From Candidatus Woesearchaeota archaeon (GTDB taxonomy: Archaea > Nanobdellota > Nanobdellia > SCGC-AAA011-G17 > UBA489): DNA of 44,568 nucleotides. Position numbers and translations under genes: made by a program. Of this stretch, positions 1 through 44,568 are shown one piece after another (within the stretch, counting starts at the first letter, position 1; each line of letters starts with the position of its first letter). Below the pieces are notes generated by a model. It worked only from the letters and a program-made list of their open reading frames with translations, made no database searches and was not told the origin of the DNA. The stretch covers positions 1 to 44,568 of the forward strand of contig JABHVN010000045.1 of NCBI GenBank assembly GCA_018658265.1, in the 5' to 3' direction.

Positions 1-630
1 CCAGATAAAGATAGAAGTTGGAGTGAAAAAGGAATAGATGGAATTCACAAGTTCCTTAACAGAGTAATAGATTATTTTGAAAATGTAAAAGTTGGTAAGT
101 CCAATGAAAGAACAGAACATAGAATCAACAAGGCAATCAAGTTAATCACTGAAGATCTAAACGATTTTAAATATCATAATGCAACTATGAAGATAAGAAG
201 TTTGTTTGATAATTTGGAACAAGAAATATCTAAAGAAGACTTAGAAAATTCCATCAAATTATTGTCTCCTTTCTGTCCCCATTTAGCAGAAGAACTTTGG
301 AGCAATCTAAAAAATGAAGAATTTGTTTCAATAGCTAAATGGCCTAAAGCAAATGATAAAAAAATCAATGAACAATTTGAAAAAGAAGATCAATACACAG
401 ATAAAACCATTGCAGATATCTTAAACATATTGAACTTAATTGACAAAGAAGTAAAGAAAGTTTACATTTACACACTTCCAAACGAATCAGAGTTCTACAA
501 CGTAGACAATATTAGGAGACGTACAGAAAAGGAAGTAGTTGTTTACAAGGTAAATGATAAGGATAAGTTCGATCCTGAAAACAAGTCTAAGAAGGCTAAG
601 CCAGGAAAACCTGCAATCTACTTAGAATGA
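1..630 (+). CDS. leuS: Leucyl-tRNA synthetase, C-terminal part
   Basis: The reading frame is open from base 1, so this is the 3' end of a gene that begins outside the window. The first codons read PDKDRSWSEKGIDG, which matches the region after the KMSKS loop in archaeal/eukaryotic-type LeuRS. It continues through the anticodon-binding helical bundle (LLSPFCPHLAEELW) and ends with the archaeal C-terminal extension, finishing KAKPGKPAIYLE. The product charges tRNA-Leu in the cytoplasm. An internal ATG at 187 is not a gene start, because homologous sequence continues upstream. The last 13 bases overlap the end of the convergent alaS. Family assignment is firm; completeness of the N-terminal catalytic and editing domains cannot be judged here. 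Confidence 0.9.
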   Translation, partial: PDKDRSWSEKGIDGIHKFLNRVIDYFENVKVGKSNERTEHRINKAIKLITEDLNDFKYHNATMKIRSLFDNLEQEISKEDLENSIKLLSPFCPHLAEELWSNLKNEEFVSIAKWPKANDKKINEQFEKEDQYTDKTIADILNILNLIDKEVKKVYIYTLPNESEFYNVDNIRRRTEKEVVVYKVNDKDKFDPENKSKKAKPGKPAIYLE

Positions 631-3125
631 GCAATTTCATCTAGGAATCTTTTCAATGTTTTAGGAACATGTTCTATCTGAGTTTTCAATGTATGTGCAG
701 CTTTTTCTAATACTTCTTTATCACTTATATCCTCAAGGTCTCCAGAGTAATCTGCTTCAACATCTTTCTTTTTCTTCACAACATCCTTCCAAAGTTTAAA
801 GACTTCTGCAGATTTAATTGCAACGCCTTTTTTATCTACATTAAGAATAGTGGCAGCCTCGTTCAACAAACTATCTTCAACTTTTTCTTCTTTTTCAGCA
901 GCATTACCTGCAGCATATTCAATTCTAACAATTCCATCGCTGATTTTACTACTTCTTAATATCTTAATTTTAATTGCCTCTTGTGTACTATTCAAATGAG
1001 TTCCACCACAAGCCTCAACATCAACTTCAGGGATTTCAACAATTCTTAATATTTTACCAGGTACAACTCCGCCTTGGTAAATTCCTACACCATATCTATT
1101 TTCAGCTTCTCCCCTTTCTACAAAACTTAAATTAATATTAATTCCTTCTTCAACAATCTTATTTGCTTCTGCTTCAATCTTTGCAATTTCAACTTCACTA
1201 AGTGCTGCAAAGTGAGTGATATCCAATCTAGCCCTGTCCAATTGTTTATGTGCACCTGCTTGATTAATGTGATTTCCCAAAACTCTTCTAGCTGCAGCAT
1301 TAAGTATATGTGCCCCAGTATGGTGCTGTGCTAGTTGTAAACGTCTATCTAAATCTAATTCACATTTAACTTCCCCTTTCAATTTAGAATCATTTTTCAT
1401 TACATGAATAACATAAGTTCCTTCTTTGATCACATCAACAACTTCCTCATCTCCAATAGTTCCAACATCATGCAATTGACCGCCACTAGTAGGATAGAAA
1501 TAAGTTTCATCTAAAACAACATAATTTTTATGAACTTTCACAACATTAGCTTCAAATTCATTTACAGAATAATCAAAATAATATTTTACAACTGTAGGTT
1601 TTAGGTCTCCTAAATTCAAACCCAAGTCTTTTTTAACAATCTGTTTAGGTTTAACTTCTTCCTGCATTTCACTTAGTAGTGTGTAAAAATTATCTGGAAC
1701 CTCAATTGTTTTTCCAATCTTCTCAGCTTCATCCCTAATTACTTCAGGATTAATACCATTTTCATTATACAATTTAAGAAGATCTTTAGTACCTGTTTTC
1801 CCTTTTGCAACAATATCTGCAACAATTTGTTTAGATTTTAATCTAGTGGAGTTATATTTACTTACTTCAACATTCAATATTTTCTTAACATCTTCTAAAT
1901 TTTCACTTAATTCTGGAAAAATAACTCTCAAATCTTTTGCATGCCATTCACAAACATCATTCAAATCTAAATCCCATCCGTATTTATCGACAAAACCTAA
2001 TGCCCTTCTCAACATTACTCTAATGTTGTATGCTTGTCCAGAGTTACTAGGAATAGCGCCATCGCCCAATAAGATTAATAATGCCCTTGCATGCTCTGCA
2101 ACAGAATAAGCTCCTGCTAGAGGCAATACTTGACTTCTTAGGGTCTTAACATCTACGCCAACTTTATTTGCTACCTCTTCCCATGCTTTTTTGATATCAT
2201 CCACTTCATCAATGTTCAACATACCTGCATGCGGAACATATTTTTGGATCATCTTTCTATCGACATTTAATCCAGTTTTATTGAATATCTTTTTCAAAAC
2301 TTGAGGGAAAGTTGCATCATAAACTGTATTAACTCCTTGTGAAAACCAAGCATTCCTTTCCATACCCATACCCATATCTAAAACTTTCAAATTAAGATCT
2401 TTAACACCCGTATCAGTTTGTTCATACAACATGTAAACTTGATTACCTAATTCACAACCTCTTGAGAAAAATTCCATACAACAACCCAGGTTTCCTCCGC
2501 CTGCCCAAGAATCTTCATGGAAAGTAAGGTCTTCATTTTTTAATCCCAATCCAACATTCAACCATTGGTGAATATGTCTAAATACTTTATCTTGATTCCA
2601 ATCTTTCTCTTGTACAAACTGATGTTGTCCAATCATATTGAACACAGTGTTGTGCGCACCACTTATTCCTACATTGTCAATGTCTACAGTCCTAAAACAA
2701 AATTGAGGAATAACTAATGGGTTTGCAGGAGGTGTTGCTTCGCCACTAACAACATAAGGTTGAAATGCAGCAATTGAAGCATTGGTAAATTCCATAGTTG
2801 GATTCCATCTAGCAACAGTTGGATATCTTTTAATTGGAGTGTAACCTTCAGACTTGAACATCTTGGAAAACTTAGTCCAAACTTCCTTGTATTCTAATGA
2901 ATTTTTTGCAGGACTTTTTCCAATGAAACTAAATGATTCATCTTTGTTACATGCTGGATCACCACAAACATCTTTGGAAGTAGTGCTCCAAAACATTTTT
3001 TCACAAGAATTACATTTTTTCCTTGTAAATCCTTCTTCTTTTAGAACGTTAACAGGATAGTACTTTTCAGGACTCTTAGAAAATATAGGTAAATATTTCT
3101 TTTTTATTTCCTTATCAGACAACAT
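618..3125 (-). CDS. alaS: Alanyl-tRNA synthetase, archaeal type, C-Ala domain apparently absent
   Basis: Class II synthetase that charges tRNA-Ala, 835 residues. The N-terminus has the archaeal Cys-rich segment (KCNSCEKMFW, then CGDPAC). It is followed by the catalytic core (FTNASIAAFQPYVVSGEATP) and the tRNA-recognition region. The editing domain carries its zinc ligands, HHTGAH near base 1310 and CGGTH near base 1010. The protein stops soon after the editing domain, in the helix VPKTLKRFLDEI. In most archaeal AlaRS this helix leads into a C-Ala/DHHA1 domain with a Gly-rich motif, and no such motif is present. A TATA-like element about 25 nt before the ATG suggests a leaderless transcript. 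Function is certain; the missing domain is inferred by comparison with family knowledge. Confidence 0.95.
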   Translation of the reverse strand: MLSDKEIKKKYLPIFSKSPEKYYPVNVLKEEGFTRKKCNSCEKMFWSTTSKDVCGDPACNKDESFSFIGKSPAKNSLEYKEVWTKFSKMFKSEGYTPIKRYPTVARWNPTMEFTNASIAAFQPYVVSGEATPPANPLVIPQFCFRTVDIDNVGISGAHNTVFNMIGQHQFVQEKDWNQDKVFRHIHQWLNVGLGLKNEDLTFHEDSWAGGGNLGCCMEFFSRGCELGNQVYMLYEQTDTGVKDLNLKVLDMGMGMERNAWFSQGVNTVYDATFPQVLKKIFNKTGLNVDRKMIQKYVPHAGMLNIDEVDDIKKAWEEVANKVGVDVKTLRSQVLPLAGAYSVAEHARALLILLGDGAIPSNSGQAYNIRVMLRRALGFVDKYGWDLDLNDVCEWHAKDLRVIFPELSENLEDVKKILNVEVSKYNSTRLKSKQIVADIVAKGKTGTKDLLKLYNENGINPEVIRDEAEKIGKTIEVPDNFYTLLSEMQEEVKPKQIVKKDLGLNLGDLKPTVVKYYFDYSVNEFEANVVKVHKNYVVLDETYFYPTSGGQLHDVGTIGDEEVVDVIKEGTYVIHVMKNDSKLKGEVKCELDLDRRLQLAQHHTGAHILNAAARRVLGNHINQAGAHKQLDRARLDITHFAALSEVEIAKIEAEANKIVEEGININLSFVERGEAENRYGVGIYQGGVVPGKILRIVEIPEVDVEACGGTHLNSTQEAIKIKILRSSKISDGIVRIEYAAGNAAEKEEKVEDSLLNEAATILNVDKKGVAIKSAEVFKLWKDVVKKKKDVEADYSGDLEDISDKEVLEKAAHTLKTQIEHVPKTLKRFLDEIAHSK

Positions 3126-3144
3126 ACTAAGGCATTCCCAATAG

Positions 3145-3156
3145 AATTATTTAAAC
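3145..3156 (-). promoter_or_regulatory. TATA-like promoter of alaS
   Basis: On the minus strand this reads GTTTAAATAATT and is centred about 25 nt before the alaS ATG at 3125. This is the distance expected for an archaeal box A driving a leaderless message. No ribosome binding site is seen between it and the ATG. Confidence 0.55.
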
Positions 3157-3618
3157 TTATTCCTCTGGCAGTAACTTGCCCAACTTAGAAATTCTACCCC
3201 TAATACTTTCAAGGTCTCTCCTAAGCCTTTCCCTCTCTTCTAAAGCAATGGCTTTTTTCCTTAGAATCTTAGGTTTTTTACTTTTAATCTTAACAATCTC
3301 TTTTCTTACTTCATCTACATCCTTAACTTCTCCACCAAGATCATTAACTCTCTCGCGATGCAATAACATCCTCATATCATCTCTTTTAGCATGTAAATTG
3401 TCTGTCTTGGGAAGTTTAGGCAAATTCTTTTCTAATGATTTTAATTGCTTGCTTAAATCTGCTAAAGAACGTTTCATTTGAGATCTTAGTTTCTTTTTCT
3501 GTTTACTAAAATCTTTAATATTCTCTCCAGATTGGATAGCATCAGTAGAAATAACGGCACACTCCAAGATATCACTTCTTAGTCCCAATGGTTCTTCTAT
3601 TCTTGCATGTACAGACAT
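3157..3618 (-). CDS. Coiled-coil protein of unknown function
   Basis: 153 residues, not recognised. The first 28 residues (MSVHARIEEPLGLRSDILEC) look globular. The rest is dominated by Lys/Glu/Leu/Arg-rich heptad-like sequence (roughly residues 35-70 and 105-150), consistent with two coiled-coil helices. No signal peptide, membrane segment or metal motif is visible, so it is probably cytoplasmic. The start lies 6 nt after the stop of the upstream coiled-coil gene (3625-4278), so the two are probably co-transcribed and may interact. Coding is supported by the full-length frame, tight spacing and a coherent N-terminal domain. Confidence 0.7.
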   Translation of the reverse strand: MSVHARIEEPLGLRSDILECAVISTDAIQSGENIKDFSKQKKKLRSQMKRSLADLSKQLKSLEKNLPKLPKTDNLHAKRDDMRMLLHRERVNDLGGEVKDVDEVRKEIVKIKSKKPKILRKKAIALEERERLRRDLESIRGRISKLGKLLPEE

Positions 3619-3624
3619 TTTAGA

Positions 3625-4278
3625 TTAAATCTCAAATAGTTTTTTATCGATCCCTACTAATTTTTCTTTAATCTTATTTAATGAAGTTTCACAATTACTT
3701 ATTTCTAATTGTTCTTGGGATTTCAATTCATTTAATCTATCTAGAATATATTCAACTTCTCTTATTTTTTGTTTTAAGATTTCAATATTATTCATTGCAT
3801 CTTTGTAATCATCAATTTGAACAAAAACAGGTCTATTGCCTACATTTTTAGGCATCTTAAATTGTTTTCTTAAATCTGGTAAAATTGATGGAGTAACGGG
3901 TTCTCTAATTTCTTTTTGTGGACTCTTGAATGTCGGTGCAAGATCTTGCATCTTAAGTGGTTCTTCCTTTCTAAATGGTGTGGAGAATTCTTCATGAACT
4001 TGTTCTTTAGGCATAAGCTCATCTAAATCATTGTTAACTTGTCTTTCAGGATAAGCTTCTTTAGGTCTACTGAATGCAGGTTCCCTCATGGGTAAACTAA
4101 CTTCTTCTTTATGAGAAGGCAAATCGCTCATCACATTAGCATTCCTTTTATCGAATGCAGATTCGTAACTAGGCATACCAGTTTCGGTCTTAATAGGACT
4201 ACTTCCACCAATATCTTCAAACTTCGGTAATTCCGGAAGCTTAGAAATTTCCTCTTTTTTCTTCTTGAACATCCCCAT
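3625..4278 (-). CDS. Low-complexity plus coiled-coil protein of unknown function
   Basis: 217 residues, not assigned to a named family. The N-terminus is basic (MGMFKKKKEE). Residues about 15-130 are rich in Pro, Glu, Lys and Ser and look disordered. Residues about 150-215 form a Leu/Ile/Lys/Glu-rich coiled coil (ILKQKIREVEYILDRLNELK). There is no membrane helix. A second ATG lies two codons in, but a GAGGTGT ribosome binding site at 4285-4291 supports the first. The next gene, also coiled-coil, follows after 6 nt. A scaffold or adaptor role is possible, but nothing in the sequence proves it. Confidence 0.7.
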   Translation of the reverse strand: MGMFKKKKEEISKLPELPKFEDIGGSSPIKTETGMPSYESAFDKRNANVMSDLPSHKEEVSLPMREPAFSRPKEAYPERQVNNDLDELMPKEQVHEEFSTPFRKEEPLKMQDLAPTFKSPQKEIREPVTPSILPDLRKQFKMPKNVGNRPVFVQIDDYKDAMNNIEILKQKIREVEYILDRLNELKSQEQLEISNCETSLNKIKEKLVGIDKKLFEI

Positions 4279-4284
4279 TTTTCT

Positions 4285-4303
4285 ACACCTCTTATTTATA
4301 AGG
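4285..4303 (-). promoter_or_regulatory. Ribosome binding site and overlapping TATA-like element
   Basis: On the minus strand, GAGGTGT (4291-4285) lies 6 nt before the ATG at 4278. An AT-rich TATA-like stretch, TTATAAATAAG, lies just upstream (4291-4302). The site decides the start of the 217-residue protein and suggests that this gene and the next can be transcribed apart from the membrane-protein gene upstream. Confidence 0.45.
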
Positions 4304-4310
4304 ACCTTTA

Positions 4311-5693
4311 TTAACTTTTCTTTTTAGTCCTTGTACTTTTTCTTTTCTTTAACTCCTTCCTTAAAGCAGTCATGTTACTCATAAATCTATAATAATCCTC
4401 TTCTGCAACATTTACAACACCTTTTTTCATAATTTTATCATGTCTCATCTCAATGTTATCCAATACATCTTTTTCACTTCTAGATTTAATTTTTGGAAGA
4501 TTTCTTTCTTCAGAACTTGCATTATAAAATAATCTTTTTGCTTGTGCATAGTTTTTTTCATTAATTAGATTCTTCATTTTTTCAAGTTGACTCATATCAA
4601 TTAATTTAGGCTTAGCCTTGATAGTAACTGCGTCTTCATCAATTAGTTTTTGCGAAATACTTTTCCTACTAGTTCCTTTTATTTTTTCCAATGCACCCAG
4701 ATAATGGCATAGATATTGCATCACACTATCTAACTTCTTTCTATTTCTTTCACTAACAATCTTTGTAAGTTGGGAATACGTTTCAAATAAGTTTAAATAA
4801 TTCTTCCTACTCTCTTTCAACTTACCGGAGATAATTAATTTGTTTATCTTCTCTGACTCACTATTAAATTCGGTAACTAATTCATTCCTTTCAACTGCCT
4901 TTTCTCTTTCTTTTTTCTCTGCTTCTTTTTTAATTTTATTTTTCAAAGCATCTTTAGCTTTTTTGTCCCTAGCAGCCTTCTTTTCATCATAAATAGGTGC
5001 AGGATTAAGGTAGACTACTTTCTCTTTCTTTTCTTTTTGCCTAATCTTTCCATCTTCCAATGCTTTTTTGAATGCCTTTCTTTTTGCATTTCTTCTTTTC
5101 AGATATGCTTCTTCCGCTTTAGATTCTAAGTCAGTTTTAATACTAAGTTCATATTCTCTCCAAGATAGCAATACGACTGTTACTGCAATTAAAAATAATA
5201 TATAAACATAATAATTCTTTCTAGGAACATTTTCCAAGTTCTCTAATTGATCCTTAGACAAACTTACTAATTCCAGATTGATCACTGGTTTCAAACCTTC
5301 AGGACACACCTTTGCAGAAGCTTCATTTTCAATATCCAAAACAACACAGTCACCTTCAATTCTGGCATCAACATTTCTTTTTTCTCCCTTAGGACAATCA
5401 ATATCTCTTAACAAATGCCCAATTACAATCAAATCTTCTTCATTTAAACCACCTTCAATCCAACAAATTAGATTATCATTTAGTTCACTAGAAACCTTTC
5501 CGTCTTCAATACTAACATTCTCTTCATAGCCACTACCTTTGATAACAATCACATTTCCAGTTATACTTTCTCCAGAATCAGAACCTAGTTCCGAAATAAT
5601 TGACACAACGCTAAATGCAATTAGTAAAATTGCAAGAAACACTATTGAAATTGAGACATTCCTTACAGAATCCAATAAACTCTTTTTTTCCAT
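4311..5693 (-). CDS. Two-helix membrane protein with ITGNVI motif and Lys-rich cytoplasmic tail
   Basis: 460 residues, function unknown. A membrane helix spans about residues 13-34. The motif SITGNVIV (residues 43-50) comes just after it. Next is an extracytoplasmic domain of about 110 residues with several Cys (ICWIEG, DIDCPKG, DCVVLD, KVCPEG). A second helix (YYVYILFLIAVTVVLLSW) lies near residues 160-178. The remaining 280 residues are strongly charged and Lys/Glu-rich, probably coiled coil, in the cytoplasm. The gene begins 3 nt after the stop of the AbrB-PhoU gene, so they are likely co-transcribed. A structural or envelope-anchoring role is a guess. The ITGNVI motif recurs in other exported proteins of this window. 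Confidence 0.75.
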   Translation of the reverse strand: MEKKSLLDSVRNVSISIVFLAILLIAFSVVSIISELGSDSGESITGNVIVIKGSGYEENVSIEDGKVSSELNDNLICWIEGGLNEEDLIVIGHLLRDIDCPKGEKRNVDARIEGDCVVLDIENEASAKVCPEGLKPVINLELVSLSKDQLENLENVPRKNYYVYILFLIAVTVVLLSWREYELSIKTDLESKAEEAYLKRRNAKRKAFKKALEDGKIRQKEKKEKVVYLNPAPIYDEKKAARDKKAKDALKNKIKKEAEKKEREKAVERNELVTEFNSESEKINKLIISGKLKESRKNYLNLFETYSQLTKIVSERNRKKLDSVMQYLCHYLGALEKIKGTSRKSISQKLIDEDAVTIKAKPKLIDMSQLEKMKNLINEKNYAQAKRLFYNASSEERNLPKIKSRSEKDVLDNIEMRHDKIMKKGVVNVAEEDYYRFMSNMTALRKELKKRKSTRTKKKS

Positions 5694-5696
5694 TTT

Positions 5697-6599
5697 CTAC
5701 ATATTCAGAGAGACTATCTCAGGTATAGTCTTAGACATATAAGAAGAGATTTTAGACAATTCTAGCTCCATCCTCCCATTACATTCAATATTCTTCAATT
5801 TATTCTTAAGAAGGTAAAACTCCTTTAAATTATTTGAATTATAGTTACAAAATAATTTATACAAACTTTCCAATGTTAAGTTTAATAATTTAACTTCCTT
5901 GAAGAAAGAATTTTCCAGATTTAGTTTACATATCTTTTCCATAGAATCTCCAATTTCTTCAAGTACCGAAATCAAAGAGTAATATTGCGGGATCTTATCA
6001 CTTTCCACAATCCCACCCTTATTTATTATTCTTGAACAGAAATCACACAACCTATTTATTTTCTTATCAGATAGGTTCCCTATTCGTTTCAACACAGTTT
6101 TATTCTTGGATTCAATTGCATCTTTCATATCACTTGAAGTATTCATTAAAGAAATAAATATCCTTTTCAAGGTATTAAGAAACTCTTCATGGTTTACAGA
6201 TGAAATTTCAATTATATTGACACTACTTTCTTTTTGAGAAGAAATTTCAATACCTATTAAATTGCTTACAACTTCATCAATAACATCAAAAATTAATACT
6301 TTTTTACTAATATTTTCATCATATATATTATCTTCATCAAAAGTAATTCTAATTTTATCAAACCCTCCTCGATAAGCAGCATACAAATTGTACCTTACTA
6401 AATTAGCATTCATCCCACAAACATCTATAATCAAAGGTTTAGATTTTTTTAAGTCAGAAGTTTCGATAATTAAATTTCTTCCAGAAGTATCAATATTTAG
6501 CTCATCCCCTTTTTTAACGCCATAAGCCTTAACCCACTTACTTGGCAGACTAATCATTAGAGTAGATGGGCCTATTAGAGATACCTTTCTCTTAGTCAT
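5697..6599 (-). CDS. AbrB-type DNA-binding plus PhoU-domain regulator
   Basis: 300 residues. Residues 1-50 (RKVSLIGPSTLMISLPSKWVK) form a SpoVT/AbrB-like swapped-hairpin domain, the form found at the N-terminus of archaeal PhoU-family regulators. Residues about 80-290 are all-helical and fit PhoU domains that bind metal or phosphate-transport partners. In archaea this fusion is usually annotated as a phosphate uptake regulator, but no phosphate transporter gene is visible here, so the regulated process is unknown. It is divergent from the Lrp-type gene at 6747. A TATA-like TTTAAATA lies about 25 nt before the ATG, suggesting a leaderless message. The membrane-protein gene follows 3 nt after its stop. 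Confidence 0.8.
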   Translation of the reverse strand: MTKRKVSLIGPSTLMISLPSKWVKAYGVKKGDELNIDTSGRNLIIETSDLKKSKPLIIDVCGMNANLVRYNLYAAYRGGFDKIRITFDEDNIYDENISKKVLIFDVIDEVVSNLIGIEISSQKESSVNIIEISSVNHEEFLNTLKRIFISLMNTSSDMKDAIESKNKTVLKRIGNLSDKKINRLCDFCSRIINKGGIVESDKIPQYYSLISVLEEIGDSMEKICKLNLENSFFKEVKLLNLTLESLYKLFCNYNSNNLKEFYLLKNKLKNIECNGRMELELSKISSYMSKTIPEIVSLNM

Positions 6600-6746
6600 A
6601 GGTCATTTGAGGTCTTTTTATTTAAATAGTTTTAGATATTATAATATTATAATAATTATTATAATTTAAGGATTATTCTTTTATGGTATCACGAATATCT
6701 TCCAATTAATCTGAAAACTTGACAGATTATACGGAGGTGTTTCGAG
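6600..6746. promoter_or_regulatory. Divergent promoter region with inverted repeat at the Lrp-type gene
   Basis: 147-bp spacer between divergent regulators. The left end has the TATA-like box of the AbrB-PhoU gene (about 6620-6630). An AT-only stretch with repeated TATAAT/ATTATA units spans about 6636-6668. A perfect 7-bp inverted repeat, TAATCTG (6707-6713) and CAGATTA (6723-6729), is separated by 9 nt and ends just before the ribosome binding site GGAGGTG (6733-6739). Lrp/AsnC proteins commonly bind imperfect palindromes at their own promoters, so self-regulation is plausible. It could instead be a small RNA hairpin close to the ribosome site. Confidence 0.45.
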
Positions 6747-7229
6747 TTGAAAATAACAAAAAAAGACATACAGATTCTTTCCCATCTGAGGAGAGATTCA
6801 AGAGAGATGTTAACCAAGCTCTCAAGAAAAACAAGCATACCTGTTTCAACAATTTTTGACAGGTTAAGATATCACAAAGGAGGACTAATTAAGAAAAATA
6901 CAACCTTAATGGATTTTTCACTTTTAGGATTTAATAGCAGGGCAAAAGTAATTCTAAAAGTAGATAAAATAGATAGAGTAAGTATTAAGAATTTGCTAAA
7001 AATGCACAGAAACATTAATGCGCTTCACAGAATTAACAACGGCTATGACTTTATGTTTGAAGCAATTTTTAGAAATATGAAAGATTTGGAAGATTTCATC
7101 AATACTCTAGAAGAACAATTCAATATTCTAGAAAAACATATTTATTATGTAATTGATGACATCAAGGAAGAAGACTTTCTTTCAAGAGATGATGCACCTG
7201 AGATTGCATTCATAAGGAAACAAATTTAG
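6747..7229 (+). CDS. Lrp/AsnC-family transcription regulator
   Basis: 160 residues. The N-terminal helix-turn-helix (KITKKDIQILSHLRRDSR, then KTSIPVSTIFDRLRYHKGGLI) is of AsnC type. Residues about 65-145 form a RAM-like ligand-binding and dimerisation domain with an alternating beta-alpha pattern. The start is a TTG, chosen because GGAGGTG lies 7 nt upstream and because the HTH begins directly after it. Lrp-like proteins bind DNA as dimers or octamers and usually sense amino acids; the effector cannot be read from sequence. The last 20 bases overlap the end of the convergent KaiC-like gene, so this gene is not co-transcribed with the pilus genes. Confidence 0.82.
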   Translation: MKITKKDIQILSHLRRDSREMLTKLSRKTSIPVSTIFDRLRYHKGGLIKKNTTLMDFSLLGFNSRAKVILKVDKIDRVSIKNLLKMHRNINALHRINNGYDFMFEAIFRNMKDLEDFINTLEEQFNILEKHIYYVIDDIKEEDFLSRDDAPEIAFIRKQI

Positions 7230-7893
7230 ATGGGCTAAGGACAATGCCTTTTTTGTCAATGTCCATCTTCATTATTTTTTCTGGTATTTGAGTTCCCCTC
7301 ATTTTAACAACTTCCAATGCCCTTTCATGAGAGCCCTTAGTTCTAACATGATGTAGTTGAATAATTCCATCAACTTGATCATCAAAATCAATTTTTCCAT
7401 TTTTAATATTACTAGTAAGTAATGCAGTACAACCCCACCTGTTCATAATTTCAAACAATGCTAATGCTGCACCTCTCCGATTAGAATCTTCATGGAATAA
7501 TAAGGCAAATGAACTCATACAGTCAATTACAATTCTTTTAACACCCATTTGTGTAGCAATAACTTCTAGACTTCCTCCTCCATCAGCAACAACTCTTCTG
7601 ATTTGTTCAGGAGTATTTTCTAAGAATTTCAACATTCCAGTTCTTTCATATCTTTCAAGATCCCATCCGAATCCTGCAAAGTCTTCATATATTTTCTTTT
7701 TTCTTTCTTCAAATGAAATAAAAATACAAGCTTCTCCTTTTCTTAAACCGTCAAGTAAAAATTGCATTGCAAAAACACTCTTACCAGAACCAGTTTTACC
7801 TGCAACAAGATTAACAGATTCCTGTTTAAATCCACCTCCAATGAGATTGTCCAAATTAGGAACTCCTGTGCTAACTCTTTGATCACCTAACAT
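7210..7893 (-). CDS. KaiC-like (RecA superfamily) ATPase, possible pilus regulator
   Basis: 227 residues, a single RecA-fold domain of the KaiC/ArlH type. The start reads VSTGVPNLDNLIGGGF, the typical KaiC opening. Walker A is GKTGSGKS (residues 32-39) and Walker B is RIVIDCMSS. In archaella the single-domain KaiC homologue ArlH binds the ArlI ATPase and is encoded beside ArlI and ArlJ. Here the gene lies 38 nt downstream of two platform-protein genes and the secretion ATPase, so a similar checkpoint role in pilus assembly is a reasonable inference. It has its own TATA-like element (CTTTTATATGAC, about 7913-7924) about 25 nt before the ATG. An unrelated signalling role remains possible. Confidence 0.8.
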   Translation of the reverse strand: MLGDQRVSTGVPNLDNLIGGGFKQESVNLVAGKTGSGKSVFAMQFLLDGLRKGEACIFISFEERKKKIYEDFAGFGWDLERYERTGMLKFLENTPEQIRRVVADGGGSLEVIATQMGVKRIVIDCMSSFALLFHEDSNRRGAALALFEIMNRWGCTALLTSNIKNGKIDFDDQVDGIIQLHHVRTKGSHERALEVVKMRGTQIPEKIMKMDIDKKGIVLSPSKFVSL

Positions 7894-7931
7894 ACACTAA
7901 ATTACTCTAAGTCATATAAAAGTCTTTTTCC

Positions 7932-8906
7932 TTAAAGGGCAAATAGTCCACCTAACAGGCCACCAATCAAAGCCCGAACTATAAAGAATAAGGAGATCGT
8001 AATTATAATTAAAACTGGTATGTACTTCAGTCCTTCTCTCTTTTTACCTTTAGAAATTAACCCTATGATCATAGATCCCATAACAGATGCAATAATCATC
8101 GATACAATAGTATATCTCACAATAAAACCTGGATCTATAGTTACCTCTGAAAAACTAATGGGCATATCAATACTTCCAGTAGTATCGGGTAAATCTACAT
8201 CTGCAAAAACAGTACTCATAATATCAATTAAAAATGAACTTAAACTAAAAAGAACTGGTGCACCAAAACCAATTGCTGCAAAAATAAAGATAACATAAAC
8301 TAACACATTAGATCTGATTCTTTCATCAATCATCTTCTGTTGTCTCAAATTACTTGCTGACTGAGATAATAAATCTACTAAAGAACCTCCACTTCTAACT
8401 CCTGCAACAATTAATTGCATGGACTTGTTCAACTTATTAGATTTAATTCTGCTACTCATATCTAACAATGCCTGATTAAAATCCTTACCCGTTGCAACAT
8501 CCTTACCTGCACGATTAATTTCTTCTTTGAAATTACCAAATTCAGGTCTAGCCGCGAGTAATAATGCTTTATCCAAAGTATAACCTGCTCTCAAGTTAGA
8601 TGCCATTAATTGTAATAAATCTGGTAACAACTCTTCAATGAATTTACCTCTTGCTTCAGCATTAAGTGTAAGCCATGAATATGAAACAAATTGAGAAATA
8701 ATGAACATTCCTAAAAACATTAGAAAGAAGTTTATTCCCAAAAACAAGGTTAAGAAGAATGATAAAACTAAAGACGTTACAAGAGTAACAATGAACATGG
8801 TAGAAAGATAATTCTCTAGAGGCTTGTCTATGTTAGCATAAACTAGCAACTGCCTATAAGCTAACCTTACTCTCTCAGGATATAGTCTTGAAATAAATCT
8901 TGCCAT
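7932..8906 (-). CDS. Type IV pilus platform protein, TadC/TadB-like (second of two)
   Basis: 324 residues of the type II secretion F (T2SSF) family. The N-terminus is followed by two adjacent membrane helices (about residues 35-80). Then comes the cytoplasmic F domain (LPDLLQLMASNLRAGYTLDKALLLAA, abbreviated by its LRAG core), with further helices near residues 205-240 and three or so at the C-terminus. Such proteins form the inner-membrane base on which the ATPase drives pilin extraction. The gene starts 1 nt after the stop of the other F-family gene (8908-9792). Together they resemble a TadB-TadC pair more than a single fused ArlJ. The assignment is firm at family level. Confidence 0.87.
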   Translation of the reverse strand: MARFISRLYPERVRLAYRQLLVYANIDKPLENYLSTMFIVTLVTSLVLSFFLTLFLGINFFLMFLGMFIISQFVSYSWLTLNAEARGKFIEELLPDLLQLMASNLRAGYTLDKALLLAARPEFGNFKEEINRAGKDVATGKDFNQALLDMSSRIKSNKLNKSMQLIVAGVRSGGSLVDLLSQSASNLRQQKMIDERIRSNVLVYVIFIFAAIGFGAPVLFSLSSFLIDIMSTVFADVDLPDTTGSIDMPISFSEVTIDPGFIVRYTIVSMIIASVMGSMIIGLISKGKKREGLKYIPVLIIITISLFFIVRALIGGLLGGLFAL

Positions 8907-8907
8907 T

Positions 8908-9792
8908 TTAATCGTAATTCATCAAAGAAGGTCTCCTAGCCTTAATAATTCCCATAAACATAATCTGCATGAAGAAAGTCATAACCAATATTCCGTAAAA
9001 TATTAACTTAACAACATTTTCATTTAACGAAATAAACGAAGATAATACAATAATAAATGTGGTTCCCAATGAAGGCGCAATAACTGCAATAAGCATATAG
9101 AATAAAGCAAGAGGACTTAACTGTCCACCATATTTCTGAATCTGAGTTAATTGTTCATCTGCAATACCCTTCATAACATCTTTAATCAAACTACCAATAT
9201 CTGCACCCGTTTTCATTCCATTTACAATTTGCCATAAAGATCTTCTAAATAATAATGAAGGGTTTCTTACTGCAAGGTCTTCTAATGCCTCAGATTGATC
9301 TCTTCCAGAATTAATTTCTTTAACTGCCCTACCTATCTCTGCAGAAAACTCCCCATAGTTTGCATTAGAAACATTAACTAAAATATTGAACAGTGGAATC
9401 CCAGCATTTAATTCTACATACATATCTTGCAATGCAGGTAATAAGTTTTGTTCAATTAATCTAATCCTTCTAGATGCAATAAGTTTAGGATAACCTAGCT
9501 GTTGGAAAAACATAAACGCAGTAAAGATAACTGCAATAAATACAGGCAATAATGGCGAAATTCCAAATTTCAAAGCTGGCAATGAAATAAAGAAAAAGAA
9601 TAATAACATTATTCCTGAAGATGCCATACACATACTAATGTAATCAATTGCATCGAGTTTAGATTCGGCTTGTTTCAAATGAACTTCTAAAAATGGAATC
9701 TTTCTCTCAAATCTTTGAGCTACCCCTCTTAATGGCCTTGCTAGCCTGTATAGTTTCTTCTGAGGTAATATTGAAAAAGGTATTTTGGTCAT
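8908..9792 (-). CDS. Type IV pilus platform protein, TadB/TadC-like (first of two)
   Basis: 294 residues of the T2SSF family. It has a basic cytoplasmic N-terminus, two membrane helices (about residues 55-100: ASSGIMLLFFFFISL and FIAVIFTAFMFF), an F domain (LLPALQDMYVELNAGIPLFN), and paired C-terminal helices. It overlaps the ATPase gene upstream by 4 bases (ATGA arrangement) and is followed after 1 nt by its paralogue. The three are therefore translationally coupled parts of one secretion motor. Which of the two corresponds to TadB and which to TadC cannot be decided by eye. Confidence 0.87.
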   Translation of the reverse strand: MTKIPFSILPQKKLYRLARPLRGVAQRFERKIPFLEVHLKQAESKLDAIDYISMCMASSGIMLLFFFFISLPALKFGISPLLPVFIAVIFTAFMFFQQLGYPKLIASRRIRLIEQNLLPALQDMYVELNAGIPLFNILVNVSNANYGEFSAEIGRAVKEINSGRDQSEALEDLAVRNPSLLFRRSLWQIVNGMKTGADIGSLIKDVMKGIADEQLTQIQKYGGQLSPLALFYMLIAVIAPSLGTTFIIVLSSFISLNENVVKLIFYGILVMTFFMQIMFMGIIKARRPSLMNYD

Positions 9793-11273
9793 TTTTCATC
9801 ATTTCCACTAGCTCCTGCTCTTTTCAGGACTGCTTCTGGATCAGTATAGTACTCTCTCATAACTGCACCAACATCATTAACATTGCTGATATCTTCTTTA
9901 ACCATCCATCTAAGAATTCTCTGTTTTCTTTGCAAATCTCTATTAATTTCTTCCATAGACATACCAGTAACTCTACTCAATTCTGAAAATAATCTTAATG
10001 GTGCAGAATGTTCAACCATTTTATCTGTTGATGCTTTCCACCTATACAAAATATTTGGTTTAACTGTCGATCCTGATTCATCCATTGAAGGAACAAATTC
10101 ACCAACCTGTAAACATCTTCTAAAACCTAATCTTCTATCTCTAAACATTACAACATTTAGATTTACACCTGTTAACAAATTCTTTGGAACTTCAATAGGA
10201 GGATTAGTCAAACGTTGAATAGTTTCTTCGACAGTATCTGCGTGAACAGTAGCATATACTGAGTGACCAGTATGCATTGCTTCGAATAATACTTCTGCCT
10301 GTGCTTTCTTTCTCATCTCTCCAAGGATAATCCTATCGGGCCTCATACGTAAGGAGTTAATTAACAAGTCAAGCATAGAAACTTCTCCTTTTCCTTCAGG
10401 GTTAGGTTGTCTAACTGTTAGTGGGCACCAATATAGGAATTTTGGTAATTGGAGTTCTCTTGTATCTTCAATACTTACAATTCTTTGATTGGGAGGAATA
10501 AATGGCATACAGATATTCAAAAATGAAGTTTTACCAGAAGCAGTTCCACCACTAATCAATACATTCATTTCATATTGGATTGATAACCAAATCAATGAAA
10601 GAATTTCTGGAGTAACTGTATTATTCCTTACAAAGTCTACCATTGTCCAAGGGTCTCTAGAGAACTTACGGATTGTGATAGTATTTCCCTTTGTAGATAT
10701 AGGGAACAATACTGCATTCGCTCTGTCCCCAGTAACTAAATGTGCATCTAATAATGGCGTCAATGCACTAATTTGCCTTCCAACCCTTCTACCAATAATA
10801 TTAGAATAATTAAGGATCTGCTCTTCATTAGTTGGAACAATATTTGTTTCTAACCAACCATGTGCTTTATGATAAACTCTTACTGGTTCTTTGGATGAAG
10901 TAATAACAATCTCTTCTAAATTTTCATCATTTAGAATATACTCGATTTCGCCAAGGCCTAACATATCTTGCATTAAAACATTTGTTAAGAAATTAACCGT
11001 CTCTTCAGTTAAACTAGAAACTCTATCTTTGAAAAGTTTTTTAGCTTTAGTTTCAAATCTTTTTTTAATAACTGTGATTGCTTTGGGATCAACTATTTCT
11101 TTATTACTAATTGAAACTTCTGTAATTAGTCCATCTTTGATATGGTCCATTAAAGCTCTTGTAGCAACTGTTAATTTAGGTACAGACATATGATAAGTCT
11201 TACTAAGTCCTTGCCCACCTAGAATAGAAACATCAAGAACAAGGTCATCTGTTTTAACCTTATACTCTTCAAT
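9789..11273 (-). CDS. Type II/IV secretion ATPase (TadA/VirB11/ArlI-like) with probable non-canonical start
   Basis: Hexameric ATPase that powers pilin assembly. Walker A is GGTASGKTS, Walker B RIILGEM, and the His box is HTGHSVYATVHAD; the Asp-box region reads SIEDTREL. The first canonical start is ATG at 11189 (466 residues). The same frame is open further upstream with no ATG, GTG or TTG. It encodes IEEYKVKTDDLVLDVSI and then a link to MSVPKLTVATRAL, which looks like the N-terminal beta-strand domain of archaeal members. The best start is therefore ATT at 11271-11273, touching the stop of the upstream gene, giving 494 residues. A frameshift fusion or sequence error is the alternative. It overlaps the next gene by 4 bases. 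Family assignment is firm; the start is an inference. Confidence 0.82.
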   Translation of the reverse strand: MEEYKVKTDDLVLDVSILGGQGLSKTYHMSVPKLTVATRALMDHIKDGLITEVSISNKEIVDPKAITVIKKRFETKAKKLFKDRVSSLTEETVNFLTNVLMQDMLGLGEIEYILNDENLEEIVITSSKEPVRVYHKAHGWLETNIVPTNEEQILNYSNIIGRRVGRQISALTPLLDAHLVTGDRANAVLFPISTKGNTITIRKFSRDPWTMVDFVRNNTVTPEILSLIWLSIQYEMNVLISGGTASGKTSFLNICMPFIPPNQRIVSIEDTRELQLPKFLYWCPLTVRQPNPEGKGEVSMLDLLINSLRMRPDRIILGEMRKKAQAEVLFEAMHTGHSVYATVHADTVEETIQRLTNPPIEVPKNLLTGVNLNVVMFRDRRLGFRRCLQVGEFVPSMDESGSTVKPNILYRWKASTDKMVEHSAPLRLFSELSRVTGMSMEEINRDLQRKQRILRWMVKEDISNVNDVGAVMREYYTDPEAVLKRAGASGNDEK

Positions 11274-12355
11274 TACTCTTCTTCCTTCTTTTCCCTCTTT
11301 TTCTTCCGTAATTCAACATCACCTACTGTTGGATAATAAAGAGATATCAAACCCTCATCTTTTAATATCTTTCCCCATTCTTCTGATTCCTTTTTGGATA
11401 TGTTAAAGATACCGCTTACTTCCTCAATAGTTAATTTCTCCTTTTCATTAACCAAATCTAGTAATTTATCTATGTCTGTGAGACTATCTCCTGTTGTAAC
11501 CACCACATGTTCTTCAGTCTTCATATTTTCCTTAATCTCTTTTACAGAATCATCTGATTTAATCTTGTATACCTTTTTCTTATGCGCTAGCCTATCTTTA
11601 ACATCGAACATAATAATTCCCATTGAAACAACAACTAATCCCAAAATAACATAATATGCACTACTAGAGATTAATTTCAATGAATCTAACCAATATCCTA
11701 TTAAGAAGTTCCCGCTCAACACAAGCCCAGAGCCCAAACCTAAAACAACAAAAATTAAAAGAATTAATGAGAAAAAACTTTTATGTTTTCCTTTACTATA
11801 GATACTTAATATTACTTTTTCAACTTTATCTATCGGCCACCCAGAAGAAGTACATGCCTTAACTATTTCCTGTTTAGGAACATTATTCTTCTTAGATTCA
11901 AGAATATAACTTTTTAATTGATCTAACTTTTCTTTATCTTGATTTTTGCCAACCTTCTTTGTTTCAGTTTTTACATCTTTGTTAACTGATTTTCCAACCA
12001 TTTTAGGTTTTCTTTTCAAATGAAATAAATGTAACAATTTACTAAAAAATGTAAATTTAGCTTTATGTTTTTCTGGTTCAATTTCTAATTCAGGTTTTTT
12101 CTTAGAATTAACATCATAGTATGTCCAAGAAATATCATTGTCACTCTTCTTTGCTTTTGATGCAATTGGCTTCAACTTTTTTTCTTGAGGATTTATTTTT
12201 TTTAATCTTACAATTTCAAATACAGAGAATGCTACAATCAAAACACCTGTAGTAGAAGTAAAAATTGCAAATATTGCTTCAGTCAATAAAAAATAAATTG
12301 ATGAGATAGATAAAACTATTCCTAATACCAATAGAACCTTGAAAAACCTCTCCAT
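11273..12355 (-). CDS. Membrane protein of the pilus operon with winged-helix-like C-terminus
   Basis: 360 residues, not recognised by name. Two hydrophobic helices lie at residues about 5-27 and 30-48. A long basic cytoplasmic linker follows. A helical motif (YILESKKNNVPKQEIVKACT, then SGWPIDKVEKVI) resembles a small UBA/helix-hairpin domain. Two more helices lie near residues 195-250, and a terminal segment (KLTIEEVSGIFNISKKESEEW) resembles a winged helix. The stop touches the proposed ATT start of the secretion ATPase, so it probably works with the pilus motor, for instance as an anchor or regulator. That role is inference from context only. Confidence 0.7.
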   Translation of the reverse strand: MERFFKVLLVLGIVLSISSIYFLLTEAIFAIFTSTTGVLIVAFSVFEIVRLKKINPQEKKLKPIASKAKKSDNDISWTYYDVNSKKKPELEIEPEKHKAKFTFFSKLLHLFHLKRKPKMVGKSVNKDVKTETKKVGKNQDKEKLDQLKSYILESKKNNVPKQEIVKACTSSGWPIDKVEKVILSIYSKGKHKSFFSLILLIFVVLGLGSGLVLSGNFLIGYWLDSLKLISSSAYYVILGLVVVSMGIIMFDVKDRLAHKKKVYKIKSDDSVKEIKENMKTEEHVVVTTGDSLTDIDKLLDLVNEKEKLTIEEVSGIFNISKKESEEWGKILKDEGLISLYYPTVGDVELRKKKREKKEEE

Positions 12356-12378
12356 CCTGTTATAATCAGTCCTAATTT

Positions 12379-12390
12379 ACTTATAAATTA
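12379..12390 (-). promoter_or_regulatory. TATA-like promoter of the pilus motor genes
   Basis: On the minus strand, ATTTATAAG (about 12388-12380) lies about 25 nt before the ATG at 12355. It falls in the 45-nt gap after the last pilin gene, so the motor genes can be transcribed separately from the pilin genes. Confidence 0.5.
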
Positions 12391-12400
12391 TTTGCCCTCA

Positions 12401-13486
12401 CTAATTAAGATATTTTAATCTCACGCCGCCACCAATTGTATCTAAAAGTGGAGGTCCAACTCCGTAAGAGGGAGGACTAACAAAGTAAATATCATGTTGA
12501 GCAGCTTCACCACTATCCCTTAATTTGATATCTACAGCAATTTCAATATTTCTTTCCAGACAATGTGTTTGAGAACTCCCAAAGTAAAAGGATTTAAAAT
12601 ACCCACTAGAACCGCTACATCCCGTAAATGTGTCTGGTAGAGTTAAAACTAATCCATCGGAAGTTTCTTCCCAATAGTCTTCAGAAATAAATGGTTCACT
12701 TTCTGTGGTATTAACCCAATTTAACTCCAACGTATTATTATTTCCCCCCATTTCCATTTTTAATTCATAAACATTTTCGAAGGAAGTTCCTAATGTCAAA
12801 AGATCTGCCCTTTTAACGCCCATAGTTTTTTCCTCAACAGGGTTGCTTTGATAGTGGTTGTATGTTGTAATATTTAAACAATTCTGGCAAGGGGGAACAA
12901 CATTGCCAGATTCTTCAGCCATGTATAGTTGAAGATCTTGACTCCATATTGTAATATTAATGCTTTCAGTATTAGTCTCATTGAAACCGTTCAGATAAAT
13001 CAGATTTTCTGGCCAAGTTGTAAGGTCAATATACATTTTCAAATTATTGGCTAGGTAAAATCTACTAGAGTTAGTAGAAAATCCTCCAGAACCTATACCT
13101 ATCGGAAAATCATTCTTTCCTAAAAATGGCCTTCTAAGACTAAAGTTTAAACTTTGACTAGACTCTGTTCTATTTTTTAAAATTTCAAATTGATCTAAAA
13201 TATCTGTTTCATAAGATTGAGTTTCGTTAGCAAATTGAGTTTTAATCCTTATCATATTTCCATCTACAGAAATATCATGTGTACCATTCATTCCATTCAT
13301 AACCATTCTGCTCAAAGTTCTAGAAACAGAATTATCTAGGTTGTATAGTCTTTCACTTTCTCCAAATTCCTTAATCCTTTCTTCAGAAGTTTCAGAATGA
13401 CCTACAATAACATTTGCAAAAGCAAGAAGAGTCAAGCTAACAAAAACCAATCCCAATGTCATCAAAATTCCTTTTTTATTGTACAT
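12401..13486 (-). CDS. Pilin-like exported protein (sixth in the pilin cluster)
   Basis: 361 residues. The N-terminus, MYNKKGILMTLGLVFVSLTL, has two Lys and Gly before a hydrophobic helix of about 20 residues. This resembles a class III (prepilin) signal, although the Gln/Glu usual after the cleavage site are missing. The rest is extracytoplasmic, rich in Asn/Thr/Ser with many N-glycosylation sequons, and has a Cys pair (PPCQNC). It ends hydrophilic with no second anchor. It starts 1 nt after the stop of the preceding pilin-like gene. It may be a minor or tip pilin, or an accessory surface protein held by its N-terminal helix. Confidence 0.7.
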   Translation of the reverse strand: MYNKKGILMTLGLVFVSLTLLAFANVIVGHSETSEERIKEFGESERLYNLDNSVSRTLSRMVMNGMNGTHDISVDGNMIRIKTQFANETQSYETDILDQFEILKNRTESSQSLNFSLRRPFLGKNDFPIGIGSGGFSTNSSRFYLANNLKMYIDLTTWPENLIYLNGFNETNTESINITIWSQDLQLYMAEESGNVVPPCQNCLNITTYNHYQSNPVEEKTMGVKRADLLTLGTSFENVYELKMEMGGNNNTLELNWVNTTESEPFISEDYWEETSDGLVLTLPDTFTGCSGSSGYFKSFYFGSSQTHCLERNIEIAVDIKLRDSGEAAQHDIYFVSPPSYGVGPPLLDTIGGGVRLKYLN

Positions 13487-13487
13487 T

Positions 13488-14294
13488 TTATTCAGGTATA
13501 TCTCCCTCTATCCATACTCTAAATGAAGCTTTGTGAGTCCCTTCAAAATGACCATTCGCATCAAAAGCTGCAAACCATCTTGACCCCCCACCAATAAATT
13601 GGTTTGTAGGGACATCTCTAGAAGTATTCAATGTGTACGCAGGATCATCTAAGGCTTTCACCCAATTTACAGTAAACGTATCTTCCTGTTGATTATTAGA
13701 AGCAATTCTTATTAGCTCCGTATTGGGAGAAGTTTGCAAATCTTTAACTCTTTCTTTAGTAGTGTAGGTACATTTTTCTCCAACATTACAGACAGAAGTC
13801 ATAGGATAATAAATTCCATTATGCATTACTAAAAGTAATGGTTCTACAGAAGTCAAACCATTAGTAATTACGTTTGCTTGGAGGTATAAGTCTCCACCAT
13901 TAGTCAAAGGTTTAAGACCAATTCTTTGAGTGTAAGGTTCAGAAGGACCCATAGGAATATCACAATTTCCAAAACAAGGAGTTTTAGCAGCATCATGAAG
14001 TAAAATTGTCATGTTGTACCCATTAGGTAAATAATCTGAAACAAGTAAACCATTAACCCCATCTTCAGAGATATAATTGTGAATGGATTCTACGTCTCTA
14101 AATGCACTATCCAATCTTCCCGCTTCATCATACATTGCAATTACATCATAACCCCTTTTGATTACTTGAGATTGAGATAGTGATTCTTGAGAAGTTGTAG
14201 TAAAATAATAGGTCGTGTTAATCAACATAATTAAAACCACTGAGATTGCAATTGCTCCATCTAAAGCAAAAATAATTCCTTTCTTACATCTCAT
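13488..14294 (-). CDS. Pilin-like exported protein (fifth in the pilin cluster)
   Basis: 268 residues. It starts MRCKKGIIFALDGAIAISVV: a short basic leader, Gly, then a hydrophobic helix, a variant seen in archaeal minor pilins. The mature part is Thr/Asn-rich with four Cys (TPCFGNC and VCNVGEKC), which could form two disulphides. It overlaps the preceding gene by 4 bases and is followed by another pilin-like gene after 1 nt. It probably belongs to the pilus fibre or its tip. Ligand or surface target is not visible in the sequence. Confidence 0.72.
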   Translation of the reverse strand: MRCKKGIIFALDGAIAISVVLIMLINTTYYFTTTSQESLSQSQVIKRGYDVIAMYDEAGRLDSAFRDVESIHNYISEDGVNGLLVSDYLPNGYNMTILLHDAAKTPCFGNCDIPMGPSEPYTQRIGLKPLTNGGDLYLQANVITNGLTSVEPLLLVMHNGIYYPMTSVCNVGEKCTYTTKERVKDLQTSPNTELIRIASNNQQEDTFTVNWVKALDDPAYTLNTSRDVPTNQFIGGGSRWFAAFDANGHFEGTHKASFRVWIEGDIPE

Positions 14295-14829
14295 TTACTT
14301 AGGATCACCTCGATAATAGCAGGCCTATATGGTCCATCAGTTTCATTTTGGTACAGGATATCCCTTCCTAAATTAACAGAAAACTTACTTCCGCCGCTAA
14401 CTTTTCCAAATACATACATTTCTTCTGAATCATTATTTCTTATTCTAATTCCCATACGATACTGTCCTGCATGGAATATATCTCTCAAGGCTTCTTCAGG
14501 AGTAACACTGGCATCTCCCAATTCATCTAACGCATTAGTTTTACCTACGGGAATTTTCAATTCTTCCCCCACCAGTCCAACAAATTTAATTTCCTCATAA
14601 GTTATCCCACTTGTCAAAGTTAGATAATCCCAATTATCTGGCTCTCCAGGAGTTTTCAACATTAAGTCTGAAACTTCAAATGATTTAACAACTAAATCAT
14701 CATATTCCATTCTATTCAATAATCTAACGTGGTATAGGTTCCAAAGAACAGAAGTTATAGTAATCAAAATAATAAATATTCCTACGGCTACAAATAAGTC
14801 AGTTATTGCAGCCTGACTTTTTTTATCAT
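14291..14829 (-). CDS. Pilin with start and signal peptide split by a frameshift at a run of seven A
   Basis: The in-frame body from 14767 lacks a plausible start: its first candidate is a TTG inside the membrane helix. Upstream in the same frame the codons read KKSQAAITDLFVAVGIFI, a class III pilin signal and helix, but with no ATG, GTG or TTG before a stop at 14852-14854. An ATG at 14829-14827 overlaps the previous pilin's TGA as ATGA, as expected in this packed operon, yet it runs M-I-K-K and then out of frame to a stop at 14803. A one-base (-1) shift at seven A (14818-14824) yields MIKKSQAAITDLFVAVG. Product is about 179 residues. The cause may be a deletion, an assembly error, or a real slippage site. 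Confidence 0.72.
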
Positions 14830-15458
14830 TTAGATACTTTAGATTTTTTATTTAACACACCACCTAATTTAATTTCCATAACTTCTGAGATTAATTCTTT
14901 ATCGCCAACAACTCTCAAAAGCTGCACTTCAAATTTTCCAGATTTACTCATAGAAAATACCATTTCTTTATCACTAATAAAGTTTAAACTCTTTTCTTCC
15001 CCGTTCAATAACAGGGTCATCTCTTCATCAAAGTTTTCTCCAATGATCTTGACATTTGTTCTATCCGTACCATCAATACTACTGATTTCTGGAGAATTAC
15101 CAATAAAAATTCCTTCATCTGTATTAATAATTTCAATTATGCCCCTATTGGCATTATAGTCCTCAATAGAAGGTGTCAAAGGTATACTGGATTCTTCATT
15201 GTAAATCAGCCTATTGTCTACAATGGAATATCCATTAATAGATGCAACTGCAATAGAATTTCCAGGACCTAAACGAGAAACAGTTTCAATAGCATCTCTT
15301 AACACTGCGGCCTCTTGAACTCTAATTCCTTCACTCCATTTATCATTCAACCCATCTACAGTTAAAACACTAATTGGTATTGAAGTTGCAAGAACTATTC
15401 CTACAAGCATTATTGTTTCAATTGATGCCACTTGCCCCTTCTTGTTTAGAAATTTCAT
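14826..15458 (-). CDS. Pilin with a probable IPT/TIG-like C-terminal domain
   Basis: 210 residues. The N-terminus MKFLNKKGQVASIETIMLVG is a clear class III prepilin signal: basic leader, Gly, Gln, then Glu within the hydrophobic helix. A conserved pilin segment follows (LRDAIETVSRLGPGNSIAV). Residues about 120-195 (PEISSIDGTDRTNVKIIGENF, by its core NVKIIGENF) resemble an IPT/TIG immunoglobulin-like fold, which would be unusual as a display domain on a pilin. The gene starts directly after the stop of the preceding pilin. The next pilin's ATG overlaps this stop. The TIG assignment is by eye and moderate in strength. Confidence 0.8.
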   Translation of the reverse strand: MKFLNKKGQVASIETIMLVGIVLATSIPISVLTVDGLNDKWSEGIRVQEAAVLRDAIETVSRLGPGNSIAVASINGYSIVDNRLIYNEESSIPLTPSIEDYNANRGIIEIINTDEGIFIGNSPEISSIDGTDRTNVKIIGENFDEEMTLLLNGEEKSLNFISDKEMVFSMSKSGKFEVQLLRVVGDKELISEVMEIKLGGVLNKKSKVSK

Positions 15459-15866
15459 TCAAATATTTTCCTCTAATCGAAGAACTCCTTTTTCATTTAT
15501 GGCCTTCCATTTACCTGTGCCCAAGAGATAATCTTCAGATAATTCTCCCTCAAAGGTACACACAACTTCTACTTCAGTATTCGAAGTTTCTACATCCCCC
15601 ACAATAATCAATTCAGTTGTGTAAACATCAAACGTATGAGGGGTTCTAAATGTTGCATTATATCCATCTCCTAACGCTAAAACCCTATTAATCGCACTAG
15701 AAATTTGATTACAATCATTTTTTTTATCTATAATATCTCTAGTTCTTTCAACATCTATTTTTTTATTAAATGTCATTACAGTTAGGAGCAAAAAAATAAT
15801 AAGTAAAACTCCCACAGAGTACATAATCTCGATACTTACTTGCCCCTTCTTATTTTTTCTTAACAT
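15459..15866 (-). CDS. Class III type IV pilin
   Basis: 135 residues from the ATG at 15866, which is 1 nt after the stop of the upstream pilin. An ATG at 15899 would add 11 residues inside that gene and is less likely. The N-terminus MLRKNKKGQVSIEIMYSVGV has the KKGQ.SIE signal, with processing expected after Gly by a prepilin peptidase not encoded in this window. The helix continues to about residue 33. The C-terminal part is beta-rich with two Cys (DCNQIS and VVCTFEG). It is probably a structural pilin. Confidence 0.82.
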   Translation of the reverse strand: MLRKNKKGQVSIEIMYSVGVLLIIFLLLTVMTFNKKIDVERTRDIIDKKNDCNQISSAINRVLALGDGYNATFRTPHTFDVYTTELIIVGDVETSNTEVEVVCTFEGELSEDYLLGTGKWKAINEKGVLRLEENI

Positions 15867-15867
15867 C

Positions 15868-16296
15868 TTAACTAATGCTGATATTAACTCCTGTTTCATT
15901 TATACTAGACACTTTCAAATGATATGTTCCAGCATTAATCGGTAACTCTCCATACAAGAATGGTTTCACAGAGGCATGCACATCCGAGATACCTCCATAG
16001 AATTCAACTTTCAAAACAATTTCATTTGTATCTCCAAAATTTTCCCCATTATGGAATTTAGATTCAATTACACCTTTGGGGAGAGTAACAACAACAATTT
16101 CTTTTGTACCTGGGCCAATGGAATGAACTGCATCTACAGCTTTAGACAATCTACTGATAAAACTATCAAGTTGACTTGCCTTAAGTGCATTATTTGTTTC
16201 TAAAAAAGAATAATGTACGATTGGAATGAAAAAAAACAACAACAGTCCAATAAGAATAACATACTCAATACTAGCTTGACCTCTCTTTTTCCTCAT
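15868..16296 (-). CDS. Class III type IV pilin, first gene of the pilin cluster
   Basis: 142 residues. MRKKRGQASIEYVILIGLLL is a textbook archaeal class III prepilin signal (basic residues, Gly, Gln, Ser, Glu at +5). A mid-protein segment (FISRLSKAVDAVHSIGPGTK) resembles the SIGPG/LGPG segment of the pilin at 14826-15458, indicating that the two are related. It is promoter-proximal: a TATA-like box lies about 25 nt upstream. As first gene with the clearest signal, it is the best candidate for the major pilin. Confidence 0.85.
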   Translation of the reverse strand: MRKKRGQASIEYVILIGLLLFFFIPIVHYSFLETNNALKASQLDSFISRLSKAVDAVHSIGPGTKEIVVVTLPKGVIESKFHNGENFGDTNEIVLKVEFYGGISDVHASVKPFLYGELPINAGTYHLKVSSINETGVNISIS

Positions 16297-16315
16297 ATAT
16301 TACACATCGAGTATT

Positions 16316-16328
16316 CAAACCTATAAAT
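16316..16328 (-). promoter_or_regulatory. TATA-like promoter of the pilin cluster
   Basis: On the minus strand, GATTTATAGG lies about 25 nt before the ATG at 16296, giving a nearly leaderless message for the first pilin. Confidence 0.5.
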
Positions 16329-16450
16329 CTTTTGATACTCATTAGTTAACAAAATTTATCAAATATCTGCATAGATTAGCTAGTTTGGCAAACAGAAAAT
16401 CATTTAAGTATCGGACTCGTCTTAAAACAAAACTACGGAGGTGTTTTGAC

Positions 16451-16606
16451 ATGAAATGCGATTGTCCAGCTTGGTGTAAATGGGTTCTACTTATTGCAGG
16501 TATCCTTTACGTTGCAGGAGATTTAGGTTATGGTCCAGGGTTATGGGGTATAGACGTATGGCACTTATTAGTACTATTATTCGGTATTAAAGCAGTATCA
16601 AACTAA
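16451..16606 (+). CDS. Small Cys-rich two-helix membrane protein
   Basis: 51 residues from the ATG at 16451, which has GGAGGTG (16437-16443) 7 nt upstream. A longer frame from 16385 would run through the ribosome binding site and is rejected. The sequence opens MKCDCPAWCKW, three Cys in nine residues, followed by a helix (VLLIAGILYVAGDLG) and a second hydrophobic segment (WHLLVLLFGIKAV). The CDCPxWC motif could bind metal or form a disulphide; nothing more specific can be said. It stands alone between divergent genes and is followed by a hairpin with a T8 tract. Confidence 0.75.
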   Translation: MKCDCPAWCKWVLLIAGILYVAGDLGYGPGLWGIDVWHLLVLLFGIKAVSN

Positions 16607-16625
16607 ATCTAACGAATAACAAGAA

Positions 16626-16658
16626 GGGTGTTGTAATACTTCGCCCAATATTTTTTTT
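16626..16658 (+). terminator. Hairpin with T8 tract after the small Cys-rich gene
   Basis: Arms GGGTG (16626-16630) and CGCCC (16642-16646), one G-U pair, 11-nt loop, followed by eight T at 16651-16658. The oligo-T tract is the known archaeal termination signal; the weak stem may only be incidental. Confidence 0.5.
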
Positions 16659-17376
16659 AATCAGGTAAATCCTTAACTTTTCCAAAATAATAAGTCTTAT
16701 CTTCAACTACATAGATTTCAAAATTCTTTAAACCTTTTTTCAAGTAAGGACTTAAGAACTTTCCATGATGAATATCACTTCCAACAGTTAACATGTTGAA
16801 TGAAGGCATTACAATTAAGGGATGCTTTTCCCAAGTACCTTTCAAAAAGCATTTATATTTCTCTCCAGGTTTTTCTCCAAAGCTAACTGCAGGATGTTCG
16901 TGCCCTATGATTATTATTTTTCCAGTATTTGGTAGAATTTTATCCCCATGAACAATAAACAAATCATCTAACTCAAAGAAATTCGCAAGTTTTATTTTTT
17001 CAAATCTTTTAACAATTGGTCCTATCATAACATCATGATTTCCTTTAACAACAATAACTTCATATTTGCCAACTAAATCTTCAAATAATCTTGTTACAGC
17101 ATCCCATTCCTGAGGAGAAATTATTCCAAAGTGATGCTTAATATCTCCATTGAACACAATCCTTTTTATTTTGTTATTTTCTAAAATATGACGAATTCTT
17201 CCAAGAACATCCTCAGTTTGGAATCTTGGAACCATAACACCTTTTTTATTTAAATAGTCCTCATATCCCAATTGCAAATCCCCCAATATTAAGGTTCCCT
17301 TATACTTAAGAGCTAAATCTACAATTTCTATATCTTTATGTATCTGCATTCCAATCATTCTAAAGAATAACAACAA
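16657..17376 (-). CDS. Calcineurin-like metallophosphoesterase (COG1407/ICC-like)
   Basis: 239 residues. The binuclear-metal motifs appear in order: GDLQLG (first motif, with Gln in the place usually held by His), FNGDIKHHFG, KGNHDVM, IVHGD and GHEHP. These match the archaeal ICC-like phosphoesterase family rather than SbcD, which is longer. The substrate is unknown; related proteins act on nucleotides or DNA. The first ATG at 17376 is used, though the ATG at 17358 (MIGMQIH) or 17349 would also fit the family start. No neighbour suggests a pathway. The Gln-for-His change in the first motif is worth noting but is tolerated in some relatives. Confidence 0.85.
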   Translation of the reverse strand: MLLFFRMIGMQIHKDIEIVDLALKYKGTLILGDLQLGYEDYLNKKGVMVPRFQTEDVLGRIRHILENNKIKRIVFNGDIKHHFGIISPQEWDAVTRLFEDLVGKYEVIVVKGNHDVMIGPIVKRFEKIKLANFFELDDLFIVHGDKILPNTGKIIIIGHEHPAVSFGEKPGEKYKCFLKGTWEKHPLIVMPSFNMLTVGSDIHHGKFLSPYLKKGLKNFEIYVVEDKTYYFGKVKDLPD

Positions 17377-17458
17377 TGCTTATTAATTTGACCATTTTTT
17401 TATGAATATAGATTAGAAATTTAGATATCTTCTAAAAATCAATAAAATTGACTGAAAA

Positions 17459-18505
17459 ATGATAATTGGACTTACTGGAAAAAATGCATCTGGCAAAGGG
17501 AAAGTTGTGTCTTATCTTAAGCAGAAAGGATTTTCATCAAGTTCACTTTCTGATGAAATAAGGTTGGAGCTAAAACTTCGAGGAGAAGAAGAATCTAGAG
17601 AAAATCTAATTAGAGTTGGAAATGAACTTAGAACTAAGGAAGGTCCAGCAACACTCGCAGTAAGAGTGGCTAAACGAGTAAAAATGCCTTATGTAATAGA
17701 CAGCATAAGAAATCCATCTGAAGTAGAAGAACTAAGGAAGATTCCAGGATTTAAATTAATGGTTGTAAGTGCACCTCCCAAAGTAAGATTCGACAGGGCC
17801 ATGGCAAGGGGCAGGTCTGAAGGTGCAGAAACTTTTGAAGAGTTTCAAAAAATAGAAGAAATGGAAAACTCGAATAATCCTAACTCGCAACAGTTAAATA
17901 ATACAGAAGGTTTAGCAGACATAGAATTAATAAATGATTCAGGTTTTGAAGAATTACATAAGAAAATCGATGAGTTATTGTTGAATGAAACTTGTAATGG
18001 AAAAATAAATATGGATAAACAAGAAATAGATAATAGGCCTAGTTGGGATGAATATTTCATGGGTATCACAAGGGAAGTTGCCAAAAGAGCTACTTGCGAT
18101 CGTGGAAAATGTGGCTCAGTTATTGTAAAAAGCAAGAGACTTCTTTCTACAGGTTATGTTGGTTCTCCAATAGGTGCACCTCACTGTGACGAGGTAGGTC
18201 ATCAAATGACAGAAGTGTATAATAAAGAAGGTGAAAAAAGTTCACATTGTATTAGAACCACTCATGCAGAACAAAACGCAATAGTTCAAGCTGCAAGGCA
18301 CGGAATTTCAATTGAAGGTGCAACAATATACACTAAAATGGAACCTTGTCATGTTTGTGCAAAGATGATAATCAACTCAGGAATAAAAAGGGTTGTTGCA
18401 GAAAAGAAATATCATGCAGCACAAATATCCAGAGATTTATTCAAACAAGCAGGTGTAGAGTTAGTAGTTTTAGACAAAGAAATCAAAACTTACGATAATC
18501 AGTAA
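17459..18505 (+). CDS. Fusion of a UPF0200-like P-loop kinase with dCMP deaminase
   Basis: 348 residues, two domains. Residues 1-175 match the archaeal UPF0200/dephospho-CoA-kinase-like family: P-loop GKNASGKG with Gly after the Lys, as in that family, then VIDSIRNPSEVEELRK and a basic lid RFDRAMARGRSEG. Residues about 188-348 are a deoxycytidylate deaminase: HAEQNAI and PCHVC bind the catalytic zinc, and an upstream His/Cys segment (CDRGKCG, APHCDE) may hold a second metal. The deaminase makes dUMP for thymidylate synthesis. The kinase domain may phosphorylate a nucleotide or sense dNTPs; that is inference. The stop abuts the end of convergent argS with no gap. Confidence 0.88.
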   Translation: MIIGLTGKNASGKGKVVSYLKQKGFSSSSLSDEIRLELKLRGEEESRENLIRVGNELRTKEGPATLAVRVAKRVKMPYVIDSIRNPSEVEELRKIPGFKLMVVSAPPKVRFDRAMARGRSEGAETFEEFQKIEEMENSNNPNSQQLNNTEGLADIELINDSGFEELHKKIDELLLNETCNGKINMDKQEIDNRPSWDEYFMGITREVAKRATCDRGKCGSVIVKSKRLLSTGYVGSPIGAPHCDEVGHQMTEVYNKEGEKSSHCIRTTHAEQNAIVQAARHGISIEGATIYTKMEPCHVCAKMIINSGIKRVVAEKKYHAAQISRDLFKQAGVELVVLDKEIKTYDNQ

Positions 18506-20176
18506 TCACATTTCTTCAGGAGCTTTAACACCTAACAAATTCAAACCATTTTCTAAAACATTTCTAACACAATCAACAATTAATATCCTAGTAGTCTCAT
18601 TTCCATCATCAATTATTTTATGTTTAGCATAGAATGAATTAAACAAAGAACTCAAATCTAATAAATATCTTGCAAGTATTGAAGGTTTGTACTGTCTTGC
18701 AGCTTGGTCCAAAAAGTAATCAAATCTCCCAAGATGTTTAACTAATGAGATTTCATCTTCAATTTTATTCCAGTCAACATTTTTACTAACTTTAACTTCC
18801 GATTTCTTTAAAACCGAACAACATCTTGCATGAGTATATTGTACATATGGTGCAGTTTCACCTTCAAAATTCAAAAATTTATCCCAATCAAATACTGCAT
18901 CCTTAATTCTATCATTGCTCAAGTCTGCAAAAACTACTGCCCCAATGCCTATCATTTCTGCAACTTTATCTTTATTTTTCAGTTTAGGGTTTTTCTTATT
19001 GATTGTTTTTTTAGCTAATTCGATGGCCTTATCCAAAACTTCTTCTAAAAAGACTATATTCCCTTTTCTTGTAGAAAGTCCCTTAAAATGTCCAAAATCT
19101 ACATGTACAAGCTTGTTTGAATGCCCCTTTAACTCTAGAACTTTAAACAATTGATCAAAATGTAATTTTTGCGGAGATCCAACAACATATAGTAATTCAT
19201 CTGCCTTGTATTTTTTCAGCCTATAAAGTGCAGCAGCAAGGTCTCGTGTATGATATGTGGTTGCACCATCAGATTTCCTTAACATGAATGGAGTCATGCC
19301 ATATTCTTCAAGGTTTACGATTAATGCGCCTTCACTTAATTCAGTTTTAACATTTTTTTCTAATTCTTTTATTGCGTCTTCCATTTTATCATTGTAAAAT
19401 GATTCGCCATCCCAAGAATCAAAATCAATATTCATCATACCATAATATTTCTTAAATTCTTCAAGCGATAACTCTTTGAATATCTCCCATTGAGATAAAC
19501 TTTCCTTGTCACCATTTTCCATTTTCTTAAATTCTGCTCTAGCTTCATCTTCCAATTCAGGATTAATTTCTGCTTCAGAATGAAATTTAACATAAACTTC
19601 TAACAAATGTTTAATTGGGTCTTTCTCCAACTTCTTTTCATCTCCCCATTTTTTATAGGAAACCACTAGCTTACCAAACTGGGTTCCCCAGTCGCCCAGA
19701 TGATTAACTCCTACACATTTGTATCCTCTATGCCCTAGTATTTTGTAAATAGAATTCCCTATAACTGTACTTCTCAAATGACCAATTCCAAAAGGTTTAG
19801 CAATGTTAGGAGAAGAATAATCAATAACTACTGTTTTCCCTTTACCTTCATCGGACATACCATATTTATTTTTTTTAATAAATATTTCACTCAAAAATTC
19901 TTTAGCAACCAAATCATTTTTTAAAAATACATTCAAATAAGGTCCTTTAATCTCAACCTTTTCAATAAACTTACAAGTTAATTTTGAAGAGAGTTCTTTA
20001 GCCAATTCTACAGGACTCTTTTTTAATTTAGCTGCAAACTTAAAACATGGAAATGCATAGTCTCCAAGATTACTTTCTGGAGGAACTTCTAGAACTTCAA
20101 TTACTTCTTCTTTCTTACATTTAAGCTCCTTTGAAATTAATGAAGCTATTTCAAACTTAAAATCCATAGAAAACAT
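18506..20176 (-). CDS. argS: Arginyl-tRNA synthetase
   Basis: 556 residues, class I synthetase for tRNA-Arg. It has an N-terminal Add-1 domain (residues 1-90). The catalytic domain follows with the HIGH-type motif SPNIAKPFGIGHLRSTVIG, a mid-domain FGHFKGLSTRKGN in the KMSKS position, and the C-terminal DALR anticodon domain (YTHARCCSVLKK, then LARYLLDLSSLFNSFY). The start at 20176 is supported by a TATA-like TTATATAAG about 25 nt upstream; an ATG three codons in is possible. All expected domains are present and the length is normal. The matching tRNA-Arg(TCG) lies 12 kb away. Confidence 0.96.
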   Translation of the reverse strand: MFSMDFKFEIASLISKELKCKKEEVIEVLEVPPESNLGDYAFPCFKFAAKLKKSPVELAKELSSKLTCKFIEKVEIKGPYLNVFLKNDLVAKEFLSEIFIKKNKYGMSDEGKGKTVVIDYSSPNIAKPFGIGHLRSTVIGNSIYKILGHRGYKCVGVNHLGDWGTQFGKLVVSYKKWGDEKKLEKDPIKHLLEVYVKFHSEAEINPELEDEARAEFKKMENGDKESLSQWEIFKELSLEEFKKYYGMMNIDFDSWDGESFYNDKMEDAIKELEKNVKTELSEGALIVNLEEYGMTPFMLRKSDGATTYHTRDLAAALYRLKKYKADELLYVVGSPQKLHFDQLFKVLELKGHSNKLVHVDFGHFKGLSTRKGNIVFLEEVLDKAIELAKKTINKKNPKLKNKDKVAEMIGIGAVVFADLSNDRIKDAVFDWDKFLNFEGETAPYVQYTHARCCSVLKKSEVKVSKNVDWNKIEDEISLVKHLGRFDYFLDQAARQYKPSILARYLLDLSSLFNSFYAKHKIIDDGNETTRILIVDCVRNVLENGLNLLGVKAPEEM

Positions 20177-20204
20177 TTAGAATAATGCTCTTATATAATT
20201 TTCT

Positions 20205-21023
20205 CTACTTAAGCATCTTACTAGCTGGGGACATTTTCTCCCATTGATGATCAAACATACCCTGAACAGTAGAGGCAAAATAAGGTGTTTGTACCCATAC
20301 GCCTACATCATATGTTGGATGAACTTCTTCATCATTCATAACCATAAACATTAAATCTTTCTCATCAACAATACAGAATCTTGCACTTAGATCTTCAGCA
20401 TGTCTAACTTCTGCATCCTTACCCATACTTTTAATTGAGTTTTCTGCATCCTTACTAATTGGTGCTGCAATTCTAATGCTAACTCCTTTTTTCTTTAATC
20501 TATTAAATTCAGGTTTCAATGCTTCTATTTTCCTCATAACTCCTTTGGAAGTTGTCATGATTACAACAGATTTTTTAGCCCCTTTGACCATTGATTCCAT
20601 ATGCGTGTAAATATTATGTCTTCCTCTAATTGCTCCAGCAAGATCTGTTGGTTCAATAAAGTCAACACCTTGTTTATGTAATGCAGTAAGTTCTTCTAAT
20701 ACTTCTCCGCCCTTCATTTCATCAAGTTTTTTTATTTTTGTGGCAGTTTGTACGTTAACATATTTCTTAACCTTTTCAACAACTTGTCCAGGGTCAACAG
20801 CTAAATATTTTATGGGTTTACCCAACTTCATAATAATAAATCCTTTTTTTTCAAGAGATTCTAAAACATCGTATGCTCTTGATCTAGGAACATCACCAAT
20901 ATCGGAAAGTTCACCGGCAGTAGAAACTCCTCTTGAAAGAAGTGCAGTCCATATTCTTGCTTCATATAAATTTAGACCAAAAAGTCCTCGAGTTTTATTC
21001 AAAAAGTCTTCTTTAACAATCAT
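20205..21023 (-). CDS. TrmB-family transcription regulator
   Basis: 272 residues. A winged helix at residues about 8-75 (LNLYEARIWTALLSRGVSTA, then DVPRSRAYDVLESLEKKGFI) is the TrmB DNA-binding domain. A coiled linker follows. A C-terminal domain of about 150 residues (RGRHNIYTHMESMVKGAKKS) resembles the PLD-like/TrmB regulatory domain without a sugar-binding extension, so it may be a shorter DPANN type. A GGAG site about 10 nt before the ATG and a TATA-like TTTATAATCG about 90 nt upstream suggest a leadered message. TrmB proteins often control sugar metabolism, but no such genes are adjacent. Confidence 0.85.
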   Translation of the reverse strand: MIVKEDFLNKTRGLFGLNLYEARIWTALLSRGVSTAGELSDIGDVPRSRAYDVLESLEKKGFIIMKLGKPIKYLAVDPGQVVEKVKKYVNVQTATKIKKLDEMKGGEVLEELTALHKQGVDFIEPTDLAGAIRGRHNIYTHMESMVKGAKKSVVIMTTSKGVMRKIEALKPEFNRLKKKGVSIRIAAPISKDAENSIKSMGKDAEVRHAEDLSARFCIVDEKDLMFMVMNDEEVHPTYDVGVWVQTPYFASTVQGMFDHQWEKMSPASKMLK

Positions 21024-21162
21024 ACTTTATTTCTCCAAGTTAAGTGTCGCGTAAATTGGAAAAAGAATACCTATCTTCTCCGCTCTTTTTTTTAACACCC
21101 TGTCTCGATTATAAATGAATATACCTTTTAGCTACTATTTAAACATTACTATCTTTAAGTCG

Positions 21163-22839
21163 TTATTTATTCTGACTTTTGTAAAGTTCTTCAATGCTTT
21201 TAATATCTGCAATTTCATTTAGTGGTTTATCATATCTTATTTGCAGTATTCTTGGAAATCTCAATGCATAACCTGAGTTATAAGTTGGACTTTTTTGTAT
21301 TTCTTCATAAGAAACTTCAACAATTATTTGAGGTTTAACATTTACAATCTTACCTTTATGAGATGTTGTTATTTTTTTAAGTTCTTTAGTCATATTTTCA
21401 AAATTATTCAATTCACCTTCTTCAAACTTTTCTTTTAACCCAGTTGAAACTTTTCCAACTTCTAAAAACTCGCCATCTTTTTGACATGCAACTGTATATG
21501 ATGTTAACCATGAAGCCCGCTTACCTTCTCCCCACTCCGCTTTAACAATTACCAAGTCTAAAGCATCCATAACTTCCTTTAGTTTAGCCATGTAGCCCAC
21601 ATACCTTCCAGGTTTGTAAGGTGCTTCCAATGACTTGAAAATTAAACCTTCATGACCTGCAGTTATAGCTTTCTTGAAAAACTTTTGAACTTCATTAACT
21701 TTATCAGTGATTATTAATTCAGATAAAACTATTTTCTTAGATTCAGATTTAACAATTTTATCAAGTATTTTTCTTCTCTCATCAAAACTAGTATTCAATA
21801 ATTTTTTACCATTGCAATAGATAACATCGAAAGAATTTATTTCAACTGGAAATTGTTTTGCCATCTCTTCAGTATTATATTTTCTTCTAATTCTTTGAGA
21901 TATTTTTTGGAAAGGCAAATACTTTCCAGTTTTGGGATCATAACCTACTGCCTCACAATCAATTATATAATTTTTAGATTTAATGTTATTTTTTGCAATT
22001 TCTACAACGTCTGGAAATTGTTTTGTAACATCTTCCATTCCACGAGTAAATAATTTTATTTCAGTACCATCATTATGGATTTGCATCCTAAATCCGTCAT
22101 ATTTAAACTCCAAAGCTGCAGGACTTCCAACTGCAGTAAAGCCATCTTCAACAGTTTTAGATAAAACTGCCAACATTAATTTTAATGGTCTTCCAGGTTT
22201 AAGTTTAATATCTCCAAGTTTATTTTCTTTAGCTAACAATGCCACTTCTCCATGGTCTGCCAAAATATCGAATGCTTCATCTACATCTTTAGTCTCTTGA
22301 TCAAATGCCTGTGCAATTGCATCTTTGATTATCCCATCAGCAATTCCAACTCTTAGAACCTCTAAAACAGTCCTTGAAATATATCTTGATTCTTCTTTAC
22401 TAGCATTAGTTATTAATTCTGCAACTAGTCCAATTTTTCTATCGACAGATCCACTTCCTTCCATAACAGCTAGTTTTCGAATATTATCAATAACTTTTTT
22501 TACAGTAAGAGTTTCACTGAATAATGTCTTTTGGCTTTTAGTTCCAACTTCTAAAGCAGTAACATCTCCCAAATCTCCAAGTTTATTTAATCCACTTTCA
22601 ATCTTATCCAAACTACTTCCGGTGGCAGAACTAATTGCTTTAATCAATAATCTATCAGAAAATCCAATTTTACGATTATCCCATAATGGAAAAACTCTTC
22701 CATTCAACAAACAAATAACTTCTTCCAAATCTTCTTGTTTAGTCTCTTTTAAGAAATTGGCTATAATCTCGGTCTTCTCAAGCCTTTTAGTAGTCTTTCC
22801 TAGTTGATCATACAGATTAGATAATTCAGCATACCTCAT
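21163..22839 (-). CDS. lig: ATP-dependent DNA ligase
   Basis: 558 residues, the normal length of archaeal replicative ligases. The N-terminal DNA-binding domain runs to about residue 215. The catalytic lysine is K246 in EFKYDGFRMQ. Later nucleotidyltransferase motifs include FTRGMEDVT, IIDCEAVGYD, GHEGLIFK and YMAKLKEVMDALDLVIV. The C-terminal OB fold ends ALRFPRILQIRYDKP. It seals nicks in replication and repair. It is divergent from the nitroreductase gene across a 40-bp promoter. Its own TATA-like box lies about 25 nt before the ATG. Nothing is missing or odd. Confidence 0.96.
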   Translation of the reverse strand: MRYAELSNLYDQLGKTTKRLEKTEIIANFLKETKQEDLEEVICLLNGRVFPLWDNRKIGFSDRLLIKAISSATGSSLDKIESGLNKLGDLGDVTALEVGTKSQKTLFSETLTVKKVIDNIRKLAVMEGSGSVDRKIGLVAELITNASKEESRYISRTVLEVLRVGIADGIIKDAIAQAFDQETKDVDEAFDILADHGEVALLAKENKLGDIKLKPGRPLKLMLAVLSKTVEDGFTAVGSPAALEFKYDGFRMQIHNDGTEIKLFTRGMEDVTKQFPDVVEIAKNNIKSKNYIIDCEAVGYDPKTGKYLPFQKISQRIRRKYNTEEMAKQFPVEINSFDVIYCNGKKLLNTSFDERRKILDKIVKSESKKIVLSELIITDKVNEVQKFFKKAITAGHEGLIFKSLEAPYKPGRYVGYMAKLKEVMDALDLVIVKAEWGEGKRASWLTSYTVACQKDGEFLEVGKVSTGLKEKFEEGELNNFENMTKELKKITTSHKGKIVNVKPQIIVEVSYEEIQKSPTYNSGYALRFPRILQIRYDKPLNEIADIKSIEELYKSQNK

Positions 22840-22879
22840 GACAAAACTTAAATAAATGTGAGATATAAATCTTTCTTAC

Positions 22880-23539
22880 ATGGAATTTGACAACATTGTA
22901 CATACAAGAAGAACTTGCAGAGATTTTAAGAAAAAGGACATTTCTATGGGCACAATAGGAGAAGTCTTAGATATATCTAGATTTGCACCTTCAGCAGGAA
23001 ATGTACAGAATTGGTATTTCATAGTTGTAAAGGATTCTGAGAAAAAAGAAGCTTTAGTAGACAAATGTAAGGGACAGGCATGGATGAATGATGCGCCCGC
23101 ACTTATTGTAATCTGCAATAAATCTGATGATTGTACAAAAAAGTTCAAAGAAAAAGGAGAGCAATTTTCCATTCAAAATTGTGCAATAATTTCCTCATAC
23201 ATTACATTGAAAGCTACAGATATGGGTCTCGGAACTGCAATTGTTGGAGCATTCAATGATAAAGAAGTAAAAAGAGTTTTAGATATTCCAAATAATATTT
23301 CTCCAGAAGGAATAGTTGCAATCGGATATCCTAATTCCTTAGATGAAGATCAAGAAAGAGAAGATCTTAGATATCACACTTATTTTGAATCTTGGGGCAA
23401 TAAAGAGTTTACTAAAGGTACTTGGCCAATTTCAAAACCTCTTGGAAAAGCAACAAAGAAAGTTTCACAATCAACAAACAGAGCTAAACTAAAAGCATCT
23501 GGACTTCTAAGAAAAGTTAAAAATAAAATAAAAAATTAG
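22880..23539 (+). CDS. Nitroreductase-family FMN protein
   Basis: 219 residues. The start IVHTRRTCRDFKKKDI is the FMN phosphate-binding opening of the family. It is followed by RFAPSAGNVQNWYFIVVKD and a central NCAIISSYITLKATDMGLGTAIVGAF. These enzymes are flavin oxidoreductases acting on nitro, quinone or flavin substrates. The last 45 residues (PLGKATKKVSQSTNRAKLKA) are an unusual basic tail with about one Lys/Arg in three, which could bind nucleic acid or the membrane surface. The tail is followed directly by the stop. Function beyond the family is unknown. Confidence 0.86.
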   Translation: MEFDNIVHTRRTCRDFKKKDISMGTIGEVLDISRFAPSAGNVQNWYFIVVKDSEKKEALVDKCKGQAWMNDAPALIVICNKSDDCTKKFKEKGEQFSIQNCAIISSYITLKATDMGLGTAIVGAFNDKEVKRVLDIPNNISPEGIVAIGYPNSLDEDQEREDLRYHTYFESWGNKEFTKGTWPISKPLGKATKKVSQSTNRAKLKASGLLRKVKNKIKN

Positions 23540-23548
23540 TTGTAATGA

Positions 23549-23965
23549 TTAAACATTACAACATAATGCATCAACACTCAAGCCATCATCGCTTCCAGTT
23601 TGACTACATTTCCAACCTTCTGAACGATTAGTGCTATTTCCCCAATGGCCGTAAAAGTTAGGTACATTTTCTGTTAGGTATGCCATATTCCCATCACTAT
23701 TACATCCACCACTAATTATGGAGGGTTTATTTGCAGGGCACTGTCTAGACATTTCCAGAGTATTATTTCCCATTTCGCTTATAATTTGGCCACCTGCACT
23801 ATTCCATGCACATCTTCCCGAAACAGCAGCGTTAACTGCATGACCTGTTAAATCTACTTCAGATGTAAATGCTCCAGTTAAACTTGTAGCTAAAAAAGCT
23901 GCAGCAAGTATTAATAAAACTGGAAGAAGTAACATATGATGATTTTCTGTTTTTCTTATCTTCAT
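23549..23965 (-). CDS. Small exported Cys-rich protein with LTGHAV motif
   Basis: 138 residues, no known family. A hydrophobic helix spans about residues 11-30. It is followed by SLTGAFTSEVDLTGHAVNAA, with LTGHAV at 39-44. The mature domain has six Cys (GRCAWN, RQCPAN, GGCNSD, WKCSQT, and a terminal LCCNV) and is rich in Asn, Ser and Gly, so a disulphide-stabilised surface protein is likely. The start is fixed by GAGGTGTT (23979-23972), about 6 nt before the ATG. It is separated from ftsZ by hairpins that look like terminators, so it is probably monocistronic. Confidence 0.75.
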   Translation of the reverse strand: MKIRKTENHHMLLLPVLLILAAAFLATSLTGAFTSEVDLTGHAVNAAVSGRCAWNSAGGQIISEMGNNTLEMSRQCPANKPSIISGGCNSDGNMAYLTENVPNFYGHWGNSTNRSEGWKCSQTGSDDGLSVDALCCNV

Positions 23966-24062
23966 TATCTTAACACCTCATTGTTATTTTAATAAAAATA
24001 AATCCAATTCTAATTATTTAAACCTTGCGAAAACAAAGTACAAACTAAATATTGATTATAAA

Positions 24063-24148
24063 AAAGAAAAAATGGCTGATGCCTATTAAGAAGCGGCATC
24101 AGCAAAACACAAGACACGAAAAAGGGCGTCTTTGGGGGTTGCCCTTTT
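24063..24148 (-). terminator. Two tandem hairpins with T tracts downstream of ftsZ
   Basis: Hairpin A has perfect 8-bp arms, AAAAGGGC (24120-24127) and GCCCTTTT (24141-24148), with a 13-nt loop; its arm includes part of the ftsZ stop codon. Read on the minus strand it ends in T5. Hairpin B, 16 nt further on, has perfect 9-bp arms GCTGATGCC (24075-24083) and GGCATCAGC (24095-24103) with an 11-nt loop, followed on the minus strand by T6-C-T5. The layout resembles a bacterial intrinsic terminator pair. RNA stabilisation is an alternative. Confidence 0.65.
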
Positions 24149-25244
24149 AGTATGATTTTCTGGTTGGCGTATTTTCGTAGCCAACCATGTCGATGCCCAG
24201 ATCATCTGCGACCTGTACTGCTTGCTTAGTCACCTCTGTATGACTAGATTTTCCAAGGATGTATGGTGAGGTTACACCAGTAATAATGGTCATAATCCTC
24301 AATCTTCCTGCCATGCTTGGGTCAATTCTAGCTCCCCAGATTACGTTTGCGTCAGCATCCAAAGCTTCAGTAATGATCTCTCCGATTCTGTTAACTTCAT
24401 CTAAAGTTAGATCATCTCCACCACTTACATGAATCAAAGCTCCAGTTGAGCCATCATAACTTACATCCAGTAATGGATTTGTTAATGCTCTTCTTGTTGC
24501 TTCTTCAACACGAGACTCTGTATCTGATTCGCCTATACCTATAATTGCAACATCTCCATTAGACATAATTGCTCTTACATCAGCATAATCTAAGTTTACT
24601 AATGAAGGTACAGCAATTGTTTCTACAATTCCTTTAATCATTGTTGAGATTAACTCATTTGCAACAGCGAATGCTTGTTGAATAGGTAAGTTTCCTGCGA
24701 TGTTTACTAATCTATTATTGTCAATAACAATAACAGTATCACATTCTTCTCTTAATTGTTGTAAGCCAAATTCAGCTTTATCAACTCTAGCTCTTTCAAT
24801 TTCGAAAGGCATTGTAACAGTTCCAATAACAATTGCGCCTGTTTCTTTAGCCATTTGTGCAACAACTGGAGCACTTCCAGTTCCTGTTCCTCCACCAAGA
24901 CCAGCACATACAAATACCATGTCTGCATCCTTGATGAATTTTTTAATATCATTACCAGATTCTTTTGCAGCTTCTCTTCCTTTTTCAGGGAATCCGCCAC
25001 ATCCTAATCCTCTAGTTAAATCTGCACCAATTAGAAATCTTCCATCACAGCTGGTCATATCTAAATGTTGCTTATCTGTGTTAACAGCGTAAATTTTTGC
25101 ACCCTTAACTCCTTTTTTATGTAACCAGGAAACCATATTTCCTCCGCCACCACCACATCCGATAACACGAATGTTAGCTTCTCCTATAGGTGTTTGTTCT
25201 ATTGCCGGTGCATTTCTTAATGCGTCTTGTATTAAATTTTCCAT
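24147..25244 (-). CDS. ftsZ: Cell-division GTPase FtsZ
   Basis: 365 residues. The tubulin/FtsZ signature GGGTGTGS is at residues 117-124. It is preceded by the GGGGGN nucleotide loop (31-36) and the NTD segment AVNTDKQHL, and followed by the T7-side residues in TNPLLDVSYD. The protein polymerises into the division ring. It ends shortly after the GTPase/activation domains (GIDMVGYENTPTRKSY), with no long tail. The leader of about 45 nt has a GGGGG run about 11 nt before the ATG, and a TATA-like ACTATAATATAAAG lies at about 25311-25325. Two strong hairpins follow its stop. Archaea often carry two FtsZ; which paralogue this is was not determined. Confidence 0.96.
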   Translation of the reverse strand: MENLIQDALRNAPAIEQTPIGEANIRVIGCGGGGGNMVSWLHKKGVKGAKIYAVNTDKQHLDMTSCDGRFLIGADLTRGLGCGGFPEKGREAAKESGNDIKKFIKDADMVFVCAGLGGGTGTGSAPVVAQMAKETGAIVIGTVTMPFEIERARVDKAEFGLQQLREECDTVIVIDNNRLVNIAGNLPIQQAFAVANELISTMIKGIVETIAVPSLVNLDYADVRAIMSNGDVAIIGIGESDTESRVEEATRRALTNPLLDVSYDGSTGALIHVSGGDDLTLDEVNRIGEIITEALDADANVIWGARIDPSMAGRLRIMTIITGVTSPYILGKSSHTEVTKQAVQVADDLGIDMVGYENTPTRKSY

Positions 25245-25629
25245 TTTTTTCTTTTTCCCCCGTTGTTGGTTTTTTTGTTTGATTGCGATGTGTGTATGCT
25301 AGACCACAATAATCTTTATATTATAGTTCTAACTACAACTACTTTACGAGGTTTAATGATTTAATGATTTAATCGCTCCTAGAAATTAGTCAAACTATAA
25401 TATATATACAGATTTTAGCCGATCTGATTGAGGTTAAGTTTTAGCCGAACTTAACGATAGTCAATAATTGTTTTAGCCGAACAATATAACTAAGTTTTTA
25501 ATTCTATTAATGTAACGTAAGTTATATATAAATACCTTTACTCTGTAACATATAAAACAAAAAATATAAATGGTTATTTAACCAATTACTAAAATTAATG
25601 CATTCGAACAGTACAATACTAAAAAGAGC
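25245..25629. promoter_or_regulatory. Non-coding region between ftsZ and gatD
   Basis: 385 bp with no credible ORF. From left: the ftsZ leader and TATA-like element (25311-25325), a short direct repeat of TTTAATGA (25352-25359 and 25360-25367, with a partial third copy), and the three-hairpin array (25409-25485, listed separately). Next come an interrupted repeat TAAC-GTAA-GTTA (25513-25524) beside the TATA-like TTATATATAAATA, and a perfect palindrome with arms TGGTTA/TAACCA at 25571-25584. The right part is the probable gatD promoter. The density of repeats is far higher than in other spacers of this window. Confidence 0.6.
25409..25485. ncRNA. Three-hairpin array with a shared TTAGCCG loop, possible small RNA
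   Basis: The decamer TTTTAGCCGA occurs at 25413, 25439 and 25471. Each copy is flanked by arms that are complementary to each other but differ between copies: CAGAT/ATCTG (25409-25413, 25422-25426), GTTAAGTT/AACTTAAC (25433-25440, 25448-25455) and ATTGTT/AACAAT (25467-25472, 25480-25485). The loop is TTAGCCG in copies two and three, with one extra T in the first. Conserved loop with compensating stems suggests selected RNA or single-strand structure, perhaps binding a protein. Strand and transcript ends are unknown, so the ncRNA label is tentative. Confidence 0.45.
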
Positions 25630-26931
25630 GTGTTTAACTTGAAAAAAAACATTATTCCTAATACAAATATTAAGATAACAACTAAGGATTCAAGAACATT
25701 TGAAGGCCTTGTTCTTCCAGATACAACATCCCAAAAAGTTGTTCTAAAATTATCTTCAGGATATAATATAGGAATATTGAACAAAAATATTCAAGAAACT
25801 AAATCTCTAAAGAATCAAGTTTCAAAGAAAAACAAATTACCCAAACTAAAAACCAATAAAAAATTACCAACTATTTCTATTTTACATACTGGAGGTACAA
25901 TTGCCTCAAAAGTAGATTATGAAACTGGAGCAGTTTTATCTCAGTTCTCACCTGAAGATATAATCTCTATGTTCCCAGAAATCAAGGGTTTAGCCAATAT
26001 TGACTCTAAATTAGTTAGAAATATGTGGTCCAGCAACATGAATTTCAATCATTTTAACATATTGGCCAAGGCTGTTGAAAAAGAAGTAAAGAAGGGTGTA
26101 GACGGAATTATCGTAACTTTAGGAACAGATGCATTAACTTATGCCTCTGCAGCACTCAGTTTTATTTTAGAAGGAATATCCATTCCAGTTATCTTTACAG
26201 CATCACAAAGATCATCTGACAGAGGTTCTTCAGATGCATTCCTTAATCTATACTGTGCAGTTAAGTTTGCAAAGGAAGCTAATTTTGCAGGAGTTGCAAT
26301 ATGTATGCACGGTTCTTCAAATGATGATTACTGTAACGTTCTTCCTGCATGTAAAACTAAAAAATTGCATTCTTCTAGGAGAAATACTTTCCAACCAGTA
26401 AATACTGCCCCAATAGCAAAGGTAACAACTGAAAATATAGAGTTTTTCCCAGAAACACACCATAAAAAGAGAAATGATTCTAAATTAAAATTAAAATTAT
26501 TAAATCCTAAACTAAAACTAGGAATTTTAAGATTCCATCCTCATTTCCAAAGTTCAATGTTAGAACCAATTAAGAAATTTGATGGATTAATTATTGAGGG
26601 AACTGGATTAGGTAATGGTCCAGTTGAATGTGTTGACGAGTTTACGAAAGAAAATGAAAAAACAATCAAGACAATAACTGCATTAACAAAAAAAATGCCA
26701 GTTACAATGACCACTCAATGTGTATTTGGCAGAGTCAATATGAATGTTTACTCCTATGGGCGTAAAATCCTTGATTCTGGAGTCTGGGGCAACCATACGG
26801 ACATGCTACCAGAAACAGCATTTGTCAAATTAGCATGGTTATTAAGCAATTATAATAAAAAAGAAATAAAAGAACTTTATCACAAAAATTTAAGAGGCGA
26901 AATTTCAGAGAGAACTTTATACAATGACTGA
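25630..26931 (+). CDS. gatD: Glu-tRNA(Gln) amidotransferase subunit D
   Basis: 433 residues, the asparaginase-like subunit that releases ammonia from an amide donor for GatE. Residues 1-80 form the small N-terminal beta domain (KITTKDSRTFEGLVLPDTTS). The catalytic amidohydrolase has SILHTGGTIAS and IIVTLGTDAL with the nucleophile and second Thr, plus FTASQRSSDRGSSD. The start is taken as GTG at 25630; a TTG at 25639 is an equally good alternative. The stop overlaps the gatE start by 8 bases, so the subunits are made together. GatDE is an archaeal-specific complex for making Gln-tRNA. Confidence 0.95.
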   Translation: MFNLKKNIIPNTNIKITTKDSRTFEGLVLPDTTSQKVVLKLSSGYNIGILNKNIQETKSLKNQVSKKNKLPKLKTNKKLPTISILHTGGTIASKVDYETGAVLSQFSPEDIISMFPEIKGLANIDSKLVRNMWSSNMNFNHFNILAKAVEKEVKKGVDGIIVTLGTDALTYASAALSFILEGISIPVIFTASQRSSDRGSSDAFLNLYCAVKFAKEANFAGVAICMHGSSNDDYCNVLPACKTKKLHSSRRNTFQPVNTAPIAKVTTENIEFFPETHHKKRNDSKLKLKLLNPKLKLGILRFHPHFQSSMLEPIKKFDGLIIEGTGLGNGPVECVDEFTKENEKTIKTITALTKKMPVTMTTQCVFGRVNMNVYSYGRKILDSGVWGNHTDMLPETAFVKLAWLLSNYNKKEIKELYHKNLRGEISERTLYND

Positions 26932-28348
26932 TTTAGATTACAAAAAATTAGGTTTCAAATGCGGGTTAGAAATTCATCAGCAATTAGAAACTCACAAATT
27001 ATTCTGCAATTGTCCTTCGATTGTCCATGATAGTAACCCTAATATTAAAATTAAAAGAAAATTAAGAGCTGTTGCAGGAGAAACCGGGAAAGTTGATGCA
27101 GCTGCAGCATATGAGATAAAAAAAGATCTAAAAAATGTTTATGAAGCTTGTTCATCTTCTTCTTGTTTAATTGAGTTAGATGAAGAACCTCCAAAAGAAG
27201 TTAACAAAGATGCTTTAGATATAGTTCTTCAAGTTGCATTATTGCTTAACGCAAAACCTGTTGATGAAATTAGAGTTATGAGAAAAACTGTTGTAGATGG
27301 TTCAAATGTTTCCGGTTTCCAGAGAACAATGTTAGTTGCAACAGATGGGTTCATTGAAACTTCAAAGGGAAAAGTAATTGTTGATTCAATTTGTTTAGAA
27401 GAGGAATCTGCAAAAAAAGTTGAAAAGAAAGATGATTATGTCAAATTTAGATTGGACCGTTTAGGAGTTCCATTAATTGAAATTGCAACAGATGCTTCAA
27501 TTAAAGATCCAGAACATTGTAAAGAAGTAGCGTCCTTGTTAGGGATGATTCTAAGGTCTACAAACCATGTTAAAAGGGGAATAGGGACAATTAGACAAGA
27601 CGTAAACGTTTCTATTAAAGGGCATCCCAGAGTTGAAATCAAAGGTTTTCAAGATCTAAAAAGCATTCCAAAGATTATACTCTACGAAACTAAGAGGGAA
27701 ATATCTGAAATAAAATCTAAGAAAAAAACTGCATCCCATGTAAGAAAAGCAGATCCAGATTTTACAACCTCATACTTAAGACCTATGCCCGGAGCAGCAA
27801 GAATGTATCCCGAAACAGACGTACCTCCAATTCCATTAGAAAAAGAATTATTATTGAAAATAAAACTTCCAGAACTAATAACTGAAAAAGTAATGAAGTT
27901 AGAAAAAAGATACAATTTATCTTCACAATTAGCACAAGAATTAGTTCACAATGAAGATTTTGAAAAGTATGTTAAAACCTTCAAAATATCTCCTGAACTA
28001 ATTGCCAAATCTTTAATCGAAGTTCCTAAAGAAATATCTAAGAGATTTAATTTAACTACTGAAAAAATAAACAATTCCAGTTATGAAGAAGTTTTCAAAG
28101 CAGTTGAAAATAAAACAATTAATGAATCTGCAATCTTGGAAATTTTAACAGACGTTGCTAAAGGAAATAAAATAGATTTAAAGAAATTTAAAAAAGTTTC
28201 AACTTCAGGAATAGAATCTGAAATAAAAACAATGGTCCAAGCTAATAAAAAACTCTCTCCAAATGCTATAATGGGAATGGTTATGGCAAAATACCGTGGA
28301 AAAGTTGATGGAAAGAAAGTAATGGAAATAATTAAGGCAAATCTATAA
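26924..28348 (+). CDS. gatE: Glu-tRNA(Gln) amidotransferase subunit E lacking the AspRS-like insertion
   Basis: 474 residues, against about 620 for usual GatE. The cradle domain is complete: CGLEIHQQLETHKLFC, the GatE-type RKLRAVAGETGKVDAAAAYE, Cys-rich SSSSCLIELDEEPP, then GVPLIEIATD and GTIRQDVNVSI. In normal GatE an AspRS-like GAD domain lies between the IKGFQDL segment and YLRPMPGAARMYPETD. Here the two are joined by a linker of roughly 40 residues (about 245-281). The C-terminal helical and YqeY-like tail domains remain. The enzyme phosphorylates and amidates Glu-tRNA(Gln). The RAVAGE and YLRPMPGAARMYPETD motifs, plus pairing with gatD, mark it as GatE rather than GatB. Confidence 0.93.
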   Translation: MTDLDYKKLGFKCGLEIHQQLETHKLFCNCPSIVHDSNPNIKIKRKLRAVAGETGKVDAAAAYEIKKDLKNVYEACSSSSCLIELDEEPPKEVNKDALDIVLQVALLLNAKPVDEIRVMRKTVVDGSNVSGFQRTMLVATDGFIETSKGKVIVDSICLEEESAKKVEKKDDYVKFRLDRLGVPLIEIATDASIKDPEHCKEVASLLGMILRSTNHVKRGIGTIRQDVNVSIKGHPRVEIKGFQDLKSIPKIILYETKREISEIKSKKKTASHVRKADPDFTTSYLRPMPGAARMYPETDVPPIPLEKELLLKIKLPELITEKVMKLEKRYNLSSQLAQELVHNEDFEKYVKTFKISPELIAKSLIEVPKEISKRFNLTTEKINNSSYEEVFKAVENKTINESAILEILTDVAKGNKIDLKKFKKVSTSGIESEIKTMVQANKKLSPNAIMGMVMAKYRGKVDGKKVMEIIKANL

Positions 28349-28388
28349 TATCAACAATTTTAAATACTCTTCAGAATTATTCTAAACC

Positions 28389-29738
28389 ATGTTAAGAACT
28401 CATACTTGCGGAGAATTAAGAAAAGAACACGCAGGAAAAGAGGTAACTCTTTGCGGATGGGTAGAAGCCCACAGAGTACAAGGAAAGCTTTCTTTTATCA
28501 TGATTAGAGATAGATATGGTGTTACTCAAGTATTTGTTAACCCTAAATTAACTGCAGAATTCAATAACATTTCAAAAGAATCTGTGATTAGCATTACTGG
28601 CGAAGTAAAAGAAAGACCAGAAAATCAAATCAAGGCAGATATGGTTACTGGAGAAATTGAACTTTCTGCAAAGGAAATTAAAATTCTAAACAAATCTGAA
28701 GAAATTCCATTAGATCCTGAAACAAGTAGTGAAGAAACAAGATTAAAATATAGATATTTAGATTTAAGATCAGAACGTATGCAAAAAAACCTATTGCTAA
28801 GGCATAAAGTTGTAGAAATAATTAATTCTTTTTTATCTAATGAAAAATTCATAGGAATAGAAACTCCTTTGTTAGCTAAATCAACACCAGAAGGTGCAAG
28901 AGATTATTTAGTTCCTTCAAGAAAATTCCCAGGAAAGTTTTTCGCACTTCCACAATCTCCACAACTATTCAAACAATTATTGATGGTTGCAGGTTATGAT
29001 AAATATTATCAAATTGCAAGATGTTTAAGGGATGAAGATTTAAGATCTGACAGACAACCAGAGTTCACACAGTTAGATATTGAAATGTCATTTGTTGAAG
29101 AAGAAGACATTTACTCTCTTAGTGAAACGTTAATGAAGAAAGTTTTCAAGGAAGCATTAGACATAGATCTTAAAGTTCCATTTCCAAGAATGACTTACAA
29201 AGAAGCAATGGAAAAACACAAATCTGACAAACCTAATTTATCCAAATCAAAAGATGATTTTCAATTCTTATGGGTTCATGAATTCCCAATGTTAGAATTC
29301 TCTGAAGAAGAAGGAAGACATGTAGCAGTGCATCATCCGTTCACAGCTCCAAGAGAAGAAGATTTAAGTTTAATTGAAAAAGATCCTACTAACGTTAGGT
29401 CTCATGGTTATGACTTAGTTTTAAACGGCTTCGAAATAGCAGGAGGATCCATAAGGAATCATAATTCAGAAATTCAACAAAGAATTTTCAAGGCATTAAA
29501 CATAGAAGAAAAAGAAGCTAAGGAGAAGTTTGGATTCTTAATTAATGCATTAAAACAAGGAGCTCCGCCACATGGAGGAATTGCATTTGGTTTAGATAGA
29601 TTAATTGCAGTAATGGCTAAAGAAGATTCAATCAGAGATGTAATTCCCTTTCCAAAAAATAAAGATGCAAAAGATTTAATGTTAGACTCGCCTTCAGAAG
29701 TTTCAGAAGAACAACTAAAGGAATTGAAATTAAAATGA
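28389..29738 (+). CDS. aspS: Aspartyl-tRNA synthetase, bacterial type without GAD domain
   Basis: 449 residues, against about 590 for bacterial AspRS. Bacterial hallmarks are RTHTCGELRKEHAG, LPQSPQLFKQLLMVAG (186-201), RDEDLRSDRQPEFTQLD (214-230), HHPFTAP, and SHGYDLVLNGFEIAGGSIRNH (by its NGFEIAGGSIR core). Archaeal AspRS lacks these. The GAD insertion normally between the MTYKEAM..SDKPNL stretch and LWVHEFPMLE is reduced to about ten residues (284-292). A TATA-like TTTTAAATAC lies about 25 nt upstream. It overlaps asnS by 4 bases. Lateral acquisition from bacteria is likely. With AsnRS next door, strict Asp specificity is plausible but untested. Confidence 0.93.
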   Translation: MLRTHTCGELRKEHAGKEVTLCGWVEAHRVQGKLSFIMIRDRYGVTQVFVNPKLTAEFNNISKESVISITGEVKERPENQIKADMVTGEIELSAKEIKILNKSEEIPLDPETSSEETRLKYRYLDLRSERMQKNLLLRHKVVEIINSFLSNEKFIGIETPLLAKSTPEGARDYLVPSRKFPGKFFALPQSPQLFKQLLMVAGYDKYYQIARCLRDEDLRSDRQPEFTQLDIEMSFVEEEDIYSLSETLMKKVFKEALDIDLKVPFPRMTYKEAMEKHKSDKPNLSKSKDDFQFLWVHEFPMLEFSEEEGRHVAVHHPFTAPREEDLSLIEKDPTNVRSHGYDLVLNGFEIAGGSIRNHNSEIQQRIFKALNIEEKEAKEKFGFLINALKQGAPPHGGIAFGLDRLIAVMAKEDSIRDVIPFPKNKDAKDLMLDSPSEVSEEQLKELKLK

Positions 29739-31018
29739 AAGAATTTATTTCAATCCAAGAAGCACTTAACAAAGGAAAGGGAGAAGTTTCAGTTAGAGGT
29801 TGGGCTCACAGAGAAAGAGGTTCAAACAAATTAAAGTTTATAGTTCTTAGAGATTCATCAAACATAATCCAATGTGTAATCAAACCTGAAAATAAATTCT
29901 GGGATGAGGCACAAAAAGTAACAGTTGAATCCTCTGTAGAAATTACGGGTACCCTAAAGGCAGACGAACGTGCACCAACAGGTTTCGAATTACAAGTAAC
30001 AGACTTAAAATTAATTGGTTCAAGTGACTCATTTCCAATAAGTAGGGACGTTAGTCCTGAATTTTTGTTGGATGTTAGGCATTTATACTTAAGGAGTAGA
30101 AAATTAACTGCAGTAATGAAGGTAAGACACACAGTTTTACAAGCATTTAGAGACTATTTCTTAAAAGAAGGATATTTTGAGTTTACTCCACCAGTATTAC
30201 AACCTACCCAAAGCGAAGGTGGAAGTACATTATTCGAAGTTAAATATTACAAGGAGAAAATGTATCTTGCCCAAACTTGGCAATTATATGGAGAAGCTTC
30301 AATTTTTTCATTAGAAAAAACATTTTGTTTAAGTCCTACATTTAGAGCAGAAAAAAGCAAAACTTCCAGACATTTGAGTGAATTCATTATGGCTGAAATG
30401 GAAGCAGCTTGGATGGATTTGCCTGGACTTGCAGATCATGCAGAAAATCTACTAAGATTCATAATACAAAGAGTTCTCAAAGAAAGAAAAGAAGATTTGA
30501 AAATTTTAGAAAGGGATGTTGAAACTCTAAAAAAAGCAGATGCACCTTTCAAAAGAATGACTTATTCAGAAGTTTTAGAATTATTAGAAAAAAAAGATGG
30601 TATGAAAGTTAAATGGGGAAAAGATCTCAGAACTGTTGAAGAAGACAATTTATCCAAACATTTCGACACACCAGTAATAGTAACGCATTATCCTGAAGAT
30701 ATTATGGCATTCTACAAACCTCCAAGTGGGGATGGAAAAACATCTCTTTGTATGGACGTAATAGCTCCAGAAGGTTATGGAGAGATAATTGGTGGAAGCC
30801 AAAGAGATTTAGATATTGAAAGAATGTCTGATAAACTAAAAAAAGAGGGAGAGGACCCAAAAGATTACCAATTTTATTGGGATCTAAGAAACTATGGTTC
30901 GGTGCCTCATTCAGGTTTTGGACTTGGTGTAGAAAGAGTAGTTGCATGGATGTGCGGAATTGATAATGTAAAAGATGCAATTGGATTCCCAAGAACCATG
31001 ACTAGGTTTAAACCTTGA
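29735..31018 (+). CDS. asnS: Asparaginyl-tRNA synthetase
   Basis: 427 residues, class IIb. An N-terminal OB fold (EVSVRGWAHRERGSNKLKFI) is followed by FTPPVLQPTQSEGGSTLFEV, motif 2 (SPTFRAEKSKTSRHLSEFIM with AEMEAAW) and motif 3 (SGFGLGVERVVAWMCG). The AEMEAAW stretch after motif 2 and the IIGGSQRDLD segment are typical of AsnRS and the archaeal AspRS2/AsnRS group. The start overlaps the aspS stop by 4 bases (ATGA). Direct Asn charging means the cell does not need an amidotransferase for Asn, leaving GatDE for Gln only. A broader AspRS2-like specificity is the main alternative. Confidence 0.92.
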   Translation: MKEFISIQEALNKGKGEVSVRGWAHRERGSNKLKFIVLRDSSNIIQCVIKPENKFWDEAQKVTVESSVEITGTLKADERAPTGFELQVTDLKLIGSSDSFPISRDVSPEFLLDVRHLYLRSRKLTAVMKVRHTVLQAFRDYFLKEGYFEFTPPVLQPTQSEGGSTLFEVKYYKEKMYLAQTWQLYGEASIFSLEKTFCLSPTFRAEKSKTSRHLSEFIMAEMEAAWMDLPGLADHAENLLRFIIQRVLKERKEDLKILERDVETLKKADAPFKRMTYSEVLELLEKKDGMKVKWGKDLRTVEEDNLSKHFDTPVIVTHYPEDIMAFYKPPSGDGKTSLCMDVIAPEGYGEIIGGSQRDLDIERMSDKLKKEGEDPKDYQFYWDLRNYGSVPHSGFGLGVERVVAWMCGIDNVKDAIGFPRTMTRFKP

Positions 31019-31106
31019 AAAAAATCCATAAAAACACAGAAAGTTTTATATACAAAATAACTTCTTTATTTTTGAAATAAAATTATATATGTGATACCAC
31101 TTTAAA

Positions 31107-31991
31107 ATGGACATTGACGAATACTTAAAAAAGAAAAAAGAACTTGAACATAAGAAAGACGTTCTAGAGACTAAAAACAAAGAAGATAAGAAAAAGCACG
31201 ACCATTCTAAAAAAGAAGTTGAAATTACTAGAAAAAGAGAAATAACTCATAATCCTCGTAATAATAGCCATTCAAAAGGAAATGGTGGAAATGACAATAT
31301 TCACTGGGTATTTTTAGGTCTAGCATTCTTTGTAGCATTAATAATTTTAGGTATTTTCTTTATTTCTAAATTCATGGGAGTAGATACATCTGCTTCTGAA
31401 AAAGATAGTGATGTAGAAATATTACAAAAACAGTTAGAAGATCTTCAAAAGGCAATTAACAATACTCAAGAAGACATTGTAGTGGAAGTTAATGAAACTG
31501 AAGATGAAGAAACAAATGAAACAGTATCTACTATAGGTCCCGAATTTAAATTATATCTAGTTGATGAACATACTGACGGCATTAGCCTAGGTACATTCGG
31601 ATCAAATGGTAAAATTGCAGGAAATTTAATCCAAATATGGACTGATGATGAGTCCGCAATTTACAATTACAGAATATTTGTAGAAAATTTAGAATTAACA
31701 GAGATACAATGTAAGCTTGATAAAAAAACAGAAATTGATGAAGACCAAGACGGAGAGATTGATGAAACAGATTATCATTTAGACAGATACATCTTAGAGA
31801 TGGCTGTTGGAGATGAAGAAATTCTTAATGATGCAGTGAATGGCATTGGAAAGATTACTGTAGAATATGAAGCAAGATGTTATTTCTGTGAACATTCTAA
31901 TTGTGACAAAGTATTCCTTGGTGGAGAAACCGTAGAAACAGCTAAACTAAAAGTAAACATTCAAACTAATGAAGTAAACGAAACTGCTTAG
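31107..31991 (+). CDS. Single-pass membrane protein with acidic extracytoplasmic domain
   Basis: 294 residues, no recognised family. Residues 1-60 are highly charged (Lys/Glu/Asp/His-rich, probably helical and cytoplasmic). One helix spans about residues 68-90 (WVFLGLAFFVALIILGIFFI). A coiled-coil stretch (VEILQKQLEDLQKAI) follows, then an Asp/Glu-rich domain of about 170 residues with beta-rich sequence. That domain includes a repeat-like acidic loop (DEDQDGEIDET) that could bind calcium, and two Cys pairs near CYFCEHSNC. A TATA-like box about 25 nt before the ATG supports a leaderless start. The role is unknown. Confidence 0.75.
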   Translation: MDIDEYLKKKKELEHKKDVLETKNKEDKKKHDHSKKEVEITRKREITHNPRNNSHSKGNGGNDNIHWVFLGLAFFVALIILGIFFISKFMGVDTSASEKDSDVEILQKQLEDLQKAINNTQEDIVVEVNETEDEETNETVSTIGPEFKLYLVDEHTDGISLGTFGSNGKIAGNLIQIWTDDESAIYNYRIFVENLELTEIQCKLDKKTEIDEDQDGEIDETDYHLDRYILEMAVGDEEILNDAVNGIGKITVEYEARCYFCEHSNCDKVFLGGETVETAKLKVNIQTNEVNETA

Positions 31992-32119
31992 TTAACTATA
32001 TTTTTTATTTTGTCTATTACAAATTCACCAGTAATGCTAATTGCTTCTTTGGTAAAATCGGTATAGAAATATAAACCTATAACTGCTATAATCAGTAAAA
32101 TTATCAATAATGTCTTCAT
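31988..32119 (-). CDS. 43-residue membrane protein with SITGEFV motif
   Basis: A short frame missed by length cut-offs. It begins MKTLLIILLIIAVIGLYFYT, giving one membrane helix right after the start, then continues DFTKEAISITGEFVIDKIKN and ends IVN. The ATG at 32119 is preceded at about 25 nt by a TATA-like TTATAAG (minus strand, about 32148-32142), the same arrangement as at known leaderless genes here. Its end overlaps the end of the convergent membrane-protein gene by 4 bases. The ITGEFV segment resembles ITGNVI and LTGHAV found after the helix in two other exported proteins. Coding is likely but not certain. Confidence 0.55.
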   Translation of the reverse strand: MKTLLIILLIIAVIGLYFYTDFTKEAISITGEFVIDKIKNIVN

Positions 32120-32165
32120 AAATTATAGAATATGTCTAAAACTTATAACTCTTTTGATAGAATAG

Positions 32166-32176
32166 CTTAAATAAGT
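32166..32176 (+). promoter_or_regulatory. TATA-like promoter of tRNA-Arg
   Basis: GCTTAAATAAG lies about 26 nt before the first base of the tRNA, the standard position of an archaeal box A. Confidence 0.45.
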
Positions 32177-32197
32177 TCTAATTTTTATGAGTTCATT

Positions 32198-32271
32198 GGG
32201 CCCGTAGCATAATCTGGATAGTGCGGCCGGCTTCGGACCGGTTGATCAAGGTTCAAATCCTTGCGGGCTCA
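32198..32271 (+). tRNA. tRNA-Arg, anticodon TCG
   Basis: 74 nt, full cloverleaf. Acceptor GGGCCCG (32198-32204) pairs with CGGGCTC (32264-32270) with one G-U, and the discriminator is A271. D stem GCAT/GTGC. Anticodon stem GCCGG/CCGGT encloses the loop CTTCGGA, so the anticodon TCG is at 32233-32235. T stem CAAGG/CCTTG has the loop TTCAAAT. There is no intron and no encoded CCA. GC content is far above that of the surroundings, as expected for a tRNA in an AT-rich archaeon. It reads CGA and, if U34 is modified, other CGN codons. Confidence 0.95.
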
Positions 32272-32280
32272 TCCCAAAAC

Positions 32281-32289
32281 CTATTTAAA
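32281..32289 (+). promoter_or_regulatory. TATA-like promoter of the MscS gene
   Basis: CTATTTAAA begins 10 nt after the tRNA ends and lies about 25-30 nt before the GTG at 32314. It supports an independent, leaderless message for the channel rather than read-through from the tRNA. Confidence 0.5.
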
Positions 32290-32313
32290 CTAATCTTTGG
32301 TCTACTCTTTACG

Positions 32314-33375
32314 GTGATACAAGACATTCTTTATGGGAGATTTTTAGAAAATCCTTATTACAGATTCATATTCATAGCATTTGCTTTTTACATTTTATCC
32401 AAAATAGTTCAAGTTTTAATTTTAGGAAATTTAAGAAGACTAGCAAAGAAAACAAAAAATACAATTGATGATACTTTAATTGATTCAACAAGAAAACCTT
32501 TAATTAAATTTTTAGTATTGATGGGTATAAAGATAGCAGTTAATGTTCTACCTTTTTCAGAAACAGTTCTAACAAATTTCCACCACATAATTAATACGTT
32601 AATGATAGTTGTAGTTATAGGATTATTAGTAAAAATAAGTGATGTTCTGTTAAACACTTGGGGAAAACATTGGGCAGAAAAAACTGAAAGTAGTTTAGAC
32701 GATGAATTGTTACCTTTGTTACATAAAGTTGTACACGCAGTAGTTATCATATTAGGAATATTTTTCATCCTAGGTGAATGGAATATAGATGTAACTGGAT
32801 TACTTGCAGGAGTAGGTATAGCAGGGTTAGCAATAGGGTTTGCAGTAAAAGATAGCCTATCTAACATATTTGGAGGCATTAGCATTATCTTAGACAAGGC
32901 AATAAAGGTTGGAGATGTAGTTAAATTAGATGATGGTAAAAGTGGAACAATCCTAGATGTAGGATTAAGAAGTACAAAATTAAGAACATGGAACAATGAA
33001 TTACTAATTATCCCTAATGGAAAACTAGCAAACACTACAATTCAAAATTACAAAAAACCAGATTTAAGCGTTCGTGGAGAAGTTAACTTCGGAGTAGAAT
33101 ATGGTGCAAACACTACTAGTGTAAAGAAAATTGTTAAAGATGCAATAAAAACCATAAAAACCGTTATACCTAATAGTACAAAAAAACCTATTCAAGTTTT
33201 ATTTTTGAACATGGGCGATTCTGCATTAGAATTCAAAGCAAGATTCTGGGTTACAGATTATTCAGATAAGTTTTCAGCAGAATTAGATGCAACAGAAAAG
33301 ATCTACAATGCATTAAACAAAAGCAAGATAGGAATACCTTTCCCAACAAGAACAGTATATCTCAAGAAGGAATAA
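32314..33375 (+). CDS. Small-conductance mechanosensitive channel (MscS family)
   Basis: 353 residues from the GTG at 32314. The same frame runs back to 32221, but that would place the start inside tRNA-Arg, so it is rejected. Several membrane helices precede the pore helix TM3: GLLAGVGIAGLAIGFAVKD, with Ala/Gly packing typical of MscS. The beta domain follows directly (NIFGGISIILDKAIKVGDVV, then GTILDVGLRSTKLRTWNNE, LLIIPNGKLANTTIQNY). The C-terminal alpha/beta domain is complete. The channel opens under membrane tension to release solutes in hypo-osmotic shock. Confidence 0.92.
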   Translation: MIQDILYGRFLENPYYRFIFIAFAFYILSKIVQVLILGNLRRLAKKTKNTIDDTLIDSTRKPLIKFLVLMGIKIAVNVLPFSETVLTNFHHIINTLMIVVVIGLLVKISDVLLNTWGKHWAEKTESSLDDELLPLLHKVVHAVVIILGIFFILGEWNIDVTGLLAGVGIAGLAIGFAVKDSLSNIFGGISIILDKAIKVGDVVKLDDGKSGTILDVGLRSTKLRTWNNELLIIPNGKLANTTIQNYKKPDLSVRGEVNFGVEYGANTTSVKKIVKDAIKTIKTVIPNSTKKPIQVLFLNMGDSALEFKARFWVTDYSDKFSAELDATEKIYNALNKSKIGIPFPTRTVYLKKE

Positions 33376-33406
33376 CATTTATATAACTAAATTCGTTCAC
33401 AATCAA

Positions 33407-34864
33407 ATGTCAAAAAAGACCAATGAAGGTATCACAGTAAAAAAGAACGAAGACTTCTCAGAATGGTACTCTCAAGTAGTTCAAAAGGCAGAATTAGCAG
33501 ATATTAGATATGGTGTACAAGGATTTATTGTACATTCTCCATGGGGTTTTAAGATTCTAAGAAGAATATATGAATTACTAGAACAAGATGTAGAAGCAGA
33601 TGACCATGAACCTTTCTTATTTCCTTTAGTAATTAAAAAAGAAAATTTAGACAAGGAAGAAGAACATGCAGGGTTTGCTCCAGAAGTATTTTGGGTAACA
33701 AAATCTGGAAGTAAAAAAATGGAAGAAGAAGTTGCTCTTCGTCCAACGGGAGAAACTCAAATTTATCCTATGTATTCATTATGGATAAGAAGTTATAACG
33801 ACTTACCTTACAAGGGATATCAATCAAGAATTTGTACTTACAGAAGTGAAAAAACAACAAGGCCGTTCTTAAGGGGAAGAGAATTTATGTTCTTTGAAAC
33901 TCATGATGTTTTTGCAACACATGATGATGCATTGGAACAAGTTGAAAAAGATTTAACAACTTCGGATGAAGTAATTTGGAAACAATGTAAAATTCCATTC
34001 TTATCTTTCAAAAGACCCCAATGGGACAAATTTATGGGTGCGTTAAACACTTTTACTCCAGATACCTTAATGCCTGATGGGAAAAGAAACCAAATGGCCT
34101 CAACACATGACCTAGGTCAAAATTTTGCAAAAGCATTCGATATAAATTTCCAAGACAAAGATGGAAAACAAAAACTTCCTTGGCAAACTTGCTACGGTCC
34201 AGGCATATGGAGAATTATGGCTGCCCTAATAGGCATTCACGGCGATGATACTGGCCTAATCCTTCCATTTGATCTAGCGCCAAAAAAGGTAGTTATTGTC
34301 CCAATTTTCAAAGAAGGAAGTAAAGATTCAGTAATAAAATACTGCGAAGACCTAAAGAAAAGTTTAGATTTTTCTTGTATTGTTGATTCTACAGATGCAA
34401 CTCCTGGATTCAAATACAATAAATGGGAAATGAAAGGCGTTCCAATTAGAATAGAAGTTGGACCTAAAGAAGTTTCAGAAAAGACTGCAACAGTTGTACT
34501 AAGAACTGACAAAACAAAAACTTCAGTTAAAATAGAAGATATTAATTCAGAAATAAAAAAACAATCTCTAACACTAGACAAAGAAATAGAAAAAAGGGCA
34601 AAAGTTTATTTCAAAGATAATACTCATGATGCAAAAGATCTAAATGAGTTAAAGAAAATTATGAAATCTCACAGGGGATTTGTAAGAGTTCCTTTCTGTT
34701 CAGTTGAAAAAGACGGGGAGAAATGTGCTGACAAATTGAAAGAATTAACAGATGGAGTTAATGTTTGTGGAACATTATATCCTAAAGAAGAAAAAGCATC
34801 TGGAAACTGTATAATGTGTGATAAAAAAGCAAAGCATATTGTTTATACAGCTAAATCTTATTAG
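33407..34864 (+). CDS. proS: Prolyl-tRNA synthetase, archaeal/eukaryotic type
   Basis: 485 residues, class IIa. It opens FSEWYSQVVQKAELADIRYG, as in archaeal ProRS. Motif 1 lies in the PWGFKILRRIYE region. Motif 2 includes RPTGETQIYPMYSLWIRSY and CTYRSEKTTRPFLRGREF. The anticodon domain follows, then a C-terminal zinc-binding domain (RVPFCSVEKDGEKC and SGNCIMCDKKAKH), ending in the conserved terminal Tyr. Length is normal and no domain is missing. A TATA-like ATTTATATAAC lies about 25 nt before the ATG. The final 4 bases overlap the end of the convergent transglutaminase-like gene. Confidence 0.96.
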   Translation: MSKKTNEGITVKKNEDFSEWYSQVVQKAELADIRYGVQGFIVHSPWGFKILRRIYELLEQDVEADDHEPFLFPLVIKKENLDKEEEHAGFAPEVFWVTKSGSKKMEEEVALRPTGETQIYPMYSLWIRSYNDLPYKGYQSRICTYRSEKTTRPFLRGREFMFFETHDVFATHDDALEQVEKDLTTSDEVIWKQCKIPFLSFKRPQWDKFMGALNTFTPDTLMPDGKRNQMASTHDLGQNFAKAFDINFQDKDGKQKLPWQTCYGPGIWRIMAALIGIHGDDTGLILPFDLAPKKVVIVPIFKEGSKDSVIKYCEDLKKSLDFSCIVDSTDATPGFKYNKWEMKGVPIRIEVGPKEVSEKTATVVLRTDKTKTSVKIEDINSEIKKQSLTLDKEIEKRAKVYFKDNTHDAKDLNELKKIMKSHRGFVRVPFCSVEKDGEKCADKLKELTDGVNVCGTLYPKEEKASGNCIMCDKKAKHIVYTAKSY

Positions 34865-36795
34865 AAAATATTTCTCATCCAATTAACAAAAGGACCATAC
34901 CAAGGAATATCCTTAACAATTATATGGAGGGCCTTCTGCTCCCTATATTCCATGCCTAACTCATCTTTATAGCTCATTTCGAACTTGATATCGCTCATAA
35001 GCTCACTTCCTTGAGTGTTAATTGTAATGGTTCTGACCTCTTTATCTTTGAAAACTTCATAAGACATGTCACCAAAGTCAAATTCAATTATTAAATCTGT
35101 AACATCGGTATTTGAACTGATGTCAAAACTAACTTCTGCTGCATCATGATAATTTACTTCTGCAGGATCAGGATTGCTTACACTAATTTCTGGAATAGGA
35201 ATAACATTCAGGTTAACATACTCATATTTAATCTTATCAGAACTTTCTAAAACAATCGGAATACGAATGCCTTCAGTTAATTCAAATGTTTCACTTGCTA
35301 ATACATTTTCGCCAGAAGCAATGTCAAAATTAGTACATTCTTGCTGGAAACAAATATCTATGTCCAATATATTTTCTTGAGAATTTCCAATATCACATTC
35401 AATTAAAGCTTCTTCACCAGCATAATATATTTCTTTATCAGAGTTACATTTCACATTTACATCTTCTAATTTTAGTTTTTCATTTCTTTCTCTTTGACCT
35501 GCAATAAAACTTAATGCATTTTCTTCAGAATGAAATTCAAAATCATTTCCATATTTCATTATAGCCATGCCAGTTTCACCATACATACTATTTACTTCGA
35601 CAGTTGTAGTGTAGATATAGCCTTCATCTGCAGAAGGTATCTCAGCAATCCAATAAACACTTTTTTCTTCTTTTGGTTTCAAAAGAACACTTTTTACATT
35701 ATCTTCAGTTAAACCTGGAGCTTTAGAAACAACTAATTTAGGAATAATATAACTATCTTTAATATTCTTAATTCTAACTTCTACGGGAACATAACTTCCA
35801 AATTTAGAAGTCGAATACATAGGAATAACTTCTATTTCTATTGCACCTGGTTCATCAGGCCCAACTTTCAATGCCTGTGTTTCTATTTCTAATGCACCTA
35901 CATTCAACTCAACGCCCGTCGATTTCCAAGAATACTTAGCAGTAGGACTTCCAGAATCAATATTATCTTTTAATTTCAAATGAGATGGGTCCAACCATCC
36001 ATATTCTCCAAAAGTAACATCGAAGGGAACCCATCCCTCACCAGGAAAATAAACTTCGGCCCATCCATGAGGCCCCCACTCGTAATTGGTATTTGAGTAA
36101 ACCATTCCTGAAACAAACCTTGCAGGAATTCCAACAGATCTCAAAAGAGAAATAAACAGATTAGTCATTTCATCACAAACACCCTGCCTATTCTCCAAAA
36201 CCCAACTGCTTGGAAGAACAGCTTCGGCAGTTAGAGTGTTCAAATCATATTCAATGTTGTTGTTAGTCCAATCTGCAATTTTAAAAACAGATTCATAAAG
36301 GTCATCACTTGTCCCAATTATTTCCTTAGCTTTATTTTCAATTTTAGTATTGATGTCTATAAATTCTGTAGGTTGAGTATATTCCAAAACAGTAGAGTCT
36401 AATTTAGCCAAAGGAAATGCAATTTTTTCATCCAATCTTGTAATTGAATTTTCAACTCTTACAATTGCATCATAACCGTAAGTTAGTCTCAGAGCATCAT
36501 CTTCAGACCAAGTATATTTTATGACTTCACTTCCTTGTTGAATACTAGCATCCGGATTTGCAAATGCATCTAATTGTTTAACATTTTGACTATCGCTGCT
36601 TCTTGGAAAAAAAGAAAGTTCACTTTTAATAAAATCTACAGAATGGGATCCAGAAGTGTATTCAATGTCTACATTTGAAGAAATAGACAATGCTATCTCT
36701 AAATATTGAACTCCGTTGTAGTTCTCAATTGGTTCGGCATTAACATTAGATATTGCTAAAGTTAATATAAACAAAAATAAAATTATTTTCTTCAT
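34861..36795 (-). CDS. Exported transglutaminase-like protein
   Basis: 644 residues from the ATG at 36795, which begins a clean signal peptide (MKKIILFLFILTLAISNVNA). A TTG three codons earlier is less likely. The transglutaminase core has the full Cys-His-Asp triad: NRQGVCDEMTNLFISLLRSV, then WGPHGWAEVYFPGEGW, then VPFDVTFGEYGWLDPSHL. About 350 residues of beta-sandwich-like sequence follow, probably two or three immunoglobulin-like domains, and there is no C-terminal membrane anchor. Archaeal relatives act outside the cell, as proteases or in protein cross-linking; which activity applies is unknown. The DHH phosphoesterase gene ends 15 nt upstream of the start. Confidence 0.85.
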   Translation of the reverse strand: MKKIILFLFILTLAISNVNAEPIENYNGVQYLEIALSISSNVDIEYTSGSHSVDFIKSELSFFPRSSDSQNVKQLDAFANPDASIQQGSEVIKYTWSEDDALRLTYGYDAIVRVENSITRLDEKIAFPLAKLDSTVLEYTQPTEFIDINTKIENKAKEIIGTSDDLYESVFKIADWTNNNIEYDLNTLTAEAVLPSSWVLENRQGVCDEMTNLFISLLRSVGIPARFVSGMVYSNTNYEWGPHGWAEVYFPGEGWVPFDVTFGEYGWLDPSHLKLKDNIDSGSPTAKYSWKSTGVELNVGALEIETQALKVGPDEPGAIEIEVIPMYSTSKFGSYVPVEVRIKNIKDSYIIPKLVVSKAPGLTEDNVKSVLLKPKEEKSVYWIAEIPSADEGYIYTTTVEVNSMYGETGMAIMKYGNDFEFHSEENALSFIAGQRERNEKLKLEDVNVKCNSDKEIYYAGEEALIECDIGNSQENILDIDICFQQECTNFDIASGENVLASETFELTEGIRIPIVLESSDKIKYEYVNLNVIPIPEISVSNPDPAEVNYHDAAEVSFDISSNTDVTDLIIEFDFGDMSYEVFKDKEVRTITINTQGSELMSDIKFEMSYKDELGMEYREQKALHIIVKDIPWYGPFVNWMRNIF

Positions 36796-36809
36796 AACAA
36801 ACAAACCAC

Positions 36810-37838
36810 TTACTCTTTTTTATATTCTCTCTTTATGATTTCTACGAATTTAGGAAAATCATGCATTTTAACGGAAGCTCCGCATGCCATTGCATGGCCC
36901 CCGCCATACCCTTCAACCTCTTCCAAAGCCTTCTTTAAAATAGGTAAAATTGGTTTACCTTTGCTTCTCAAACTTAATCTTACATCTCCACTAGCTTCTC
37001 TACCAATAATAATTACCTCACTTTTTAATTTATGTAACATTTCATTAGACAGGTTACCTGTAAAACTATTCTTTTGCTCAACATAAGTATAAACATAAAC
37101 TTCCTCTTCATCCTGAGACAAAGAATCTTCTAAAAGAGTTTCATACTCTTTATTCATCTTTTCATATTTTTCATAAACTAATTTACCATTACTAGTTGTT
37201 TGATTAAGAATCTCCATTGGATCTTCTATTTCTTCCAATGCTTCAATACATTTATTCATACTGTCATTATTTCCTTTCAAAATAAAAGAAAAAACTTTGA
37301 TCATTTTACCGTATTCTGTATCAAACATTAATTCTGGAGGAGTTTTCACATTTCCTAAAAGTTCAGGATATTTAAATTTATCAACAATTGACTTTTCTGG
37401 AACGTTCCAATCCCCAATTATTCCAACTAATGCAACCCATTCATTATCCTCAACAACTTTATATGCCCAATGGCTTGTGGGTCTATTGTCAGGACTATCT
37501 CCTGCCATAGAATTATAATAATTTACTCCATCTCTTTCGATAACTTGATGATGGTCTATCCAAACAACTGGAACATTAAATCCATCTAAGATTTCCTGAC
37601 TCACAACAGGTTTATCTAAAATAACTACTAAGTCAGGTTTATGTTTTTTGTATGCTGCAGAGTAAACGACATTAGCCTTAGGAGAAGATTTTATACAAGT
37701 CCCATGGCCCTTTTTGTAATGTTTTTTCAGTAATAAATATGAAGTTAACCCATCTGGATCATCATCAAAGAGAAACAAAGGGTTCTCTGCCTTTTCTAAA
37801 AAGCCTCTTATTTCCTGAATTTGAGCATCTGTTAACAT
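36810..37838 (-). CDS. DHH-family phosphoesterase (RecJ-like)
   Basis: 342 residues. Metal-binding motifs in order: LFDDDPDGLTSYLLLK (motif I), VVILDKP (motif II) and VVWIDHHQVIERDG (DHH motif III), then WVALVGIIGDWN. The DHHA1 substrate-binding domain has EVEGYGGGHAMACGASVK. It has the size of archaeal RecJ-like/GAN single-strand nucleases or nanoRNases rather than bacterial RecJ. It may act with the replication helicase or in oligonucleotide turnover; which one cannot be decided from sequence. It is divergent from a small membrane-protein gene with a shared AT-rich promoter at 37850-37870. Confidence 0.88.
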   Translation of the reverse strand: MLTDAQIQEIRGFLEKAENPLFLFDDDPDGLTSYLLLKKHYKKGHGTCIKSSPKANVVYSAAYKKHKPDLVVILDKPVVSQEILDGFNVPVVWIDHHQVIERDGVNYYNSMAGDSPDNRPTSHWAYKVVEDNEWVALVGIIGDWNVPEKSIVDKFKYPELLGNVKTPPELMFDTEYGKMIKVFSFILKGNNDSMNKCIEALEEIEDPMEILNQTTSNGKLVYEKYEKMNKEYETLLEDSLSQDEEEVYVYTYVEQKNSFTGNLSNEMLHKLKSEVIIIGREASGDVRLSLRSKGKPILPILKKALEEVEGYGGGHAMACGASVKMHDFPKFVEIIKREYKKE

Positions 37839-37889
37839 ATCTCCATGTCTCCTATAAATGTTTATAAATCATTCTACATAGAAATTATC

Positions 37890-38207
37890 ATGCTTGAAGA
37901 AATCATCGCTACAATGCCCTTATGGCAAAAAGTATTGGGATATACTTTCTTACTCCTAGGATTGGCCATATATGTCCAAACTGGAAAATTAAAAGTTATG
38001 GGTCGTGCCTTAATTCCTAATAAATGGAGAATTATTTTAGCATTATTTTTCCCAGTAATATTTGCAATAGGAATAGTTTTTGGTGCAGTTATATTTGGAG
38101 CATTAATTGTAATTTTAATAATGGGTACAATAATTAGTTTACTTTCAGGTAAAAAACCCAAGCTTCCAAAGTTGAATAGAATAAAAATAAATATAATAAG
38201 GAAGTAA
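37890..38207 (+). CDS. Small membrane protein of unknown function
   Basis: 105 residues from the ATG at 37890, set by a TATA-like TTTATAAAT (37861-37869) about 25 nt upstream. A start at 37845 would put the coding region across that promoter. Two to three hydrophobic helices: residues about 12-30 (VLGYTFLLLGLAIYVQ) and a long stretch at about 48-85 (IILALFFPVIFAIGIVFGAV plus more). The tail is basic (KKPKLPKLNRIKINIIRK). No family is recognised. The basic tail could contact nucleic acid or acidic lipid heads. Confidence 0.68.
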   Translation: MLEEIIATMPLWQKVLGYTFLLLGLAIYVQTGKLKVMGRALIPNKWRIILALFFPVIFAIGIVFGAVIFGALIVILIMGTIISLLSGKKPKLPKLNRIKINIIRK

Positions 38208-38675
38208 TCAAACTAAAGCTTCTAGTCCACTAAGGGAATCCCTAATTTCTTTTAAGTCTCCTGGATTAAACTCTGCAGGATTATTTTCGAAAAAACCTAT
38301 TAAATCTTTAAAAAACTGTGTTCTCATCGCAACATAATCAGATCTTATTTCTTCAGGTACAACCTTAAGTTCAATATCTAGGGCAGTTCTACATCTTCCT
38401 GGAGCATTAATGCCTAATTCTCCAAACTCTATTAGTTCATGGAAAACTGCATATTTCCTAAAATCTGGCCTAACATTTGAAGAAATGCCATAAACTGATC
38501 CATCAGAAGGACTATTGCCCGTTCTTCTTAAAACGAAGTTTGGAAGTTCAGGGTTTAGAGATTGAGGAACAACAAAATATTTGAAATCTCTTCCACCGAC
38601 ACTTATTTCAGGACAACCTTTCTTTTCAAGAAAAGTTCTAGTTTCTGCAATTTCTTCAGGTTTATAATTCCTCAT
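38208..38675 (-). CDS. Unknown protein with HELIE motif
   Basis: 155 residues, not recognised. The middle has KYAVFHELIEFGELG, where H79, E80 and E83 form an HExxE pattern instead of the HExxH of zincin proteases. This may be a variant metal site or a degenerate protease. There are two Cys (KKGCPE and GRCRTA). No signal peptide or membrane segment is visible. It starts 5 nt after the stop of rpl15e, so it is probably co-transcribed with a ribosomal protein gene. That hints at a housekeeping function, but nothing more precise. Confidence 0.7.
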   Translation of the reverse strand: MRNYKPEEIAETRTFLEKKGCPEISVGGRDFKYFVVPQSLNPELPNFVLRRTGNSPSDGSVYGISSNVRPDFRKYAVFHELIEFGELGINAPGRCRTALDIELKVVPEEIRSDYVAMRTQFFKDLIGFFENNPAEFNPGDLKEIRDSLSGLEALV

Positions 38676-38680
38676 GGTAG

Positions 38681-39220
38681 TTACTTCCCAACTTTTTCAC
38701 TACCTTTTCCTTTATTTCTAAGTCCTCTTGACTTTCTTGCAGAAGATGTTAACCCTCTTGTGGCTCTTCCTTTATGTTTCCCTTTTGTAATCCAGCTAAG
38801 TTTTTTATCCTTAATTATTGAAGGGCTGTTAATATCAATTAATATTACATCATACCAAATATGTTTACCATCTTTAGCTAACCAATAACTGTTCAAAACT
38901 TCACAGTTAGGATATTTTTTATTTGCCCTGTTTTCACAAACAGTTTGGTAATTCATATCTAGAATCTTCTTCATTCTTCGAGCTTTGGATCTTCTACCTT
39001 TCTTAATCAAAGGTCTTTTTCTTCCGCCTCTAAGAACTCTAACTCTTGTAACTATAATTCCTTCTTTTGCTCTATATCCTAAACTTCTAGCCCTAGTTAA
39101 ATTTGTAGGTCTAGCAACTCTAGAAACAGCTAAAGAACGTCTCCATTCTGCAAGTCTCTCTCTTCTCATTTCAGGAGTAGTGTTTCTTGCAGTTTCTCTA
39201 ATGTGTTTATACATTCCCAT
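38681..39220 (-). CDS. rpl15e: Ribosomal protein L15e (large subunit)
   Basis: 179 residues. It matches archaeal/eukaryotic L15e throughout: MYKHIRETARNTTPEMRRER, VARPTNLTRARSLGYRAKEG, RVRVLRGGRKRPLIKKGR, and WYDVILIDINSPSIIKD. It ends in the usual Arg/Lys-rich tail with GRATRGLTSSARKSRGLRN. It is a basic 23S rRNA-binding protein absent from bacteria. The usual archaeal start context MGMYKHI allows either of the first two ATGs. A TATA-like AAATAAAATA lies about 25 nt upstream. The HELIE-motif gene follows after 5 nt. Confidence 0.97.
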   Translation of the reverse strand: MGMYKHIRETARNTTPEMRRERLAEWRRSLAVSRVARPTNLTRARSLGYRAKEGIIVTRVRVLRGGRKRPLIKKGRRSKARRMKKILDMNYQTVCENRANKKYPNCEVLNSYWLAKDGKHIWYDVILIDINSPSIIKDKKLSWITKGKHKGRATRGLTSSARKSRGLRNKGKGSEKVGK

Positions 39221-39252
39221 TTTATTGCACTTCCATTATTTTATTTTGATAA

Positions 39253-39287
39253 GCAGTTCAGGCGAGTGAAGCCCACATCCCACTGAG
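39253..39287. other. GC-rich unexplained segment upstream of rpl15e, possible small RNA
   Basis: 35 bp with 21 G or C (60%) in surroundings near 30%. It is non-coding and lies between the end of the MFS gene and the rpl15e promoter. Weak self-complementarity (outer CAGT/ACTG, inner TTCA/TGAA). On the minus strand a TATA-like TTTAAAA (39313-39307) lies about 25 nt before its start. In this genome such GC enrichment otherwise marks the tRNA. No C/D-box or H/ACA pattern fits well, so the identity is open. Confidence 0.3.
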
Positions 39288-39322
39288 AATTAACCTAAAA
39301 CCAGCGTTTTAAAGCCTTTCTA

Positions 39323-40456
39323 TTAGAACAAATATGTCAGATACATTAAAGATGAAGTAAGGAATGCTGCGTTATAATGCATGAATATGGCCAATATGCC
39401 TAATAAAACAATTCTTCCAACACTTTCCAAAATACCTCTAAATACTACAAATTCGGCCAAATATTTCTTTTTAACAAATCTATCGTATTCTAATGTATTG
39501 AAGGGGATTTCAACTAGGTTATGCAAGAATGCACCTACAATAGTTACTGCTGCAAGTACTATTGCTCCAGTAAGGAATACTCTCGATAACCAAATAAATG
39601 AACAAAGAATTCCACCAATTCTAAGAATCTTCAAAAGTTTATTTCTATCTTCAATAGATCCTAACCACATTGCACCCAACAATGAACCAAATTCGGCTAT
39701 TAAGAAAATCAGGCCAAAACTAGTATATGCATTAACTACTGAAAATAAAAACACTGGCCAAAATACTAACTCTACAGTATTTGTTGCACCAAACGCAAAC
39801 ATTTTCAGTGTAAGTCTACCAGGTATTTTTCTTATGTCTTTTAGTCTACATCTAAATGATTCATGATTATATTTTGTAAACATCAAAGGTATAATGCCCA
39901 GTGCTAATAATCCGCTTGCAAGTTTAAACAAAAAACCAAATCCTAACCAGTTAATAACTAAAGCTCCAAAAAAAGGTCCACTCATTGAAGAAACAATCAT
40001 AATTGCACTCAAAAGACCAACTTCTTCACTCCTATGTCTTTTATCTGAAGATCTAACAAAGTGAGTTGTAAATGGAATCCAATACATTGCCTGCGTTATT
40101 CCTAAAAACAGGGCCAAGTAATTTAGACTAAATCCTAAATTTTCTGAACTGAACATACCCAAGTAGAAAATTATGAACATGGGGATTGTCAACATTGCCG
40201 AATTCTTCAATCCAAAACGACTAACAAACTTTCCTGCAAATGGGGCAGTTAAAATATATCCTAATGATGCAAAAAAATAAAATAAAATAATTCCTCCGAG
40301 ATCCATGCCCCTTTCAACAATTAAAAAAATAGGAATAAATATCCCTACCATGCTCATTGCCAATGTTTTCAAAGACAATGCAAGATACATATCTCTTAAC
40401 TCCTTATTTTTAAGGATCATATGGATATAATGATTATGTTGTCTATGGTTATGCAT
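39323..40456 (-). CDS. Major facilitator superfamily transporter
   Basis: 377 residues with about eleven to twelve membrane helices. The MFS loop 2-3 region reads GKFVSRFGLKNSAM, a degenerate form of the GxxxDRxGRR motif. The central loop (NHESFRCRLKDIRKIPGRLT) separates two six-helix halves. The first residues, MHNHRQHNHYIHM, contain five His in twelve, which might bind metal; a start at the internal Met13 is possible, but the TATA-like box about 27 nt upstream favours 40456. The substrate is unknown and no neighbour points to one. Confidence 0.82.
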   Translation of the reverse strand: MHNHRQHNHYIHMILKNKELRDMYLALSLKTLAMSMVGIFIPIFLIVERGMDLGGIILFYFFASLGYILTAPFAGKFVSRFGLKNSAMLTIPMFIIFYLGMFSSENLGFSLNYLALFLGITQAMYWIPFTTHFVRSSDKRHRSEEVGLLSAIMIVSSMSGPFFGALVINWLGFGFLFKLASGLLALGIIPLMFTKYNHESFRCRLKDIRKIPGRLTLKMFAFGATNTVELVFWPVFLFSVVNAYTSFGLIFLIAEFGSLLGAMWLGSIEDRNKLLKILRIGGILCSFIWLSRVFLTGAIVLAAVTIVGAFLHNLVEIPFNTLEYDRFVKKKYLAEFVVFRGILESVGRIVLLGILAIFMHYNAAFLTSSLMYLTYLF

Positions 40457-40510
40457 ACTTTTAACAGGTTTATTCTATTTTTAAAGACTTGTAAGAACAG
40501 ATAGTTAATT

Positions 40511-41776
40511 TTAAGAGAAATAACTACTTAATTTCATTTGAGTTTTAACTTTTTCCAATAATTTACTTCTAACTAATAATTGATTGATATCAAAGTTAAG
40601 CTCTTCCTTTATTATTTCTCTTCCCCTTTTGAGCATATCATCCCTACTATCAAAAACAAGTTTTCTAGTTTCCATAGTTTTTTTCATTGCCTCTCTAACC
40701 ACCCACACTCCTAGTCCTGCCCAATAATCAGGAGTTTCAAATCTTAAGACTAATGTGGATGCCTGCCTTTTATTCATTTTCAATGACTCTAGTAAGGGTA
40801 ATCTCGCAGCATAATATCCTCCAACACAGTTAGATGCATAGTTCTTACGTCCACTATAACTCTCATAATCGGTTGCAACGGTAATTTCTCCATTAGGATT
40901 TCCAAGAGAAGGATTCCACGAACTTCCAGGTAAGTACATTTCAAATAACTCATAAGAAAAAACATCTGGAAATAAAAATACCAAATAATAATTTCCTAAA
41001 AAATATCCAAAGAATAACGAATGCTCATTTATTGATGAACAATCTTTAATTTCTTTAATCAAATTTTTACCAATGATATCATCAACAGTAGTAATACTCC
41101 ATCTTGTTGGAACTAATCTACGGTTTTTGCCAAGTCCCATTGTACCAAGAGATAACAACTGAGATAATTTTTGATCTTCAGTTTTCTTTTTATACAAATA
41201 ACTTACTGCATCAGCAGCTTTCAAATCAGTATCACTAAACACTTTATCTATTGGTCTTTCAATCTTAGTGTTGTCTGTAATTTTCATATTCTTTAAATCT
41301 GCAGGAGAACTTATTGGTTTAGAAACCCTATCAAACTTCAAACCCAACTTTACTTTCTTCTTCAAATGAAATTCCATGTCTACAGCTTTCTTTGCCATGC
41401 CCACTTCCTGAGAAATATCTAAAAATTTACCTCCAGTTTGGCCTCTTGGAGAATGAACACTACTCAAAAATCTAGAATTAATTAAATTTCCTCGAAAGTC
41501 CAGTATTTCTTGAATTCCCCTATCTTCTTGAACCCATCTTTTATGGGAATCGTATACTTCAACATCTTCAACTCTAACTGGCGGGGCCAAAATCCCTACA
41601 TTTACATTAGGATATTTCAATTTTGAGCCTACAAAAACGGTTGGAGGAGAATTAGAAAAGAATTCACTACTTACGACATCTTTTACTTTTGGCTGAGGTA
41701 CACTTTGATAGGCCCTAGATAAGTCCTTTTTACCATATTTCAACTTATGATTAGGTAAACTAAATTTTCCTTCCAT
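40511..41776 (-). CDS. nreA: DNA repair protein NreA with C-terminal PCNA-binding box
   Basis: 421 residues from the ATG at 41776; a TTG three codons earlier is less likely, and a TATA-like ATATTATAAG lies about 25 nt before the ATG. Nre-family hallmarks are PTVFVGSKLKYPNVNVGILA, LVPTRWSITTVDD, the YELFEMYLPGSSWNP stretch, and YWAGLGVWVVREAM. Proteins of this archaeal family take part in DNA damage repair. The C-terminus QMKLSSYF fits the PIP-box pattern Q-x-x-L-x-x-Y-F, as known for NreA that binds PCNA. The N-terminal zinc-binding Cys motif of the NreB/long NreA forms is not present, making this the short form. Confidence 0.88.
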   Translation of the reverse strand: MEGKFSLPNHKLKYGKKDLSRAYQSVPQPKVKDVVSSEFFSNSPPTVFVGSKLKYPNVNVGILAPPVRVEDVEVYDSHKRWVQEDRGIQEILDFRGNLINSRFLSSVHSPRGQTGGKFLDISQEVGMAKKAVDMEFHLKKKVKLGLKFDRVSKPISSPADLKNMKITDNTKIERPIDKVFSDTDLKAADAVSYLYKKKTEDQKLSQLLSLGTMGLGKNRRLVPTRWSITTVDDIIGKNLIKEIKDCSSINEHSLFFGYFLGNYYLVFLFPDVFSYELFEMYLPGSSWNPSLGNPNGEITVATDYESYSGRKNYASNCVGGYYAARLPLLESLKMNKRQASTLVLRFETPDYWAGLGVWVVREAMKKTMETRKLVFDSRDDMLKRGREIIKEELNFDINQLLVRSKLLEKVKTQMKLSSYFS

Positions 41777-41878
41777 ATCTTCCAAATAGTCATTTTTACT
41801 TATAATATCTTATTTCCCTCACAATATATATGCGGTAAGTACAGAAACATTTTTAATAGTCTTCAAAAATAATACCTT

Positions 41879-42448
41879 ATGGCAATATTCAGTCTAGCAG
41901 AGTTGATAAGATTAGTAATTATGACTGCTGCATTAGGCTATATTTTTATGAGCTATATCAAAAGCCCATCGACAATTAACGATGTATTATCTTCAAGTAA
42001 ATCTTTCAATTGGCAAGATTTCAGATTTGCAGCACTAGTAACTGCGCCAGGAATTGTTTTACACGAGATGGGACATAAATTTGTAGGTTTGGCTGTTGGA
42101 GTCCAAACAGAATTTTTCACATCATATTTTGGTTTATTCGTTGGAGTTTTCCTTAAGTGGATAAGTAGTCCATTCATTATATTTGCACCGGGGTATGTTA
42201 GTTTATCTGGAGCATTAACAGAAACTCAAGTATTCTTGACAGCATTAGCCGGACCACTAATGAACTTATTACTATTTTTTATTGCATATTTAATCTTAGA
42301 TAGAAAAACAAACTTAACTAGAAGTCAAGCAGTGGCATTACATTTAACAAAACAAATTAATATGTTCTTATTCCTCTTCAACTTAATACCTTTCCCTCCA
42401 TTCGACGGATATAAAGTATTCACAAGTTTATTTGGAATTATTTTTTAA
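41879..42448 (+). CDS. M50-family membrane metalloprotease (site-2 protease type)
   Basis: 189 residues with four to five membrane helices. The zinc motif HEMGHK is at residues 62-67 inside a hydrophobic segment (APGIVLHEMGHKFVGLAVG). The third ligand is supplied by IPFPPFDGYKVF near the C-terminus, the family's NxxPxxxxDG-type motif. A LAGPLMNLLLFFI helix between them is also typical. The protein has no PDZ or CBS domain, so it is a minimal form. It probably cleaves membrane-spanning substrates within the bilayer; the substrate is unknown. Its last 11 bases overlap the end of convergent TFE. Confidence 0.88.
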   Translation: MAIFSLAELIRLVIMTAALGYIFMSYIKSPSTINDVLSSSKSFNWQDFRFAALVTAPGIVLHEMGHKFVGLAVGVQTEFFTSYFGLFVGVFLKWISSPFIIFAPGYVSLSGALTETQVFLTALAGPLMNLLLFFIAYLILDRKTNLTRSQAVALHLTKQINMFLFLFNLIPFPPFDGYKVFTSLFGIIF

Positions 42449-43265
42449 ATACTCTGCCTAGAATTCCTTTCTTTTTATTAGGAGTTTCAACTACAGTTTT
42501 TTTAGCAGTAGTTTTCTTTACAGGCGCTTTCTTAGTTGTCTTCTTTTTAGGAGCAGCCTTTTTCGCTGTAGCTTTCTTAGTTGTTTTTTCAGCAGTAGTT
42601 TTCTTTACACTCTTGCCACTAGCTTCCAATGCAGCCCTCTTAGCATCTGCAGTTGCCTTTCTTGCCGCTGCACGTATTTTATCCTTCTCTGCCTTTTCTT
42701 TTGCCATTAACCTATCTGTTGCTCTTGCAACCAATTTTCTATGGTAATCTAATGCAGCTTTTGCGATTATATGGGATTCTTTATCCTTTTTCAATTTCTT
42801 TGTCAAATCCCTTCTTCTTTTATTTGCATCTTGTAATTCTAAAATTTCGCCACATCCTTCACAAAGGAATTGCAATTCCATTGCTTCTTCTTCACCCAAT
42901 TTAGTTCTACAGTATTTACATAGGTAATATCTAATGTCTTCAATATTATCCAATTCTCTTTGATTTTCTTTAGTCTCTTTAGAAGTAATGTCTACAATTA
43001 ACTCAACAGCCTTTGGCTTTTCAAATGTCCAATAATAAATATACCATCCCTTTACTTTGTCCTTTTTTCTAGTAAAGCTTACAAGATTATGTTCTTGCAA
43101 TCTATAGATCATATTTCTAACTTGATTAACAGAAATTCCTAGCTTTTCAGCTATTTTAAATTCAGAAACATTTTTTCTTTTAGTTAAGATTTCGAAGATT
43201 TTAACAGTGTCATTACCAGCAACTCGTTTAACAAGACTGGCAAGCAATTCATCAGGAACTTTCAT
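42438..43265 (-). CDS. tfe: Transcription factor E (alpha) with histone H1-like Lys/Ala tail
   Basis: 275 residues. Residues 1-90 are the TFE winged helix (DTVKIFEILTKRKNVSEFKI, then LGISVNQVRNMIYRLQEHNL). The zinc ribbon has C116, C119, C135 and C138 (CKYC and CEGC). TFE normally ends near residue 180. Here a further 90 residues follow: a Lys/Arg/Ala helix (about 185-217) and then a Lys/Ala/Thr-rich repeat-like tail (218-260) with units such as KKTTAKK, ending GILGRVFKK. TFE helps TBP and TFB open promoters for RNA polymerase. The tail may add non-specific DNA binding, which is inference. A TATA-like TATTTAAATA lies about 30 nt before the ATG. Confidence 0.92.
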   Translation of the reverse strand: MKVPDELLASLVKRVAGNDTVKIFEILTKRKNVSEFKIAEKLGISVNQVRNMIYRLQEHNLVSFTRKKDKVKGWYIYYWTFEKPKAVELIVDITSKETKENQRELDNIEDIRYYLCKYCRTKLGEEEAMELQFLCEGCGEILELQDANKRRRDLTKKLKKDKESHIIAKAALDYHRKLVARATDRLMAKEKAEKDKIRAAARKATADAKRAALEASGKSVKKTTAEKTTKKATAKKAAPKKKTTKKAPVKKTTAKKTVVETPNKKKGILGRVFKK

Positions 43266-43301
43266 AGTGAAATCATAAATCGGGAGGCCTATTTAAATAC
43301 T

Positions 43302-44561
43302 TTATGCATTACAATAAATATCTTCTAGGTTCGACCTTAAGCCCCTTAAATCCTCGATTCTAGAAATTCCGAAATCTTCTAATGATACAATGTGATCTAA
43401 ACATCTTTTCATATGATGATTTCTAACTTTTGAAAGATTTTTTCCCTCTGCAAATTTTTTAGCAGATCCGAATAATCTGAGATGTTGAAAAACTCCACTT
43501 AGATGCATTTCTTTTGCAACTTGTTCATCACTAAATATAATTCCGCTATCTGTAACATTGATGCAATAGTCTCCAATCAAACCTTGTTGCTCTTCTTGAG
43601 ATAATTGGCCCGAACAAAGAGAGTTTTCTACAAGTGTCAAGGTATCAACATAAGGGGAGGTAACAATTCCTTTTTCTGGATCAATTACACAAATGTTTCC
43701 GGCATTATCAATTATTAAATTTCCTGGATGAAAATCTCCATGGGCAACTGCTTGCCAATTGGATATCATTTCAGTGTCTAATGCTTCAAGTCCTTTTGAA
43801 ATTCCTCTTGGACAATCTGAATATAATCCTTCTCTTTCTAAAAATCTTCTTCTAAGACATGTCCCATAATCCTCTTCACCCATTAACTTTCTTGCTTCTT
43901 TCAATCTCCCGCTACTTTTCAAATGCAAAAGTAAAATTGTTTCAAGTCCCTTTCTAAAAAATTCTTTCAATTGAGGTTTATCTTCTTCTAACATGTAGTC
44001 TTTCAAACTAAACTTACCTGCCCACCTTGTAGCGCCGTATGGCCTCCCATCCAAAACCATAATGCCTAGAGGGCTTACAAAATCTGGAGAAATATCTGAG
44101 AAAAACTTAGTTTTTTCTTGCTCAGTATAAACTTCCTCATGTTTTTCTTTTGTTTTGAATGCAAACGTTCTTCCCAATAATGTAGATTTATGAACTAACA
44201 CTTCATTCTTAGAACCAGTTAACTCTGAAAATTTTTCTCTATGTTGATTTCCAATACTTTCAAAAATTCTTCCAAATGCTGCACTTGAATCTAACAATCT
44301 TCCTTGAGACTCTAAAAAATAACCATACATCCCAAGACAATTTATTCTTTCTTCCTCAGATTTACTATCTTCTATTGAGAAAAGTAATAATTCTTCTGCA
44401 CGTTCAGGTCTTCCAACACGCATACATTCGCAGACAGTTTGAAACTTATCTGCAATGCTAATCCTATGTCCCTTTTCAATGGATCTATTTGTAATGCTTA
44501 CTGCCCATCTCCAAGATAATTTTTCAACTAAATTTTGTTTCTTCTTCCTTCTTCTTGCCAA
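43302..44561 (-). CDS. TPR-like plus APH/kinase-like protein, start possibly beyond window
   Basis: 419 residues from a TTG at 44561. The frame stays open to the window edge, so the true start may lie outside. Residues about 1-100 are helical and repeat-like (RAEELLLFSIEDSKSEEERI), probably TPR. Residues about 120-400 resemble an aminoglycoside-phosphotransferase/choline-kinase fold: catalytic loop AVAHGDFHPGNLIIDN and metal-binding CVIDPEKG (in place of the usual xxDxE/DFE form). The N-lobe lysine site is not certain (FAFKTKEKHEEVY). A small-molecule or protein kinase is likely; no substrate can be named. The fusion of TPR with APH is unusual. Confidence 0.7.
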   Translation of the reverse strand: MARRRKKKQNLVEKLSWRWAVSITNRSIEKGHRISIADKFQTVCECMRVGRPERAEELLLFSIEDSKSEEERINCLGMYGYFLESQGRLLDSSAAFGRIFESIGNQHREKFSELTGSKNEVLVHKSTLLGRTFAFKTKEKHEEVYTEQEKTKFFSDISPDFVSPLGIMVLDGRPYGATRWAGKFSLKDYMLEEDKPQLKEFFRKGLETILLLHLKSSGRLKEARKLMGEEDYGTCLRRRFLEREGLYSDCPRGISKGLEALDTEMISNWQAVAHGDFHPGNLIIDNAGNICVIDPEKGIVTSPYVDTLTLVENSLCSGQLSQEEQQGLIGDYCINVTDSGIIFSDEQVAKEMHLSGVFQHLRLFGSAKKFAEGKNLSKVRNHHMKRCLDHIVSLEDFGISRIEDLRGLRSNLEDIYCNA

Positions 44562-44568
44562 ATTAAAG

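Follow-up and report, generated by a model that had tools for sequence, protein, structure and literature searches.

Why three hairpins with one loop and three different stems lie beside ftsZ in a woesearchaeal genome is the question that this locus raises. The window, the whole stretch of 44,568 nucleotides that was analyzed, is one of the 47 contigs of a 616,901-base (617-kb) genome. A first-pass annotation made from the letters had drawn attention to the hairpins, which are housed in the 385-bp gap between ftsZ on the minus strand and gatD on the plus strand, where gatD leads into gatE and two class II aminoacyl-tRNA synthetase genes. The genes and hairpins are as follows.

24147 to 25244, minus strand: ftsZ (Pfam Tubulin, 1.8e-45; FtsZ_C, 7.9e-33).
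25409 to 25426, plus strand: hairpin 1, CAGAT (25409 to 25413) with ATCTG (25422 to 25426), loop TTTAGCCG; in the minimum-free-energy (MFE) fold.
25427 to 25465, plus strand: outer stem ATTGA/TCAAT around hairpin 2, predicted in the MFE fold.
25433 to 25455, plus strand: hairpin 2, GTTAAGTT (25433 to 25440) with AACTTAAC (25448 to 25455), loop TTAGCCG; in the MFE fold.
25467 to 25485, plus strand: hairpin 3, ATTGTT (25467 to 25472) with AACAAT (25480 to 25485), loop TTAGCCG; in the MFE fold.
25630 to 26931, plus strand: gatD (Pfam Asparaginase, GatD_N), a neighbor outside the element; the array is kept where gatD is absent.

The decamer TTTTAGCCGA occurs three times in 77 bp, as had been claimed, at plus-strand positions 25413, 25439, and 25471, and the coordinates bear out stems of 5, 8, and 6 bp that are unrelated in sequence. 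A search of all 616,901 bases returned three matches to the decamer, every one in the array and enclosed by a stem, and none without complementary flanks; the reversed pattern gave one match. All three hairpins appear in the MFE structure of either strand. Folding z scores of the single sequence are only mildly below shuffles (-1.56 for the plus strand and -1.20 for the minus strand), and thus comparison with relatives was needed.

Relatives carry the array. Each of the other four genomes in the genus has hairpins with TTAGCC loops at the same place, and most of these keep pairing despite stem changes. Hairpin 1 reads CGGAT/ATCTG in genome G001, with a G-U pair on the plus strand, and CAGATT/AATCTG in G004; hairpin 2 reads AATTAAGTT/AACTTAATT in G004; and hairpin 3 reads GTTGTT/AACAAC in G001, a compensated A-T to G-C change relative to ATTGTT/AACAAT. 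Other genera of the same family (L012 and L026) have three hairpins with the loop CGCCAA, and most genomes of the order and class have two to five such hairpins upstream of ftsZ. CGCCAA is the commonest loop; GCCC types, the TTAGCCG of this genus, and CGCTCAA in G021 (by eye) are also found. The TTAGCCG of the first-pass annotation is thus one genus's form of a broader loop motif, RCCNA, which most families have as CGCCAA. Stems and spacing are highly variable between loci.

The array follows ftsZ. By motif count, the gap between ftsZ and its divergent neighbor holds an array in 36 of 50 sampled families and 114 of 142 sampled ftsZ regions, and several of the motif-negative regions carry variant loops. 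When 371 genomes were scanned for CGCCAA in three copies, 67 matched, compared with about 10 for the reversed pattern. Most of the AT-rich matches sit at ftsZ, including those for which the position of ftsZ is known, and the flanks of four others (L231, L233, L234, and L242) show the ftsZ start. A tandem repeat built of CGCCAACGTTTCTTTTCCTAAAAGAAAG units, at a site other than ftsZ, is present in one relative (L227, at 6608 to 6709 of contig 27 of G024). Moreover, the array is kept at ftsZ in six genomes in which gatD is elsewhere or not adjacent (G014, G023, G035, G046, G049, and G055). We reject a gatD leader or riboswitch, as the element follows ftsZ and not gatD where the two are apart. The earlier suggestion of a structured leader therefore fails for gatD; the array does lie wholly inside the predicted ftsZ leader, but in antisense. 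To the right of the array, an AT-rich conserved block at 25526 to 25575, TATATAAATA ... AAAATATATTTT, likewise accompanies ftsZ in genomes with another neighbor in place of gatD, and both the gatD promoter and a site for an activator of ftsZ transcription may lie within it.

Not every ftsZ gene has an array. Seven genomes of family f4 (G011, G051, G063, G064, G067, G069, and G070) each encode two ftsZ1-type genes. Where there are two ftsZ1 copies, the array is found at one at most. The array is absent from the complete genomes G019, G088, and G123, and it is therefore dispensable. G019, whose completeness is an estimate, belongs to family f12, other members of which bear the array. In array-less families (L128, L203, and L213, that is, G088, G148, and G151), a different, G-rich structured element lies upstream of ftsZ, with the pattern GGCTCYYC ... 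GGGG ... GGARAGCC and no Rfam match.

What is conserved in the array is a fold. For 128 distinct CGCCAA sites, whose stems played no part in their choice, pairing of the six flanking positions holds in 78% of cells compared with 43% after shuffling. The covariation score is 0.799, against 0.208 ± 0.018 for shuffled sites, with none of 500 shuffles as high, and a shift of the partners by a single column lowers it to 0.31 or below. When right arms were permuted among 168 sites, the mean number of pairs fell from 4.1 of 5 to 2.2, and no permutation exceeded 2.5. In the complete genome G038, just one of 210 CGCCAA sites has at least four perfect flanking pairs, and that one is in the array. Stems are thus conserved as pairs, and their unrelated but compensated sequences rule out simple duplicated DNA sites.

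The fold belongs to one strand. Read on the plus strand, the non-Watson-Crick stem pairs comprise 30 G-U and 6 A-C (p = 3.5e-5, indicative rather than exact, as the compared sequences are related by phylogeny). The mean folding z score is -2.07 for the plus strand and -0.72 for the minus strand, with 66 and 14, respectively, of 122 loci below -2. The excess of G-U pairs and the greater stability both point to the plus-strand RNA as the selected molecule. We conclude that the array is under selection as a folded RNA of the plus strand. The annotation had argued for a folded RNA over duplicated DNA sites, and covariation, wobble asymmetry, and folding stability agree with it.

The same data bear on whether the element acts as DNA, be it a replication origin, a cruciform, or a set of duplex protein-binding sites between divergent promoters. 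An AT-rich intergenic position between divergent genes would suit such an element, but a fixed loop with variable stems and asymmetric wobble pairs is unexpected for double-stranded sites, and the GC skew of one complete genome gave no clear origin signal. The raw cumulative skew of that genome, G038, is weak and lacks a clear two-arm shape; on a circular contig, its minimum would be some 12 kb away from the array. The skew was uninformative and gave no evidence for an origin. We regard a DNA element of any kind as extremely improbable.

How the array might be transcribed was predicted with a BRE-TATA weight matrix, trained by expectation maximization on the gene upstreams of a single relative genome, G038. 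For 113 of 190 genes there, the best site ends 20 to 24 nucleotides upstream of the ATG, a spacing that indicates leaderless transcription. Most G038 genes with an intergenic upstream are apparently leaderless, and ftsZ, with its GGGGG site, is an exception. In the window the predicted features are as follows.

25308 to 25323, plus strand: BRE/TATA element AATAATCTTTATATTA, putative promoter of a small RNA (7.4 bits here, modest).
25346 to 25500, plus strand: predicted small RNA of about 155 nucleotides, starting 22 to 23 nucleotides after the TATA element, with a T-run (25495 to 25499) at its 3' end.
25350 to 25372, plus strand: 5' element GTTTAATGATTTAATGATTTAAT, a direct repeat with tandem ATGATT, at the 5' end of the predicted RNA.
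25526 to 25541, minus strand: BRE/TATA element GTAAAGGTATTTATAT, putative distal ftsZ promoter, facing ftsZ (7.9 bits here, modest).
25245 to 25504, minus strand: predicted ftsZ 5' leader of about 260 nucleotides, placed from the promoter calls, with the array inside it in antisense.
25257 to 25261, minus strand: candidate ftsZ ribosome-binding site GGGGG (CCCCC on the plus strand), within the predicted leader.

Over 93 array loci, the left promoter scores a median of 10.8 bits on the plus strand compared with 3.2 on the minus strand, and the right promoter scores 11.6 bits on the minus strand, facing ftsZ, compared with 4.5 on the plus strand. In this genome the orientation of the right promoter is ambiguous, because the best plus-strand match in the same area reaches 9.9 bits compared with 7.9. 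The ftsZ-facing promoter lies a median of 243 nucleotides from the ATG at 101 loci with an array; in 6 of 11 second ftsZ1 copies lacking one, the promoter is only 60 to 68 nucleotides from the start codon. Between array and ftsZ, minus-strand scores have a median of 3.2 bits, and most loci have no comparable promoter there. Above threshold, promoter pairs are convergent in 122 of 151 regions and also divergent in 73; because divergent pairs pass as well, the orientation rests on score medians, spacing, and conservation. We infer two convergent promoters flanking the array, and the ends of two transcripts that would overlap on opposite strands. With the right promoter facing ftsZ, the plus-strand RNA would be antisense to a ftsZ leader of about 240 nucleotides. 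Thus, ftsZ may be transcribed from a start on the far side of the array, giving a long leader that the small RNA opposes along its whole length.

The predicted small RNA has a recognizable start. In 86 of 122 loci, the left promoter motif is followed after 21 to 23 nucleotides by a conserved AGAA. Pyrimidines with few G residues come just before it, as at a start site, and its spacing equals that from TATA box to ATG in leaderless genes. In this genus AGAA has diverged to ACGAGG, and the start given above was placed by homology. The median predicted length is 145 nucleotides over 122 loci. At the other end, the plus strand is weakly T rich before the right TATA box (T, 0.42; A, 0.36), which is weakly compatible with termination. 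Equivalents of the tandem ATGATT element were seen by eye in L019, L021, L029, L012, L026, and L038. Several families of the order carry the element as the loop of a hairpin, such as AAGTTTA-ATGATTAAATGAT-TTAAACTT in L029, and other families have an RCCNA hairpin at its position. A peptide-coding reading was dropped, as the longest open reading frames in the predicted RNAs (median, 19 codons) are no longer than those in shuffles (18 codons).

A distal promoter and a long leader would also be expected if the functional molecule were the ftsZ 5' leader itself, a structured minus-strand RNA whose UUGGCG loops are bound by a protein or by the ribosome. That the element always adjoins ftsZ is in keeping with this, but the wobble pairs and folding stability favor the plus strand, on which a well-placed promoter with a conserved start is also present. 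We consider a functional leader of this kind improbable.

Alternatively, the two transcripts might need only each other. The plus-strand CGCCAA loops would pair with the UUGGCG loops of the ftsZ leader, and the duplex would then extend, giving kissing-loop antisense control with no dedicated protein. Plasmid antisense RNAs with kissing loops include CopA of R1, RNAI of ColE1, and Inc RNA of IncI, and the YUNR U-turn motif has been described in antisense RNAs. The putative convergent promoters would yield full-length antisense partners, the minus-strand UUGG fits YUNR, and identical loops permit any loop to kiss any other. Predicted full cis complementarity to a long leader and short loops are further points of likeness, and the UUGGCG/CGCCAA pair of the IncI type is an analogy for the array loops, although a literature search on that pair found nothing relevant. 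The array differs from the plasmid RNAs in having several hairpins with the same loop and in being chromosomal, at a division gene. Moreover, folding is not under selection on its target strand (mean z, -0.72), and A-C mismatches are avoided. For pairing in cis, the hairpins need not share a loop, and the ACCAA repeats that family f30 carries unstructured are not needed either; the GCCGA and ACCCA versions give no YUNR at that position. Kissing loops with no protein are therefore, in our estimate, unlikely.

In the 122 predicted RNAs, RCC[ACG]A occurs 347 times on the plus strand and 19 times on the minus strand, with 60 expected, and copies per RNA range from two to nine, mostly two to five. 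Family f30, of another order, carries three to eight copies of ACCAA, ACCGA, or ACCCA at the same place, mostly without hairpins. The short motif is therefore the thing that is kept, and the hairpin is one mode of presenting it; that one family has the motif but has lost or never had the hairpins sets ligand recognition apart from structure. RCCNA, displayed in loops, is probably the recognized part. Loops that are identical on unrelated stems and that change jointly from one lineage to the next suggest that a single ligand is shared, the simplest candidate being a protein.

Candidate proteins were sought in the genomes. CsrA (PF02599) was found in none of 28 genomes tested, and the cold-shock domain is absent from this genome and from many other array genomes. 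LSM is uninformative as a candidate because it occurs in 27 of the 28. The Rfam 15 covariance models gave no match to the element at an E value of 1 or less; the nearest, RF00724, scored 16.7 bits (E = 2.4) against a cutoff of 55 bits.

The anatomy most resembles CsrB. CsrB-type small RNAs carry one short motif in many copies in loops or single-stranded parts, and six-nucleotide loops are common (PMC7652899). Like CsrB/CsrC (RsmY/Z) of the gammaproteobacteria, the array RNA is noncoding and has a repeated loop motif on stems whose sequences are not conserved. Its motif, however, is RCCNA rather than GGA, with loops such as CGCCAA, TTAGCCG, and GCCC; it has 2 to 9 copies compared with about 18; and it is archaeal, fixed beside ftsZ, and predicted to be antisense to ftsZ. 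With no GGA loop, and with no CsrA in the 28 genomes, the array RNA is not a member of the CsrB family. The sponge-like RNA proposed at first pass fits this anatomy of a repeated motif in loops, and the array RNA may titrate a regulatory protein.

A sponge could act in trans, its place beside ftsZ being merely historical. Several identical loops, as in CsrB, would fit such an RNA, as would the lack of a conserved second site for the full 8-mer TTAGCCGA elsewhere in the genus. The few other sites differ between genomes, and a trans RNA target reached through the full 8-mer was dropped. Nevertheless, linkage to ftsZ is kept class-wide while the other neighbor changes, which is more than a purely trans-acting sponge would need and which a trans role alone does not explain. 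We think a solely trans-acting sponge very improbable.

On balance, we favor a plus-strand small RNA that binds its partner at several sites, as CsrB does, and acts in cis on ftsZ. The computational comparison establishes that the fold is conserved, that it belongs to the plus strand, that the array is linked to ftsZ, and that its motif is repeated. From these we infer a protein ligand and control of ftsZ, and the small RNA probably binds a partner and helps set the amount of FtsZ. The plus strand would give a separate RNA of about 155 nucleotides, encoded head to head with ftsZ, whose leader would be unusually long and would have this RNA as its antisense. The hairpins of the RNA would hold RCCNA single stranded, as UUAGCCGA in this genus and as CGCCAA in the majority of families, and a conserved RNA-binding protein would dock on the copies as CsrA does on CsrB. 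The RNA could then pair or interfere with the ftsZ leader in cis while keeping the protein close by.

Control of ftsZ by small RNAs has precedent in bacteria, where DicF and StfZ act on ftsZ. They resemble the array RNA in being small RNAs tied to ftsZ expression; they are bacterial and lack the multihairpin, shared-loop design, and kinship in sequence or structure is not expected. CdrS is a transcription factor reported to control ftsZ2 in haloarchaea (PMC7439475, PMC8406309); this too is archaeal ftsZ control, by a DNA-binding protein where the array product is a predicted RNA.

To our knowledge, how division is controlled in DPANN archaea is largely unknown, and our literature search found no paper on Woesearchaeota noncoding RNA or on archaeal ftsZ leader RNA. 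Perhaps, and we offer this tentatively, the array belongs to an undescribed class-wide archaeal system in which a multihairpin antisense RNA fixed at ftsZ either controls an RCCNA-specific RNA-binding protein or is the means by which that protein acts. The candidate RNA is conserved over the whole class, is physically at ftsZ, and has a short motif that could serve directly as bait. Through it, the CsrB design of one motif, many loops, and free stems would reach into the archaea, with another motif and another protein. If so, division in these minimal archaea would be set by an RNA-protein circuit that is Csr-like in function but unrelated.
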